Positions 1-64,000 of a DNA stretch of 64,000 nucleotides are shown piece after piece; within the stretch, counting starts at the first letter, position 1, and every line of letters starts with the position of its first letter. The notes under the pieces were generated by a model. The model was given only the letters and a program-made list of their open reading frames with translations. It made no database searches and was not told where the DNA came from. The translations under genes were made by a program, and so were the position numbers. This stretch comes from Oceanicoccus sp. (GTDB lineage: Bacteria > Pseudomonadota > Gammaproteobacteria > Pseudomonadales > Dasaniaceae): positions 1-64,000 of the forward strand of contig NZ_JAQWFR010000030.1 in the NCBI RefSeq assembly GCF_029238675.1, written 5' to 3'.

Positions 1-141
1 GAAATCTACCGCATCACCACCGAATACTTCGGAAGCTACGCGAGTCAGAGCCGCTGTTAATGTTGTTTTACCATGGTCAACGTGTCCGATAGTACCAACG
101 TTGACGTGTGGTTTGGTGCGTTCAAATTTTTCTTTAGCCAC
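1..141 (-). CDS. tuf: elongation factor Tu, N-terminal part (runs off the left edge)
   Basis: EF-Tu is the GTPase that carries aminoacyl-tRNA to the ribosome. The first 47 residues are visible, including the P-loop GHVDHGKTT at residues 19-27 and the family's usual [15 protein letters not shown] opening. The start is a GTG codon at 141-139, as in several gammaproteobacterial tuf genes. A strong promoter with a GC-rich discriminator lies about 100 bases upstream. The gene is transcribed leftwards, away from fusA2. Identity is certain; which tuf copy of the genome this is cannot be told. Confidence 0.97.
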
Positions 142-245
142 TGCGCTAGTCCTCAATTTTCATCAATAATAAGTGGGGTCTTAATCTAGCGCTAGACCGC
201 TAGTTGAGCCACCTGTGGCAGTAACAATACATGCCTTGGGCGCGC

Positions 246-273
246 ATCATAAACACCCTATCGGCAGAGTCAA
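246..273 (-). promoter_or_regulatory. tuf promoter (sigma-70 type)
   Basis: On the minus strand TTGACT (268-273), a 16-base spacer and TATGAT (246-251) are followed by the discriminator GCGCGCC. Both hexamers match the consensus at 5 of 6 positions. A GC-rich discriminator is typical of growth-rate and ppGpp-controlled translation genes. The predicted leader before the tuf GTG is about 98 bases. Confidence 0.7.
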
Positions 274-350
274 TATTTTTAGCCCATTTGACAAAAAATA
301 GTCACTTTTTTACTAAATCTCACCATACCAACCACCCCCACTACTCACAA

Positions 351-504
351 CGTCGTTCCCGCGAAGGCGGGAACCCAGACTGCATGCTGCTATTTCCGCT
401 TGAGCGGAAATTTACAGTGCTGGATTCCCGCCTTCGCGGGAATGACGATAGTCATTTCCGCCGAAGCCTGCCCTCGAGCGAATTTGTCGGGGGCGGGAAT
501 GACG
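351..504. repeat. dispersed palindromic element, copy A, with hairpin extension
   Basis: The core (351-446, 96 bases) has inverted arms: gttcccgcgaaggcgggaa at the left and attcccgccttcgcgggaat at the right. They flank a central tttccgc/gcggaaa palindrome. An extension (447-504) holds a further region with gtcgggggcgggaatgacg. The same extension follows the copy at 41798. The element lies between the divergent tuf and fusA2 genes. Confidence 0.85.
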
Positions 505-730
505 GGAGATAGGGCTTAAAATCATGGTAGAGCCTGTGCTGGCAAGGGTTCAGTCGGCGCTAGATGCCATCGATGTTTTAAATATTCCCACTATAATCAC
601 CCCTTTAATGGAAATATTGAAGCCTAAAGCCCAAACATCAACAATATTGCTATTTTTTTGTTCAATTTTGCTTGAGATTTCCTGTATACTTGCGCGCGTT
701 TTTTCACCCTTGTTAAACCGAGTAAACCTC

Positions 731-2824
731 ATGACTGATTTAGCTCTATACAGAAACATTGGTATCTTCGCCCACGTTGATGCGGGTAAGACTACTACTA
801 CAGAACGTATCCTGAAATTGACCGGTAAGATCCACAAAACCGGTGAAGTTCACGATGGCGAATCTACAACTGACTTTATGGAACAGGAAGCTGAGCGTGG
901 TATAACCATCCAATCAGCTGCGATCACCACCTTCTGGGATAATCATCGGATGAACATCATCGATACCCCGGGGCACGTTGATTTCACCGTTGAAGTATAC
1001 CGCTCACTAAAAGTATTAGATGGCGGCATCGGTGTATTTTGTGGGTCTGGTGGTGTTGAGCCTCAATCTGAAACAAACTGGCGCTATGCTGATGAGTCGG
1101 GCGTATCTCGTATCATCTTCGTCAACAAACTGGACCGCATGGGTGCAGACTTCTTAAAGGTTGTTGACCAGGTCGAAAACGTACTGGGTGCCAAGCCCCT
1201 TGTTATGACACTACCTATTGGTAGAGAAGATGACTTCGTTGGCGTTGTCGACATTCTTACCAAAAAAGCCCACATCTGGGACGACTCAGGTCTTCCTGAA
1301 AACTTCCGCATAGAAGACGTTCCAGCGGACATGGTTGACGATGTAGACATGTACTACGACCAGCTAATTGAAACAGCTGTCGAAGTAGATGACGATATTA
1401 TGATGGCCTACATGGAAGGCGAAGCCCCTTCTATAGAACAAATTAAAGCCTGTATCCGCAAAGGCACACGCGAGCTAACCTTTTTCCCTACTTACTGTGG
1501 TTCGGCATTTAAAAACAAAGGCATTCAGTTAATTCTTGATGCTGTTGTTGATTATCTACCAGCGCCTGACGAAGTTATTCCTCAGCCGCTAACCGATGAA
1601 GTGGGTGAAGATACAGGGGAAGTTGCAACCGTTAGCGCTGATGAGCCTTTCCGTGCCCTGGCCTTTAAGATCATGGATGACCGCTATGGCGCCCTGACCT
1701 TTATCCGCATCTACTCAGGCGTGTTGAATAAAGGCGATACAATCCTGAACTCGTTTACGGGTAAAACAGAACGTATTGGCCGTATGTGTGAAATGGAAGC
1801 CGATGAGCGTAAAGAGCTAAGCTCTGCTCAAGCGGGCGACATCATCGCTATCGTAGGTATGAAAAACGTTCAAACTGGTCACACCTTATGTGATCCGAAA
1901 CATGAATGTACTCTTGAAGCCATGGTATTCCCAGAGCCAGTAATCTCTATCGCTGTATCACCTAAAGACAAAGGCGGTGCAGATAAAATGGGTATCGCCA
2001 TTGGTAAAATGGTTGCTGAAGATCCTACCTTCCTTGTTCATACTGATGAAGAAAGCGGTCAAACCATTCTTCGCGGCATGGGCGAGCTTCACCTGGATAT
2101 TAAGGTGGATATCCTCAACCGTACTTACGGTGTAGAACTTGACGTGGGCGAGCCGCAAGTGGCTTACCGCGAAACCATCACACAAGAAGTCGATGACTCC
2201 TACACCCACAAGAAGCAATCGGGTGGTTCTGGTCAGTTCGGTAAAATTGATTACCGTATTAAGCCAGGCGAGCAAGGCTCCGGCTTTAGCTTTTCATCGA
2301 CGGTTACTGGCGGTAATGTACCTAAAGAATTCTTCCCAGCGATTGAGAAGGGCTTCCAAGGTATGATGGAGAACGGTGTTCTTGCCGGCTTCCCAGTACT
2401 CGACGTTGAAATCGAGCTTTATGACGGTGGCTTCCACGCCGTTGACTCCTCGGCAGTTGCCTTTGAATTGGCCGCTCGCGGTGCTTTCCGCCAGTCAATT
2501 CCAAAAGCAGGCGCTCAACTTCTTGAACCGATTATGAAAGTCGACATATTCACTCCAGAAGATCACGTAGGTGATGTTATTGGTGATTTGAACCGTCGTC
2601 GCGGCATGATTGCTGGTCAAGAAGCTGCAGGTTCTGGTGTTCGCGTCAAAGCTGACGTACCGCTATCAGAAATGTTCGGTTACATTGGCTCACTACGCAC
2701 CATGACATCTGGTCGCGGTCAGTTCTCAATGGAATTTGCACATTACACTGCCTGTCCCAACTCAGTTGCAGACAAAGTTATCGCTGAAGAAAAAGAGCGC
2801 CAAGCGGCTAAAGCGGCTAAGTAA
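731..2824 (+). CDS. fusA2: elongation factor G 2
   Basis: Translocation GTPase of the EF-G family, 697 residues. Visible motifs are the P-loop AHVDAGKTT, switch sequence [17 protein letters not shown] and NKLDR, followed by the EF-G domains II-V, with the domain IV segment SGGSGQFG. I chose the ATG at 731 because the protein then begins [19 protein letters not shown], as expected for EF-G2. The reading frame stays open upstream to 524, but those residues look unlike the family and overlap the probable promoter area (-10-like TATACT at 685-690). The gene stands alone rather than in an rpsL-rpsG-fusA-tuf operon. EF-G2 proteins are usually a second copy beside a canonical fusA, which would lie outside this window. 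A strong terminator follows. Confidence 0.93.
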
Positions 2825-2846
2825 CTTTTACTCAGTAGGTCTTTTC

Positions 2847-2880
2847 AAAACCCTGATGGCCCAGCCATTGGGGTTTTTTA
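2847..2880 (+). terminator. rho-independent terminator after fusA2, probably bidirectional
   Basis: Bases 2847-2859 pair with 2865-2877, with two G-U pairs, around a 5-base loop. A T-run follows on the plus strand. The matching A-run on the left side means it could also stop minus-strand transcripts leaving fbp. Confidence 0.85.
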
Positions 2881-2926
2881 TTGTCTGACAAATGGGCTTT
2901 AGTGGTCTAACAGCTGGTCAACATGG

Positions 2927-3895
2927 CTATTTAGCATGGTAACCCAGACAAGCAGCCACCTCATTCGCAGCACCTAGAATAACCGGCACGCGCTGGTGAA
3001 TTTGCTCCGGCTGCACATCCAAAATAGGGCCAGTGTCGGTATAAGCCGAACCACCAGCTTGCTCTACCAACATACCCATTGGATTAGCTTCGTACATTAA
3101 TCGCAGCTTACCGGCCTTGTCAGGCTCTCTATTATCCCAAGGATAAGTAAACAACCCACCTCGACATAAAATACGGTGCACATCAGCAACCATTGCCGCC
3201 ACCCAACGCATGTTAAAGTTTTTTTGGCGGGGGCCATCGCTACCGGCTAGCAGGTCGGCTATATAGCTCTGCATCGGCTCAGCCCAGAAGCGCTGGTTGG
3301 ACATATTAATAGCGAACTCTTTAGTGTCTCTGGCAATAGCCACCTTTTCAACAGTGAGCACAAACTCACCAATACGCTGGTCAAGGGTATACATCTGCAC
3401 CCCCTTACCGGTTGAAAGCACCAGCATTACAGAGGGGCCATAGAGCACGTAACCCGCTGCGGCCTGATTACGGCCGGGTTGGAGAAAGTCTTGCTCGCTC
3501 ACCACATCGGTAGCAGGGGCGTCAAAAATAGAGAAAATCGTCCCCACCATGCTGTTGATATCAATATTGGATGAACCATCCAAAGGGTCAAAAGCCACCA
3601 GATAACCCCCTTTATCATTACCGGCGACGATACTTTCTTCCTCTTCTGAGGCCAGGGCCCTGACGGTACCAGAGCTCAATAAGTAGTCCTTTAACAGGTC
3701 GTTAGAGATAACATCCAACTTTTTCTGGGTCTCACCCTGCACATTCTCTTCACCAGCCGAGCCTAATATGCCGGACATAGCGCCCTGCTGCAGACGGAAG
3801 GCAATATCCTTACAGGCCACGGCGATCACATCGATAAGAGAGGCAAGCTCAGGCGGGGTACTACTTTGTTGAAGCTGACTACTCAGGCGCTGCAT
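2927..3895 (-). CDS. fbp: fructose-1,6-bisphosphatase, class I
   Basis: Hydrolyses fructose 1,6-bisphosphate to fructose 6-phosphate in gluconeogenesis; a cytoplasmic metal-dependent enzyme. The 322 residues match the usual length of the class. The metal and substrate motif [10 protein letters not shown] is present, as is a SEEEE-like acidic metal site (LASEEEESI). The C-terminal substrate region has [11 protein letters not shown]. The start ATG has AAAGGA about 9 bases upstream. The gene stands alone, convergent with fusA2. Confidence 0.96.
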
Positions 3896-4600
3896 GGTCG
3901 ATCCTTTATTATCTTAACGTTATGGGTGAATACCTATTTGGAACGCATTATGCCAACTAGATGCAACACTGTCAGCCTTAAGAAGACACTGGATGACAGA
4001 CAGCCTGGCAAGATTCCATTGACAAACTGCTTAAAACTCCAGACCACAGCTGATAATCCTTAGATTTTTTTACCGGAATATCTAACAAGCACACAGCCAG
4101 AAGTTATTAAAAGCCAGCTTTGAGCCAGCGACAAAAAAACGTTAAAACGTGGTTCACTGCAATTATGCAATGGCTAAGTCATTGATTAGAAAAACCTATA
4201 ATATCTTTTCTGGAAAAATAAAGTTGGCTCGTCAGCCTAATCCGTGAGTCAGTGTTGTGACACTCATCACATCAGGCCAACCAACAAAGAAAGCAATAAA
4301 AAAATACTGCCATTTTTTTGTTTTTTTTCAAATCGCCTTTCCATTAATTCTGGAAAAAATAAAAAACTGACGCCAAAAACATCCTTATTCCTACCTATAA
4401 CACTAAGTGACAAAAAAATTACGGCCTGAAAAACTATTTTTTTGCAAGAAAACTATCTTCCTAAAAACTTTTAGTCAATGTAAATATTACAATGAGAATG
4501 ACGTCACTTTTACTAGTTGATGGCGCTCATTATCTGATCTAGTCTGAACTTGAAATCTGGGAAAACCATTGAATTAAAAAAAGTGAAGAGGAGCTTTAAA
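3896..4600. other. AT-rich intergenic region without a supported gene
   Basis: About 700 bases between the starts of fbp (minus) and the MORN gene (plus). The sequence is rich in A and T runs, notably around 4290-4330 and 4420-4450. Short open frames here lack ribosome-binding sites and protein-like composition. It must hold the promoters of both flanking genes, but I see no convincing -35/-10 pair. Confidence 0.6.
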
Positions 4601-5113
4601 ATGAAAATGGCAAAGACAGTAACCTTAGTCTTTTTCATTTCTTCAATGGCCCATGCAGTTGATTCGACTGATGCTATGTCAGTGGATTTGGAGTATTGCA
4701 AAGTACCATACACTGACACAATGGATGGCAGTAGCGGTACTTATCGCGGTCAATGCAAGAATGGAAAGCCAAATGGCTCGGGATCAGTTGATTTTTTCAA
4801 CGGCTCCAGGCTGGCAGGTACATTTAAAAAAGGCGCGCTGGCTGGTAACGGAGTTTATACCTCCGCAGATGGCAACATCTATAAAGGCGGCTGGCAGGAA
4901 GGCAAACGTCATGGTCAGGGTACTTTTACCTGGGCCCGCGGCAGTAGCTATGCAGGTGAATGGATTGATGATAAACGCCATGGTAAAGGTGTTTTCAAAT
5001 GGTCCAACGGAAATCGCTTTGAAGGTGAGTTTCGCGATAACAAGCGTTACAACGGCAAGTATTACACCAGCACCGGCCGTGTGTATAACTGCCGCCTGGG
5101 TCAATGCAAATAG
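4601..5113 (+). CDS. secreted MORN-repeat protein
   Basis: A 170-residue protein with an N-terminal signal peptide (about residues 1-17, ending SSMAHA) and then five MORN repeats. Each repeat follows the YxGxxxxGxxxGxG pattern, for example YKGGWQEGKRHGQGTF. A Cys pair lies near the C-terminus (YNCRLGQCK), and two more Cys residues lie near the N-terminus, so disulfides are plausible in the periplasm. The ATG at 4601 is preceded by GAGGAG at about 10 bases, which makes it preferable to an in-frame ATG 51 bases upstream. MORN repeats often mediate membrane or protein binding; the specific role is unknown. A strong terminator follows, so it appears monocistronic. Confidence 0.85.
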   Translation: MKMAKTVTLVFFISSMAHAVDSTDAMSVDLEYCKVPYTDTMDGSSGTYRGQCKNGKPNGSGSVDFFNGSRLAGTFKKGALAGNGVYTSADGNIYKGGWQEGKRHGQGTFTWARGSSYAGEWIDDKRHGKGVFKWSNGNRFEGEFRDNKRYNGKYYTSTGRVYNCRLGQCK

Positions 5114-5232
5114 ATCAGTGCAAATGACCTAAAAAATTTATCAGCAATTGTAGTCGTCGCAGCAATCAGTAGTAAGTCGTTTTACAAGTAGTTACTGATA
5201 TCGCGTACAGTGTTGTTGATATTTCTCCCCTG

Positions 5233-5275
5233 TCTCCCCCTGATGTTTGTAGTAGGGGGAGATTTTTTATTTTTG
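5233..5275 (+). terminator. rho-independent terminator after the MORN-repeat gene
   Basis: tctccccc (5233-5240) pairs with gggggaga (5255-5262) around a 14-base loop, followed by TTTTTTATTTTT. Confidence 0.88.
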
Positions 5276-5291
5276 TTATTTCAAAAAAATT

Positions 5292-5393
5292 CGTCATTCC
5301 CGCGAAGGCGGGAATCCAACCTGCATGCTTATGCTGTTATTTCCGCCAAAGCGGAAATCTACAGCGCTGGGTTCCCGCCTTCGCGGGAATGAC
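5292..5393. repeat. dispersed palindromic element, copy B (full length)
   Basis: 102 bases with arms cgtcattcccgcgaaggcgg and its complement. The centre is tttccgccaaagcggaaa. Order left to right is GCATGC-TTATGC, central palindrome, then CAGCGCTGG. It ends 7 bases before the acs stop codon, between convergent genes. Confidence 0.9.
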
Positions 5394-5399
5394 AGAGGA

Positions 5400-7334
5400 T
5401 TATCGATTAAGACGATTTTCAATCAACTGATCAACCACCGAAGGGTCAGCCAAGGTCGACGTATCACCCAACTCCAATTCATTGGCCGCCACTTTTCTTA
5501 AGATGCGGCGCATAATTTTTCCCGAACGGGTTTTCGGTAAGCCTGGCGCCCACTGAATTAAATCAGGTTTTGCAATCGGACCTATTTCTTGCACACACAG
5601 CGCAACCAACTCTGCCATTAATGCTTCTGAAGGCTTATGCCCCGCCATCAAAGTGACATAGGCATAAATACCCTGCCCTTTAATATCATGGGGGTAACCC
5701 ACCACCGCAGCCTCGGCAACATCATCATGCAATACCAGTGCACTTTCGACTTCTGCGGTACCCATACGATGACCGGATACATTTAATACATCATCCACCC
5801 GACCGGTAATCCAGTAGTAGCCATCTTCATCCCGCCGTGCACCATCACCGGTAAAGTAGTACCCCTTATAGGTACTAAAGTAGGTATCGATCATACGCTG
5901 GTGATCGCCATAGACACTGCGAATCTGACCCGGCCAGGAGGCCTTGATGGCCAAATTTCCTTCGGCAGCGCCAGTCACTTCATTACCATCGTTATCCAGC
6001 AAAATGGGCTGTACCCCAAAAAACGGACGGGTAGCAGAGCCGGGCTTTAAGGCGGTAGCGCCCGGTAGTGGCGTTAACATATGCCCGCCGGTTTCGGTTT
6101 GCCACCAGGTATCAACAATCGGGCAACGGGATTCACCCACTACGCGGTAATACCATTCCCAGGCTTCAGGGTTAATAGGCTCACCCACGGTGCCCAATAA
6201 TTTGATGGAGCTGCGTGAGGTGCGGGTTACAAACTCATCACCCACACCCATCAGTGCACGGATCGCGGTGGGTGCGGTATAGAAGATAGTCACCTGGTGC
6301 TTGTCGCAAATTTCCCAGCAACGGGCGGCATCAGGGTAAGTGGGCACACCTTCAAATAGCAGGGTTGTGGCGCCATTGGCCAGCGGGCCATAAAGGCTAT
6401 AGGAATGCCCGGTTATCCAGCCGACATCCGCAGTACACCAGAAAATATCACCATCGTGGTAATCAAAGGTGTATTTGAAGGTCATGGCCGCCTGTAGCAG
6501 ATAACCTGCGGTGGTATGCAGTACACCTTTGGGCTGACCGGTTGAGCCGGAGGTATATAAAATAAACAGAGGGTCTTCCGCATCCATTTGCTCTGGCTCG
6601 CACTGGTCAGAAGCCTCTGCAACGGCTTCGTGGTACCAAATATCGCGGCCTTCAGTCCAGGCAATATCACCGCCGGTGCGTTTTACAGTGACGACTGTAT
6701 GTACATTGGGGCATGACTCCAGAGCAAGGTCTGCATTGCTCTTTAATGGAACAGATTTGCCACCACGCATCCCTTCATCGGCGGTAATCAGTGTTTGGCA
6801 GTCAGAATTTAAAATGCGGTCTTTTAGCGCCTCGGGCGAGAAGCCACCAAAGACAACAGAGTGAATGGCCCCAATACGGGCACAGGCCAACATGGCATAA
6901 GCCGCCTCAACCACCATCGGTATATAGATACAAACCCGGTCGCCCTTGTTCACGCCCCGCTGCTTTAATACATTGGCCAGCTTGCAGACTTCCTGGTGCA
7001 GCTCTCGGTAAGTGATGCTTTTGGCATCATCCGGATTGTCGCCCTCCCAAATAATCGCTGTTTGGTCAGCGCGGGTTTCCAGGTGACGATCAATACAGTT
7101 AACCGTAAGGTTTAGCTTGCCATCAATAAACCAGGCCGCCTCACCCTTTATAAAATCATACTCACTGACTTTGCTCCAACGCTGATCCCAGCTTAGAAAC
7201 TCCTCCGCCTGCTCTGCCCAGAATTGATTCGGGTTTTCAACAGATTGTTTATACATCTCATTATATTGTTGCTCGTTGATATGGGCCTTGGCAGCAAACT
7301 CCGCAGGCACGGGGTAGGTATGTATTTCGCTCAT
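5400..7334 (-). CDS. acs: acetyl-CoA synthetase
   Basis: AMP-forming acetate:CoA ligase that activates acetate to acetyl-CoA via acetyl-AMP. The length of 644 residues is typical. Visible are the phosphate loop [14 protein letters not shown], the WWQTETGG motif, the hinge region [18 protein letters not shown] and [11 protein letters not shown]. The lysine of that last motif, at about residue 606, is the one normally controlled by acetylation. In pseudomonads acs is regulated by CbrAB and also lies near the panBC block, so the distance to cbrAB here is suggestive. Confidence 0.97.
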
Positions 7335-7445
7335 AAGTTAATCCCTGAATTGGAGGTTGTGACTATTGCTTAAATGACAGCGCTGTCTTTGCTTCAATGA
7401 CTGGAAGAATAACGCAGTTTCGGGATTGGAGGTATATTTTATATC

Positions 7446-7472
7446 CGTCATCCCCGCGAAGGGGGGATGACG
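7446..7472. repeat. dispersed palindromic element, solo hairpin C
   Basis: A single arm, cgtcatccccgcgaaggggg then gatgacg, forms one perfect hairpin between panC and acs. It may act as a transcription or RNA-decay barrier at the end of the panC message. Confidence 0.75.
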
Positions 7473-7483
7473 ACATGGGGAAC

Positions 7484-8377
7484 TTAGTGAGCCGCCAACA
7501 TGCCCCAATCCTGACTAGGATTAAGTGTTAGGGTGACATTATCAATCAAACGAGGGGTACCGAGCTTGGCGGCTGCCAGGATAACGATTTGTTCGGTCTC
7601 GCCGGTTACTTCCCTTAAGGTCACTGCATCGCGAACTGAAAAGTAGTCCGGCTCAAAACCGGCATTTTTCAAAGCTTCTGTACAGTAGTCTTCCAGCGCT
7701 TGATAGCTATCAAAACCACAGGCAATCGCTTCACGGCACTCTAATAGTGTCTGGTGCAATGCAGGTGCAATGGTGCGCTGCTCTTCGGTTAGGTAACCGT
7801 TGCGTGAGCTTAGCGCCAGGCCATCTACATCGCGAGCGGTTTCTTCGCCAACGATGTCGATAGGCATACACAGGTCTTTAACCATTTTTTCGATAATGGC
7901 TAACTGCTGGAAATCTTTTTTACCGAAAATAGCAATATCGGGCTGAACGATTTGGAACAGCTTATTAACCACTGTGGCAACCCCTGCAAAGTGGCCCGGA
8001 CGACTGGCACCACAAAGGGTGTCAGATAGGTCGGGAACAACCACCAGGGTTTGTTTATCCATACCTTCTGGATAGATCTCTTCAACATCGGGATAGAGAA
8101 GGTAGTTAACCCCCTCGGAGAATAATTTTTCTTTATCGGCTGCCAGGGTACGAGGATAGTTATCTAAATCTTCGTTGGCGCCAAATTGCAGTGGGTTTAC
8201 AAAAATACTGACCACCACAACATCGGCCACTTGCCTGGCGCGACGCACCAATTGAATGTGACCTTCGTGAAGGTTGCCCATAGTAGGCACGAAGGCGACT
8301 CTTTTACCATTGAGTTTATCTTTGGTAATGGCGCTTCGTAATTGTTTGCTCTTGCTGAATGTTTTCATTTCACTCAA
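7484..8377 (-). CDS. panC: pantothenate synthetase (pantoate--beta-alanine ligase)
   Basis: Joins pantoate and beta-alanine using ATP, the last step of pantothenate synthesis. The nucleotide-binding signature [10 protein letters not shown] is near residues 31-40, with [20 protein letters not shown] and ALSSRNGYL further on, all typical. The length of 297 residues is slightly above the usual 280-285. Start ATG at 8377 or 8368 (three codons in); the sequence does not decide between them. A 283-base gap with a palindromic hairpin separates it from panB upstream. No panD or pgi follows, unlike in Pseudomonas. Confidence 0.95.
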
Positions 8378-8613
8378 CTTCCTGCGTTATCTCAACAACG
8401 TTAACTAGAACCCAGCCCTTTGTACCGCTCTATTTTTACCATAGAAGGCACAGCTCATTTTAACCACTGAAAAGTCGCAAAGGACTGCACATTTGCTGAC
8501 CACTTTCCCAGAGGCGGGGAAGTATGCCCGAATCGTTAGGGGGGATCAACGATCTAAAGGGGGAAAATCACACAATTTTGTTACCAAAGGAAGCATGTGC
8601 AAAAAGTAACACC

Positions 8614-8653
8614 CCCCTCCGTCATTCCTGCGAAGGCGGGAATGACGGAGGGG
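8614..8653. repeat. dispersed palindromic element, solo hairpin D
   Basis: cccctccgtcattcc pairs with ggaatgacggagggg, a stem of about 15-17 base pairs. The arm core is identical to the larger elements, extended here by CCCCTC/GAGGGG. It begins about 8 bases beyond the panB stop codon. Confidence 0.8.
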
Positions 8654-8660
8654 TGGGGGG

Positions 8661-9452
8661 TTAATTAAAGCTGTGCTCTGCTGCCGGGAAGGAGCCATCT
8701 TTGACCGCATCATTGTAGGCTTTGAGCGCCGCTTGCACGCTATCGTTTTCTGCCAGGAAGTTGCGAACAAATTTGGGCTTATGGCCACATAGGCCAAGCA
8801 TATCGTGGAGCACCAGCACCTGGGCATCTGTCACTGCCCCAGCCCCAATACCTATCACTGGAATAGTGAGGGCCGCAGTGACTTGGGCAGCCAATTCTGT
8901 GGGAATACACTCCAATACCAACATGGCAGCCCCTGCCGCTTCAACGCGTTTGGCATCTTCCAATATGGCAGCGGCCTGGTCAGTATTTCTGCCCTGCACC
9001 TTAAAACCGCCAAAGGCATTCACCGATTGCGGGGTTAGGCCAAGGTGGGCACAGACCGGGATGCCCCGCTCTGCCATCGCGGTGATACTTTCAAGCAACC
9101 ACTCACCCCCTTCCAGCTTTACCATATTAGCGCCTGCGCGCATAAGCGCTGCGGCGTTAGTAAGTGTTTGCTCCAAAGTGCTATAGCTACCAAAAGGCAG
9201 GTCACCGATAATCAATGGCGAGTGGCAGCCGCGGCTAATACAGGCTGTGTGGTAAACCATATCATCAATGGTTACGGGCAAGGTGCTGCTATGGCCTTGC
9301 AGCACCATACCGAGAGAGTCACCGACCAGAATCACTTCCACCCCCGCCTCTTCAATCAGGCCAGCAAAGGTAGCATCATAGGCAGCCAGGACTGCAAATT
9401 TCTCCCCTGCGGCTTTGTGCGCCTGCAATGTAGTGACAGTGACTTTACTCAT
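8661..9452 (-). CDS. panB: 3-methyl-2-oxobutanoate hydroxymethyltransferase
   Basis: Transfers a hydroxymethyl group from 5,10-methylene-tetrahydrofolate to alpha-ketoisovalerate, giving ketopantoate. The length of 263 residues is typical. Recognisable are [21 protein letters not shown] at the start, the metal site [25 protein letters not shown] and IGIGAG. It begins only 11 bases after the deoxynucleoside kinase gene and is part of the pcnB-folK-dnk-panB run. Confidence 0.96.
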
Positions 9453-9463
9453 AATGTAGCTCG

Positions 9464-10144
9464 TTAGATAAAGGTGGGATTGAAGTAATGGCGGCCGCTG
9501 CGGATATTGAGCAGATAGTCCACCAGCTGCGCATAATCGTTTTGGCGATTGATCACATCCAGCTCGTCAGCATTAACAATCAATAATGGCGCATCGTCGT
9601 AGTACAGGAAGAATTCACTATAGGACTCGTTAATGGACTCCAGATACTCTCTGGCGATGCGTTGCTCAAAGTTAATACCGCGGCTCTCGATGCGAGAGAG
9701 TAGTACGTCCACCGATGCCTGTAAATAGATCACCAGGTCGGGCTTGGGGGCATCAATAGTTAGTTGCTGGTAAACCTTCTCGTAGAGCTGGTATTCGTCT
9801 TCATCAAGGTTGAGCCGGGCAAACAGGCGGTCTTTCTCGATCAGGAAATCCGACACTCTTACCGGCTCAAAGATATCACCCTGACGTAAGTCCTGTATCT
9901 GTTGGCTGCGCTGGAATAAAAAGAACAGCTGGGTCGCCAGGGCGGCATTTTTCTGGTTTTGGTAGAAACGCTCCAGAAAGGGGTTCTCTTCGGCATTTTC
10001 CAATAGCATTTGATAATTGAAGGTCTCGGCCAATTGCCTGGCCAGTGTGGTCTTGCCAACACCGATGGCACCTTCAACGGCAATAAAGCGTGGTGGGGTG
10101 CGATCTTTAAAATCTAAAACCGTCTGGACTGAGTCCTTACTCAC
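9464..10144 (-). CDS. deoxynucleoside kinase family protein
   Basis: 226 residues with the P-loop GAIGVGKTT near residue 25 and the deoxynucleoside kinase pattern: [15 protein letters not shown], a glutamine-rich [13 protein letters not shown] helix, VSDFLIEKD and the lid [12 protein letters not shown]. The family phosphorylates deoxyadenosine, deoxyguanosine or deoxycytidine; the substrate cannot be told from sequence alone. It lies between folK (64 bases away) and panB (11 bases away), probably co-transcribed. Confidence 0.88.
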
Positions 10145-10208
10145 TGGGGGGTCTCCGTGGCTGCTTTTAACGCTATCATTGTTATCCGCGCGCTATTGTA
10201 GGCCAAGT

Positions 10209-10688
10209 TCACGGTGTAACCAAACTCAAACCCTGCATACCGATATCAGCCAATTGCTGTTTTAGGCTAACGCCATTGGCAAACACCAACGTAGGTGCAA
10301 TGTCATACAGGGGGTACAGTACGAAATTGCGCTCAAACATTCGTGGATGAGGCACAATCAACGCAGGTTCATCAATGTCTCTATCGGCATAGAGCAAAAG
10401 ATCTAAATCCAGCGTTCTCGGCCCCCAGCGCTGCACACGTTTACGTTGCTGCGCATTTTCAATACCTTGCAGCAGTGCGAGTAACTCCAGCGGCGAATTG
10501 CTGGTGTATAGCTCCGCCACACCGTTGATATAGTCTGGCTGCTCAGGGCCGACAGCAACACTTTGATACCAGCGGGAAACGGCTTTTAATTCTGATTGCG
10601 GTAATGCCTTTAGGGCCTGCACTGCCCGCTCGACTTGCAGCAACGGCTGTTCCAGATTACTTCCAAGGGCAATAAAGCAACGCTGCAT
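10209..10688 (-). CDS. folK: 2-amino-4-hydroxy-6-hydroxymethyldihydropteridine diphosphokinase
   Basis: Pyrophosphorylates the pterin precursor in folate synthesis. 159 residues, typical length. The family signatures FIALGSNLEQP at the N-terminus, WGPRTLDLDLLLY (metal-binding acidic residues) and VPHPRMFERNFVLYPLYDI are present. It begins two bases after the pcnB stop codon, indicating one message. Confidence 0.96.
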   Translation of the reverse strand: MQRCFIALGSNLEQPLLQVERAVQALKALPQSELKAVSRWYQSVAVGPEQPDYINGVAELYTSNSPLELLALLQGIENAQQRKRVQRWGPRTLDLDLLLYADRDIDEPALIVPHPRMFERNFVLYPLYDIAPTLVFANGVSLKQQLADIGMQGLSLVTP

Positions 10689-10690
10689 AG

Positions 10691-12112
10691 CTATTCAGGA
10701 AAATTGGCTGTCGAATGGTCGGGCCGGGGTTTGTTGCGCGGGCGGCGACGCTTGATTTTTTTGTCTCTAATATTTTCTGTCATGGCCGCTCGCTGGTCAG
10801 GGCTGCGATTTTGGTAGTCGGTCCACCACTGGCCTAAATTACCGGTTTCTTCACCGGCCTGCTCTCTCAATAGCAGGAAGTCATAGGCCGCACGGAAGCG
10901 ACGGTTCTCCATTAACTGCTCGGCCTTGCGACCGCCGCGACGGGGCAGGCGTAATTGCATTTCCCAAATTTCGCGCATGGGCATACCAAAGCGCTTGGGG
11001 ATAGAGGTGCACTGCTGCTGCATAGACATCACTTCTTGTGCTGCCTGGTGCATGGCAGGCACTGCGGGTACACCTTCTTTGATTAGCTGTTGCTGACGCT
11101 CGTTAACAGCAGGCCATAGCAAGGCCGCATAAATAAAGGCGGGGGTTACCGGCTTACCCTGGCGAATACGCGTATCGGTATTTTTTAAAGCCTGCATCAC
11201 CAGGGTGTGGTAATGATCCTGCTCCAGATAGGGTTGTATTTGCGGAAACAGCGGTTCGAATAAGCCAAACTCTTGCATCAATTCATAAACGTCCACACCC
11301 TTACCCGACATAAAGAGCTTGAGCACTTCATCAAACATTCTTGCGGCGGGTATATCCGCCAGCGACGGTGCCAGGTCATAAATGGGGTCGGCGGTTTCCT
11401 GCTCAATATCGAAATCCAGCTTGGCGGCAAAGCGCACGACCCGCAGCATTCTGACCGGGTCTTCCCGGTAGCGGGTTTCCGGGTCGCCAATCACGCGGAT
11501 AATTTTATCTTCAAGGTCGCGCAGGCCATCGGTGTAATCGTAGATGGCAAAATCCGCGGTGGTGTAATAAAGGGCGTTGATAGTCAGGTCGCGGCGAATG
11601 GCATCCTCTTCTACGGTACCAAAAACGTTGTCCCGCAACAGCATGCCGTTTTTAGAGCGAGCTGATTGCTGGTTCCTGGGACGCTTGCCCTTGATGCTTT
11701 CTTCGGTTTGTTCATGAGTACCGCGAAATGTAGTGACTTCGATAACTTCACGACCAAAGCGCACATGTACTATCTTAAAGCGACGACCAATAATGCGAGA
11801 GCTGCGGAACAGCTTGTTAACTTGCTCCGGGGTCGCATCCGTAGCGATATCAAAGTCCTTGGGGCGCCCACCCAATAATAAATCCCTAACACCACCACCC
11901 ACCAGAAAGCCCTCATAGCCGGCTTTATGCAAGATGCTCATTACTCTTAGGGCAGCTTCACTTATATGCTTGCGGGAAATACTGTGATGATCGCGGGGGA
12001 TAATGTGGGGGTCAATAGAGGCTGGGTCAGTCGGATCAATATCACCGGAAGCACTGCCCCGGCCGAGCACACCTTTGACTCGCTTGATTGCGTTGGAAAA
12101 CAGCTTTGCCAT
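10691..12112 (-). CDS. pcnB: poly(A) polymerase I
   Basis: Adds 3' poly(A) tails to RNA, promoting exosome-like decay; it is also the first gene of the pcnB-folK-dnk-panB-panC run. 473 residues. The nucleotidyltransferase core GGGVRDLLLGGRPKDFDIAT is clear (G-G-x-V-R-D and D-x-D), followed by RRFKIVHVRFG and DAIRRDLTINALYY. The C-terminus is a basic RNA-binding tail (KKIKRRRPRNKPRPD). Its immediate upstream region holds the two CrcZ-like RNA units, so read-through from sigma-54 promoters could reach it. Confidence 0.95.
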   Translation of the reverse strand: MAKLFSNAIKRVKGVLGRGSASGDIDPTDPASIDPHIIPRDHHSISRKHISEAALRVMSILHKAGYEGFLVGGGVRDLLLGGRPKDFDIATDATPEQVNKLFRSSRIIGRRFKIVHVRFGREVIEVTTFRGTHEQTEESIKGKRPRNQQSARSKNGMLLRDNVFGTVEEDAIRRDLTINALYYTTADFAIYDYTDGLRDLEDKIIRVIGDPETRYREDPVRMLRVVRFAAKLDFDIEQETADPIYDLAPSLADIPAARMFDEVLKLFMSGKGVDVYELMQEFGLFEPLFPQIQPYLEQDHYHTLVMQALKNTDTRIRQGKPVTPAFIYAALLWPAVNERQQQLIKEGVPAVPAMHQAAQEVMSMQQQCTSIPKRFGMPMREIWEMQLRLPRRGGRKAEQLMENRRFRAAYDFLLLREQAGEETGNLGQWWTDYQNRSPDQRAAMTENIRDKKIKRRRPRNKPRPDHSTANFPE

Positions 12113-12300
12113 ATAACTTTAATCTGCCCTTGTAGGCCCTTAAGGCTCCGGTATAAAACGATGACTGAACAAAGTGGCGGATAGTACCACATATACACTG
12201 CAAGCCTAGCGCAAGCTCATCGCTTAATTCCAGGCAGCGCAAAGCTATGTCAGGAAATTATTAATACAACAAGGGTAGATAAAGAGGTTCAGATTGAATT

Positions 12301-12404
12301 GAGCTGCTTAGAGGGAGCTGGGTAATGATGAAGGGAAAACATATGCTTTCCCCCATCCAGGTCTCATATTTTTTATTATTATTTTTGTATTTTTTTATTA
12401 TTGC
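12301..12404 (-). ncRNA. CrcZ-like regulatory RNA, copy 1 (3' end undefined)
   Basis: Predicted Hfq/Crc-sequestering RNA. The 5' end is placed about 12 bases downstream of the sigma-54 -12 element. The transcript would begin with an A-rich leader carrying AATAATAA and AATAATAATAA, which fit the AAnAAnAA catabolite-activity motif. A hairpin follows: GATGGGGGAAA pairs with TTTCCCTTCATC (12327-12357). The segment AGACCTGGATGGGG is shared exactly with copy 2. Location between cbrB and pcnB is the established crcZ position in Pseudomonas. I see no clear terminator; CrcZ of P. aeruginosa is about 400 nucleotides, so the end may lie further towards pcnB. Confidence 0.72.
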
Positions 12405-12414
12405 TCTTGAGCAT

Positions 12415-12430
12415 AGCAGTTATCGTGCCA
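12415..12430 (-). promoter_or_regulatory. sigma-54 promoter of CrcZ-like copy 1
   Basis: Minus strand reads TGGCACGATAACTGCT. The GG of the -24 box and the GC of the -12 box have the canonical spacing of TGGCACG-N4-TTGCW. Only the first T of the TTGC box deviates. Confidence 0.85.
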
Positions 12431-12502
12431 AAAAATAATATCACCACAGAACAATGACTTATGGCTACATCTTTGAATCGACAGTGTGAGCTTTGACCTC
12501 TT

Positions 12503-12551
12503 TGTTACAGATAGCCACGGCAATTGTTACACCACTACCTTATCAGTAACA
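12503..12551 (-). promoter_or_regulatory. CbrB upstream activator site of copy 1
   Basis: TGTTAC (12525-12530), 15 bases, GTAACA (12546-12551) form an inverted repeat. A further TGTTAC half-site sits at 12503-12508. The palindrome centre is about 134 bases upstream of the predicted start site. TGTTAC/GTAACA palindromes are the reported CbrB target type in Pseudomonas. The assignment to CbrB is inference from this and from location. Confidence 0.72.
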
Positions 12552-12700
12552 GTTAAATGACTATTTATAGCTCCTTAAAACCTGTCGCTATCAAATTAGA
12601 ATTTGTGTGAATATTTCGCAATATCGTCAGTAATATAAGAATTATAAATTCAAAAGATAATTAAGGGCACACATTGAAGGAAATAAATTAAGGCAAGTTT

Positions 12701-12808
12701 GTAAGTAAGTTGTGGGGAGGAGGGATAAATTGATGAGGGAAGATAACTCTTCCCCATCCAGGTCTCTTTACTTTTATTATTATTATGATAAATATTATTC
12801 TTATTGTG
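12701..12808 (-). ncRNA. CrcZ-like regulatory RNA, copy 2 (3' end undefined)
   Basis: Second unit, upstream of copy 1 on the same strand. The predicted leader contains AATAAGAATAA and AATAATAATAA (AAnAAnAA motifs). Then comes AGACCTGGATGGGG and a hairpin in which GATGGGGAAGA pairs with TCTTCCCTCATC (12732-12758). The downstream C-rich CCCTCCTCCCC differs from copy 1. The paralogue relation to copy 1 is evident from the order and spacing of every part. The 3' end is unknown and could extend to the activator site of copy 1. Confidence 0.72.
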
Positions 12809-12818
12809 CATATGTAAT

Positions 12819-12834
12819 AGCATGCACCATGCCA
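12819..12834 (-). promoter_or_regulatory. sigma-54 promoter of CrcZ-like copy 2
   Basis: Minus strand reads TGGCATGGTGCATGCT. GG and GC are in exact -24/-12 register. It lies exactly 404 bases from the copy 1 promoter. Confidence 0.83.
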
Positions 12835-12906
12835 ACTTTTTATTTCCTTTAATATCAACAAGTTAGATCTTATAAATGATTAATCAAGGTGCCCTAAACA
12901 AGTAAA

Positions 12907-12955
12907 CGTTACCATTCAACTCGGGTTTTGTTACTAGAACCTATTACAAGTAACG
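12907..12955 (-). promoter_or_regulatory. CbrB upstream activator site of copy 2
   Basis: TGTTAC (12929-12934), 15 bases, GTAACG (12950-12955), plus a half-site CGTTAC at 12907-12912. The three half-sites have the same spacing as in copy 1 (22 bases between the direct ones, 15 inside the palindrome). The site begins only 24 bases from the cbrB stop codon. Confidence 0.7.
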
Positions 12956-12978
12956 GTGAACCCTGGATTTAGCGACTG

Positions 12979-14400
12979 TTACGAAGCAGACTTGGCGCCT
13001 TTCTTACGGGGGATGCCCAGGCGCTGACGACGCTCCCAGAGGCATTTTCGGCTAACACCGAGTTTGCGAGCCAATTCGGTTTCACTCATTGAGTCCTGAT
13101 GCTCCAGTACAAAGCGCTGGAAATAATCTTCCAGGGACAGGTCATCCTGCTGCGTATCATCACCCAGTGGCTCGGTGGACGTAGCACCGGTGACGGGGGC
13201 AACGATAGGGCGCTTGCTGCGAATCTGTGTCACATTGACCAACTCCAGGTCGATATTGAGCAAGTCGTTTTCTATAACCCCGTTGTCGCCCAGGATAACA
13301 GCACGCTCAATAACATTTTCCAGTTCACGGACATTACCGGGCCAGGTATAAGTGGTAATCGCCTGAATGGCTTTGGGGGAGAAGGTGGCTACCGGCTTAT
13401 TGAGCTCAATACAACGGCGCTCCAAAATACTCTCTGCCAATTCAAGGATATCCTTGCCCCGATCGCGCAATGGCGGCAGCACTAACTGCATAACATTAAT
13501 GCGGTAATACAAATCCGGGCGGAATTGGTTTTCCTGGGCCAGGGTTTTAAGGTCTCTGTGGGTGGCACAGATTAAGCGCACATCAACTTTGCGGGATTCT
13601 ACTGAGCCAATACGGCGGATTTCATCTTCCTGGATAAATCGCAGCAACCGCGCCTGGGCTTCAAGGGGAAGCTCGCCAATTTCATCGAGAAATAAAGTAC
13701 CACCATCCGCAGCTTCAATTAAACCCATACGGTTGGTGTTAGCGCCAGTAAACGCGCCCTTCTCATAGCCGAATAATTCTGATTCGATCAGGGTCTCGGG
13801 AATTGCCGCGCAATTAACACTGATAAAAGGCTGCTCTGTGCGATGACTATAGGCATGGATGGCCTTGGCGACCAACTCTTTACCGGTACCGGTTTCACCA
13901 TGTACCAGCACCGTAGCCTCGGTCGGCGCGGCCTTATTGATATGCTCATACAGTTTAATCATTGACTGGCAGTTACCAATCATGCCGCCCAGATGTGAGT
14001 GCCCACGTTTCGCCGCAGAAGTACGCTGTTCTTTGGGGGTGCTTTGCGGGGAGTGATTGGCAATAATTGCAGCTACGGCATCCAGCATTTCATCGTGGTC
14101 AAAGGGTTTGGCAATATAGTCAACCGCACCACTTTTCATAGAGTCGACCGCTGAGCGCAGGCTGGCATAGCTGGTCATGACCAGGACGGGGACATCACCG
14201 GCGGGCTTAATTAAGTCGGTGCCAGCGGCCCCAGGCAGGCGCAAGTCGCTGATAATTAGATCAAAACTGCTAAGATCAAAGTTATCCAGAGCCTCGTTAA
14301 CCGCCCCGGCTTCACTCACTTCATATTCATGACGCTCTAAGAGTTTTCGCAACGCGCTACGGATCACCGTTTCGTCTTCAACAATTAGAATTTTTTCCAT
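12979..14400 (-). CDS. cbrB: NtrC-family response regulator CbrB
   Basis: Sigma-54 activator and partner of CbrA. 473 residues. Receiver domain at residues 1-115 with the phospho-acceptor D52 and K98. The AAA+ domain has Walker A GETGTGKE (168-175), the sigma-54 contact loop GAFTGA (215-220) and Walker B GGTLFLDEIGEL. A Fis-type helix-turn-helix closes the protein (TELARKLGVSRKCLWERRQR). In Pseudomonas CbrB activates crcZ and catabolic genes when the carbon source is poor. Here the two sigma-54 units directly downstream fit that role. The gene is separated from cbrA by 165 bases. Confidence 0.94.
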   Translation of the reverse strand: MEKILIVEDETVIRSALRKLLERHEYEVSEAGAVNEALDNFDLSSFDLIISDLRLPGAAGTDLIKPAGDVPVLVMTSYASLRSAVDSMKSGAVDYIAKPFDHDEMLDAVAAIIANHSPQSTPKEQRTSAAKRGHSHLGGMIGNCQSMIKLYEHINKAAPTEATVLVHGETGTGKELVAKAIHAYSHRTEQPFISVNCAAIPETLIESELFGYEKGAFTGANTNRMGLIEAADGGTLFLDEIGELPLEAQARLLRFIQEDEIRRIGSVESRKVDVRLICATHRDLKTLAQENQFRPDLYYRINVMQLVLPPLRDRGKDILELAESILERRCIELNKPVATFSPKAIQAITTYTWPGNVRELENVIERAVILGDNGVIENDLLNIDLELVNVTQIRSKRPIVAPVTGATSTEPLGDDTQQDDLSLEDYFQRFVLEHQDSMSETELARKLGVSRKCLWERRQRLGIPRKKGAKSAS

Positions 14401-14565
14401 TAGTGAGTGCCTTTCAATATCTCTTTAAAATTCAACAACTTAGGCCAAGGGCGTATTGTTTGCCGTGAACGCCGTGGGTATCTCGGTAACATAACCCTTC
14501 TACCCATTTTAATCTAGTGACAGAGTAACAAAAAAGCACTAATCCCTGGAATATGGGCCGGCGGG

Positions 14566-17526
14566 TCAGCCCTGCTGATGATGGTAAAGCCGCAGGGTAA
14601 AACGGGTACCGCCATGCTCTGGATCAGCGGGGCTTTCGACACTGATACTGCCGTTAAGGTCATCAACAATGCTATATACCAGCGACAGGCCAAGCCCCGT
14701 GCCCTCACCCGCTTCTTTGGTGGTAAAGAAAGGGTCAAAGATCTGCTCCTGGTGTTCCTTGCTAATACCGCTGCCGCGATCAGTGACGTTGATATAGACC
14801 TTTTGGTTGCGCAGCTCGGTATCCACAATCACGGCACTCTGCTCAGGGCTGGCGTCCCGAGCATTGCTAAGCAGATTAACAAAAACCTGCAACAAACGCT
14901 GGCTATCAGCAATCGCATAAAGCTCATCATCACAATGGTTTTCAAAACGAACTTGCCTGGCTGCTTTGTTCAGGTGCAATAAATGAATCGCTTCTTCAAC
15001 ACAGGATTTGATATGGACGGGGCCTAATTCATTGTTGGCATTCTCACCACCAGAGTGAGCAAAGTTCACCAGCGTTTGCACAATTTTAGACACTCTGTCG
15101 GTCTGCACTAAAATTTCCCGGCCGGTTTCAAGGCTCTCGGGGTTGTCGGTGTCATAGCGAAGGTTTTGTGCCAGGCAGGCAATACCGGTAACCGGGTTGC
15201 CAATTTCATGGGCCACCCCTGCCGCCAAACGGCCAATTGAAGCCAGGCGTTCGCTGTGCATCAACTCATCTTCCAGCATTTGCACATCAGTGGTGTTCTC
15301 TAGCACGATCACTCGGCCATCCGTCGCCCCCTCTTCAGCACCCACTAAAGTTTTATGTAAATTAAACCAATAACTGCTACCGGCCCCTTCATAATGCTGC
15401 TTATATAAATGGGGCTGGGGCATTTGCAGAAAATCACTCAGCAAGTCACCCCAGGGCTTAGGTAAACTGCGAAGGTTTGAGCCAATCACATCAAAGGTAC
15501 TGATGCCGGTAAATTCCGCAATGGCGTTATTCCACATTAAAATTTCACCGTCTTCACCTAACGAGCAAACCCCAACCGGTAAATTCTGTAAGGTCTGCCG
15601 GTGGTAGCGTCGAAGATTATCCAGGTCCACCGCCAGGCCGGTAAGGTGTGTTTTGTAGTTTTCCAACTGTACTTCTATTAAGTTAATATCTTCGCCGCTA
15701 CTACCATTGCTACTAGTTGCATAGGGTAGTAATTGGTTAACCATATCGTGAGCCACTGAAGGCCCCAACAAACCTGACAGGTTTGCCTCGACGCGATAAC
15801 GCAAACGTCGCAGGGCAAAGGGCCGACTCTCATCATCAGGCATCTGCATATCATGCAGGGCCCGGTCGACTTCGCGCTGGGCAGTACGGGCACCTAAAGC
15901 GGTGGCCAACTGGTCTTTCATCTGCTCTGGATTTTGCACGCTGAGCAGGCGCCGCATTGGGCGGTTAAGGTCATCGGTGGCGCAGACTTCTGCGGCGTTT
16001 TTTTCTGCCTCGGAGGTTGAGGTCAGTAGCGATACCACAACGAACACCAGCATATTCATACCCAGGGAAACAATGGTGGCGGCAGTCCATAGGTCGTCAT
16101 AGACCAGGTTGAAATATAATTTACCAATAAAGGCAGGATCAAAGGTGGTGATAATGGGTAGCAGCAAGGTTACAAACCAAATCACGAAACCGGTAATCAA
16201 ACCGGCGATAAACCCATTGCGATTAGCCCCCTGCCAATAGAGTGCGGCCAGGACGCCAGGGAAAAATTGCAAGGTGGCAATAAACGCCGCCAAACCGAGA
16301 CTGGACAAAGCTTCACGCCCGGCAATAAAACGGTAAAAGCCATAGCCCGTTAAAATAATCAATACGATCAGTATGCGGCGTATCCATAATAACCAGCGGT
16401 AGATATCGCGGTCTGTGCTGGGACGGTAAACCGGTAAAATCAGGTGCTTTAAACACATAGAGGCCAGTGCCAGGGTGGTGACTATCATCGCGCCACTGGC
16501 AGCTGACAGCCCACCGATATAAACCAGGATTGCCAAAGCGGATGACTCCAATTCAACACCGATAGCCAAGGTAAAGTATTCCGGCGGAATCACGGTTTCC
16601 AATTTAAAACCGGCCCATAAAATGGGCAACACCGGCAAACTCATTAGCATTAAAAATAAGGGCACCCCCCAGCTAGCTATCTGCATAGCTTTGACGTTGG
16701 GGTTTTCGGCAAAAATCATATGAAATAAATGTGGCATGACCACAGCAGCTGAGAAAAAAATCAGCAAAAGCGCACGGGAAGAATCCTCACGCATTGGAAA
16801 GTTAAGCAATGAAACAATTTGCGGGTTAGCCGTCAGCCACCGGTCCATTCCTTCAAAACCACCAAACACCTGGTACACCGCAGCAACACCAACCACCAAC
16901 ATAGCGATTAATTTAATCACTGATTCAAAAGCAATGGCTGCCACTAAACCATTATGACGTTCATGGGCGGTCAGGTGTCTGGAACCAAACGAAATGGCAA
17001 AAAGACAAATAGCCAGACAAAAAACAAACGCCAGCATATTGTGCCGGGTTTCCTGGGTAAACAGTTCTTCGCCATTGGAGCTGATTGTGGTGAGGATATG
17101 CAGGCTATCGGTTACCGCCTGTATTTGTAATGCCAATAATGGCCAGACCGCCAACACCATACACAAGGTAATTAATGACCCTGCCCACTGGGTACGGTAG
17201 CGAAAAGTGAGCACATCAGCCAGGGAGCTATGTAAGTAGGTTCTGGCAATACGCAAGATGGGTAACAGCAATAGCGGCGCAAAAATAAACGTGCCGGCCA
17301 CACCCAAATAATAAGAAAGAAAACCATAGCCATATTCATGGGCCAAGCCCACCACACCGTAGACAGCCCAGGCACTGGCAAACACGCCCAGCGATAACAC
17401 ATAGGTTAAGGGATGACGAATGAGCTGTTCAGGAATCAAGCCGCGATCTGCAATATGGGCAATACCAAAGAGCAGCAGTAAGTATCCGAGGCCAATCAGG
17501 AATAACTGGGATAACTCAAAGCTCAT
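14566..17526 (-). CDS. cbrA: sensor histidine kinase CbrA with SLC5-type transporter domain
   Basis: 986 residues. The first 520 or so form a sodium/solute-symporter-like membrane domain with more than ten hydrophobic segments. A linker (STAC-like) follows, then a PAS domain at about 640-755, and the HisKA box GVAHEIGNPVTG with its histidine near residue 770. The HATPase boxes are VNLLSNARDA, DRGSGI, DPFFTTK and GTGLGLSLVYSI. I chose the ATG at 17526 because the protein then begins MSFELSQLFLIGLGYLLLL, directly hydrophobic; the frame stays open 25 codons further up, inside cbrX. An AAGGA lies about 12 bases upstream. The start overlaps the end of cbrX by 11 bases, suggesting translational coupling. 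Confidence 0.94.
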   Translation of the reverse strand: MSFELSQLFLIGLGYLLLLFGIAHIADRGLIPEQLIRHPLTYVLSLGVFASAWAVYGVVGLAHEYGYGFLSYYLGVAGTFIFAPLLLLPILRIARTYLHSSLADVLTFRYRTQWAGSLITLCMVLAVWPLLALQIQAVTDSLHILTTISSNGEELFTQETRHNMLAFVFCLAICLFAISFGSRHLTAHERHNGLVAAIAFESVIKLIAMLVVGVAAVYQVFGGFEGMDRWLTANPQIVSLLNFPMREDSSRALLLIFFSAAVVMPHLFHMIFAENPNVKAMQIASWGVPLFLMLMSLPVLPILWAGFKLETVIPPEYFTLAIGVELESSALAILVYIGGLSAASGAMIVTTLALASMCLKHLILPVYRPSTDRDIYRWLLWIRRILIVLIILTGYGFYRFIAGREALSSLGLAAFIATLQFFPGVLAALYWQGANRNGFIAGLITGFVIWFVTLLLPIITTFDPAFIGKLYFNLVYDDLWTAATIVSLGMNMLVFVVVSLLTSTSEAEKNAAEVCATDDLNRPMRRLLSVQNPEQMKDQLATALGARTAQREVDRALHDMQMPDDESRPFALRRLRYRVEANLSGLLGPSVAHDMVNQLLPYATSSNGSSGEDINLIEVQLENYKTHLTGLAVDLDNLRRYHRQTLQNLPVGVCSLGEDGEILMWNNAIAEFTGISTFDVIGSNLRSLPKPWGDLLSDFLQMPQPHLYKQHYEGAGSSYWFNLHKTLVGAEEGATDGRVIVLENTTDVQMLEDELMHSERLASIGRLAAGVAHEIGNPVTGIACLAQNLRYDTDNPESLETGREILVQTDRVSKIVQTLVNFAHSGGENANNELGPVHIKSCVEEAIHLLHLNKAARQVRFENHCDDELYAIADSQRLLQVFVNLLSNARDASPEQSAVIVDTELRNQKVYINVTDRGSGISKEHQEQIFDPFFTTKEAGEGTGLGLSLVYSIVDDLNGSISVESPADPEHGGTRFTLRLYHHQQG

Positions 17527-17728
17527 TGGAGGACTTTTCCTTTTCGTTAATGGCGTTTTGACGGCGCTCGTAACGGCGGATGCTCCACCAGACAAATACA
17601 ATGGTGATTAACCATAATTGATAGGGGCGATACCAAGCGGTTCCCCCTTGCGTTACCCACTCTTGAATCGATGGGGAGAACACAAAAATAACCAGCAGTA
17701 ATAATAATAAGCTAGGGCTAATATGCAT
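17516..17728 (-). CDS. cbrX: CbrX-like small membrane protein
   Basis: 70 residues with two hydrophobic segments: LLLLLLVIFVF at about 7-17 and LWLITIVFVWW at about 38-48. The tail is short, charged and Arg/Glu rich. Its stop codon lies inside the cbrA start region (11-base overlap). Pseudomonads carry a similar small gene, cbrX, overlapping cbrA and needed for its translation. Identification rests on position, size and topology rather than on clear sequence motifs. Confidence 0.75.
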   Translation of the reverse strand: MHISPSLLLLLLVIFVFSPSIQEWVTQGGTAWYRPYQLWLITIVFVWWSIRRYERRQNAINEKEKSSNEL

Positions 17729-17803
17729 GATTGCTTAAGACTCTAAGGCTGTGGATGGAGATAACGGGATAGTACGCAAGGGAATAGGAAGTTGCAAAAA
17801 GAT

Positions 17804-17905
17804 CGTCATTCCCGCGAAGGCGGGAATCCAGCCTGCGTGCTTATGCTGTTATTTCCGCTAAAGCGGAAATTGACAGCACTGGATTCCCGCCTTCGCGGGA
17901 ATGAC
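17804..17905. repeat. dispersed palindromic element, copy E (full length), overlapping the gluQ 3' end
   Basis: 102 bases, same orientation as copy B. The right arm and central palindrome (17858-17905) are read in frame as the last 16 codons and stop of gluQ on the minus strand. Confidence 0.9.
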
Positions 17906-18781
17906 GGACTGCGGAAGGCCCAGCACTCCCGGAATATCATCAACCGACCAATGCTCTACAGCCCACGCCACAATATGATTAACCTGCTGGCATAATTCTT
18001 CTGGAGGCAATGCCTGTTTTAAAAACGCCAGTGCCACACATAAATTCTTGCACGCTTCCCGGCTATCAAGCGGCGCCGCAAAGGTCTGCTTACTTAGCTT
18101 GTCGCCCTGCTCATTGGTGATCACCGGAAAATGCAGATAATCGGGTGTGGTATAAGCCATCACCTGCTGTAAATAAATTTGCCTTGGCGTTGAGTCCAGT
18201 AAATCCGAACCGCGCACCACATGGCTTACACCCTGATAAGCGTCATCAACCACTACTGCTAATTGATAGGCAAAAAAACCATCTTTGCGCTGCAATACCA
18301 CATCCCCGACTTCGCGCTCTAGCTGTTGGGAAAAGCGCCCCTGAATCTCATCATCAAAAGCGACGGCCTTATCCTCGACCTGTAAACGCAAGGCAAAATC
18401 ATGATCCCGTGGTGGAGTCACACACCCCCTGCATTGACCTTGGTAAACACCGTTACTGCCTTGAAGGTCACTGCGAGAACAAGTGCAATAAAAGGCTTTA
18501 TTGGCTAGCAATAAATCATTAATCACCTGCCGGTAGGCATCGTGCCGCTGACTTTGCCACAGCACTTCACCATCCCACGTTAAACCGTGATCTTCCAGGC
18601 TTTGCAAAATAGCAGATGCCGCCCCGGGCATTTCACGGGGAGGGTCCAGGTCTTCCATTCTAACGAGCCATTGACCCTGACTCGCCCTGGCATGCAAATA
18701 GCTGGCAAGGGCAGCAATCAATGAACCTATATGTAACAGGCCGGTGGGCGAAGGAGCAAAGCGGCCGATATAGCGGGACAT
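17858..18781 (-). CDS. gluQ: glutamyl-Q tRNA(Asp) synthetase with a repeat-derived C-terminus
   Basis: Attaches glutamate to queuosine in the anticodon of tRNA-Asp; a paralogue of the GluRS catalytic core. 307 residues from the ATG at 18781, giving MSRYIGRFAPSPTG with the HIGS-type signature LLHIGS. An earlier ATG (18787) and a GTG (18796) are in frame, but they sit just behind the dksA terminator T-tract and the shorter form matches the family. Zinc ligands CTC, Y and C are visible around YCTCSRSD and YQGQCRGC. The KLSKQ motif is present (GDKLSKQTFAAP). The last 16 residues, SVIPAKAGIQCCQFPL, are translated from the palindromic element. The gene follows dksA, a common gammaproteobacterial pair. 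Confidence 0.93.
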   Translation of the reverse strand: MSRYIGRFAPSPTGLLHIGSLIAALASYLHARASQGQWLVRMEDLDPPREMPGAASAILQSLEDHGLTWDGEVLWQSQRHDAYRQVINDLLLANKAFYCTCSRSDLQGSNGVYQGQCRGCVTPPRDHDFALRLQVEDKAVAFDDEIQGRFSQQLEREVGDVVLQRKDGFFAYQLAVVVDDAYQGVSHVVRGSDLLDSTPRQIYLQQVMAYTTPDYLHFPVITNEQGDKLSKQTFAAPLDSREACKNLCVALAFLKQALPPEELCQQVNHIVAWAVEHWSVDDIPGVLGLPQSVIPAKAGIQCCQFPL

Positions 18782-18797
18782 AAACATTACCGTCACA

Positions 18798-18837
18798 CAA
18801 AAAGAAACGGGAGAGCCCAGTAATGGACTCTCCCGTT
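18798..18837 (-). terminator. rho-independent terminator after dksA
   Basis: aacgggagag (18806-18815) pairs with ctctcccgtt (18828-18837) around a 12-base loop. On the minus strand it is followed by TTTCTTTTTG. It separates dksA from gluQ. Confidence 0.9.
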
Positions 18838-18856
18838 ATTACGTTAGCAGCAGGAC

Positions 18857-19297
18857 TTAACCCAGCTGCTGTTTTTCTTTGATTTCATCCAGTGTTTTAC
18901 AATCAATACACTGGGTAGCTGTAGGACGAGCTTCCAGGCGCTGGATACCGATCTCAACACCACAGGTTTCACAAAAGCCATAATCATCAGCGTCGATCAA
19001 ATTAATCGTGCCGTCAATTTTCTTGATCAACTTACGCTCGCGATCACGGGTACGAAGCTCGAGGCTGAACTCTTCTTCTTGAGTCGCGCGGTCAGCAGGA
19101 TCAGGGAAGTTAGCCGCTTCATCCTTCATATGAGTTACCGTGCGGTCAACTTCTTCCATCAGCTCTGACTTCCAGGCCAGCAAAATCTGGCGGAAGTGCT
19201 CGCGCTGTTTCTCATTCATATACTCCTCATTCTTCTTGGCTTGGTAAGGAGTAAAGTTTTTAAAGTTGCTTGCCGGAGCTGCTTTTTTCTTGGGCAT
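18857..19297 (-). CDS. dksA: RNA polymerase-binding transcription factor DksA
   Basis: Binds the RNA polymerase secondary channel and, with ppGpp, mediates the stringent response. 146 residues. The coiled-coil tip carries the acidic motif DPADRAT. The C4 zinc finger is CETC (Cys-x2-Cys) followed by CIDC. The C-terminal helix is typical ([11 protein letters not shown]). Its 5' region contains a small hairpin and a 10-base tandem repeat, described separately. Confidence 0.97.
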
Positions 19298-19655
19298 TGC
19301 TAAGTCTCACTATTTGCTGGCTATTGTTGCCAGCTACTTATAAATAACTGATTCATAGGGCTGTCTGTAGTTATCTGTAGTTATCTGTAGTTATCTGTAG
19401 TTATCTGTAGCTATCTGTAGTTATCTGTAGCTACCAGATATACGTGTACCACCACCAAAATGACCCTATGTCCCTTCTACACTGACCGCTCTATCAGCCG
19501 ATCTTATCCGTGATTCCACCTGTTTACCACCGCCATAAGCGGGCATTTGGAAACCGACAAACCTAACAGATTTAGGCGTCTGACGCTATAGCCTTGTATA
19601 AATTTAAGGGGGGAGAGGCAGAAATTGGGGGAGGAGCCCCTAAAAGGCAGCCCCT
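19298..19655. other. dksA upstream region
   Basis: 358 bases between dksA and the upstream chemoreceptor gene on the same strand. It holds a 6-bp hairpin (gctggc/gccagc, 19316-19334) just before the dksA start, the tandem repeat at 19362-19433, and no open frame with gene character. The dksA promoter must lie here; TTATAA-like sequence occurs at 19338-19343 (minus strand) without a clear -35. Confidence 0.6.
19362..19433. repeat. 10-base tandem repeat upstream of dksA
   Basis: Six full units of ttatctgtag (two with ctat) from 19371 to 19430, with one diverged partial unit before (19362-19370) and three bases after. The period of 10 is near one helical turn. It sits 65-135 bases before the dksA start codon. 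Confidence 0.92.
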
Positions 19656-20759
19656 CTATAACTTGTTGAGTTCGCCCTCAAGGTGGGAAAGCACGGTCAT
19701 TAATTCACCGCTGGCATTTTCCATATTTTGCAAAGCGCGCAGAGCTGTCTCCTGGTCATCAAGGGCCTTGTAGTTAAGTGCCTCAATACCCAAGCGGTTT
19801 ACCTCTAAAAATGGATGCTCCAGAGAGCCAAAACTGGGCAGGTGCGAACTTAGCTCAGCGCCCTCCTTTTGTAACCATTGCCAGAGGTAGCTACCGCTAT
19901 AATCAGATAGCTGATCAATAGATTGTTCCGACAGACCCAACACAACCCGGTAGACATCCAGCTTCCAGGCGATGACCTCTATCTTAACCGCCTGCACCAA
20001 ACCACCACTGGCCGAACTGCTGATCACCGACTGCATATGCCTTGCCAGTTCCAGCGCTGAATTGACCGTGGTTAAAATATTTTCTGTGGATTCTGCCACC
20101 AGCCGACAGTCATCAGACACATCGCGAATTTGTTGGTCGGTGCTGATGGTTTCAGTGCCAATACTATCGACTAAAGAACCAATCTCCGATGCGGCCTCAC
20201 TGGCACGCTGCGCCAGGGTTCTCACCTCATCAGCCACCACCGCAAAGCCCCTGCCCTGTTCTCCTGCACGGGCAGCCTCAATGGCCGCATTCAAGGCTAA
20301 CAAATTGGTTTGCTCAGAAATATTATTAATGACTTCGACAAACTTAACGATATCTTCAGACAGGGATTTTAAGCGATCAATATTTTCACAACTGCGGGAT
20401 GCCTTTTCGTCAATACCGGCGACTTCTTCACGAATATTACCAATCGCAACACTGCTGTTATTAAACACTGATGAGGTTTCTTTGGTCTTGCAGCGCTCAT
20501 CATTTAACTGCCGGGCAGACACTGCGATACCTTCGCGCACTTCCTTTAAAGCGGAGCCGCTACTAAGCCACAAGGCCTGTATTTCCTTGTAGGCAATGTT
20601 GATTTCTGTCTCCGCCTGACGGCTGAATTCTGCCTCTTCAAACTGTCGCTTTAGCGCATCATGCTCCTCCGTTAACGCCTGTAACTCGGCATCAAGGGAC
20701 TCAGCTTTAGCTTGCCAGTCCCGGGCTGCTCTCTTGTATTTCCACCACATAGCAATCAC
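19656..20759 (-). CDS. soluble methyl-accepting chemotaxis protein with degenerate CZB domain
   Basis: 367 residues without membrane segments. An N-terminal coiled coil (residues 10-50) leads to the MCP signalling hairpin, whose tip is [20 protein letters not shown] followed by [12 protein letters not shown]. The C-terminal 110 residues have the layout of a chemoreceptor zinc-binding (CZB) domain ([14 protein letters not shown], then [11 protein letters not shown], then [11 protein letters not shown]). The usual first His (DHxxWK) is replaced (IEVIAWK), and the Cys of the CxxGxW motif is replaced by Gly/Ser; only the late His remains. Zinc binding may be lost or altered. It is divergent from a TonB-dependent receptor gene, with 130 bases between the two starts. 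Confidence 0.85.
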
Positions 20760-20889
20760 TCTTGTTAGTTACAGGCGACGAGCTAAGTATAGTCGGTAAA
20801 CCATCGGCCAACTGTCTTTTGCGTTTACGCCAATTATTCCTATACTTAATCTAGCCTTACTCAAGTATAAAAAGAGCACAGTACTGCTA

Positions 20890-22923
20890 ATGCCTGACCT
20901 ACCTAACCTCCCCCGGCCCAAAGCTAAAGCCGCCATTGCATTCTTAACTGCATGCTTACCGCTAAGCTCCTTACAGGCTGCACATAGCAATAATAGTGAA
21001 GACTTTTATGACCTCAGCCTGCAACAACTGTTGAGTACTGAAATAGAGGTGGGCTCATTTTTTAAAGAAAAAATTGAAGATGTAGGCTCAACGGTATCTT
21101 TGGTTACCAGGGATGAATGGAGAAAGCGTGGCTCCAAGAGCGTCACCCGAGCCGTGTCACATATTCCGGGCATTCACCAAAACGTTCACTCCGACCTCGA
21201 AAATGTCGTGATCCGTGGTTATCAAACAGCCACCAGCTATACCGGGGTATTAATACTGGTAGATAATGTCCCCCTTAATAGTTACACCTTTTCCTCCGCC
21301 ACCCAGCGGGTTGGGCTATTAGACTCCTACGACCAAATAGAAGTCATCAAAGGCCCGGGGTCTACATTATATGGCTCGGATGCCTTTAGTGGACTTATGT
21401 CTCTGAAAACCTGGGACAGTGATAAAGATATCAGTGAATATGGACTTGAGTATGGCAACTTTGGAGATTATGGCGCCACCTTCAAGCATTCACAGGGTTT
21501 TGGAGAAAAAGTCCGGGCTTCTATTAATATTGTCGCCCAGGGTGTCGATGACGAAGCGCGCGAATATGACTATCTGGATTTGAGTGGTCAAGTTGGCAGT
21601 GAAGAGCTGGAAAACCATCGTAACGCCAATTCCATCATTGCCAAGCTGAGTATCGATAACACCAGGCTAATGGTCTATAGCCATCACCTTAACTCCCGCA
21701 GTGGCGGTTTTGGCTTTAACTTTGTACCTGTTACCAGTGATGGCAACCAGGTTGACCGCCATATCGATATGAACTTATTTTCACTCACCCATAACCAAAC
21801 CGTTAGCAATCATGGCGAAGTTATTTTCAAAGCCTACCACTGGGAATCAGAAAGCTATGCCGACTATGGTCTTGAAGCCGGAGCGATTGGCGATGGTGGC
21901 AGTGTTAATATTGACCAGCAAGAAATACGCAGCGGCGGGGATATTAAATATCTCTATAACAATAAAGAAGACTTTAAATTGGTTGCCGGATTAACCTATG
22001 AAGACATTGAAACTGGTGACCAGGGCAGTTTTGGCCAGCCCGCCAGTTATGGCAATAATACCCGTACGGTTAAATCCGCGTTGTTTAATGCTGACTATAT
22101 CTTTGCTGAAGGTAAGGCCAAAATACTTATTGGCGGTCGTTATGACACCTTTAGTGATATTGATAAAGACCACTTCAGCCCGAGACTGGGTTTTAACTAT
22201 TACTACGATGGCAGCAATACTTTTAAAGCGCTCTATGGCAACTCATTTCGCGCACCCAATATTCAGGAGATTTCTGGTTTAACTGGCAGTGTTATCGGTG
22301 GCGGTAAAGAGCTCAGACCCGAAAACAATGATACTTACGAACTGATTCATATTTACCAGAACAAACAATTCTCCCTTAACTCAACTATTTTCTTTAGTGT
22401 GTTCGAAGATGCGATCAACTTTTCCCAGACCGTCCCCCTTCAGTATATAAACAGTGAAGAGTCCGAATCCTGGGGGGCTGAAGTGGAGTCTAAATATAAG
22501 CGCGGGCAGTTTTCATACTATGGCTCAGTAAGCTATGTGGACTCTTATGTCAAAGAGCCAAAAAAAGATTCCTCTTTTTATGAAGGCTTTCCCGACTGGC
22601 TGATCAACTATGGTATCGAGTATTCAGCCAGGCAATGGCCGCTTGATTTTTCTATCTATAACACCCATCGCTATAGCGCAAAAACCCTGGATAATAGTGA
22701 CGGCATTAATGTAGAAGAAGGCAAAAGCATAAGCTCTTATGTTCGCACGGACTTTGTAGCCACCTATTACATGGGTGACCGCAGCGATAACAACACAGTG
22801 TATTTCAGCGTTAAAAATTTATTTGACCGGGATAATTATATTAGTGGCAACCTGGGCTCTTACGAAGGCAGAAAAGAACCCGCACTTAACATTATGGTGG
22901 GGTTCAGATACTCAATACAGTGA
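20890..22923 (+). CDS. TonB-dependent outer membrane receptor
   Basis: 677 residues with a signal peptide (cleavage near LSSLQAAHS, about residue 30). A plug domain follows: VSLVTRDEWRKRGSKSVTRA, ENVVIRGYQ, LILVDNVPLNS and IEVIKGPGSTLYGSDAFSG. The beta-barrel is rich in aromatic and Asp/Asn residues and ends with aromatic-alternating VGFRYSIQ. The segment SLQQLLSTEIEVGS before the plug is typical of a receptor group often found with YfiR-family and CHASE8 genes. Those occur 4 kb away here (26636 and 25000). The substrate is unknown. Confidence 0.9.
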   Translation: MPDLPNLPRPKAKAAIAFLTACLPLSSLQAAHSNNSEDFYDLSLQQLLSTEIEVGSFFKEKIEDVGSTVSLVTRDEWRKRGSKSVTRAVSHIPGIHQNVHSDLENVVIRGYQTATSYTGVLILVDNVPLNSYTFSSATQRVGLLDSYDQIEVIKGPGSTLYGSDAFSGLMSLKTWDSDKDISEYGLEYGNFGDYGATFKHSQGFGEKVRASINIVAQGVDDEAREYDYLDLSGQVGSEELENHRNANSIIAKLSIDNTRLMVYSHHLNSRSGGFGFNFVPVTSDGNQVDRHIDMNLFSLTHNQTVSNHGEVIFKAYHWESESYADYGLEAGAIGDGGSVNIDQQEIRSGGDIKYLYNNKEDFKLVAGLTYEDIETGDQGSFGQPASYGNNTRTVKSALFNADYIFAEGKAKILIGGRYDTFSDIDKDHFSPRLGFNYYYDGSNTFKALYGNSFRAPNIQEISGLTGSVIGGGKELRPENNDTYELIHIYQNKQFSLNSTIFFSVFEDAINFSQTVPLQYINSEESESWGAEVESKYKRGQFSYYGSVSYVDSYVKEPKKDSSFYEGFPDWLINYGIEYSARQWPLDFSIYNTHRYSAKTLDNSDGINVEEGKSISSYVRTDFVATYYMGDRSDNNTVYFSVKNLFDRDNYISGNLGSYEGRKEPALNIMVGFRYSIQ

Positions 22924-22927
22924 TGAG

Positions 22928-24574
22928 CTATTGCTCACCCAAAATACTCAGCGCCACCGCTTCCGCTACTTTAATCCCGTCAATACCCGCCGACAAGATA
23001 CCGCCGGCATAACCAGCTCCCTCCCCTGCAGGATATAAGCCTTTGGTATTCAGGTTTTGAAAATCCTTATCGCGCTTTATACATATCGGGGACGATGTTC
23101 TGGTCTCTATCCCGGTAAGTACGGCATCATCCATGGCAAAGCCGTTAATCTTTTTATCAAATACGGGGATAGCCTCACGCAGGGCGGTAATAGCAAAGGC
23201 AGGCAAAGCTTTGGATAAATCACCCAACGTCACACCCGGCTGATAGGATGGCGTTACCGATGCGAGTTCGGTAGAGGGTTTGTTGCGAAGAAAATCACCT
23301 AGTAACTGGGCCGGCGCATTATAATTTTCACCACCCAACTCAAAAGCCAACCGTTCAAGCTCACGCTGCAAATCAATACCTGCCAAAGCATGACCGGGAT
23401 AATCCTGTTCCGGCTCAATGCCCACCACAATCGCAGAATTTGCATTTCGTTCATTGCGAGAATATTGTGACATGCCATTGGTTACCACCCGTCCCGCCTC
23501 TGAAGTAGCTGCTACGACAGTGCCGCCAGGACACATACAAAAACTGTACACACTGCGTTTATTTTTACAGTGGTGGACTAACTTATAATCCGCCGCCCCT
23601 AAAATCGGATGCCCCGCATTATCACCAAAGCGCGCAGTATCGATAACCGACTGTGGATGCTCAATACGAAAGCCGATAGAAAAAGGTTTTGGTTCTATAT
23701 AGACGCCCTGATCCAGCAGCATTTGGAAAGTATCTCGGGCACTATGGCCAATGGCCAGTACAATATGTTGGCTGCTTAGCTGTTCACCGCTACTCAATGT
23801 CAGGCCGGTCACCTGCCCCTGCTTACCTTTCTGCGTACTGCCTTCACGGTGTAACTGCTCAACTTTCTGGTCAAAGCGAACCTCACCACCCAGGCGTACA
23901 ATCTCAGCGCGAATATTTTCCACCATTTTAACTAACTTAAAGGTGCCAATATGGGGCTTGCTGACAAACATAATTTCTTCCGGCGCCCCGGCTTTAACAA
24001 ACTCGGTTAAAACCTTGCGACCCAAAAAACGTTTATCTTTTACCTGACTATATAATTTGCCATCAGAAAAGGTACCCGCCCCACCCTCACCAAACTGTAC
24101 ATTAGACTCTGTATTTAACTTGCGCTGGCGCCACAATCCCCAGGTATCCTGAGTACGCTGCCTGACATCCTGGCCACGCTCTAACACAATTGGTTTGAGA
24201 CCCATCTGTGCCAGCAGCAAAGCTGCCAAAATGCCACAGGGGCCAAAGCCAATAATAATGGGGCGTTGCTGATTGTTTGCGGGAAACCCGGGCTCTGCCC
24301 GAGCTATTAAATGGTAGCTGCTGTTGGGGCTTTTACGCAGGTTGAGCTGTTGTGAAAAACGCTCTAACAAGCGCTCTTCCAATAAGGATTTAAGGGTCAC
24401 GTCCAGTTGATAGATCAGCAGGATATTCGACTTCTTGCGAGCGTCGTAACTGCGCTTAAATACTGACAGTTGCTGTACATCATCCACAGCAACCTCTAAC
24501 ACACGGGCAACAGCGTCAGTTAAATCCTGATCAGAATGGTTCAGAGGGAGCTTTAGGTCGTTCAGTCGTAGCAT
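22928..24574 (-). CDS. uncharacterised FAD-dependent dehydrogenase (COG2509 type)
   Basis: 548 residues. An N-terminal domain of about 90 residues (VFKRSYDARKK, with DVTLKSLLEERL) precedes the FAD-binding fold PIIIGFGPCGILAALLLAQ, with LERG after it. The family features NVQFGEGGAGTFSDGKLYSQ, FSIGFRIEHPQ, SFCMCPGGTVVAATSE and the C-terminal GLYPAGEGAGYAGGI are all visible. The biochemical role of the family is unknown. The stop codon is four bases from that of the TonB receptor (convergent). Confidence 0.9.
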   Translation of the reverse strand: MLRLNDLKLPLNHSDQDLTDAVARVLEVAVDDVQQLSVFKRSYDARKKSNILLIYQLDVTLKSLLEERLLERFSQQLNLRKSPNSSYHLIARAEPGFPANNQQRPIIIGFGPCGILAALLLAQMGLKPIVLERGQDVRQRTQDTWGLWRQRKLNTESNVQFGEGGAGTFSDGKLYSQVKDKRFLGRKVLTEFVKAGAPEEIMFVSKPHIGTFKLVKMVENIRAEIVRLGGEVRFDQKVEQLHREGSTQKGKQGQVTGLTLSSGEQLSSQHIVLAIGHSARDTFQMLLDQGVYIEPKPFSIGFRIEHPQSVIDTARFGDNAGHPILGAADYKLVHHCKNKRSVYSFCMCPGGTVVAATSEAGRVVTNGMSQYSRNERNANSAIVVGIEPEQDYPGHALAGIDLQRELERLAFELGGENYNAPAQLLGDFLRNKPSTELASVTPSYQPGVTLGDLSKALPAFAITALREAIPVFDKKINGFAMDDAVLTGIETRTSSPICIKRDKDFQNLNTKGLYPAGEGAGYAGGILSAGIDGIKVAEAVALSILGEQ

Positions 24575-24999
24575 AGAAGTAGCAGGTTCAGAATCTGTAA
24601 ACCGGCAATCTTAGCACAGACAGCAGAGTATTAGAGAGAGAAGGAAGGAAGAAAAAAAGACGCAGCGGCAATCCCCTAAGAGAATCTCTATTCGATCTTG
24701 TTAAAAACAACCTGCCGCTACGCAAACCCCGAGAATATCGGGGACCTGGAAACAAACGATTGCAACCAACAAAACCAAAAGCCTTATCGGCTGCAACACC
24801 ACTATAGTCTCAAGGAGAAAAGCAAAAACCCAGAGCAAAAAATACTTTATTTTTTAACATTTTTGACAGCAAAAAAGCCGTAAATGGACGTCAAAAAGGT
24901 AAAAAAAATAACAAAAAAATGCACAATTTTCGATATTAAATAATCTGCATCCAATAAATTAACCTGCCATTTCCGCTAGAGAGGGAATGGCCAACAAGA
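24575..24999. other. intergenic region without a supported gene
   Basis: 425 bases between two minus-strand genes. There is a small hairpin ccccgagaatatcgggg near 24727-24743 and a hairpin gccatttccgctagagaggg/aatggc near 24966-24991 next to the end of the chemoreceptor gene. Neither has a clear T-tract. The rest is A/T rich. Confidence 0.5.
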
Positions 25000-26565
25000 T
25001 TACAATTTAAACTGGCTGACTAACTGCAACATATCCGTTGACAACTGATCGAGCTGACTGGATTTTTGGTTCATCTCTTTAGAGTTTTCTGAAGTATTCA
25101 CAGCCACCTGGGAAATATTAGTAATATTTTTGGTGATTTCCTCAACCACATTACTCTGTTCAGCGGAGGCGCCGGAAATTTGATAGGACATAGACTTAAT
25201 AACAGCCATGGCATTGGTAATGGCACCCAGCGACTCATTGGCCTGCTCGGCAATCTTGACACTGCTATGGGCCTGGTTTCTGCCTTTGTCCATCACTTCA
25301 ACAGCATTCTTGGCACCCACCTGCAGCTTCTGGATCATATCCTGAATTTCTTCCGTGGACTGCTGGGTGCGCTGAGCCAGAGTTCTTACCTCGTCGGCAA
25401 CAACAGCAAAACCCCGCCCCTGCTCACCGGCCCTGGCCGCCTCAATAGCCGCATTCAGTGCCAGTAAATTTGTCTGGTCGGCAACGCCGCGAATCACATC
25501 CAGTACTGTGCCAATACTTTCACTATTACGCTGTAACTCGCTAATCACATTGGAGGCATTTTCTATATCACTGGCCAGTGAGGAGATTGACCCCATGGTT
25601 TCCATAACTACCTTATTACCAATGTTAGCCTGGTTATCCGCTTCTTCAGTATCGCCAGTGGATGTGGCAATATTACGCTCGACCTCCATCACTGTAGAAG
25701 ACATTTGATTAACCGCAGCTGCTATTTGCTCAAGCTCCCGCTCCTGTACCAAAATCGATTCATTGGTATTGCCTGAATGTAACTTCAGCTCACTGGCGGC
25801 AGCGGAAAGATCGTTAGAGTTTTCTCGAAACTGCACCACAACAGTTCTTATTTTCTCAACGAAGCTATTAAACCAGTAGGCCAACTCACCTAACTCATCC
25901 TTACTCTTTACCGTCAGACGCCGGGTTAAATCACCTTCGCCCTGGGCAATATCTTTAAGCGCGACCACTACATCATTAATGGGCTGGGTAATAGCTCGCT
26001 GAATAAGCAGCGCGAGAATAACTGACATTAGCGTTATACCACAGCCCAAAAAGGTGGCTATCGAATAAAGATTAGTGGTGGCGTCTGAGACCTCATCCAA
26101 ATCAATATTCATATAAATCATGCCAACAGGCTCATCCTCACTGATAATAGGCTCATAGATTTCCAGAGAGGAATCAGAAAGAATGGTTTGTGCCGCTTTG
26201 GGCTTAACAGGTATAGAAGAAGGAAGATCCTCAGCTGCCCCCAGCTCCGGCGCTTCTTCTTCAACCCCCGACCAGCGATACCAAACAAAGGGGCTATTGC
26301 TATCATCATAGATAACCACCTCATGGATATGAGGGTTGGCAACCAGCGGGAGCAAGGCCTCATGGGCTGACTCCACATCGGAAAAATCCAGTGCGCCGGT
26401 GGTATTGCCGCCGGTAATCCTGGAAATCGTTAAAGCCTCGGTAACAATCTTATCCTGTATTCGGCCCTTCTCAATGTCGACAATAACGCCCACAGCAATC
26501 AGTACTGATGAAATACTGGTAAATGTAATACCTAATATGATTTTCCATTTTAGCGACAAGCTCAT
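25000..26565 (-). CDS. methyl-accepting chemotaxis protein with CHASE8-like periplasmic domain
   Basis: 521 residues. Membrane segment 1 at about 8-30, then a periplasmic region of about 150 residues with CHASE8-like features ([51 protein letters not shown]). Membrane segment 2 at about 170-192 leads to a HAMP domain ([24 protein letters not shown]). The cytoplasmic signalling domain has the standard hairpin tip ([20 protein letters not shown]). AGAGG stands about 9 bases before the start. It lies 70 bases downstream of a YfiR-like gene on the same strand. In YfiBNR systems a CHASE8-type domain of a diguanylate cyclase is controlled by periplasmic YfiR; here the output is a chemoreceptor. Confidence 0.87.
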
Positions 26566-26595
26566 ATAGCAACCTCTATGGCAGGAATTATGACG

Positions 26596-26631
26596 GGTAC
26601 TACTCAGGTACTACACAGGTACTACACAGGT
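26596..26631. repeat. 11-base direct repeats between yfiR-like and chemoreceptor genes
   Basis: Three contiguous units of ggtactacwca (26596-26606, 26607-26617, 26618-26628) and a trailing ggt. They occupy half of the 70-base gap inside the presumed operon. Confidence 0.88.
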
Positions 26632-26635
26632 GAAT

Positions 26636-27217
26636 TTACAATGTACTGACTCTGTACAATTTAGAACTTGCCTTAAGGCCGCTGGCTTCCAAACGCTTCT
26701 TATTAATCTGCAGCGAACCCTTGCCACCAACGCCAACAAAACCAACCATGCCGCCATGACCAGCAAACTGCTTAAAATCACCGGTAGTTAATACCGCCGA
26801 ATCCGACAAGGCGGAAATCGTGTTCCTGAGGGTCGGCACATCAGTAGCTGCGATAAAAACTAAATGACAGCTTTTACCCTGTTCAATATCATCCAAAGCA
26901 AGTTGCTTAATTTCAAAGCCACGCTTTTTGACCTTTTTCGCACCCAGCTTTTCTGACAGCAGACCCGATATCGCTGCTTCACCCATCAAACAATATTTAT
27001 AGGGACTGTCCGCACCATCAAAACTACTACCCGGCCAGGTGACATAACGGGCGAGACTTTCCATAAACTTCACTACGGTCTTCTGGCCTTTTGGTGTATC
27101 GGAAATTGCCTCTGCACCTGAAGAAAATGGAATAGAAAGCATGATGACTGTACAGGTGAATAGAAGGAACTGGTTTGCAGAAAGGAGCTTCACAGAACGA
27201 AATTTCGTCTTTTTCAT
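26636..27217 (-). CDS. YfiR-family periplasmic protein (DUF4154)
   Basis: 193 residues with an N-terminal hydrophobic signal segment (about 15-35, ending SSGAEA). The mature part has the family pattern: a VVKFMESLARYVTWPG opening, CLMGEAAISGLL, KSCHLVFIAA, AVLTTGDFKQFAGHGGMVGF, LQINKKRLEASGLKASSKLY. Two Cys (CLMG and SCH) could form one disulfide. YfiR is the periplasmic repressor of the diguanylate cyclase YfiN. Here the next gene is a CHASE8-like chemoreceptor, so YfiR-type control of chemotaxis signalling is inferred. Confidence 0.85.
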   Translation of the reverse strand: MKKTKFRSVKLLSANQFLLFTCTVIMLSIPFSSGAEAISDTPKGQKTVVKFMESLARYVTWPGSSFDGADSPYKYCLMGEAAISGLLSEKLGAKKVKKRGFEIKQLALDDIEQGKSCHLVFIAATDVPTLRNTISALSDSAVLTTGDFKQFAGHGGMVGFVGVGGKGSLQINKKRLEASGLKASSKLYRVSTL

Positions 27218-27758
27218 AGATCTGGCTTCTTGAATAAGTTTCGAGTTAGCCCAGACATGGCATATTATTAACTATTATCCAGACACTATATTTTTCGCAT
27301 TCAATAATGAAACAATGATCGACTGCAATCCAGAGCAAAAACGACAAATTTATTTAACACTTTTGACATCCTCCCGGGGAATAAAAAGGTTGCCACGCTA
27401 CATAAATATCACCCCTTAGCTATAACAACAGAAAACAACATATTCGAAAAGCTGTTATTTATACTATGCTTTTGGAATTCATGATATTTTGAGCGAGGAT
27501 AACGCCTTTCTACGGCTAAACCACTGCCACAAGCCCAATAATGACCGGGCACCAACCAATAGCACCACAGAAATAAATAGCAAAAATGACATTTTTTTTT
27601 AACAAAAATGATAGCCAAATATTGCAGGCTTTGGATTACACCACCACTATCAGCACACAAATTGGCTAATACATGAGATTTATTGCTTTGCATGGGGGCT
27701 TTGTATGGGTACTTTGTGATGTTAATATTCCGCCCTTTACAGACCATGAAAAAATCCA
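27218..27758. other. intergenic region between divergent genes
   Basis: 541 AT-rich bases between the starts of the yfiR-like gene (minus) and the baiN-like gene (plus). A minus-strand open frame at 27409-27768 has no ribosome-binding site and a composition unlike a protein, so I do not call it. Promoters of both neighbours must lie here, but I could not define them. Confidence 0.5.
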
Positions 27759-28949
27759 ATGAATCCAATCCAGACAGATGCAGTCATTATTGGCGCCGGT
27801 GCTGCAGGCCTAATGTGCGCAATTTCTGCTGCCGAGCAAGGCAAGCAGGTCTACCTGTTAGATCATGCTAATAAAGCGGGTAAAAAAATCCTGATCAGCG
27901 GTGGCGGCCGTTGTAACTTTACCAATATGTATACCGAGCCGGGCAATTATCTCAGTAACAACCCTCATTTTTGCAAGTCAGCGCTTAACCGCTATACCCC
28001 ATGGGATTTTATTGCGGAAGTAGATAAAGCCAGCCTGCCCTGGCATGAGAAAAAGCTTGGGCAATTATTTAGCGATAACAAAAGCCAGGCTGTTTTAGCA
28101 ATGTTGTTAGATCGGTGTGAGGAAGTGGGCGTTAATATTGTATTGAATTACTCAGTTGATTCAGTCGATAAAATCAATGATCAATTTATTATTACCAACA
28201 CGACTACCAGCTATCAGTGCCACGCTCTGGTCATTGCCACTGGCGCCATGTCTTTTCCAACCATGGGCGCCACTGACTTCGGTCATCGTCTGGCCAAGAA
28301 ATTTGGTCTTAAGGTGACTCATACTTATCCTGGTCTGGTACCTTTTACTTTTGATGGCGCAGAAAAAAAACAGTTTCAGGGTTTATCAGGCATCAGCATT
28401 GATACTGATATCGAAGTGAATAATGTCCACTTTCGTGAAAATATTCTTTTTACCCACAAAGGCCTAAGCGGCCCAGCGGTTTTGCAGATTAGCTCATACT
28501 GGAAGCCGGGCGATAAGGTCACCGTGCGCTGCATACCTGATGTTGATATGGCCTCAATACTCAAGGACACACAACAAACACAGCCCAATAAACATTTACA
28601 TACCATTTTGCAAACCTGGCTACCACTCAGCGTATTGCAATGCCTTTGTGACAATATTGACCTACAAAAACCTTTACATAGTTACAAACATAGCCAGCTG
28701 CAAGAAATTGCCAGGCTGATTCAACACTGGCAATTTATTCCCAGCGGTACCGAGGGATATAAAAAAGCAGAAGTCACCTGTGGCGGTGTAGATACCGATG
28801 AAATAAGCTCAAAGACCTTTGAAACCAAAAAAGTTCCGGGGCTGTATTTTATTGGTGAGGTTTTAGATGTAACCGGCCAACTCGGTGGTTTTAATTTTCA
28901 GTGGGCCTGGGCCAGTGGCTTTTGTTGTGGGCAATCGTTAGCTATCTAA
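27759..28949 (+). CDS. BaiN/HI0933-family FAD-dependent oxidoreductase
   Basis: 396 residues. N-terminal FAD motif AVIIGAGAAGLMCAI (residues 8-22), then KKILISGGGRCNFTN, the family hallmark, WHEKKLGQLFSDNKS, VIATGAMSFPTMGATDFGH, FTHKGLSGPAVLQISSYW and the C-terminal VTCGGVDTDEI with GLYFIGEVLDVTGQLGGFNFQWAWASG. The family (YhiN, HI0933) includes the bile-acid oxidoreductase BaiN, but its general role is unknown. There is no strong ribosome-binding site; an upstream ATG at 27746 is out of frame. Confidence 0.92.
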   Translation: MNPIQTDAVIIGAGAAGLMCAISAAEQGKQVYLLDHANKAGKKILISGGGRCNFTNMYTEPGNYLSNNPHFCKSALNRYTPWDFIAEVDKASLPWHEKKLGQLFSDNKSQAVLAMLLDRCEEVGVNIVLNYSVDSVDKINDQFIITNTTTSYQCHALVIATGAMSFPTMGATDFGHRLAKKFGLKVTHTYPGLVPFTFDGAEKKQFQGLSGISIDTDIEVNNVHFRENILFTHKGLSGPAVLQISSYWKPGDKVTVRCIPDVDMASILKDTQQTQPNKHLHTILQTWLPLSVLQCLCDNIDLQKPLHSYKHSQLQEIARLIQHWQFIPSGTEGYKKAEVTCGGVDTDEISSKTFETKKVPGLYFIGEVLDVTGQLGGFNFQWAWASGFCCGQSLAI

Positions 28950-29151
28950 CCTACCATCCCCAAGGAATCCTGTGTATCAAACTCCTTGGCCACAGCCGGC
29001 AGCCCATTCTGATTGATAATATCAAGCAACTTAAGCGGGGAATCACCAGGCCTTTTAGTACCCCACTCCTATTCAGTAAGATGAATCCTTTATATTTTTC
29101 TATTTTTTAATAATTGCTAAAACCCTTGCCATCACTACACCTGAGAACAAT

Positions 29152-29175
29152 AAACCTTTTTAAAGGTTTCATTTT
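29152..29175 (+). terminator. candidate terminator (perfect 18-base palindrome plus T-run)
   Basis: aaaccttt (29152-29159) pairs with aaaggttt (29162-29169), followed by catttttg. The stem is AT rich, so termination would be modest. As a perfect palindrome it could alternatively be a binding site for the LuxR-type regulator. Confidence 0.45.
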
Positions 29176-29350
29176 TGTCAATTTTATTCGTCTTTATTGT
29201 CAATCAATGACATTAATTAATATTGTCGAACAATCACTTTCTCTGGAAAAAGGCCTGCACTAAAAAATAAAAATATCAATTAATTACTCATCAAAACCAT
29301 TGCCAGCTTAACAATTTAAACCAAAAAAATAGTACAATCACGCTATTTAG

Positions 29351-29378
29351 TTGAATTTTTATCCTCTTTGACGATAAT
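29351..29378 (+). promoter_or_regulatory. promoter of the luxR-P450-receptor operon
   Basis: TTGAAT (29351-29356), a 16-base spacer and GATAAT (29373-29378). The -10 matches 5 of 6 and the -35 matches 4 of 6. The leader to the ATG at 29452 would be about 68 bases. Confidence 0.55.
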
Positions 29379-29451
29379 ACCCACACAGTTACAAGGCGTA
29401 GGTATTTAACGGCTGTTTATTATCAGGACCAAGGGTTTACGGATAGACATT

Positions 29452-30207
29452 ATGAATAAACACTTCACACAAATCATAGACAAAAACCTCCATGGAATTA
29501 GAAACGCTTCTACTCTTCATAAAAGAATACTTCATACACTAGAAGGTCTCGGATTCGATGGGTTTGATATTATTAAATGCAATAATACGGAGATAGAGAC
29601 CCTATTAACAACCATCCCGGAAGAAGTCTTTATAAGGTATGAAACTGAAGGTCTTGATCAAAACGATATTATTACCGATTATATCAACAATAACGGAAAG
29701 CCCATTTTTCAATCTGACGCCTTCAGGCTACTGGCCGAACTGCCATTCGATATAGGTGCTAAGAAACAAGCTAGCCAAGTTGAACGTTTATTAGGTAGCG
29801 TTGGAATTAACAACACATATTCTATCCCTTCAACAATAAAAGACTCCAATAAAAAGATGGTGCTTTCTGTTTATAGTACTGGCTCCTCCTCCGAGGCTCT
29901 TGTTGAGAAAGTGAAACAAGTTGAAAGCGAGCTAAGTTTATTGACCACCACCATTTCCCGATTTCAAGAAACTCTACCCTCAAGCTTTTTTAGTCCTTAT
30001 GATAAAAAAGAAGTGTTGACCTCACGGCAAATAGAAGTACTAAGAGTCTTGGCCAAACACTCGACATCACAAAAGGATGCGGCCAGGTTCCTTGGCATTT
30101 CCACCAGTACCATAGAAAAGCATTGTAGCGCCGCAGTGGCAGCGTTAAATGCTGTTTCTGTCAATAACGCCATCTATATAGCCAGCACTCAATTGAAGCT
30201 TATTTAA
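29452..30207 (+). CDS. LuxR-family transcriptional regulator
   Basis: 251 residues. The C-terminal helix-turn-helix is clear (LTSRQIEVLRVLAKHSTSQKDAARFLGISTSTIEKHC, residues about 186-222). The N-terminal 165 residues resemble the fold of an autoinducer-binding domain (GLGFDGFDIIKC; NDIITDYINNNGKPIFQSD keeps the conserved Asp). The Trp/Tyr residues that grip acyl-homoserine lactones are not evident. No luxI-type synthase is in the window, so it is best seen as a solo regulator with an unknown ligand. It is the first gene of a tight operon with the P450 (22-base gap) and the TonB receptor. Confidence 0.85.
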   Translation: MNKHFTQIIDKNLHGIRNASTLHKRILHTLEGLGFDGFDIIKCNNTEIETLLTTIPEEVFIRYETEGLDQNDIITDYINNNGKPIFQSDAFRLLAELPFDIGAKKQASQVERLLGSVGINNTYSIPSTIKDSNKKMVLSVYSTGSSSEALVEKVKQVESELSLLTTTISRFQETLPSSFFSPYDKKEVLTSRQIEVLRVLAKHSTSQKDAARFLGISTSTIEKHCSAAVAALNAVSVNNAIYIASTQLKLI

Positions 30208-30229
30208 TCGATGGTGCACAAGGAGAGCA

Positions 30230-31411
30230 ATGTCTGATAGTCTGTTCAACTTATTCACCAAGGAGTATTCAGCCGACCCTTTTCTTTATTACAAACAGAT
30301 CAGAGAAAGCCATCCTGTCTGTGAAATAGTACCTGGGGGGATTTGGTTAATAAGCCGCTATGAAGACGTAAAATTTGCCTTGCAGCGACACGATATTTTC
30401 TCTTCAGAAGGTAATACACAGATACTTCAACCCGAATGGCTTAAAAGACATTATTTACCAAAGTATATCTTAGCGGAAGATCCACCTATCCATAATTATC
30501 ATCGTTCGATCCTCCCTCGCCTGTTTTTCGATAAGGTGATCGATGAGTTAAAACCAACAATGCAGCAGGAAGCCAGCTTGCTGATTGCCGCTATGAAAGA
30601 AAACCCGGCGCCAGAGCTGCTGTCTGATTTCAGTCATCCCTATTTCGGCAAAATCGCCCAACTTCTGACAGGGCTGGATGACAAGGATATCCAGTACGCA
30701 TACAACTGGATTACCCTTTTTATGCATTTACCCGAACAACCCAGTGAAGGCTTTCTCGTACATTTGGATAACACCTATGAGTGCTTTCAGGAGGTCTTAC
30801 TAAAAGCTGCAACCTCTACGAAAAAACCCCGAACTCAACTTCAGCAATTATTGCAAAGAAACATAAAAGAGAATAAGCAAACCCTGGAACAAGCCTGCGC
30901 AACCCTTGAGATTATTATTTTTGGGCTGTGTTCAACGCCCGTTAATTTTATGAGCCATCTCTATATCAATTTATCCAATTACCCCCATGTTAAGGCCCGT
31001 CTTGATAGAGACAAGACGCTGATCCCCGCATTTATAGAAGAATCGCTTCGCTTTGATAACTCTGAGCATATTCTGGTTAGAACAACCACGACTGCTATTG
31101 AACGCTCTAACACAACCATTCCTGCCGGCGCCATTACCTACCTGTTACTTGCCTCGGCCAACAGAGATCCCGAACAATTCGAAAATCCTGATCTCTTTAA
31201 TATTCACAGAAATACACGCTCACACTTGGGCTTTGGTTATGGCCCTCACCATTGTATAGGTATGAAATTACTTCGTACCGCAGGGCAGATTGCTATAGAA
31301 ACTTTACTCGCAGAATTTCAAGAAATTGATTGTTCTGACAATCAGGCCAAACCCTGGTCTCATTCACTGACATCACACAACGTTAGTAAAATACCCATGA
31401 TTTTGGAATAA
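30230..31411 (+). CDS. cytochrome P450 with atypical I-helix
   Basis: 393 residues, soluble bacterial type. The heme-ligand motif FGYGPHHCIG gives Cys342. ExxR is E271-R274. The C-helix HxxxR is H88-R92 (DPPIHNYHR). The oxygen-activating I-helix, normally AGx(D/E)T, reads FGLCST at 231-236, so the conserved acid is Cys and the alcohol is Ser or the following Thr. This suggests altered proton delivery, a substrate-assisted mechanism or a non-monooxygenase activity. AAGGAGAG lies 6-8 bases before the ATG. Operon partners are a LuxR-type regulator and an outer membrane receptor. The substrate is unknown. Confidence 0.92.
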   Translation: MSDSLFNLFTKEYSADPFLYYKQIRESHPVCEIVPGGIWLISRYEDVKFALQRHDIFSSEGNTQILQPEWLKRHYLPKYILAEDPPIHNYHRSILPRLFFDKVIDELKPTMQQEASLLIAAMKENPAPELLSDFSHPYFGKIAQLLTGLDDKDIQYAYNWITLFMHLPEQPSEGFLVHLDNTYECFQEVLLKAATSTKKPRTQLQQLLQRNIKENKQTLEQACATLEIIIFGLCSTPVNFMSHLYINLSNYPHVKARLDRDKTLIPAFIEESLRFDNSEHILVRTTTTAIERSNTTIPAGAITYLLLASANRDPEQFENPDLFNIHRNTRSHLGFGYGPHHCIGMKLLRTAGQIAIETLLAEFQEIDCSDNQAKPWSHSLTSHNVSKIPMILE

Positions 31412-31468
31412 CGACATCGCGTATTTTTACATCGATATGCCGTCGTAACACTTAAAAGGAGAAAGTTT

Positions 31469-33688
31469 ATGAATTTTTTTCAATCGCCCAGATATTTCCT
31501 CTTGGCAGGGCTATTAGGTGCAAGCCTATATACAACTGCCAGTAATGCTGACCCCGATCATTTAACAATCACGCAAGGCGACCAGCTCGAAGAAGTGATT
31601 GTCACTGCTCAACGTAGAGAGCAATCTGCACAAGAGACCCCCATCGCAATGTCGGTCTTATCAGCAGCGCAGCTTACTACTCAACGCATCCATAGCCTGT
31701 CTGATCTGGCTACAGGGACTATTTCCTCGCTCAAAGTCATGCCCTGGACCAACACACCAACAACCTTAGTACTCGCTATTAGAGGCAATGGCCCGGGAGA
31801 CCCAGCACAAGCAACAAGGGACGGCTCTGTAGCAGTTTATATCGACGAAGTTTACTTGCCTCGCGCCCAGGGTTTGGCTGTAGAGTTTGCCGATGTAGAG
31901 CGCATCGAGGTTTTACAGGGCCCACAAGGTACTCTGTTTGGTCGCAATGCAACTGGCGGCGCTGTCAGTATCACTTCAAAAAAACCTACTGGGAAATGGG
32001 GGCTGGAACAAACGTTTGGTATCGGCAGGTTTGATGAAAAACGCAGCGTTACACATCTGAATTTACCCGAAGTCTCGGGTCTTCGGACTAAAGTTGATTA
32101 TGTCTACTCAGAAAGGGATGGCTGGGTGGATAATACAGCCCCTAATGAAGAAGATTACAATGCTTACCGAAAACAGGGCGGTAAGATAAGTTTTGATTGG
32201 CACCTTAATGAACAACTTAACATTAGTTATGCCTACGATAAGTCCAAAATAGAAGCTTCACAAAACTACTTTCAGGTAGAGAGAGACTTTGGCGGAGCCT
32301 TAGAAGAGGAGGATGGCAGGCAGTCCAAAACACGCTTCCCGGTAACACCGCTTGATCCTTCTATTACTGAACACGAAAGCCATAACGCTGTAGTTTCCTG
32401 GTCGATATCGGACACGATTTCCCTAAAATCAATTAGTGCCTATCGTGATTTAGATGACGAAGCGCGCAATAACTATGCGGGTACTGCCTATTTCAATGGC
32501 TTTGTGGAAGAAGTCGATAGATATCAATCACAGTGGTCCCAGGAGTTTCGTCTCGCGGGCTCCAAAGAAGCTATTGACTGGGCGGTTGGTATTTTTCATT
32601 TTGACGAAGATACTGACGAAACGATAAGAAGCCTATACTCTCTGGACCAATTTGGTATTGTTACCGGTATACCACTAACACCCATAATACCGCCCACCAA
32701 TTTTGATTATCTCGCCACTAACTCTGTGACACCAGATCGACGCATTCTAGCGGACACTACGGTATCTGCCCTTTACGGAACAATGACCTGGACACCCGAT
32801 GCATTCCAGCAAAAAGTCAAAACCGATATAGGTATTCGTTATTCCAAAGAAGAAAAGTCAGGCAGACGTGTAGAAGGTGGTTCAGGCGATTTTGATATTA
32901 ATTCAGAACAACTGAACCCCTCAATTGCAATCAGCTACCAGTGGCTCGATGACCTATCGACTTACTTTAAGTGGAGCACAGCCTACCGTGCAGGAGGCGT
33001 CAACTCTCGATCAGCCACTTTAACTCCCTTTGATGAGGAAGAAGTCAGCACCACTGAAATCGGTTTAAAGTCGGAATGGCTGAACAGGCGTATTCGTTTT
33101 AATACGTCAGTATTTAGTACGGATTATGAGGGCATGTTTATAGATGTGGCCGATCCGAGCAATATCACTGTAGTAGAAACCATTAACGCTGAAAATGATG
33201 TCACTGTAGAAGGAGCCGAATTTACCTTGACCGCAATAGCTACGAAAGGTCTGTCAGTGACTTTGAACTACACCTATCTGGATGGCGATATGCCTTTGCA
33301 GCCTAACCCACTACAGGGAAATGAACTACAGTCTTTCGTCTTAAGCCAAACACCCCGGCATTCGGGTTCACTCGCGCTGGATTACACCTTCGCACCTTTA
33401 AGTTTTGGTACACTCTCGGCGCATTTCGATATATTTTCGACCAGTGATTACAATTACTTTCCGGATATTTCAGCGCCTGGGGATAGTTACACGCTGTATA
33501 ACGCCAATATTACGTTAACAGAAATCCCTATCAGCAATAGTAAAGATGTGCTTGAAATCAGAGGCTGGGTTAAAAACCTGACCGACGAAGAGTATCGCGT
33601 GAACGGCTTACATTTCCCTGGTGCATTAACGAATGCCGTTTATGCTGAGCCAAGAACAGCGGGGGCTGATATCACCTTTAGATTTTAA
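31469..33688 (+). CDS. TonB-dependent outer membrane receptor (COG1629 type)
   Basis: 739 residues. Signal peptide at about 1-26 (ending TTASNA), TonB-box region EEVIVTAQRREQSAQETPIA, then the plug with VYIDEVYLPRAQGL, VERIEVLQGPQGTLFGRNATGGAV, and a C-terminal barrel with WVKNLTDEEYRVNG closing in ADITFRF. The IVTAQRR/QGTLFGRNATGGA type is common among receptors of marine and hydrocarbon- or steroid-using proteobacteria, but the ligand cannot be named. AAAGGAG lies at the right distance before the ATG. The 57-base gap after the P450 suggests one transcript. It converges on polB with 7 bases between stops. Confidence 0.92.
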   Translation: MNFFQSPRYFLLAGLLGASLYTTASNADPDHLTITQGDQLEEVIVTAQRREQSAQETPIAMSVLSAAQLTTQRIHSLSDLATGTISSLKVMPWTNTPTTLVLAIRGNGPGDPAQATRDGSVAVYIDEVYLPRAQGLAVEFADVERIEVLQGPQGTLFGRNATGGAVSITSKKPTGKWGLEQTFGIGRFDEKRSVTHLNLPEVSGLRTKVDYVYSERDGWVDNTAPNEEDYNAYRKQGGKISFDWHLNEQLNISYAYDKSKIEASQNYFQVERDFGGALEEEDGRQSKTRFPVTPLDPSITEHESHNAVVSWSISDTISLKSISAYRDLDDEARNNYAGTAYFNGFVEEVDRYQSQWSQEFRLAGSKEAIDWAVGIFHFDEDTDETIRSLYSLDQFGIVTGIPLTPIIPPTNFDYLATNSVTPDRRILADTTVSALYGTMTWTPDAFQQKVKTDIGIRYSKEEKSGRRVEGGSGDFDINSEQLNPSIAISYQWLDDLSTYFKWSTAYRAGGVNSRSATLTPFDEEEVSTTEIGLKSEWLNRRIRFNTSVFSTDYEGMFIDVADPSNITVVETINAENDVTVEGAEFTLTAIATKGLSVTLNYTYLDGDMPLQPNPLQGNELQSFVLSQTPRHSGSLALDYTFAPLSFGTLSAHFDIFSTSDYNYFPDISAPGDSYTLYNANITLTEIPISNSKDVLEIRGWVKNLTDEEYRVNGLHFPGALTNAVYAEPRTAGADITFRF

Positions 33689-33695
33689 TGGGGAA

Positions 33696-36062
33696 TTACT
33701 CAAACAAACCAATTTGTTGATCGGTAATACCAGCAAGGCTCTCATCCTTAAAATATAAGATGCCATCAGCTGCGGGCGCCAACTGTTTATCAATATAATG
33801 CTGGTAATCGATCAGCGAGTCCTGGGCGACTACTGGCTCGGCGCCATTGATAGTGATTACATATTCAATCCAATCGCCACGGCGAATTTTGGCGCCGGCC
33901 TGTTCTACCGCTTTTCTGGCGGCTTGAACATGGGGTGGTACATTGCGCCGGTATTCGTCCAGCCTTCTGCGCAGGCGCTTTCTATAAACTAACTCATTAT
34001 CAATATCGCCATCCAAAACTGACTGTACTACCGATTTAATATAGTCATGGTATGGCTCATCTAAAAATACTCGACGATAAAGCTCTGATTGGAAGTCACG
34101 GGCAATTTTTGTCCAATCGGTACGAACATTTTCCAAGCCTTTAAAGACTAATTCCTTTTTTCCTTTATTGAGCACGACACCGGCGTAACGCTTTTTACTA
34201 CCTTGATCTGAGCCTCTAATAGTTGGCATTAGAAAACGCTGGTAGAGAGTTTCAAATTCTATTTCTAACGCACTTTCAATGCCGTATTCTTTTTGTAAAC
34301 GCTGGTCCCACCATAGGTTGAGCTTTTCTTCCAACTCCTTACCAACTTTTGCTGCGCTATCAGCATCTTCAACATCTTTAAACCAAATAAATACAGAATC
34401 GGTATCGCCGTAGATAACCTGCCAGCCCTGTTGTTCTATAAAGTCGGCGGTTTGCTGGATAATTTGATGACCGCGTTTGGTAATTGAACTGGCCAGGCGC
34501 GAATCAAAAAAGCGGCAACCACCAGAACCCAACACACCATAAAAGGAGTTCATAATAATTTTTATAGCTTGGGATAATGCCGCATCGCTATTCGCTTTGG
34601 CCTGATCGCGTAACTGCCATAACTCGGCGATTAACTCGGGCAAGATATTATTGGTTTTTGAAAACCAGGCACCATTAAAGCCGGGAACAAGTTCTGATTG
34701 ATCAAGCCCTTTGTGTTCGCCTAATACCATTCCCAGCGGATCAATTTTAAAGCTTCTGATAATACTGGGGTATAGACTTTTAAAATCCAGCATGGCGACA
34801 TAGTCATAAATACCGGGTTGTGACTCCATTACAAAACCACCGGGGCTTTGCTCTGCATCTTCCAGTAGATGGCTATTGGGCGCTACAAACCCTTTGCGAT
34901 GCAATAGCGGCAAGTAACGAAAGTCAAAAGAAGCCACTGAACCACCGATACGCTCCAAAGGTAAACCGGTCATTTTGGTACGTGCAATGGCGAAATCCAG
35001 CAGCTTGGTATGTTCAAAAATATCCCAGACTAACTTGCAATCCTGGACGTTATATTTTGCCAGTGCCAGTTTATTTTCCAAAAAAAGGTCAGTGATTTTT
35101 TCACCGCGATCATTGTCCTGTATTAACTTGCTATTACCCAGTAGTTCTTTCGCCACATTATTTAAGGCAAAGCTTTCAAAGCGGTAGAAGGCAGCTTTTA
35201 ATAATTCGATACCATCAAGAACTACCCGGCCAGGAATGGACACTGCACGACGTTCACCTTCGTCATCCAGGGTGCGCCAGTGGGCTGCAGCTTCTTTACC
35301 GGTCTCACCACGGCCACAACGGAAAGGCAGCTGGTATTTTTCGCAGACTTTTTCCAAATACCACATATCAAAATTAATCACATTCCAGCCGATAATAATA
35401 TCGGGATCATAGTCTGCCAGCCAAATCAGAAAGCCTATAATTAAACTCTTTTCGTTATTAAATATTTCTACATTGTCTGCAACAGGCTTATCCGCCACCA
35501 TAAAAACTTTTTCGTACATACTGCCGGCTGCTACAGCATAAATACCAATCGAGTACAGATTGATACCTTGCATAGCTGTTTCAATATCCAGCGAGATAAC
35601 TTTTAATAAGGGCTGATAATTATCGCTGGTCATTTCCGCTTGGTGGACCACCGGAAACTTTCCAGCAGCAGCTTCACCGCGAAACTTTAGGGAGCCACGG
35701 ATAAACCGCTCCATTAAGAAACGGTCATGGGGGTTGATATCAGATTCCAGAGGAGACAGCCCCTGCTCTAGCAGGCGTGTTTTTGCTTCGCGCAGAGTGC
35801 GCTGGGATTTGAAGTAAAAAGCTTTTACAGGCTGTAGCGTAAAATTCTTGAGGGGAACATCTTTAACAGTAAAACCCGCAAATGACTTTACTATCTCAAG
35901 AGCTGCCGGCACTTGCTCTACAGCAATAAAGAACACCGACTCTTGCTGTGGCACCAGCAACTTCACTGGACCATGATTGCTCGATAGCCAAAACTCTAAT
36001 TCAGTACCATTCCTTGTATCACGCCACTGCCGTGTAAGAATAAACCCCCGCTGATCATTCAC
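33696..36062 (-). CDS. polB: DNA polymerase II
   Basis: Family B DNA polymerase, SOS-type repair and translesion enzyme. 788 residues, typical. The 3'-5' exonuclease motifs are LSLDIET-like (VISLDIETAMQG) and WNVINFDMWYLEK. Polymerase motifs are DFKSLYPSIIRSF, KIIMNSFYGVLGS and the catalytic YGDTDSVF. It ends a minus-strand run downstream of the yajG-like gene (27-base gap). Confidence 0.96.
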   Translation of the reverse strand: MNDQRGFILTRQWRDTRNGTELEFWLSSNHGPVKLLVPQQESVFFIAVEQVPAALEIVKSFAGFTVKDVPLKNFTLQPVKAFYFKSQRTLREAKTRLLEQGLSPLESDINPHDRFLMERFIRGSLKFRGEAAAGKFPVVHQAEMTSDNYQPLLKVISLDIETAMQGINLYSIGIYAVAAGSMYEKVFMVADKPVADNVEIFNNEKSLIIGFLIWLADYDPDIIIGWNVINFDMWYLEKVCEKYQLPFRCGRGETGKEAAAHWRTLDDEGERRAVSIPGRVVLDGIELLKAAFYRFESFALNNVAKELLGNSKLIQDNDRGEKITDLFLENKLALAKYNVQDCKLVWDIFEHTKLLDFAIARTKMTGLPLERIGGSVASFDFRYLPLLHRKGFVAPNSHLLEDAEQSPGGFVMESQPGIYDYVAMLDFKSLYPSIIRSFKIDPLGMVLGEHKGLDQSELVPGFNGAWFSKTNNILPELIAELWQLRDQAKANSDAALSQAIKIIMNSFYGVLGSGGCRFFDSRLASSITKRGHQIIQQTADFIEQQGWQVIYGDTDSVFIWFKDVEDADSAAKVGKELEEKLNLWWDQRLQKEYGIESALEIEFETLYQRFLMPTIRGSDQGSKKRYAGVVLNKGKKELVFKGLENVRTDWTKIARDFQSELYRRVFLDEPYHDYIKSVVQSVLDGDIDNELVYRKRLRRRLDEYRRNVPPHVQAARKAVEQAGAKIRRGDWIEYVITINGAEPVVAQDSLIDYQHYIDKQLAPAADGILYFKDESLAGITDQQIGLFE

Positions 36063-36089
36063 CGGAGGCGTTTGCCAATGCTTGCATGG

Positions 36090-36659
36090 TTAGATATTGC
36101 TAAGAAACGCTTTTAATTCCGGGTCAGAAAATAAACGCAGCAGAGTTTTTGACAGTATATCGTTTACCATTTCTTCATTCTGGGCCATGCTGGGTGTCAG
36201 TGCCGTTTCCCTGGAGGAATTGGTTTTGTAATTACCGGTATAAGTTTCTTTGCCTGCGGTGGCCACTACCTGCAATACCATTTCCAAATAAATAGTTTTC
36301 CCCACCGCTTGCATGGGTATATCATATTTCAAGGTGTTAATAATGATATTCACATTCGGCGTTTCCGTCTCAGTGGTATTAACATTAAAACCTTGCACGG
36401 CAAGTTCTGCCTTGGCCGCACGTTTAACAGCTTCTTCCAGGTCATTACCGATCGTAATCAGGCTGGTATCTTTATAGGCACCACCACGGCTACCTAATTC
36501 TTTACTGTTGCGGGCATCTTCAACGGATACGGTCAAACCACGCCCAGCCCCATAGCTTTCGGTTTCAGTATTGATTACGGGGCTAACAGTTATTTGCTGG
36601 GGACTATAGGCACATGCCGCTAACAGCGTCACTACAACAAGCAAAAGAACTTTATTCAC
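36090..36659 (-). CDS. YajG-family lipoprotein
   Basis: 189 residues beginning at a GTG (36659). Residues VNKVLLLVVVTLLAAC give a signal peptide with lipobox LAAC. GAGGA sits 8 bases upstream, which decides this start over an ATG 24 codons earlier that would overlap the preceding gene. The mature part resembles YajG (RGLTVSVEDARNSKELGSRGG; AELAVQGFNV). Anchored to a membrane; function unknown. It lies between DUF2333 (28 bases) and polB (27 bases). Confidence 0.82.
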   Translation of the reverse strand: MNKVLLLVVVTLLAACAYSPQQITVSPVINTETESYGAGRGLTVSVEDARNSKELGSRGGAYKDTSLITIGNDLEEAVKRAAKAELAVQGFNVNTTETETPNVNIIINTLKYDIPMQAVGKTIYLEMVLQVVATAGKETYTGNYKTNSSRETALTPSMAQNEEMVNDILSKTLLRLFSDPELKAFLSNI

Positions 36660-36687
36660 AAACAGATCCTCATTTTTAGCATTAGGG

Positions 36688-37743
36688 TTAACCCTGGGAT
36701 AATAAATCCCGCAAATCGATAATCGCTGCATTAGCGCGAGAAATATAAGACGCCATCACCAACGAATGGTTGGCCAACATACCAAAGCCACTGCCATTTA
36801 ATATCATTGGGCTATAAACGGTTTCCTGGGTTGCCTCTAGCTCGCGGATAATTTGCTGCAAGCTAACCAGGGCGTTTTTATTTTCCAGTACTTCAGCAAA
36901 ATCTACTTCAATAGCTTTTAAAAAATGCAGTAGCGCCCAGGCTGCCCCTCTCGTCTCATAAAAGACGTCATCAATTTCTGTCCATGGCGTTTTAATTTCC
37001 AGCTCGCCGGGGGCATAGGTTGATTGCCGCGCCATGGCGTCACCGGCCAAATCTGTATTTAAACGCCGCTGGCCAACACTGGCACTTAAGCGCTGGGACA
37101 AACTACCCAAACGTGACTCAACAATTTTTAACCAGTAACGTAAATTATCTGAGCGGGCATAAAACTGTGAGCGGGAATTGCCCTGGTCTTCAAGGCGGGC
37201 AAGGTAGTTATTTAAATATTTTATAGCACTGCGATATTCTGATTCGCTGGCAGGCACGGCCCAGCTATCGCGGGAGAAATTTAAACTGGGCTCGGCTTTG
37301 CCCAAATCAATATCTTCTTTTGACTGGGACTGGGAGCGACTAAAACTTTCTCGCAACGCCCGGGTTAAATCACGGGATTGAATTAATACGCCGTATTCCC
37401 AGTGGGGCATATTATCCAACCATAAACCGGGGGGTAAAATATCATTACTGAGAAAGCCGCCGGGCTTATCCAATAAAGTAGAGGTGACACGGATCAGGGT
37501 CGTGGTCGTTGTGGAACCAATAACTACCTGCTGGCCCTGTGCATCGGCCATCGCTGCTGCATTATCTTTAACGGAAAAGTTTGCCGGCATCAGTGACCAG
37601 TAGATGCCCACAAAAAAAGCGGCCACCAAATAGACCGCCAAAAAAATCACCAGTGTTCTGGGCAGCAGGCCTTCACCGGCATCAAGGCTATTATCTCGCC
37701 ACTGGGCTAGCCGCTCTTTTATCGATTGAAAATCCATACTCAC
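36688..37743 (-). CDS. DUF2333 family inner membrane protein
   Basis: 351 residues. One membrane segment at about 29-50 (LVIFLAVYLVAAFFVGIYW), then a large periplasmic part with TTTTLIRVTSTLLDKPGGFLSND, PPGLWLDNMPHWEYGVL and MARQSTYAPGELEIKTPW, characteristic of DUF2333 proteins of Pseudomonas relatives. The function is unknown. It belongs to the run from 38984 to 33696. Confidence 0.85.
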   Translation of the reverse strand: MSMDFQSIKERLAQWRDNSLDAGEGLLPRTLVIFLAVYLVAAFFVGIYWSLMPANFSVKDNAAAMADAQGQQVVIGSTTTTTLIRVTSTLLDKPGGFLSNDILPPGLWLDNMPHWEYGVLIQSRDLTRALRESFSRSQSQSKEDIDLGKAEPSLNFSRDSWAVPASESEYRSAIKYLNNYLARLEDQGNSRSQFYARSDNLRYWLKIVESRLGSLSQRLSASVGQRRLNTDLAGDAMARQSTYAPGELEIKTPWTEIDDVFYETRGAAWALLHFLKAIEVDFAEVLENKNALVSLQQIIRELEATQETVYSPMILNGSGFGMLANHSLVMASYISRANAAIIDLRDLLSQG

Positions 37744-37773
37744 CTCGTTAATGCCGCCTATAAAGGTTCGGGG

Positions 37774-38211
37774 TTAGCGCTCATTCAGCACACTGCGCAC
37801 TGGCAGTGTTGCACGGGTTAATTCCTCTTCATCATTGAATAAGCGAATCAGCACTTCGTCACTCTCCCGGAGGGGCTTGATTAAATTAATTAGCATTAGA
37901 TGATACTTGCCAGGGGCCAATACCAACTCACCATTAGCGGGCACCGTTAGCTGATCCACTTTTTCCATACTCATCATGCCATGGTGATGTTTGTGGCTAT
38001 GCACTTCCGCAAGCTCGGCACCATTGGAGGCGGCACCGGTAATGACCACATCCTGGTCAGCGGTATTCACCAGGCGCATAAAGGCTGCAGTATTTGGCTG
38101 GCCCGGTGGCAAGCCGCGAACATAGCCTTCTTTTATAGTTAGCTCAGCCAGGGCAGAGCAGGATAATGAGAATAGTATGGTGGTTAATAAGTATCGATTA
38201 ATTGCTGACAA
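37774..38211 (-). CDS. PCu(A)C-type copper chaperone
   Basis: Periplasmic copper chaperone of the cytochrome oxidase assembly type (DUF461). I chose a TTG start at 38211 (145 residues) because AGAGG precedes it at 7 bases and the product then opens with a clean signal peptide (YLLTTILFSLSCSALA). An ATG 23 codons upstream would add a non-signal-like stretch. Copper ligands are visible: VHSHKHHHGMMSM and YHLML (the HxM motif), with NTAAFMRLVN earlier. Neighbouring dsbD, though on the other strand, would fit oxidase biogenesis. Confidence 0.83.
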   Translation of the reverse strand: MSAINRYLLTTILFSLSCSALAELTIKEGYVRGLPPGQPNTAAFMRLVNTADQDVVITGAASNGAELAEVHSHKHHHGMMSMEKVDQLTVPANGELVLAPGKYHLMLINLIKPLRESDEVLIRLFNDEEELTRATLPVRSVLNER

Positions 38212-38285
38212 TGTAATACCTCTGTTAAACAGTGATCCAGGCCGATAACTATACCCTATGCGGCCAGTGCTTTTATACAAGGTGT

Positions 38286-38984
38286 TTATAAATCAATAAA
38301 CACAATGCGGGGAACCCGCCCCACTTCAATATTGCCACGCAGGCGATAGCCATCAACGGCGCTACGCATCTGCTGGTAAATCCAACGTCCTTCCCCATCG
38401 TTGCGCGCTACAATTAATAACCGCGACCGGGACTCTTTCGCCCGCTGGGCGAGGTCAGTCAAACGCTGCTGTATTTTTTCACCACGTCTGGCCAGTTCCG
38501 CTACGGGTAAATAAACTTCGTTATCCGAACTCTGCTGGCGATAGCGCTCCCTCAGGGTAGCTATCTGCGGTGGCGTAGCTGAAATTTTCTCTGCCCCCTG
38601 CAACATCCGCTCAGCCTCTTCCACCCGGCCACTGACAAAGGCCTGCTCTGCCAACTGTAAATAGCGGACAGTAATTTGCTTCATGCCCCAATGGGCCTCA
38701 GGGTTTAATTCATCCAGGGCCAATACATCCTGATACCAGCTATAGGCATTATCCGTAACCGGCACCATTAAGCGGTCAGCGGCCAGGGCCTTTTCAGCAT
38801 TGGCCAATAGCACCCTCAGGTGATGGCGCTCAGCCTCGCGCTGGGCCGCCAAATCCACCACTGGCTTCGCGGGTGCTGCAGGCTTGGGTGGCACCTGAAC
38901 ACAGGCCACCAGGGGCAATATGATAAGGATCAGGTACCACAACCCCCTTCTATTTAGCACTGCTGTACAACTCTCTTTATCCAA
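38286..38984 (-). CDS. TPR-like lipoprotein of unknown function
   Basis: 232 residues. Signal and lipobox LILPLVAC at about 21-28, followed by a Pro/Ala-rich linker and helical repeats (NAEKALAADR; WYQDVLALDELNPEAHWGM; LAEQAFVSGRVEEAERML) of TPR character. The C-terminal 60 residues (SRLLIVARNDGEGRWIYQQM; DGYRLRGNIEVG) look like an OmpA-type or beta-rich domain. I do not recognise a named family. It is the first gene of a minus-strand run with the copper chaperone, DUF2333, yajG-like and polB. Confidence 0.7.
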   Translation of the reverse strand: MDKESCTAVLNRRGLWYLILIILPLVACVQVPPKPAAPAKPVVDLAAQREAERHHLRVLLANAEKALAADRLMVPVTDNAYSWYQDVLALDELNPEAHWGMKQITVRYLQLAEQAFVSGRVEEAERMLQGAEKISATPPQIATLRERYRQQSSDNEVYLPVAELARRGEKIQQRLTDLAQRAKESRSRLLIVARNDGEGRWIYQQMRSAVDGYRLRGNIEVGRVPRIVFIDL

Positions 38985-39187
38985 TTATGCAACCTGCAAC
39001 ACCGTTAACAGCCCCCGAAAAACCTGATTATGAACCAATTCAAGGCATATAAAAGTTTTTGCGATACAATTACCCTTAGATCGAGCAGAAGCCAGGGAAC
39101 TGAACCGACGATTATCGGCCTTATTAGTTCAAGCTTCGCTATTGCTCACAGGCACAGCATAAGCCATTCATCTTAAACAGGAACCCC

Positions 39188-40978
39188 ATGCGCGCTGTAT
39201 TTTTTGCTCTATTTTGCACTCTGTTACTGCTTCAGCCAGCCAGTGTCTTTGCCAATACCGAACCCTTTGGTACCAGCACCAATGCCGCCCCCGTACCGGG
39301 CATGGCGGCGGGCATGGTAGAGGACGACGAATTTCTTCCTGTTGCGCAAGCCTATCAATTAACCGCCGAGTTTGACGCGCCAGGTGAATTGCGACTGTAT
39401 TGGGAAATAGCCGATGCCTATTATTTATACCGGCACGGTTTTCAGGTTGCACTTAGCGCCAACGGAGCAACGGTTGCTAGCGAACTGCTTATCCCGCCAG
39501 GGCTGGAAAAAGACGATGAATATTTTGGCCGTGTTGAAGTCTATTATAACTACGCGGACCTCAGCTTAAAAAATATCCCTGCTACGGGTGAATTTACCTT
39601 AACGGTTACCAGTCAGGGCTGCGCTGATGCAGGCCTTTGCTACCCACCTTATTCCGAATATTTTAAACTCGATGCACAACAACTTAGCGTTACCAAGATA
39701 AGTTCTATTGGCACCCAAACAGCACAAAACCCTTCTATCGTAGCTATAGTAGACCCAGCAGCGTCAGGCAGCCTGCTCTATATGTTATTGCTTGCAATGA
39801 TGGGCGGTGTGATTTTAAATTTAATGCCCTGCGTATTCCCGGTGCTTAGCTTAAAAGTGCTGGCATTTGCCAACGATAAAAACCATTCACAAGTTACCCA
39901 CGGTCTTGCTTATGCCGCCGGTGTAGTTATCAGCTTTGTGGTGGTGGCCGCGGTTTTAGTGTCACTGCAAGCAGCGGGTGAGGCCATAGGCTGGGGTTTT
40001 CATTTGCAGTCACCCTGGTTTGTTACTGCACTGGCTTATTTGTTTTTTGTAATGGGCTTAAGTCTTTCCGGTTTTATTGAATTAGGCAGCAGCCTGATGA
40101 ATGCAGGTGGAGGCCTGGCGCAAAAGTCGGGCTATAACGGCAGTTTTTTTACCGGCATATTAGCCACGGTGGTCGCCAGTCCCTGTACGGCACCTTTTAT
40201 GGGAACGGCCCTAGGCTATGCCGTAACCCAGCCACCCCCTATTGCGCTACTGGTGTTTGCCGCACTGGGTGTAGGTATGGCTTTACCGGTACTGATTTTA
40301 AGCTGCTCACCCAGGCTGTTGAATAAAATCCCCAAGCCGGGCGCCTGGATGGAAAACCTCAAGCAATTACTCGCCTTCCCGCTCTATGCCACCGCGGTTT
40401 GGCTGAGCTGGGTGGTAGGCAAGCAAGCCGGCGTCAACGGCATGGCCCTGCTGCTGATAGGCTGCGTATTAATTACGCTGGCGCTATGGCTGTGGAGCGA
40501 AAAGCTCTGGCAGAGAATCGTTAGCGCCGCCTGCGCCGCGCTGGCCATTGCGATATTGACCAATCCGTTAATGAACCCAACAGACTCTAAGGCCCGCCAT
40601 AGTGACGACTGGCACGCTTATTCCCCGCAAACCCTGGCCGAGCTAAGGGCACAGGGCACCCCCGTATTTCTGAATATTACAGCTGACTGGTGTATTACCT
40701 GCCTGGCCAACGAAGAGATCACTCTTAGCACCGATGACATTAAACAGGCGATAAAAGCCGCTGGGGTTGCGTATGTGAAGGGAGACTGGACCAATCGTGA
40801 CCCGCTGATTACTGCACTGCTAAAGGAGTATGGTCGCACTGGCATTCCACTCTATGTGGCCTACCCCGGGGACAAACAACAACCCGGCATTGTACTTCCG
40901 CAAATCCTGAGCAAGGACATTGTGATGCAAGCCTTGAATACCATTGCCTTGAATGACGATCAGCTCACAAGTCGCTAA
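39188..40978 (+). CDS. dsbD: thiol:disulfide interchange protein DsbD
   Basis: Moves electrons from cytoplasmic thioredoxin to periplasmic thiol proteins. 596 residues. Signal peptide at 1-22, N-terminal alpha domain with the Cys pair in GCADAGLCYPPY, eight-segment beta domain with NLMPCVFPVLSLK and VASPCTAPFMG, and C-terminal thioredoxin domain with WCITC. All six catalytic Cys are present. It stands next to aroQ, as dipZ does in Pseudomonas. Confidence 0.95.
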   Translation: MRAVFFALFCTLLLLQPASVFANTEPFGTSTNAAPVPGMAAGMVEDDEFLPVAQAYQLTAEFDAPGELRLYWEIADAYYLYRHGFQVALSANGATVASELLIPPGLEKDDEYFGRVEVYYNYADLSLKNIPATGEFTLTVTSQGCADAGLCYPPYSEYFKLDAQQLSVTKISSIGTQTAQNPSIVAIVDPAASGSLLYMLLLAMMGGVILNLMPCVFPVLSLKVLAFANDKNHSQVTHGLAYAAGVVISFVVVAAVLVSLQAAGEAIGWGFHLQSPWFVTALAYLFFVMGLSLSGFIELGSSLMNAGGGLAQKSGYNGSFFTGILATVVASPCTAPFMGTALGYAVTQPPPIALLVFAALGVGMALPVLILSCSPRLLNKIPKPGAWMENLKQLLAFPLYATAVWLSWVVGKQAGVNGMALLLIGCVLITLALWLWSEKLWQRIVSAACAALAIAILTNPLMNPTDSKARHSDDWHAYSPQTLAELRAQGTPVFLNITADWCITCLANEEITLSTDDIKQAIKAAGVAYVKGDWTNRDPLITALLKEYGRTGIPLYVAYPGDKQQPGIVLPQILSKDIVMQALNTIALNDDQLTSR

Positions 40979-41341
40979 GTTATAACCACATCTTCTTTTA
41001 TACTGCTCCGATCTTCAGAAAACAGGGAAAACCCGTCTTCAGCCTGTCAAAAGCACTACATTTTCAACTCAACCACAATAAAACAACTTTTAGACGAAAA
41101 TGACAGCACATTCACGTATTTTTGCGATTTTTGCCAAAAACTCCTATTAACGTGACGACATCGTGATGACTTCTGCCCTTATCATGCTTGCCGCAAAAAG
41201 CTTACTGCCGGTATCTTGCAGCAAAATGCAGCGATATTGTGTTTATCTCCATTGAAAACAACAAAAATTGGACTAGAATATCTTTTTAGGGCAGAATCCC
41301 CGCACTAGACAATAACAACCACCTAACATCGGAATAGCATC
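40979..41341. other. intergenic region between dsbD and aroQ
   Basis: 363 bases. It contains the aroQ promoter (41252-41279) and an A-rich stretch AATAACAA (41311-41318) in the aroQ leader. No clear terminator for dsbD and no open frame with gene character were seen. Confidence 0.6.
41252..41279 (+). promoter_or_regulatory. aroQ-acc promoter (sigma-70 type)
   Basis: TTGAAA (41252-41257), a 16-base spacer and TAGAAT (41274-41279), both 5 of 6 to consensus. The leader would be about 55 bases. Confidence 0.65.
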
Positions 41342-41782
41342 ATGGCGTCAATATTGGTACTACACGGTCCTAATCTGAACCTGTTAGGCAGTCGCGAACC
41401 CGAAGTTTATGGCTCCGACACCCTGGACGATATCAACACCGCTCTTACCGATGCCGCCTTAGCCGCCGGCCACCATCTACTGGCCATGCAAAGCAATGCG
41501 GAATACGAGCTGATCGAGCGCATCCACGATGCCCGCCAGGAAGGTATTAATTTTATTATTTTTAACCCCGGCGCTTTTACGCATACCAGCATTGCGCTGC
41601 GGGACGCCCTTTTGGGAGTCAATATCCCCTTTATAGAGGTGCATATTTCCAATGTGCACAAACGGGAAGAATTCAGGCAGTTTTCCTATCTTTCGGATAT
41701 TGCTGAAGGGGTTATTTGCGGGTTGGGTAGCCAAGGTTATTTATTGGCACTGCAAGCGGCTATTAACCAAGTTGAAAACTGA
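41342..41782 (+). CDS. aroQ: 3-dehydroquinate dehydratase, type II
   Basis: Third step of the shikimate pathway. 146 residues, typical for the dodecameric type II enzyme. [17 protein letters not shown] carries the active-site Tyr; [17 protein letters not shown] and [14 protein letters not shown] hold the catalytic His and Arg residues. It precedes accB-accC as in Pseudomonas and many gammaproteobacteria. A palindromic element separates it from accB. Confidence 0.97.
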
Positions 41783-41797
41783 CGTGCAAAAACAGCA

Positions 41798-41956
41798 CGT
41801 CATCCCCGCGAAGGCGGGGATCCAGCGCTGTAGATTTCCGCTTTAGCGGAAATAACAGCATAAGCATGCAGGCTGGATTCCCGCCTTCGCGGGAATGACG
41901 ATAGTTATTTTCGTCGAAGCCTGCCCCCGAGTGCATTTGTCGGGGGAGGGAATGAC
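41798..41956. repeat. dispersed palindromic element, copy F, with hairpin extension
   Basis: Core 41798-41899 (102 bases) in the opposite orientation to copies B, E and J. It is followed by the same extension as copy A (41900-41956), which includes a gcctgcccccgagtgcatttgtcggggg hairpin. Located in the aroQ-accB gap, 16 bases after aroQ. Confidence 0.88.
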
Positions 41957-41993
41957 AAGCATTTAATTTAACGACTACTTTAAGAGAACCACC

Positions 41994-42461
41994 ATGGATA
42001 TACGCAAAGTAAAAAAACTGATCGAGCTGCTCGAAGAATCGAACATCGATGAAATCGAAATAAAAGAAGGCGAAGAGTCTGTGCGCATTAGCCGCAACTC
42101 TGCCGCAGCCGCCGCTGCACCGGTTTATGCCGCGCCTGCGCCTGCTGCCGCTCCGGTTGCTGCTGCACCAGCACCTGCCGCCGCCCCGGCAGCAGCCCCT
42201 GCTGCGGAGGCCGCACCTGCAACCTCAGGCCACGTCATCAAATCACCCATGGTTGGCACTTACTATCAAGCTGCCTCACCAGGCTCACCAGCATTTGTTG
42301 AAGTGGGTCAGCACGTTAAGGTGGGCGATGTTATTTGTATCGTTGAAGCCATGAAGATGATGAACCAAATTGAAGCCGACAAAGCCGGTGTAGTTGAAGC
42401 TATTTTGGCCGAAGACGGCCAGCCGGTTGAATTTGATCAGCCATTAGTCACTATCGTTTAA
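41994..42461 (+). CDS. accB: acetyl-CoA carboxylase biotin carboxyl carrier protein
   Basis: 155 residues. N-terminal dimer region ([20 protein letters not shown]), a long Ala/Pro linker at about 40-77, and the biotinyl domain with the acceptor lysine K121 in [19 protein letters not shown] lies just upstream. It is followed by accC after 19 bases. Confidence 0.97.
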
Positions 42462-42480
42462 CGTAAGCTGGAAAAAATTC

Positions 42481-43824
42481 ATGTTGGAAAAAATAGTTAT
42501 TGCCAACCGCGGCGAGATTGCACTTCGCATTCTTCGTGCCTGCAAGGAAATGGGTATCAAAACCGTTGCGGTTCACTCACAAGCTGACCGTGATTTAATG
42601 CATGTGCGCCTGGCAGACGAGTCTGTCTGTATTGGCCCCGCCCCCTCACCACTCAGCTATTTAAATATTCCTGCCATTATTAGTGCAGCGGAAGTCACCG
42701 ACGCGGTGGGCATCCACCCCGGCTATGGTTTTCTTGCCGAGAATGCTGACTTCGCCGAGCAGGTACAAAAAAGTGGCTTTTCATTTATTGGTCCTTCGGC
42801 TGACACCATTCGCCTGATGGGCGACAAAGTATCCGCGATTGAAGCGATGCGCAAAGCAGGTGTACCTACCGTACCCGGTTCTAACGGCCCGCTGCCCGTC
42901 GACAATAAAGAACGCTGTTTACAAATTGCCCGTGATATTGGCTACCCGGTCATTATCAAAGCCGCCGCCGGTGGTGGTGGTCGCGGCATGCGTACCGTAC
43001 AAAGTGAAGCGGCGCTACTAAACTCCATCCACGTAACCCGTGGTGAAGCGGCTGCCGCCTTTGGTGATGGCACTGTGTATATGGAAAAGTTTTTGGAAAA
43101 CCCACGCCACGTTGAGATTCAGGTGATGGGTGACGGCCAGGGCAATGCGGTGCACTTTTATGATCGCGATTGCTCACTGCAACGCCGCCACCAAAAAGTA
43201 TTGGAAGAGGCACCCGCTCCAGGAATCCCTGAAGATATCCGCCAAGAAGTTTATACGGCCTGTGTCAACGCCTGTATCGAAATCGGCTATCGCGGCGCCG
43301 GTACTTTTGAGTTTTTATATGAAGATGGCGGTTTCTACTTTATCGAAATGAATACCCGTATTCAGGTAGAGCACCCCGTTACAGAAATGGTCACCAACTT
43401 TGACCTGATCAAAGAACAGATTCGCGTTTGTTCCGGTGAAAAACTGTCGGTTAAGCAAGAAGATATCAAACTTAGCGGTCATGCTTTTGAATGCCGTATC
43501 AATGCCGAAGATCCCAAAACCTTTATGCCCTGCCCTGGTACTGTGAAAATATATCACCCACCCGGCGGCCTGGGTGTTCGTATGGACTCGCATTTATATA
43601 GTGGCTATTCCGTGCCACCGAATTACGATTCAATGATCGCCAAAGTGATTACCTGGGGTGAAGATCGTATTACCGCACTGGACCGTATGCGCAGTGCACT
43701 GGATGAAATGGTGATTGACGGTATTCGCACCAATATTCCCTTACAGCAAGACCTGGTGAGAGACGGTCCATTCCGTGAAGGTGGCACCAATATCCACTAT
43801 CTGGAAAAGAAACTCGGGCTTTAA
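42481..43824 (+). CDS. accC: acetyl-CoA carboxylase, biotin carboxylase subunit
   Basis: ATP-grasp enzyme carboxylating the biotin of AccB with bicarbonate. 447 residues. [20 protein letters not shown], the glycine-rich loop [44 protein letters not shown] and [15 protein letters not shown] are all in place. A strong terminator follows, so prmA is probably expressed partly by read-through or its own promoter. Confidence 0.98.
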
Positions 43825-43833
43825 GCCTACCGC

Positions 43834-43861
43834 AAGGCGCTCTTTGAGCGCCTTATTTTTT
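43834..43861 (+). terminator. rho-independent terminator after accC
   Basis: aaggcgctc (43834-43842) pairs with gagcgcctt (43846-43854) around ttt, followed by ATTTTTT. It lies only 25 bases before the prmA start. Confidence 0.93.
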
Positions 43862-43885
43862 AGCAGCTATACCTTGGCTTCAACT

Positions 43886-44770
43886 ATGTCCTGGTTACAA
43901 CTTAGAGTCGACACCTCCCGCGAAACCACCGAAGCAATTGAAGATGCCTTGCTGGCAGCCGGCGCCGTATCTGTCACCATGGAAGACAGTGCCGACCAAC
44001 CGATACTCGAACCCGCGGTGGGTGAAACACCGCTATGGAATCAAACCCGTGTCACCGGCTTATTTAATGCTGACACCGATACCGACCAGGCCACAGTCAT
44101 CGCCACTGCCAGCTTCGGCCAAAACCTGCCCACTTATCGCTGGGAAATTCTCGAAGACAGGGACTGGGAACGGGAGTGGATGGAGAACTTCCACCCCATG
44201 CGCTTTGGCCAGCGCCTGTGGATTTGCCCCAGCTGGAAAACACCGCCAGAGGCTGATGCCGTTAACCTGATGCTGGACCCGGGCCTCGCCTTTGGGACAG
44301 GCACTCACCCAACAACGGCCCTGTGTCTGGAATGGTTAGACGGCTGTGATGTAACAGGTAAAACCGTTGTCGATTATGGCTGCGGCTCCGGTATTCTTGG
44401 CATCGCCGCACTTCTGCTAGGCGCTAAAGAAGTGGTTGCAGTGGATAATGATCCACAGGCATTAATCGCCACTCTGGATAATGCCAAACGCAACAATATC
44501 GACAGCAGCAAGATCAGTGTTTATCTTCCTGATGATGCACCCAATGATTATCAAGCGGATATTATGTTAGCCAATATCCTGGCCGGCCCTCTTGGCGAGC
44601 TATCCCCCATTCTTAGCAAGATGACCCACAGCAATGGCCTGCTGGCATTATCGGGCATTATCTCCAGCCAATCCGCAGGGCTACTTGAGATCTATCAGCA
44701 GTGGTTTGATATGGATAAACCCGTGCTACAGGACGAATGGGTACGACTCACCGGAAAGAAACACCCCTAA
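43886..44770 (+). CDS. prmA: ribosomal protein L11 methyltransferase
   Basis: SAM-dependent methylation of ribosomal protein L11. 294 residues from the ATG at 43886 (MSWLQLRVDTSRE). The open frame extends 37 codons upstream through accC and the terminator, which is not protein-like. Visible are DRDWEREWMENFHPMRFG, LAFGTGTHPTT, the SAM loop VDYGCGSGILGIAALLLGA and MLANILAGPL. Confidence 0.96.
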   Translation: MSWLQLRVDTSRETTEAIEDALLAAGAVSVTMEDSADQPILEPAVGETPLWNQTRVTGLFNADTDTDQATVIATASFGQNLPTYRWEILEDRDWEREWMENFHPMRFGQRLWICPSWKTPPEADAVNLMLDPGLAFGTGTHPTTALCLEWLDGCDVTGKTVVDYGCGSGILGIAALLLGAKEVVAVDNDPQALIATLDNAKRNNIDSSKISVYLPDDAPNDYQADIMLANILAGPLGELSPILSKMTHSNGLLALSGIISSQSAGLLEIYQQWFDMDKPVLQDEWVRLTGKKHP

Positions 44771-44777
44771 CACACTC

Positions 44778-44881
44778 CGTCATTCCCGCGAAGGCGGGAA
44801 CCCAGCACTGTAGATTCCCGCCTTCGCGGGAATGACAGAACATCACTGGACCGGCATAACAGAACATCACGGGAATGACAG
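44778..44881. repeat. dispersed palindromic element, copy G (59-base deletion form)
   Basis: The core 44778-44836 lacks the 43 central bases of the full element. It is followed by two degenerate copies of the right end (agaacatca...gggaatgacag) to 44881. It starts 8 bases after the prmA stop. Confidence 0.85.
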
Positions 44882-44986
44882 CACAAGCTTGGATTTACTT
44901 CACAAACAGAGGATAAGCCCTCGTTTTTTCTGTAAAAAGCGATACACTTAATACAAATAACGACCCGCTAACCAGGACCGCTAACT

Positions 44987-46198
44987 ATGACCAGCCAGGT
45001 CACGCAATGCCCCAGTTGTAATACCTCATTTCGAGTGACCGAAGTGCAACTTAGCATTGCCAATGGTGTAGTGCGTTGCGGTTCTTGCCTGCATATCTTT
45101 AATGCGGTCGACCATTGGTTAAGCTACCCCGCAACAGATAACAGCCCCGACCAACCTACCGATCCCCCTCCTCTGGAAACTGAACTCACCGAACCAGAAG
45201 AGACAGCTGCAGCTGAAACCACTGCCTCCCCGGATGATATTTTTGGTGACGACCTTTTTGCCGACGATAACCTGAACGAATTGATTCACCAAGATGCCAA
45301 TGATAATGATGGCGACTTCAGCGATTCTTTTCTGGATCTCGACAAGAATGAAGAGAGTCCAACGGCTATGTTTAAAGAACTGGACGAGCTAGGTGAAGAC
45401 AATGGCCCGGAAGAAGAAGACTGGGCCCGTAAACTACTGGAGGAAGAAGCAGGAGAATCAGTAGAATCCAAAGATGAATTTTCCAACCTGTTTGAATTCC
45501 GGGAAGAAGACGAAACACCTTTAGACCCACAATTGCTGAACACTCCCAATGAACGGGATGAGGAAGTAGAAGCCACCACCGTCCCTGAAGATGAGTTTGT
45601 GCCAAGTGATGAATCCATAGTCGCCGGCGACCGTATTGGTTTTGGTAAAACCGACCTGCTAGCTAATATTGAACCCGAGCCTGTAGAATTAGATATCGCC
45701 CCCCAGCGCAACCGCTGGGTCAAACTTGCCTGGGCCGCCAGTATTGTGCTGGCGGGGCTGTTATTGGTTGCACAAAATGTCGTCTTTAACTTTGACCGCC
45801 TGTCCCGGGATAGCAGCTACCGCCCTGCCTTTACCAGCATCTGCTCGGTTTTTGGCTGCCAAGTACCTGCACTCCATGACACCAACCTGATACGCTCATC
45901 CAACCTGATGGTACGCAGCCACCCGGAACTAAAACACGCACTGGTAGTAGACGCCATTATTATTAATCGAGCCGATTTCAAGCAGCAATTCCCAGTGATG
46001 GAACTGCAGTTTACTGATATCGACGGTGCCATAGTCGCTGGCAGACGCTTTAAACCACAGGAATATCTGGCGGGCGAGCTAACAGGTACCAGTACTATGC
46101 CCACGAAACAACCGATCCATATCTCCCTGGAAATCGTCGACCCCGGCGAACAAGCCGTCAATTACCAGTTGCGCTTTTACCCCTCACAAGGCAGCTAG
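44987..46198 (+). CDS. zinc-ribbon and DUF3426 membrane protein
   Basis: 403 residues. The N-terminus is an MJ0042-type zinc ribbon (CPSC and CGSC, residues 8-33). A long, strongly acidic, low-complexity linker (about 45-235) follows. One membrane segment (LAWAASIVLAGLLLVAQNVVF, about 248-268) leads to a C-terminal DUF3426 domain (VRSHPELKHALVVDAIIINRADFKQQFP; RRFKPQEYL). Pseudomonas carries such a protein at the same place between prmA and dusB; its role is unknown. The acidic linker is presumably cytoplasmic. Confidence 0.87.
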   Translation: MTSQVTQCPSCNTSFRVTEVQLSIANGVVRCGSCLHIFNAVDHWLSYPATDNSPDQPTDPPPLETELTEPEETAAAETTASPDDIFGDDLFADDNLNELIHQDANDNDGDFSDSFLDLDKNEESPTAMFKELDELGEDNGPEEEDWARKLLEEEAGESVESKDEFSNLFEFREEDETPLDPQLLNTPNERDEEVEATTVPEDEFVPSDESIVAGDRIGFGKTDLLANIEPEPVELDIAPQRNRWVKLAWAASIVLAGLLLVAQNVVFNFDRLSRDSSYRPAFTSICSVFGCQVPALHDTNLIRSSNLMVRSHPELKHALVVDAIIINRADFKQQFPVMELQFTDIDGAIVAGRRFKPQEYLAGELTGTSTMPTKQPIHISLEIVDPGEQAVNYQLRFYPSQGS

Positions 46199-46202
46199 AA
46201 AT

Positions 46203-46228
46203 GTCATTCCCGTCTTCGCGGGAATGAC
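46203..46228. repeat. dispersed palindromic element, solo hairpin H
   Basis: gtcattcccg/cgggaatgac forms one hairpin, with the inner arm partly deleted. It begins 5 bases after the DUF3426 gene stop. Confidence 0.75.
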
Positions 46229-46279
46229 AACCCTCTCGGAAGTCAACAAAAAAATTGTACAAAAGTTGTGCGATAAAAC

Positions 46280-46316
46280 TTTATCTTAAGGCCACTTACC
46301 ATTATTATAGCGCCTC
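46280..46316 (+). promoter_or_regulatory. candidate dusB-fis promoter
   Basis: A -10-like TATTAT (46303-46308) is followed by GCGCC. The -35 region (TTTATC, 46280-46285) is poor. Weak -35 plus GC-rich discriminator resembles the stringently controlled dusB-fis promoters of enterobacteria. Two other AT-rich -10-like sequences lie upstream. Confidence 0.4.
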
Positions 46317-46433
46317 TTTTTTGAGCGGAATCCGGTCGACATTCGATGTGACGAATACACATCGTTTTAGGAAAAGACAAAATCATCTGCTGTATCTATC
46401 GTACTACTAGTCATTCACTACCCAGGATGTGCA

Positions 46434-47483
46434 GTGTTTCAAATTGGCCCCTATACATTGGCCAGTCGAGTTGTGCTTGCACCTATGGCTGGCGTTACTG
46501 ACCTCCCCTTTCGGCAGCTGTGCCGGCGGTTTGGGGCGGGGCTGGTAGTCTCTGAAATGGTGACCAGTGATACCCGGTTGTGGAATACCCGCAAATCCCG
46601 GTATCGCCTAAACCACGACGGCGAGGCAGAACCCCGGTCAGTACAAATTGCCGGTGGTGATGCCTTAATGATGGCAGATGCGGCGAAACTAAATGTCGAG
46701 CGCGGTGCCCAAATCATTGATATCAATATGGGCTGCCCGGCAAAGAAAGTCTGCAAGAAGGCCGCAGGCTCAGCCTTGCTAAAAGACCAGGCTTTGGTCA
46801 CCGACATATTACAAGCAGTGGTTGCTGCCGTGGATGTGCCGGTAACACTAAAGATACGCACCGGCTGGTCACCGGAGCAGCGCAACGGTCTTGATATTGC
46901 CCGTATTGCCGAAGACAGCGGTATAGCCGCCCTGGCAGTCCACGGCAGAACAAGAGCTTGCCGATTTAATGGCGAGGCAGAATACAACACCATTGCCCAG
47001 ATCAAAGCAGCGGTGGATATACCGGTCATTGCCAATGGGGATATCGACTCCCCGCAAAAAGCATTACAGGTTATGCAGTACACCGGCGCTGATGCGGTGA
47101 TGGTCGGACGAGCGGCTCAGGGCAGACCCTGGCTATGCCGCGAAATAGATCGATTTATCAGCAGCGGTGATCTTATAGAATCACCGGGTACAGAAGAAGT
47201 TAAAAGCATTCTGTTAGAACACCTGAATGCCTTACACGCCTTTTATGGCGAGTTTATGGGGGTCAAAATTGCTCGTAAACATGTGGGGTGGTATCTGCAG
47301 GCAACAGATAACAATGCTGAATTTCGCAAGCACTTTAACCAGCTGGAATCAGCTGAGTTACAAAGTGATGCCATTGAGAATTACTTTCAGCTAATACTGG
47401 AGCAAGACAACACAATCAATAAGCAAGGCAGCGTCTCGAAAGACCGCCCTGCCACCATTAACAAAGAGGTAATAGCAGCATGA
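46434..47483 (+). CDS. dusB: tRNA-dihydrouridine synthase B
   Basis: FMN enzyme reducing uridine in tRNA. 349 residues starting at GTG (46434), with AGGA about 6 bases upstream and no in-frame ATG that would keep [49 protein letters not shown] (active-site Cys), VHGRTR and [16 protein letters not shown] are typical. A 20-residue tail ([20 protein letters not shown]) has no counterpart in the usual enzyme. The stop overlaps the fis start by four bases (ATGA). Confidence 0.95.
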
Positions 47484-47830
47484 AAAATAGTGACACTCTC
47501 CCAGGCAGCGCACCAATACCCGTCGCTGAAATGGTGTCAGATTTTGACCAGACAGAGCAAGATGTTCAAAAGCAACATTTAACCAATGCACCCGTCGCCC
47601 AGGCCCAGACTTTACGTGACAGTGTATCGATTGCTTTAAACAACTATTTTGCCCACCTTGAAGGTCAAGACGTAACTGACGTTTACGAAATGGTATTATC
47701 AGAAGTTGAAGCACCGCTACTTGAAGAAGTGATGAAGTACACCCGCAACAACCAGACTAAAGCCTCAATCTTATTGGGCTTGAACCGCGGTACATTGCGT
47801 AAAAAATTAAAGCAGTACGGTTTGCTATAA
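47480..47830 (+). CDS. fis: nucleoid-associated protein Fis
   Basis: 116 residues; the E. coli protein has 98. The core ([41 protein letters not shown]) and the C-terminal helix-turn-helix ([26 protein letters not shown]) are highly typical. About 25 extra residues stand at the N-terminus, rich in Gln and Asp. The ATG overlaps the dusB stop (ATGA), so translation is coupled. Confidence 0.97.
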
Positions 47831-47844
47831 GTCGCTTAGCGGCA

Positions 47845-47880
47845 GGAAAAAGGGGTGATTCTTTCACCCCTTTTTCCGTT
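47845..47880 (+). terminator. rho-independent terminator after fis
   Basis: ggaaaaaggggtga (47845-47858) pairs with tcacccctttttcc (47864-47877). TTTT follows shortly after. A-run on the left and T-run on the right. Confidence 0.9.
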
Positions 47881-47930
47881 TTAGGTTTTTACAATTTTCT
47901 CACCCCAACATTAAAGATACCCACAACATT

Positions 47931-49508
47931 ATGAGCAACGATCAAAATCTTCTGCCTATCAAACGCGCGCTAATCAGCGTTTCCGATAAATCCGGCATTG
48001 TTGAATTTGCCCAGGCCCTGCAAGCACAGGGTGTAGAAATCCTTTCTACCGGCGGCACCTATAAACTATTGTGCGATAACAATGTTAACGCTATAGAAGT
48101 GTCAGAGTACACCGGCTTCCCGGAAATGATGGATGGCCGTGTAAAAACTCTACACCCAAAAGTACATGGCGGTATTCTTGCTCGCCGCGGCCAAGACGAT
48201 GCAGTCATGGCAGAACACGGTATCAATGCGATTGATATGGTTGTGGTTAACCTTTACCCCTTTGAACAAACCGTTGCCAACCCGGACTGCTCGTTAGAAG
48301 ATGCGATTGAAAATATCGATATCGGCGGCCCCACCATGGTGCGCGCAGCGGCCAAAAATAATGCCTTCGTCAATATTGTGGTTAACGCCTCAGATTACGC
48401 CGCCATTTTAGAAGAAATGAACAACAATAACGGCGCCACATCACAGGCAACTCGTTTTGATTTAGCGATTAAAGCTTATGAGCATACTTCAGCTTATGAC
48501 GGTGCCATTGCCAATTACTTTGGTCATAAGGTACCGGGTGGCAATGATAACTTCCCACGCACCTTCAATAGCCAATTTACCAAAACTCAAGATATGCGTT
48601 ACGGTGAAAACTCTCATCAGAACTCAGCGTTTTATACTGAGAAAAATCCAGCTGCGGGCTCTATTGCAACTTCAACACAGTTACAGGGTAAAGAATTATC
48701 CTATAACAATATTGCCGACACCGATGCCGCCCTGGAATGCGTTAAGCAATTCTCTGAGCCTGCTTGTGTGATTGTAAAACATGCCAACCCTTGTGGCGTT
48801 GCGATTGCCGCGGATATTAAAACTGCATATGACCTGGCTTTTGAGACTGATACTGAATCTGCATTTGGTGGCATTATCGCCTTTAATCGCGAACTGGATG
48901 CCGCAACCGCAGAAGCCATTTGCGAACGTCAATTTGTTGAAGTGATTATTGCACCAACCGTTTCTAAAGAAGCTGTTGATGTGGTGACAGCCAAGAAAAA
49001 TGTTCGTCTATTAGAGTGTGGCCAATGGGGCGATGCGGTTGCCGACTTTGATTTCAAACGTGTTAACGGTGGTTTATTAGTTCAAGACCGCGATATGGGT
49101 GTTATCACTGAAGCGGACTTAAAGATTGTGACTAAGCGCCAACCTACCGAAGCTGAAATTCGCGACTTATTATTTACCTGGAAAGTCGCTAAGTTTGTTA
49201 AGTCCAATGCCATTATCTACGGCAATGACGGTCGCACTATTGGCGTAGGCGCAGGTCAAATGAGCCGCGTTAACTCTGCACGTATTGCTGGCATTAAAGC
49301 TGAGCATGCTGGTTTAGAAGTTAAAGGTTCGGTGATGGCTAGTGATGCATTCTTCCCATTCAGCGATGGTATTGAAAACGCCGCTGCCGCCGGTATTAGC
49401 TGCGTGATTCAGCCCGGTGGTTCTATCCGTGACGATGAAGTCATTGCGGCGGCGGATAGCGCCAATATGGCGATGGTCTTTACCGGCATGCGACACTTCC
49501 GTCACTAA
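47931..49508 (+). CDS. purH: bifunctional AICAR formyltransferase / IMP cyclohydrolase
   Basis: Last two steps of IMP synthesis. 525 residues. The IMPCH domain has [27 protein letters not shown] and [21 protein letters not shown]. The formyltransferase domain has [43 protein letters not shown] and [17 protein letters not shown]. Followed by purD after 18 bases. Confidence 0.98.
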
Positions 49509-49526
49509 GAGAAAGAGAACAGAAAA

Positions 49527-50816
49527 ATGAACGTACTTGTTATTGGATCTGGTGGTCGTGAACATGCGTTGGCATGGAAGGCTGCACAGTCACCTGATGT
49601 TGAAACGGTTTTTGTTGCACCCGGCAATGCCGGAACTGCGATAGAGCCAAACTGCAGCAACATAGCCATTGATACAATGGACTTTTCGGCTCTTGCGGCC
49701 TTCGCCGCTAATAACGGTGTAGGCTTAACCATTGTTGGTCCAGAAGCGCCTCTAGTTGAAGGTGTGGTTGATTTTTTTGCGGAAAAAAATCTGCGTTGTT
49801 TTGGCCCCAGTAAAGGCGCTTCACAACTTGAAGGTTCTAAATCTTTTACCAAAGATTTTTTAGCACGCCATGATATTCCTAGCGCCTTCTATAAAACTTT
49901 TACTGAGATTGACCCTGCACTGGCTTATATCAAAGAAAAAGGCGCGCCTATTGTTGTTAAAGCTGACGGCTTGGCAGCGGGTAAAGGTGTTATTGTTGCC
50001 ATGACTGAAGCGGAAGCGGAAGATGCTATACGCGATATGTTAGCGGGCAATGCTTTTGGTGAGGCCGGTCATCGTGTTGTGATTGAAGGTTTTCTTGAAG
50101 GTGAAGAGGCCAGCTTTATTGTGATGGTTGACGGTAAAAATATTTTACCGATGGCTACCAGCCAGGATCACAAACGCGCAGAAGATGGCGACAAAGGTCC
50201 TAACACTGGCGGTATGGGCGCTTACTCTCCCGCCCCGGTTGTTACTGATAAAGTTTACCAACGCATTATGAAAGAAGTGATTGAACCTACGGTTGCCGGT
50301 ATGGCCGCTGAAGGTAACGACTACACCGGCTTTCTTTATGCGGGTTTAATGATTAGTAGTGACGGCGCACCGCAGGTGATTGAATATAACTGTCGTTTTG
50401 GCGACCCGGAAACCCAGCCTATTATGATGCGTTTGCAAGGTGACTTAGTTGCTATGTGTAATGCCGCTTTAGATAGCAAACTGGATACTGTTTCTGCCGA
50501 GTGGGATTCGCGCTGTGCTGTTGGTGTGGTACTTGCCGCAGGCGGTTACCCAGCCAGCTATGGCAAAGGCGCTATTATTTCTGGTCTCGATGCCGCCGCT
50601 GACGTGAGTAACAGTAAAGTCTTTCACGCCGGCACCGCTTTGGATAATGGCGAAGTCGTTACCAGTGGTGGCCGTGTATTATGTGCAACCGCGTTAGGTA
50701 ATAGCGTTACCGAAGCCCAGCAACAAGCTTACCAACAAGTTAAAGCTATCGATTGGGATAAGGTGTATTATCGCAATGATATCGCCTACCGTGCGATTGA
50801 ACGAGAACAGGGCTAA
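49527..50816 (+). CDS. purD: phosphoribosylamine--glycine ligase
   Basis: ATP-grasp enzyme of purine synthesis. 429 residues. MNVLVIGSGGREHALAWK, VGPEAPLVEGVVDFF, KADGLAAGKGVIVA, GPNTGGMGAYSPAP and EYNCRFGDPETQ are intact. In operon with purH. Confidence 0.98.
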   Translation: MNVLVIGSGGREHALAWKAAQSPDVETVFVAPGNAGTAIEPNCSNIAIDTMDFSALAAFAANNGVGLTIVGPEAPLVEGVVDFFAEKNLRCFGPSKGASQLEGSKSFTKDFLARHDIPSAFYKTFTEIDPALAYIKEKGAPIVVKADGLAAGKGVIVAMTEAEAEDAIRDMLAGNAFGEAGHRVVIEGFLEGEEASFIVMVDGKNILPMATSQDHKRAEDGDKGPNTGGMGAYSPAPVVTDKVYQRIMKEVIEPTVAGMAAEGNDYTGFLYAGLMISSDGAPQVIEYNCRFGDPETQPIMMRLQGDLVAMCNAALDSKLDTVSAEWDSRCAVGVVLAAGGYPASYGKGAIISGLDAAADVSNSKVFHAGTALDNGEVVTSGGRVLCATALGNSVTEAQQQAYQQVKAIDWDKVYYRNDIAYRAIEREQG

Positions 50817-50835
50817 CCCCCACCCCGCGAAGGAA

Positions 50836-50894
50836 CGTCATCCCCGCGAAGGCGGGGACCCAGCGCTGTAGATTCCCGCCTTCGCGGGAATGAC
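50836..50894. repeat. dispersed palindromic element, copy I (59-base deletion form)
   Basis: Same internal 43-base deletion as copy G. Starts 20 bases after the purD stop. Its right end has been amplified into the tandem array that follows. Confidence 0.88.
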
Positions 50895-50978
50895 AGAATA
50901 TTCGCGGGAATGACAGAATATTCGCAGGAATGACAGAATATTCGCCAGAATGACAGAATATTCGCGGGAATGACAGAC
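50881..50978. repeat. 20-base tandem array grown from the palindromic element
   Basis: Four full units of ttcgcgggaatgacagaata (50881, 50901, 50921 with one change, 50941 with two changes) and a fifth partial unit to 50978. The unit is the terminal part of the right arm. It ends about 20 bases before the coq7 start codon. Confidence 0.93.
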
Positions 50979-50998
50979 TAGTTTATAGGTAAAAAAAT

Positions 50999-51640
50999 AT
51001 GCAGCGCCGTTTATCTTTTGTCGACAAACTAATCAGCAATGCTGATCAGGCGCTGCGTACACTGGTTCCCACCGCTGCCAACTCCATGGCTCCCAGCCCC
51101 GCCGAAAAAAAAGATCACGCCGAATTTTCCGAGCAAGAGCAAAAACATATTGGCGGTTTAATGCGTATCAACCATACCGGTGAAGTTTGCGCCCAGGCTT
51201 TATACCAAGGCCAGGCACTCACCGCCAAGTTGCCAGAAGTCCGCGAAGAAATGGAACAGGCTGCACAGGAAGAAATTGATCATTTGGTTTGGTGTGAACA
51301 GCGCCTTAATCAATTAGGTAGCCGCACCAGTTTTTTAAATCCGGTTTTTTATGCCGCCTCTTTTTCTATTGGCGCAGCGGCAGGTTTAGTCGGTGATAAA
51401 TGGAGTTTAGGTTTTGTAGCAGCAACGGAAGACCAGGTCTGCAAGCACTTAAAGGATCATTTGGAGCAGCTACCGGAAAACGACGAAAAAAGCCGCGCTA
51501 TTCTTGAACAAATGCTGGAAGATGAAGCCATACATGGCAGCAACGCTTTGGCCGCGGGCGGACATGAGTTTTCGGCACCGGCTAAAAAATTAATGGCCGC
51601 CATGTCAAAGGTAATGACAAAAACCACTTATCGCATTTAA
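50999..51640 (+). CDS. coq7: 5-demethoxyubiquinol hydroxylase Coq7
   Basis: Di-iron monooxygenase of ubiquinone synthesis. 213 residues. The metal-binding signatures are [28 protein letters not shown] (ExxH) and DEAIHGSNA (ExxH). It has the membrane-associated, alpha-helical character of the family. There is no strong ribosome-binding site: the 20 bases before the ATG read ctagtttataggtaaaaaaat, where TAGGT is the best candidate. The tandem array directly upstream may affect expression. Confidence 0.95.
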
Positions 51641-51649
51641 ACAAAAAAC

Positions 51650-51751
51650 CGTCGTTCCCGCGCAGGCGGGAATCTAGCCTGCATGCTTATGCTGTTATTT
51701 ACGCTAAAGCGGAAATCGACAGCGCTGGATTCCCGCCTGCGCGGGAATGAC
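51650..51751. repeat. dispersed palindromic element, copy J (full length)
   Basis: 102 bases, same orientation as copies B and E, with arms carrying a paired change (cgcaggcg/cgcctgcg), a compensatory substitution. It fills the gap between the convergent coq7 and epmA stops (10 and 2 bases away). Confidence 0.92.
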
Positions 51752-51753
51752 AG

Positions 51754-52722
51754 TCAGGCTCTGTCTATGGAGAAGCTAATCGCTTCGGCAATCCCCTTTA
51801 GCCCCTGGCTAAGCATCAACAATCGATCCACCCCCAAAGCAACGCCCGCACAACTGGGCAAACCCTGCTCCATAGCGGCCAATAAAAACTGATCCGCTTC
51901 AACAGTCGGTGCAGACAACACCTGCCGCAGTTGATGATCTTTTTTAAACCGCTGTTTTTGTTCTTCAACATCGGTTAATTCAAAATAACCATTGGCCAGC
52001 TCAAGTCCCTGGCAATATAACTCAAAGCGCTGCGCCACAGCGTTACCGTTATTGTCCATACCGATTTTTGCCAGTGCAGATTGGGAGGAGGGATAATCAA
52101 TAATAAATACCGGTGTATCAATCCCCAAGGTAGGTTCAATGGACTCTGCCATTAATAGATTTAACCAATCATCTTTTTGCTCGCTTTCCATCTGTATATC
52201 AAGGTGCTGCCGGGCAATAGATCTTATTGCTTCACAATCACTGCTATGTGGATCAACGGAAAAATGCTTTAAAAACAGATCGTGGTAAGTCACTCTCTCG
52301 AAGGGCTGCTGATTATTTAAAACTTCAGAAACCAGAGCTTCAACTTCATTCATTAACTGGTGATGATCAAAATCCGGGCGATACCATTCCAGCATGGTAA
52401 ATTCAGGATTATGTCGACCACCTGCTTCGCCTTTACGAAACGCCTTGCAGATTTGATAGATAGGGCCAGAATCCGCCGCCAATAAACGCTTCATCGCATA
52501 CTCAGGAGAAGTCTGTAAAAAATAGCTATCTTGTTGGCCCACAGGATTATCCGCCATCAACACATCCATATAAGGATCAGTAACAGAATATTTAGCCAGT
52601 AAGGGAGTGTCTACTTCGAGGATATTGCGAGCAGTAAAAAACCGCCGGATAGTAGCTAGCAAATCGGCCCGCGCTTTTAAGGTTTTAAGCGAAGCCGATG
52701 GCTGCCAGTGTGAGTCGGTCAT
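51754..52722 (-). CDS. epmA: elongation factor P--(R)-beta-lysine ligase
   Basis: Class II lysyl-tRNA-synthetase-like enzyme that attaches beta-lysine to EF-P. 322 residues, without the anticodon-binding domain. FFTARNILEVDTPLLAKYSVTD, YFLQTSPEYAMKRLLA, KAFRKGEAGGRHNPEFTMLEWYR and GVALGVDRLLML are typical. The start ATG overlaps the efp stop by one base (TAATG), so it is coupled to its own substrate gene. Confidence 0.96.
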   Translation of the reverse strand: MTDSHWQPSASLKTLKARADLLATIRRFFTARNILEVDTPLLAKYSVTDPYMDVLMADNPVGQQDSYFLQTSPEYAMKRLLAADSGPIYQICKAFRKGEAGGRHNPEFTMLEWYRPDFDHHQLMNEVEALVSEVLNNQQPFERVTYHDLFLKHFSVDPHSSDCEAIRSIARQHLDIQMESEQKDDWLNLLMAESIEPTLGIDTPVFIIDYPSSQSALAKIGMDNNGNAVAQRFELYCQGLELANGYFELTDVEEQKQRFKKDHQLRQVLSAPTVEADQFLLAAMEQGLPSCAGVALGVDRLLMLSQGLKGIAEAISFSIDRA

Positions 52723-53291
52723 TAACCTTTGGCGCGGCTAACGTATTCACCGGTGCGAGTATCAATACGCAATACTTCACCGATATTTACAAACAGCGGT
52801 ACACGAACAACAGCACCAGTTTGCAATGTAGCTGGCTTGCTACCGCCCTGCGCGGTATCGCCTTTAAGACCAGGGTCAGTTTCGGTCACTTCCAACTCAA
52901 CAAAATTGGGCACGGTAATGGTTAGGGGGGAACCGTTATACAAAGTCACCTCACAACGATCCTGCTCTTTTAACCATTTGGCTTCATCACCCACTGCTGT
53001 CGCATCAGCCTGATGCTGCTCAAAGGTTTCTGGCTCCATAAAATACCAGAACTCACCATCGTTATAGAGATATTCCATTTCCATATCCATCACATCCGCC
53101 CCTTCCAGAGCTTCACCGGACTTTAACGAGCGCTCCCAAATACGGCCGGTTTTTAGGTTGCGAAATTTAACTCGACTAAAGGCCTGGCCCTTACCAGGGC
53201 GAACAAATTCATTTTCTACGATGGTGCAAGGATCACCCTCAACCATTAGCTTCAGACCGTTTTTGAATTCATTAGTGGAGTATGTTGCCAT
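52722..53291 (-). CDS. efp: elongation factor P
   Basis: Rescues ribosomes stalled on polyproline. 189 residues. The modification loop is [10 protein letters not shown] with Lys34, the beta-lysylated residue in E. coli. Pseudomonas instead has Arg32 at the equivalent place. The dimension and the C-terminal [22 protein letters not shown] motif are usual. Confidence 0.97.
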
Positions 53292-53536
53292 GTTATTTCC
53301 TAATTTCTCTTGAGCAAAGATATGCTTTAAACCATTGATTTTAAAGGCATTAAATAAAAGCCTTGCAGACTAGGCTGCTATAATTGCAGGCGATTATACA
53401 TGAGCAGGGCAACGAACATAAGCATAAGCCTGCCAAGCTAAAATACCGGTTATTAAAAACGGGGAAGGTTGGCTGCAAAAAGCAGGTGGATTACAATCCT
53501 CCCTGCGCTCGACTCTATCACTACTCAAAGGCTGTA

Positions 53537-54556
53537 ATGAAAACCCTAACCCCCGCCATTCCCCAAGCCGAGCTACATACCACAGAAAGCTGGCAACAAA
53601 CTTTGGCCAATGTGGTTCGCCAACCGGATGAGCTGTTTAGCCTTTTAAAGCTGGATAAAACCACCCTGCCCGCCGCCATCGCAGCCTGCAAGGATTTTCC
53701 CTTAAGAGTCCCGCGCTCTTTTGTGGCCAGAATGAAAACCGGCTGTGTGGATGACCCACTGCTTAAGCAAGTTTTACCGCTAGGTGCTGAGCTGGATTAC
53801 CAACCCGGATTTACTGATGACCCCTTGGGCGAGCTTGATAGCAATCCAATACCGGGCTTGATTCATAAATACCATGGTCGTGTCTTGCTGATCGTCAGTG
53901 GTGGCTGTGCGATTAACTGCCGTTATTGCTTCCGCCGTCACTTCCCTTACCAGGACAACAACCCTTCCCGGGCAGAGCGGCAGCAGATGCTGGACTATCT
54001 ACGCAGTGACCCATCGATTCAGGAAGTGATTTTTAGCGGTGGTGATCCATTAGCAGCCAGCGACCAGCTGCTTAGTGAATTGGTTAGGGATATCGCCGCT
54101 ATCCCCCATATCACCACCCTGAGGGTCCATAGCCGTATGCCCATCGTGATTCCACAGCGTATCACCGAGCAATGCCTGCAATGGTTAACGGACACCCGAC
54201 TCAATACGGTGATGGTAGTGCATTGCAACCACGCCAACGAGATAGATGATCACGTCCAACAGAGCCTTCGTCAACTCAATGAGGCGGGGATTACTGTACT
54301 TAACCAGGCCGTATTATTAGCTGGCGTTAATGATGATGCCGAGAGCCTGATAGCCCTGAGCAAGGCTCTGTTTACAGCTGGCACCCTGCCCTATTACCTG
54401 CATAGTCTGGATAAAGTAAAGGGGGCGGCCCATTTCCAGGTAACGGAGCCGCGGGCCAAAGCGCTTATTGACCAGCTTCTGAACCAGTTGCCGGGCTATT
54501 TAGTACCTAAATTGGTTAAAGAGGTTGCGGGAGCTGGCTCAAAAACCCCTATTTAA
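53537..54556 (+). CDS. epmB: EF-P beta-lysylation protein, lysine 2,3-aminomutase type
   Basis: Radical-SAM enzyme producing (R)-beta-lysine. 339 residues from the ATG at 53537 (MKTLTPAIPQAE), with AAGG about 7 bases upstream. The open frame extends 51 codons further up, but that part is basic and unlike the family. The radical cluster motif CAINCRYCF (CxxxCxxC), FSGGDPLAASD and HSRMPIVIP are visible. Divergent from efp, the substrate of its product. Confidence 0.95.
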   Translation: MKTLTPAIPQAELHTTESWQQTLANVVRQPDELFSLLKLDKTTLPAAIAACKDFPLRVPRSFVARMKTGCVDDPLLKQVLPLGAELDYQPGFTDDPLGELDSNPIPGLIHKYHGRVLLIVSGGCAINCRYCFRRHFPYQDNNPSRAERQQMLDYLRSDPSIQEVIFSGGDPLAASDQLLSELVRDIAAIPHITTLRVHSRMPIVIPQRITEQCLQWLTDTRLNTVMVVHCNHANEIDDHVQQSLRQLNEAGITVLNQAVLLAGVNDDAESLIALSKALFTAGTLPYYLHSLDKVKGAAHFQVTEPRAKALIDQLLNQLPGYLVPKLVKEVAGAGSKTPI

Positions 54557-54910
54557 CTGTCCGGGATAAACCTCATTATGAGGGCGGTGCTGGATATTGA
54601 GGGGGATGGCGGCTGAGAAGCTTGAGTATTAGAGAGGGAGTGAGCAAGAGTTGGGGTTTCAGGGGACGCTTAAACCCTCTACCCACCTCAGCTCGTTCCC
54701 ACACCATCTACTAGCCCAATCAAACAACCAACACCTCAACCTTATATATAAGCAAAACCCTGCGGCAGTTCTCTTTTTCAGCCAAGCAGTGACAGAATAG
54801 GTGCTAATCACGCCGTTTCTACTATCCTGTAATATAATTAAAACAATCAGGTAGCGTAACTTCCTAATCATTCAATAATTAAACACATTAATGTTGAGAC
54901 CCCGGCTTTA
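54557..54910. other. intergenic region before fimW
   Basis: 354 bases. A perfect TATAAT occurs at 54833-54838 but has no good -35. It may be the -10 of the fimW promoter. No other gene-like structure seen. Confidence 0.4.
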
Positions 54911-56719
54911 ATGAGTAGCGACAACATGATGAGACTGAAGATTCCACGGCAGGAACTCGAAAAAAGCAGCTTCTTTGCCAACAGCAATGAAGCTGTTGAT
55001 CATTGGGTAGCTAATCTTCCGATGGCAAACCTGGGCCAGAGTACACGCCTGCTTTACCGGGCACTGGCTGAACTCAATCAGGTAAAAATACTGCCTAACA
55101 AGCGCTTCGAGGTATTGGAAAAGCTACGCCCCCCTATCTACCTAGTCAGTAAATCCCTGACCAAGCACTATATCAACCAGCCCATTGTATTACCGGAACA
55201 GCCCCGCAAGGTCGTGGTATTAGCCCATACCCTCCACCAGCAACTGGCTACCGGATATACCATTGTCGCCAGCCATACTGAAGCATTAGGCAAAGGCGCC
55301 GACTTTAGCAATCCCGACGCACTGATTGCCAAGGCCCTGCATCGGGCAACCACCGACTACACCATCAATATTCTGCGCCATTACCAGCTCTATGAGCCGG
55401 TCAATAAGCGCATATGGAGTGACCTGCACCAGTTTTACTGCCTGGCCAAACGGCAGAATATATTAGGCCAACAAGTTACCGATGATAAATTTGGCAGCAG
55501 CACCGTTGAAAACTGCTACAAACGCGCGCTGTTAATTGGCTGCTGCAAACCCAATCAACTACGGCAGGAAGACCTGCTGGGCATCTTTAAGCCCCTCACA
55601 GAATGGGCTGGCCTTTGCCAGCTTGGCCCTGCCAGTAATGAGAGCTTGTTTATTATTGACCCCAAGGCAGATAAGCCTCCTGTTTACCGCGAGCTGTTCA
55701 AATCAACCATTGATCCCGAATGGATGAGCCTGGACACCAAGCCATTGGCAACATTCCTGAAAGCACTAAGAGAAAAAGCCAAGCCCGAAAGCCTCAAGGC
55801 CGATGCTGGTAATTACCAGGTATCTACTGACCTGCTGGGTCATTTGATACTGGCCTGGGATTCCATGAGTAAACGTACCTTTATGCGTCTGGAGGCCAAC
55901 GACGTATTGGAACTGTGTATCGGCTTAAGCGCTACCCACCATTTTTTATCAGGTGAAGTAAATTTTGAAGCCCTGGTTGAAGAGCACGGTGCCAAGACCT
56001 TTACCATGCAGACCGAAAACCCCTTTATGAAGGTGCAAACACAACAGCATCGTAGCAAAGATGTCTGGGACAGCCCCTACGAAGCCAACGTTGGGCAAAC
56101 CAGCGTCTCGCTGGAGTCTATTGAATTTCATATTCGCAATAATGAACAACAAGAAACAGATAACACACAAAAGTACTGCAGCCACAACGTACAGATGTTG
56201 AATTCAAGCGCCCATGGCTATTGTGTAAAATGGCCCCCGGAAGCTGAAGCCTATATCAAAACCGGAGAGATTGTCGGCATTAAAGAAACCAGCAGCCATC
56301 ACTGGAGCATCGCCGTTATACGCTGGGTTAAACATTCTGCAGATCAGCAAATACAAATGGGGCTGGAACTTATCAGCCCCAGCGCAACCCCCTATGGCGC
56401 ACGCATTATTCGTAAAACCGGTGACAACGCAGAATATATGCGGGTACTGATGTTACCAGAGGTGGCCGTTAGCAATCAGCCGATTACACTGTTAACTCCG
56501 CGTGTGCCCTTTAAGACAGGTCTTAAAGTCATACTGAACCAACGCGGTAAAGAAATTCAGGCCACCCTGACAAAAAGACTTAATGAGACCGGTGCCTATA
56601 ACCAATTTGAGTTTAAGCAAGTCTCTGGTACCCACCTGCAAGTCGAAAGCGAGCAGGACAAAACCGATGCAAACGACCCAACCGGCGGCAATTTTGATTC
56701 CCTCTGGGGCAATTTGTAA
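54911..56719 (+). CDS. fimW: FimW-like c-di-GMP receptor
   Basis: 602 residues, no membrane segment or signal peptide. N-terminal helical half (VDHWVANLPMANLGQSTRLLYRALAELNQ; PNKRFEVLEKLRPPIYLVSKSL) and a C-terminal part with beta character resembling a PilZ-like domain (VGIKETSSHHWSIAVIRWVKH; QMGLELISPSATPYGARI). In Pseudomonas the protein at this place beside fimX and serB is FimW, a c-di-GMP-binding factor for type IV pilus surface attachment. I assign it by this synteny plus general architecture. The start lacks a strong ribosome-binding site. Confidence 0.75.
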   Translation: MSSDNMMRLKIPRQELEKSSFFANSNEAVDHWVANLPMANLGQSTRLLYRALAELNQVKILPNKRFEVLEKLRPPIYLVSKSLTKHYINQPIVLPEQPRKVVVLAHTLHQQLATGYTIVASHTEALGKGADFSNPDALIAKALHRATTDYTINILRHYQLYEPVNKRIWSDLHQFYCLAKRQNILGQQVTDDKFGSSTVENCYKRALLIGCCKPNQLRQEDLLGIFKPLTEWAGLCQLGPASNESLFIIDPKADKPPVYRELFKSTIDPEWMSLDTKPLATFLKALREKAKPESLKADAGNYQVSTDLLGHLILAWDSMSKRTFMRLEANDVLELCIGLSATHHFLSGEVNFEALVEEHGAKTFTMQTENPFMKVQTQQHRSKDVWDSPYEANVGQTSVSLESIEFHIRNNEQQETDNTQKYCSHNVQMLNSSAHGYCVKWPPEAEAYIKTGEIVGIKETSSHHWSIAVIRWVKHSADQQIQMGLELISPSATPYGARIIRKTGDNAEYMRVLMLPEVAVSNQPITLLTPRVPFKTGLKVILNQRGKEIQATLTKRLNETGAYNQFEFKQVSGTHLQVESEQDKTDANDPTGGNFDSLWGNL

Positions 56720-56841
56720 AAAATGATAAGTAGAGCCTAAGTTTTACTAGGCGCAGACTTCAATCTTGGTAATAATAACTGCACTGAAATTCTCCACAGC
56801 GAATAACTCGCATTCCATCCCCTAAGGACGCCACGGGATTT

Positions 56842-58932
56842 ATGGTCAGGAAACGTACTATAAAATTATTGCTGATCAATGAATCAGATAACGAAGGCGA
56901 ACGCCTGATCAGCTTATTCCGCAATGCCGGAAGAGTTGCCAGAGCCCAACGCGCCACCTCAGCCGAAGACCTGCACAGACTACTCGAGCAGGAAAGCTGG
57001 GATTTATTAATCGCCAATGACAAGCACCCTGAAATAGCCGTTGAGCAATGCCTTGAGCATCTGAAAAAACAAGATAGCGATTTGCCGGCCATTATTATTC
57101 GCGATAATAATGCTGAAGCGGCGTTAGAGGCCGGGGCCAATGATGTTATTAACAGCGATGATGACCAGCGCTTAATCTTTGCTGCCTTTCGCGAGCTGCG
57201 CTACCTGGAGAGTTACCGTGAACTAGCCGCTACCCAAGCCAAGCTGGCAGATGCAGAAGAACGCAGCGCCATGCTGCTATCAAAATCTGACGACGCCATC
57301 GCCTACCTGTCCGACGGTATGTTAATTAGCAGCAACCCATTATTTTGCAGCCGCTTTGGCTACGACGATCCGGAGGAGCTGGACTGCGCTCCGATGATTG
57401 ATTTAATCGATGCCGACGACCATGAGAATTTTAAAGGCCTGCTTAAAGCCCAAATCAATAATAAGGAAAGCAGCACCGATTTTAATTTCAAGGGCATCAA
57501 CCAATCCGGGGAAAGTTTTTCTGCCTCAATGCAACTTAACAATGCAGTGTTTGATGAAGAACCCTGCATTCAACTCACCATCAAAGGTGCACAAGCGAGT
57601 AGCGGTGGCAGGAGTAACCCTGACATAAACCCAACTACAGGTTTGTATAGCTGCCAATACTTTCTGGCGCAACTGGATTCAATCAGTAAACAGGCAAGTA
57701 CCGGCACCTATTTATCCAACCTGCTTTATATCAGCGTGGATAAATTCGCCTCCATTAGAAGCCGCTATGGCATTGCCCATGCCCATAATATTGTGTTGGA
57801 CCTGGCTCAATTTATTCAAGACCTGAACCAGAAAAACGGCGAAGACAGCAGTTGCCTGGCTCACTACTGTGACGACAGCTTGACCTTAATGTTGCCAAAT
57901 ACCAGCACAGAAAAAGCCCTGCAATATGCCAGTGATCTTTGCCAAAAAATTGCTGAACATATTGTAGAAATTGATGGTCAATCTATTCAATGTACCGTCA
58001 GTATCGGCCTTCTGGCTATTGATGGTAAATCTTCAGAAGACGCCGAAACCTTAATTGACAACGCCTTCAGCGCCAGTGAACAACTCAGTAACAAAGTCGA
58101 CCGTGATGGCACAGGTAATGATGTTGAACTCTATGTTGCGGTCAAGGAAAAGAAAGCCCTTGGCGACGCCAGCGGCGATGATGAACTCGATACCTTTATT
58201 CAGGAAGCAATTGAAGATGGGCGCTTTAAACTGACCTTCCAGCCTGTTGTTAGTTTGCGCGGCAGCAGCGGTGATCATTATGAAGTCAGGACGACGATGA
58301 CCAGTGATGAAGATGAAGTACTCGCCCCCAGTCAGTTTTTAAACAAGATTAATTTTAGTGGTACCAATACCCGCCTCGATCGCTGGATTTTATTAGAGGC
58401 TACTAAAAAACTTTCAGCACAAATTGAAAGCGGCCACGATACCCGCGTAATCATCAACCTGACTAACAATGCCCTGCAGGATGAAAGCCTGATTGCCTGG
58501 CTGGGGGTTGCCCTTAAAGCCGGAGGCATTACTCCAGAAGCATTAACTTTCCAATTTCTTGAATCCGATATTACTGACTTCCTGAAGCCCGCAAAAATAT
58601 TCGCCGAAGCCGTTAAAGAATTAGGCTGTAAACTGTCTGTCACCAATTTTGGCAAGGGGGATGATCCCTTCAGGGCGCTAAACCATATTAATGCAGACTA
58701 CGCGAAAATAGCCCCTGAGCTGACAGAAGCTCTGCAAAATGGCGGTGACGCCCAGGATATTAAAGCGATGGTGGGCACAATTAATGAAGGTAATATACAG
58801 GCGATTATCAGCGGCGTAGAAAATGCCGCGGCATTAGCCCAGCTTTGGCAAATCGGTGTGGATTATATTCAGGGCAGCTACCTTGCCAGCCAATCCAGTG
58901 AAATGGATTACGAATTTACGGATATTGCGTAA
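56842..58932 (+). CDS. fimX: FimX-like degenerate GGDEF/EAL protein
   Basis: 696 residues, close to Pseudomonas FimX. Order: receiver-like domain (about 1-125, no clear phospho-Asp pocket), coiled coil, PAS domain (about 155-245), GGDEF-like domain and EAL-like domain (about 440-690). The GGDEF signature is degraded (HYCDDSLTLML) and EAL reads YEVRT. Catalysis is therefore unlikely, and a c-di-GMP-sensing role in type IV pilus assembly, as in Pseudomonas, is inferred. It lies 122 bases after fimW on the same strand. Confidence 0.88.
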   Translation: MVRKRTIKLLLINESDNEGERLISLFRNAGRVARAQRATSAEDLHRLLEQESWDLLIANDKHPEIAVEQCLEHLKKQDSDLPAIIIRDNNAEAALEAGANDVINSDDDQRLIFAAFRELRYLESYRELAATQAKLADAEERSAMLLSKSDDAIAYLSDGMLISSNPLFCSRFGYDDPEELDCAPMIDLIDADDHENFKGLLKAQINNKESSTDFNFKGINQSGESFSASMQLNNAVFDEEPCIQLTIKGAQASSGGRSNPDINPTTGLYSCQYFLAQLDSISKQASTGTYLSNLLYISVDKFASIRSRYGIAHAHNIVLDLAQFIQDLNQKNGEDSSCLAHYCDDSLTLMLPNTSTEKALQYASDLCQKIAEHIVEIDGQSIQCTVSIGLLAIDGKSSEDAETLIDNAFSASEQLSNKVDRDGTGNDVELYVAVKEKKALGDASGDDELDTFIQEAIEDGRFKLTFQPVVSLRGSSGDHYEVRTTMTSDEDEVLAPSQFLNKINFSGTNTRLDRWILLEATKKLSAQIESGHDTRVIINLTNNALQDESLIAWLGVALKAGGITPEALTFQFLESDITDFLKPAKIFAEAVKELGCKLSVTNFGKGDDPFRALNHINADYAKIAPELTEALQNGGDAQDIKAMVGTINEGNIQAIISGVENAAALAQLWQIGVDYIQGSYLASQSSEMDYEFTDIA

Positions 58933-58954
58933 ACCTGTCATCCCCCTAAAACAA

Positions 58955-59056
58955 CGTCATTCCCGCGAAGGCGGGAACCCAGCGCTGTATATTTCCGCTT
59001 AAGCGGAAATAACAGCATAAGCATGCAGGCTGGATTCCCGCCTTCGCGGGAATGAC
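58955..59056. repeat. dispersed palindromic element, copy K (full length)
   Basis: 102 bases in the same orientation as copy F. Flanked by extra partial inverted repeats cctaaaacaacgtcat and gaatgacgttg(c/t)tttagg, giving an outer stem from about 58941 to 59091. Between convergent fimX and serB. Confidence 0.9.
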
Positions 59057-59081
59057 GTTGCTTTAGGGGAATGACGTTGTT

Positions 59082-60293
59082 TTAGGCTGAATGCCTATCG
59101 CCGATTCCTAACAAATATAAAATACCATCCAGCCCTAATGTGGAGATAGACTGCTTGGCAGACTCCTTCACAATTGGCTTTGCCCTAAAGGCAATGCCCA
59201 AGCCGGCAATACTTAACATCGGTAAGTCATTGGCTCCATCGCCTACCGCAATGGACTGCTCCAACGAAATATTTTCCTGCTCGGCAATACTTTTTAACAA
59301 CTCGGCTTTGCGAGCGCCATCAACGACTCGGCCGATTACATTGCCCGTTACCTTGCCATCAACAATTTCCAAATCATTGGCATAAACATAATCAATATCC
59401 AGCTTGCGCTGCAAGTACTCGCCAAAATAATTAAAGCCGCCACTGAGGATTGCCGTTTTATAGCCCAGGCGTTTTAAATTAGAGACCAGCTTCTCTGCAC
59501 CTTCAGTAACAGGTAAATTTTTGGCGATATCAGCCAGCACCGACTCATCCAAACCTTTTAATAAAGCAACACGGGCAGCAAAGCTTTCGGTAAAGTCTAA
59601 CTCACCGCCCATAGCACGTTCAGTAATCTCAGCCACTTGGTCACCAACGCCAGCCGCCTTAGCCAACTCATCAATCACCTCTGCTTCAATCAAGGTAGAG
59701 TCCATATCAAAAACCACCAGACGGCGGTTGCGGCGGAACATATTGTCTTCCTGAAAGGCAATATCAATATCGAAGCGGCTAGTCAGTTCCATAAGCTGGC
59801 TACGGAAAGCCGGGGTGTCTACCACCTCACCGCGCACAGAAAACTCGACACAGGCTTTGGTCTGCTCCTGTACATTATCCAGGGGCACACGGCCTGAGAG
59901 ACGGTCAATACGATCAATATTAAGGCTATTATTGGCCACTACGGCAGTTACCGCGGATAAATGCTCTGCGGTAATCATACGCGCTAACAGGGTGACTATA
60001 TGGCGAGGTTTGCCCTGCCCCAGCACCCAATGGCCATAGCTCTGTTCATCAATTGGAGAAAAGCGAACCGTTAAACCCAGCTCATGGGTGCGAAATAAAA
60101 TATCTTTTAACACCGGAGAAGACTCTGCAGTGGCAGGCACTTCCACCAGAATGCCCAATGACAGCGTATCGTGGATAACCGCCTGGCCAATATCCAGAAT
60201 ATTGACCTCATAGCCCGCCAGTATTTCAGTGACGGAGGAAGTCAGCCCCGGTTTATCGTCGCCAGCAACATTAATTAAAATAATTTCTTTCAC
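59082..60293 (-). CDS. serB: phosphoserine phosphatase
   Basis: Last step of serine synthesis. 403 residues. Two N-terminal ACT-like domains (residues 1-175; VAGDDKPGLTSSVTEIL) precede the HAD phosphatase with VVFDMDSTLIEAEVID, ILSGGFNYF and GDGANDLPML. The ACT-containing long form is typical of Pseudomonas relatives. Divergent from the YtjB-like gene. Confidence 0.96.
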   Translation of the reverse strand: MKEIILINVAGDDKPGLTSSVTEILAGYEVNILDIGQAVIHDTLSLGILVEVPATAESSPVLKDILFRTHELGLTVRFSPIDEQSYGHWVLGQGKPRHIVTLLARMITAEHLSAVTAVVANNSLNIDRIDRLSGRVPLDNVQEQTKACVEFSVRGEVVDTPAFRSQLMELTSRFDIDIAFQEDNMFRRNRRLVVFDMDSTLIEAEVIDELAKAAGVGDQVAEITERAMGGELDFTESFAARVALLKGLDESVLADIAKNLPVTEGAEKLVSNLKRLGYKTAILSGGFNYFGEYLQRKLDIDYVYANDLEIVDGKVTGNVIGRVVDGARKAELLKSIAEQENISLEQSIAVGDGANDLPMLSIAGLGIAFRAKPIVKESAKQSISTLGLDGILYLLGIGDRHSA

Positions 60294-60491
60294 AGGTTTT
60301 AACCTTGTTATCCATTAAATACCACCGCAGAACATCTAAGGATGTGACTAAAAAGTCACTAAAGGGTGGCTTACTGGGGCGCTATTGTAACGGCAGTCAG
60401 TGATTGCTCCAAATATTCACCAGCGTTTTTTCTACCATGGTTTATAATAACTCCCCAGCAATACCGCAATCACCACTATATGCTGTGATAA

Positions 60492-61769
60492 ATGCTTAAT
60501 AAGCTTATCCATCAATTCCTACACCTCACCCTTGCTCGTAAAATAGCATGGCTTTGTGCCACCTGTAGTTTACTGGCCTCCCTGACCTTGATTCTGGCCA
60601 GCCACCATGGCGACCGGCAACTGATTGAGCGCAGCAGCCAACTGTTTGGCGACAGCCTGGCCCAGCAACTGGCAAGAGATGCCAGCAACCCGCTGGTACA
60701 GGGAGACAAACTCAGCCTGCAATCCATACTGAATAAACTGGTAGCAAGCCCGATTGTTTTACGCGGCGCTATCTATGATGTGGAAAACCGCCCCATCGCC
60801 GAAGCGGGAGAGCAGCAAGCGCAAGGCCAATCTTTATCGGCATCGATTACCTTTCAAGATAGCATTGCCGGTTATGCGGTGATTACATTGGATGCCAAAC
60901 CCTTATTACAACAAGCCAAAAGCACCCATTGGCAACTGGCCTTTTTAGCCATTCTACTATCAGCGTTTTGTTATTTAATGGCCCTTTTACCTGCCAGGCA
61001 ATTAAGCGCGGTATTATTAGACTTGGCGACCATAACTCGTCTTCCTAAAAGTAGACGAACAGATAATACCCGTATTGATTACCCAGGCCAGGACGAGTTG
61101 CAACAATTGGCCAATATTATTCTGGCACTGCCGCCACCACCAGAACCGGCTAAGGCAACTATTAGCTCCTCTCTCAGCCCCGCTATTTTAGCCATTGAAA
61201 TTATCAATTTAAAAACACTACAACAGGATCAAAATCCCCAGTCATTATCACAGAGTCTGGTGACGTTGAAGCAGCAACTGGACATGATTTGTAAATTGTA
61301 TGAAGGGGAATTACAGGTCAACCGTAGCAATGGTTTTAGTATTCACTTTAAACCCACGGACGATGAAAACAATTATCCATTCAGGGCGCTATGTTCCGGC
61401 TATCTGCTGATACAGTGGATGCAAGAGCAGCAAATATTTAAGCTCCGTGTTGGTCTGGCACTGGATGGCAAATCGGGTAAACATACCTCAGGAATCGACA
61501 AGGATCTGGCATTGCAGGCTACCACTGAGCAAGCTCTTGATATTGCGATTGAAGGGAAGTTAGTGATTAACTCAACGATTTATAATCACGCCAGTGTCGG
61601 TAGTCGTGTACAGAGTAGTATCACTCACCATACAGACACGGCTTCAAAAAGTAGTAACCGTATTGTAGAAACATTACTGGAACCTTATGGCGCCCTATTA
61701 GAGCGCCAGCTGCAAACCTTGCAATCCCAGGCTGGCCCCGCAACAAACCGATGTCCTTCGCCGGAATGA
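60492..61769 (+). CDS. YtjB/AhpA-like membrane protein
   Basis: 425 residues. Two membrane segments (about 18-38 and 148-170) with a periplasmic domain between (FGDSLAQQLARDASNPLVQGDKLSLQSILNKLVASPIVLRG), typical of the SMP_2/YtjB family. The cytoplasmic C-terminal part has a weak cyclase-like look (ILAIEIINLKTLQ; FSIHFKP; LRVGLALDGKSGK). In E. coli ytjB is likewise divergent from serB. The last residues and stop codon come from a fragment of the palindromic element. Function unknown. Confidence 0.75.
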   Translation: MLNKLIHQFLHLTLARKIAWLCATCSLLASLTLILASHHGDRQLIERSSQLFGDSLAQQLARDASNPLVQGDKLSLQSILNKLVASPIVLRGAIYDVENRPIAEAGEQQAQGQSLSASITFQDSIAGYAVITLDAKPLLQQAKSTHWQLAFLAILLSAFCYLMALLPARQLSAVLLDLATITRLPKSRRTDNTRIDYPGQDELQQLANIILALPPPPEPAKATISSSLSPAILAIEIINLKTLQQDQNPQSLSQSLVTLKQQLDMICKLYEGELQVNRSNGFSIHFKPTDDENNYPFRALCSGYLLIQWMQEQQIFKLRVGLALDGKSGKHTSGIDKDLALQATTEQALDIAIEGKLVINSTIYNHASVGSRVQSSITHHTDTASKSSNRIVETLLEPYGALLERQLQTLQSQAGPATNRCPSPE

Positions 61770-61770
61770 C
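61755..61770. repeat. dispersed palindromic element, terminal fragment L
   Basis: ccttcgccggaatgac, the right end of the element only. The TGA inside it (61767-61769) is the stop codon of the YtjB-like gene. It ends 6 bases from the parC stop codon. Confidence 0.65.
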
Positions 61771-61775
61771 GAGGG

Positions 61776-64000
61776 CTACGATTTTTCTTCGGGGCTAATG
61801 ATTTCTACGCCATCTACCTTTTGAAAACCCCGTGGCAGCTTGTGGCCACGCCGTCCCCGCTCGCCAATATAATGATCCAATTCTTTGAACTTCATATTAA
61901 CGTGGCGTTTGCCAGCATAGACTCGCAAGGTATCTTTCTCACGGATAATATTGACCGACACCATAAATTCTTCACGGGCTTGCAATCTTGACGTAGGGAT
62001 ACCAATGATTTTATTCCCTTTACCCCGACCCATAATCGGCAATTCATTTAAGGGGAATAACAACATGCGGCCTTCATTGCTGACAGCAACAACAAAAGCA
62101 TCTTCAACACTGTTACTACCCACCATCGCTGGCTGTATCACCTGGCCACCTTTGGGTACCGTTAATGCCGCTTTACCCGCTTTATTTTTGGTTTGCAGGT
62201 CAGACACTTTTACCACAAAACCGTAGCCGGCATCGGAGGCTAATAAAAATAAATCATCCGCCGAGCCCATCATTAAGCCTTCAAAGCTGGCGCCGGATGG
62301 AGAATTGATACGTCCTGTTAGAGGCTCACCCTGGCCACGGGCCGAAGGCAAACTGTGGGCTGCAACAGTATAGGCCTTGCCACCGGAGTCTAATATCATG
62401 GCAGATTGGTTAGACTTACCTCTTGCCGCCAAATGAAAACCATCGCCGGACTTATAATTCAAACTGGCCGGGTCCATATCATGGCCTTTGGCAGCGCGAA
62501 TCCAACCTTTGGCAGACATGATTACCGTCACTGGCTCAGTAGTCATTAATTCTTCTTCGCTAAAAGCTTTGGCATCATCACGGGCAACAATCGGTGAACG
62601 GCGGTCATCGCCAAACTGTTCTGCGGCTTCTGCCAGCTCTTTGCGCACCAGGGTTTTTAACCGGCGAGTTGAGCCAATAATTTTTTCCAGCTCTTCTTTT
62701 TCTTTTTCCAGCGCTTCTTCTTCTTCGCGAATTTTCATTTCTTCCAAGCGGGCCAACTGACGCAACTTGGTTTCCAAAATATATTCCGCCTGCATCTCGA
62801 CTAAATCAAAACGCTCCATTAAAACCTGCTTGGGTTTTTCTTCTTCACGAATAATACGAATCACTTCATCCACATTGAGATAGACAATCATCAATGCCGC
62901 TAATCGCATCAAACGCTCTTCAACTTTTTGCAAGCGGTATTGCAAACGACGCTTGGTAGTGTCAGTACGGAATTCCAACCACTCTTTTAAAATTTTATCG
63001 AGGGACTTCACTTCCGGGCGACCATCAATACCAATCATATTAAGATTGACGCGATAGGTTTTTTCCAAATCAGTGGAAGCAAATAAATGATTCATCATCG
63101 GCTCAATATCCACGCGGTTAGAGCGCGGAATAATCACCAGCCGGGTTGGGTTTTCGTGGTCAGACTCATCGCGCAAGTCAGCGACCATGGGTAATTTTTT
63201 AGCGTGAATCTGTTGGGCAATCTGTTCCAGCACTTTGGAACCGGAAACCTGGTGGGGCAGTGCTGTAACTACCACATCGGTACCTTCTTTTTGCCATACT
63301 GCACGCATGCGAATACTGCCCTTGCCGGTTTTGTACATATTCTGGATATCTGCCAACGGCGTAATGATCTCAGCTTCTGTTGGGTAATCCGGGCCTTTGA
63401 TATATTCGCTTAAATCTTCAAGGGTCGCCTTGGGCTGCTCTAACAGATGGATACAGGCGTTAACCACTTCCCGCATATTATGGGGCGGAATATCGGTAGC
63501 CATACCGACAGCAATACCGGTGGTACCGTTCAACAGTACCGTAGGCACCCTGGAGGGCATAACCTGCGGCTCATCCAGGGTGCCATCAAAGTTAGGCTGC
63601 CAATCAACCGTGCCCTGCCCCAATTCAGAAAGCAGCAACTCGGAGAAAGGCGATAATTTGGATTCCGTGTAACGCATGGCCGCAAAGGACTTCGGGTCAT
63701 CACTGGAACCCCAGTTACCCTGACCATCCACCAGCGGGTAGCGATAGGAAAAGTCCTGCGCCATCAGCACCATCGCTTCATACACCGAGCTATCGCCGTG
63801 GGGGTGGAATTTACCAATCACATCACCCACAGTACGGGCGGACTTCTTGTATTTGGCGGCGGCTTTTAAACCTAACTCGCTCATGGCATAGACAATACGG
63901 CGCTGTACAGGCTTTAGGCCATCGGCAATATTGGGCAGGGCCCGGTCGAGAATAACGTACATGGAATAATCCAGATAGGCCTTCTCGGTATAGCTCTTAA
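61776..64000 (-). CDS. parC: DNA topoisomerase IV subunit A (5' end outside the window)
   Basis: Decatenating type II topoisomerase. 740 residues visible; the frame is open from 63998 and reads [22 protein letters not shown], so roughly the first 15-20 residues are missing. [13 protein letters not shown] keeps the quinolone-determining Ser and Glu. The catalytic Tyr is in [12 protein letters not shown]. The C-terminal barrel part is present ([13 protein letters not shown]-like strands; ends EKS). An internal ATG at 63962 should not be taken as the start. Confidence 0.96.

Follow-up and report, generated by a model that had tools for sequence, protein, structure and literature searches.

A tandem pair of predicted short CrcZ-type RNA genes between cbrB and pcnB in Oceanicoccus sp., with related units across the order

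The small RNA CrcZ of Pseudomonas aeruginosa is 407 nt long. Of its six A-rich stretches, three lie in the first 151 nt, a segment that already binds Hfq according to the available portion of PMC4063720. For Pseudomonas putida, excerpts of PMC6296734 describe three CbrB subsites, F1, R1 and R2, at crcZ, crcY and PP2810, together with a dependence on IHF, and spell out a GG-N10-GC promoter for PP2810. CbrA of Pseudomonas and Azotobacter is covered in PMC7918813 (excerpted text), and a 2022 review names, in the excerpt available, these two genera as the exclusive hosts of CbrAB/crcZ and treats the system as unique to Pseudomonadaceae (PMC8871633). In the accessible text of a paper on Acinetobacter Crc, crcZ is named in the references only (PMC8312277), and among the matches listed for the open-licence literature no title concerns tandem crcZ or crcZ outside Pseudomonas and Azotobacter. 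Transcripts of cbrA/cbrB from a mesopelagic Atlantic community, for which the excerpt gives no taxon, provide an earlier hint of cbrAB beyond cultured pseudomonads (PMC5073097).

We analysed a stretch of 64,000 nucleotides from Oceanicoccus sp., referred to as the window, that lies within contig 4 of a 2.32-Mb assembly (30 contigs, 92.69% complete). The minus strand carries, in this order, gluQRS, a cbrA-like gene, cbrB, an intergenic region, pcnB and folK. Between cbrB and pcnB we find two complete minus-strand units. Each consists of an enhancer and a sigma-54 promoter, followed by an A-rich leader and a GAGACCTGGATGGGG-headed hairpin. The features are as follows, with the basis of each call in brackets:

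14566–17601, minus strand: cbrA-like sensor kinase with PAS, HisKA and HATPase domains (Pfam)
12979–14400, minus strand: cbrB, response regulator and sigma-54 activator (Pfam; CbrB matches in order genomes)
12908–12954, minus strand: unit 1 CbrB-type enhancer with F1 GTTAC, R1 GTAAC and R2 GTAAC (sequence pattern)
12853–12865, minus strand: unit 1 IHF-like site TAACTTGTTGATA, 0 mismatches to the consensus YAANNNNTTGATW (sequence pattern)
12819–12834, minus strand, read 12834–12819: unit 1 sigma-54 promoter TGGCATGGTGCATGCT (sequence pattern)
near 12808, minus strand: unit 1 predicted start (promoter spacing)
12767–12808, minus strand: unit 1 A-rich leader with 4 AAnAAnAA starts (motif count)
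12731–12766, minus strand: unit 1 hairpin element GAGACCTGGATGGGG...TCATC, probable RNA 3′ end (sequence, fold)
12504–12550, minus strand: unit 2 CbrB-type enhancer with F1, R1 and R2 (sequence pattern)
12415–12430, minus strand, read 12430–12415: unit 2 sigma-54 promoter TGGCACGATAACTGCT (sequence pattern)
near 12404, minus strand: unit 2 predicted start (promoter spacing)
12366–12404, minus strand: unit 2 A-rich leader with 6 AAnAAnAA starts (motif count)
12327–12365, minus strand: unit 2 hairpin element GAGACCTGGATGGGGG...TTCATC, probable RNA 3′ end (sequence, fold)
10691–12112, minus strand: pcnB, poly(A) polymerase (Pfam)

For the cbrA-like kinase, Pfam lists no SSS transporter domain at E ≤ 0.001. 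The sigma-54 sites of the two units are offset by 404 bases, as are the half-site pairs GTTAC-N15-GTAAC that start at 12954 and 12550, and the hairpin heads AGACCTGGATGGGG at 12765–12752 and 12364–12351 (minus strand) are offset by 401 bases. The initial annotation had described two minus-strand units with activator sites, sigma-54 promoter, AAnAAnAA leader and hairpin, and all of these are found where it placed them; the 404-base offsets that it gave for promoters and activator sites are likewise confirmed. It had called the activator site a palindrome: the half-site pairs are present, but the term is loose, as the CbrB subsites F1, R1 and R2 are termed non-palindromic in P. putida in the excerpts of PMC6296734. 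A third half-site, GTAAC, which had been overlooked, follows N17 beyond the pair in each unit and completes the array GTTAC-N15-GTAAC-N17-GTAAC. The IHF-like site of unit 1 is also absent from the earlier description. An ungapped repeat of 38 nt between the units is 84% identical. A coding origin of the units appears unlikely, the open reading frames that overlap the intergenic region having at most 78 codons.

This anatomy agrees with the layout of CbrB targets in P. putida as far as the excerpts of PMC6296734 describe it. As expected of CrcZ-type genes, both units lie between cbrB and pcnB, carry F1/R1/R2 subsites and, as sequence, a GG-N10-GC sigma-54 promoter, and contain A-rich AAnAAnAA (A-R-N) repeats; together with a terminal hairpin, these are the points of likeness to CrcZ of Pseudomonas. 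CrcY and CrcX of Pseudomonas and Azotobacter offer a further likeness, each being an additional CbrB-driven RNA of the same kind, but they lie elsewhere in the genome, in contrast to the adjacent second copy found here. CrcZ of Pseudomonas also differs from the window in that its 407 nt (PMC4063720, available portion) compare with a predicted 80–90 nt for each RNA here, that its 3′ hairpin is another one, and that the two units of the window stand side by side and both score under the Rfam cut-off. At the gathering threshold, Rfam gives no match in the window; at a lax threshold, the CrcZ model (RF01675) scores 26.6 bits on unit 2 and 18.2 bits on unit 1 against a cut-off of 95. The CrcZ-type identity proposed earlier is right in kind, with both scores short of the Rfam cut-off. 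Among 20 loci scanned with Rfam, the five of family code f21 score 307–346 bits as CrcZ, and f21 is taken as Pseudomonadaceae for this reason; the other 15 remain under the cut-off. The head GACCTGGRTG is missing from 5/5 f21 loci, unlike the window units. Rfam RF01679 (‘P36 sRNA’) matches the CbrB enhancer upstream of crcZ in 4/5 f21 loci scanned (L139, 127–187; L141, 121–181; L143, 1597–1659, minus strand; L156, 164–224) and weakly on the unit 1 enhancer (window 12899–12953, minus strand; 21 bits, cut-off 36); what the model describes as an RNA may be a regulatory site in the DNA.

The best explanation, which we consider very probable, is that the interval holds two tandem genes for short (~80–90 nt) CbrB/sigma-54-driven CrcZ-type RNAs that titrate Hfq. 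From the sequence, we infer the following course of transcription, RNA ends, binding by CbrB, IHF, Hfq and Crc, and physiological role: (i) under carbon limitation, CbrB would bind the F1/R1/R2 array of each unit, and IHF, with a clear site in unit 1 only, would help to loop the DNA; (ii) sigma-54 polymerase would start near 12808 and 12404; (iii) the A-R-N repeats of each RNA would engage Hfq, together with a Crc-like partner, at its distal face; (iv) Hfq titration would free the A-rich ribosome sites of catabolic mRNAs; and (v) the hairpin would make or protect the RNA 3′ end. A whole promoter–RNA unit would have been duplicated when the family arose or earlier, giving rise to the second unit, and selection would have kept both.

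The genome encodes one rpoN and two hfq, all over their cut-offs, and two ExoIII-family proteins. For the ExoIII-family protein on contig 24, Crc is the best solved relative (219 bits vs 205 for the next family), and the protein reads QNL, NWN and SSH where the other one keeps QET, DWN and SDH, residues that we take to be catalytic. Identity to Pseudomonas Crc is 39% for the contig 24 protein and 46% for the other, and the former is a weak candidate for Crc. Two hfq copies are present in G000, G037 and G005 and one in G001, G002 and G008, with two RNA units in all six genomes.

With 14–20 bases permitted in its second gap, the three-half-site array has exactly two occurrences in the 2.32-Mb assembly. 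Both are at cbrB–pcnB, and the reversed-pattern control gives 0. This exact pattern yields no third copy in the 92.69% complete assembly, and the genome contains no further exact hairpin head, the other 17 matches carrying 1–2 mismatches. In 14 further genomes, both places at the locus are matched in 7/7 family genomes, with one extra match elsewhere in each of G002 and G004 and two reversed-control matches each in G001 and G002. The five f21 genomes give one match apiece and G063 gives none; G109 has two matches, both away from its units. Exact spacing therefore marks some families, not all, and the single match per f21 genome means that the pattern is blind to dispersed, diverged copies, also in the window genome.

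We further applied a detector that calls a unit where a sigma-54 match is preceded, 60–190 bases upstream, by at least two half-sites and followed by at least two AAnAAnAA starts; its rules were fixed after viewing the window and loci L002–L030, and later loci were unseen. On both strands of the window it reports these two places only, and on first-order shuffles of the intergenic region it fired in 1 of 20,000 cases and never twice. On the 75 contigs of the genome collection that carry the head pattern GAGACCTGGRTGGGGRARA (1.15 Mb, both strands counted), it reports 57 places, 56 of them in the cbrB–pcnB interval; the 57th belongs to L107, a locus read without its cbrB, and is the second unit there. 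Compared with shuffles, the hairpins alone fold better than most (z −2.55 and −2.48), and the whole leader-plus-hairpin stretches are not outstanding (z −1.19 and −1.59).

Across 108 distinct hairpins, pairing of the stem is kept through changes, with one position reading A-T in 88 and G-C in 16, as tabulated from individual folds, which favour pairing and were used because MAFFT left the 3′ strands of hairpins with different stem length unaligned. A role of the head as a CsrA/RsmA site is not favoured, because GGG replaces the GGA of the head in some loci, those of Zhongshania and Spongiibacter among them. In family members, the copy 1 sequence is GGGGAAGAG-NN-ATCTTCC, and most copy 2 sequences are GGGGGAAAAC-N3/4-GTTTTCCC. 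This difference would suit a second RNA that is a differentiated regulator with a distinct hairpin, and maybe with other partners or timing, and not an extra dose. We regard this as rather unlikely, as the head, the enhancer spacing and the kind of leader are common to both copies and the stem differences largely keep pairing. Equally doubtful is a broader proposal in which the head GAGACCUGGRUGGGG and the hairpin would form a second functional site, making the RNAs bifunctional, tandem copies (2–4) would have evolved repeatedly to set Hfq-titration capacity, and the two copies of the family would have specialised.

Matches to the IHF consensus YAANNNNTTGATW within one mismatch are found in the enhancer–promoter gap of 12/16 family units (1.3 expected from shuffles) and in 94/142 surveyed units (12.1 expected; 21/142 in the opposite orientation), the survey omitting L039 and named contigs. 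Between enhancer and promoter of unit 2 of the window, an IHF-like site within one mismatch is absent.

Both units are present in 9/9 loci read of the window’s GTDB family (8 species). We selected 24 loci, with 35 units in total, for a tree in which all nine second copies, eight from f1 loci and one from HTCC2143, form one clade with support of 99/98. These two observations rule out a recent or strain-specific duplication; on this comparison, the event dates back at least to the origin of the family and is shared beyond the window genome. A FastTree run groups copy 1 with the single-copy units of Zhongshania and Spongiibacter, which would suggest a duplication older than the family; in a careful tree, a family-only origin (p-AU 0.322) and a grouping of copy 1 with f24 (p-AU 0.408) both escape rejection. 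Identities in four genome pairs are 88–100% for hairpins, 70–95% for promoters, 52–92% for enhancers, 62–89% for leaders, 39–71% for the enhancer–promoter gap and 36–55% for the spacer between the units, so that enhancer, gap and leader are conserved less clearly than promoter and hairpin. The F1–R1–R2 spacing is 20 and 22 nt, start to start, in 18/18 copies from nine genomes (eight of the family and HTCC2143). Local duplication with retention of both copies, as put forward in the initial annotation, is borne out by the family loci, the clade and a conservation of promoter and hairpin above that of the spacer; to this are added an age of at least that of the family and an occurrence beyond this genome. 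We infer that the CrcZ-type pair is retained as functional units. It is very unlikely that one unit only makes a working RNA while its neighbour is in decay or serves as a spare enhancer. The aligned parts of the two window copies share only 55% identity and unit 2 is without a good IHF-like site, which would agree with decay, but both units recur in 9/9 family loci read, each with a conserved promoter and hairpin, and nine second copies form one clade.

In the 108 distinct hairpins, drawn from many genomes, the 12 bases beyond the stem are 48% U and 8% G, and the 70 bases past the hairpins of eight family loci are 31–34% C and 10–11% G vs 22% and 16% regionally; in the window, no run of U follows either hairpin. 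A U-rich/C-rich 3′ flank of this kind could reflect either an imperfect intrinsic terminator or Rho-dependent termination followed by trimming. That the sigma-54 promoters chiefly drive pcnB by read-through, with the A-rich stretch and the hairpin as leader elements of the pcnB mRNA, agrees with the position of the units upstream of pcnB in the same direction and with the missing run of U, but is highly improbable, given that the equal layout in f21 scores as CrcZ RNA, that the bases past the stem are like those of an imperfect terminator and that unit 1 would need read-through of unit 2.

To place the tandem CrcZ-type units in the order, we searched for CbrB in 37 kin genomes, 10 family genomes and 174 order genomes. 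Nine of the 10 family genomes matched, the exception being G003 (64% complete), and 147/174 order genomes matched at E ≤ 1e-105, leaving 27 without a match. These searches gave 148 loci in 44 family codes; G171, G083 and G092, which belong to the 147, were left out as their cbrB lies at a contig end. The detector reports no unit in 30 loci, one in 95, two in 20 and three in 3, and hence at least one unit in 118/148 cbrB loci and 37/44 family codes; for 12 of the 30 unit-less loci, no pcnB lies within the stretch read. On longer stretches (13 loci), G109 has four units, G167 and G063 three, G091 two and G153 one, and the three units of G178 and G135 are unchanged. At least two units occur in eight codes: f1 (9/9 loci), f6, f12, f14, f30, f38, f39 (5/5) and f46. 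The detector found no unit in f8, f10, f18, f27, f28, f43 and f44, the f28 contig ending at cbrB. A-rich runs are present in f27 (L225, L231; here also a sigma-54-like site) and f44 (L214, L212), where the usual half-site array is absent; these loci possibly carry diverged CrcZ-type RNAs, and the detector may miss such forms.

Units of the same locus are 38–56% identical in the seven loci compared, except for units 3 and 4 of G109 at 94%, and an identity of 38–45% does not by itself prove descent of units from one another. The f39 locus of G109 (L245) has four tandem units at 321, 840, 1320 and 1857, and the identity of the last two marks a recent duplication. In f6, a 316-codon open stretch lies between the two units of G091 (L251, about 600–1850), which is therefore not a clean tandem.

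Of the 75 contigs with the head pattern, 55 have cbrB and/or pcnB at most 2,600 bases away on the same strand and show 1–10 AAnAAnAA starts over the 70 bases that precede the head; for the remaining 20, the number of starts is 0 or 1. Two head matches are found in six contigs (Dasania, Oceanicoccus, HTCC2143 and three other metagenome bins), five of which have two promoters; the sixth, L107, is truncated ahead of its first promoter. In Zhongshania and Spongiibacter, the contigs carry a single module each. A-rich-plus-hairpin modules occur in duplicate in 23/27 contigs labelled Halieaceae, the distance between them ranging from 93 to 679 bases and mostly being ~200; one promoter only was found in 21 of these contigs, and none in the two that are cut. 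One sigma-54 promoter with two modules, as in L082, L135 and L105, represents a different way of doubling the RNA. A contig labelled Verrucomicrobiaceae (L086, JAQGNY010000019.1) has a cbrB–pcnB locus whose hairpins are both the same as those of L040 (G038) of this order, and is probably mislabelled or misbinned.

As judged from these loci, the larger result is that such units are widespread in the order and have repeatedly expanded in tandem, and cbrB loci with units across the order contradict the Pseudomonadaceae-only claim in the review excerpt (PMC8871633). The cbrB–crcZ arrangement would extend beyond Pseudomonadaceae and, as a short CrcZ-type form that escapes the Rfam model, would reach most of the sampled family codes of the order, and copy number would change by repeating the whole promoter–RNA unit. 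The natural series of one to four units makes the question of dosage vs specialisation of Hfq-sponge RNAs directly testable.
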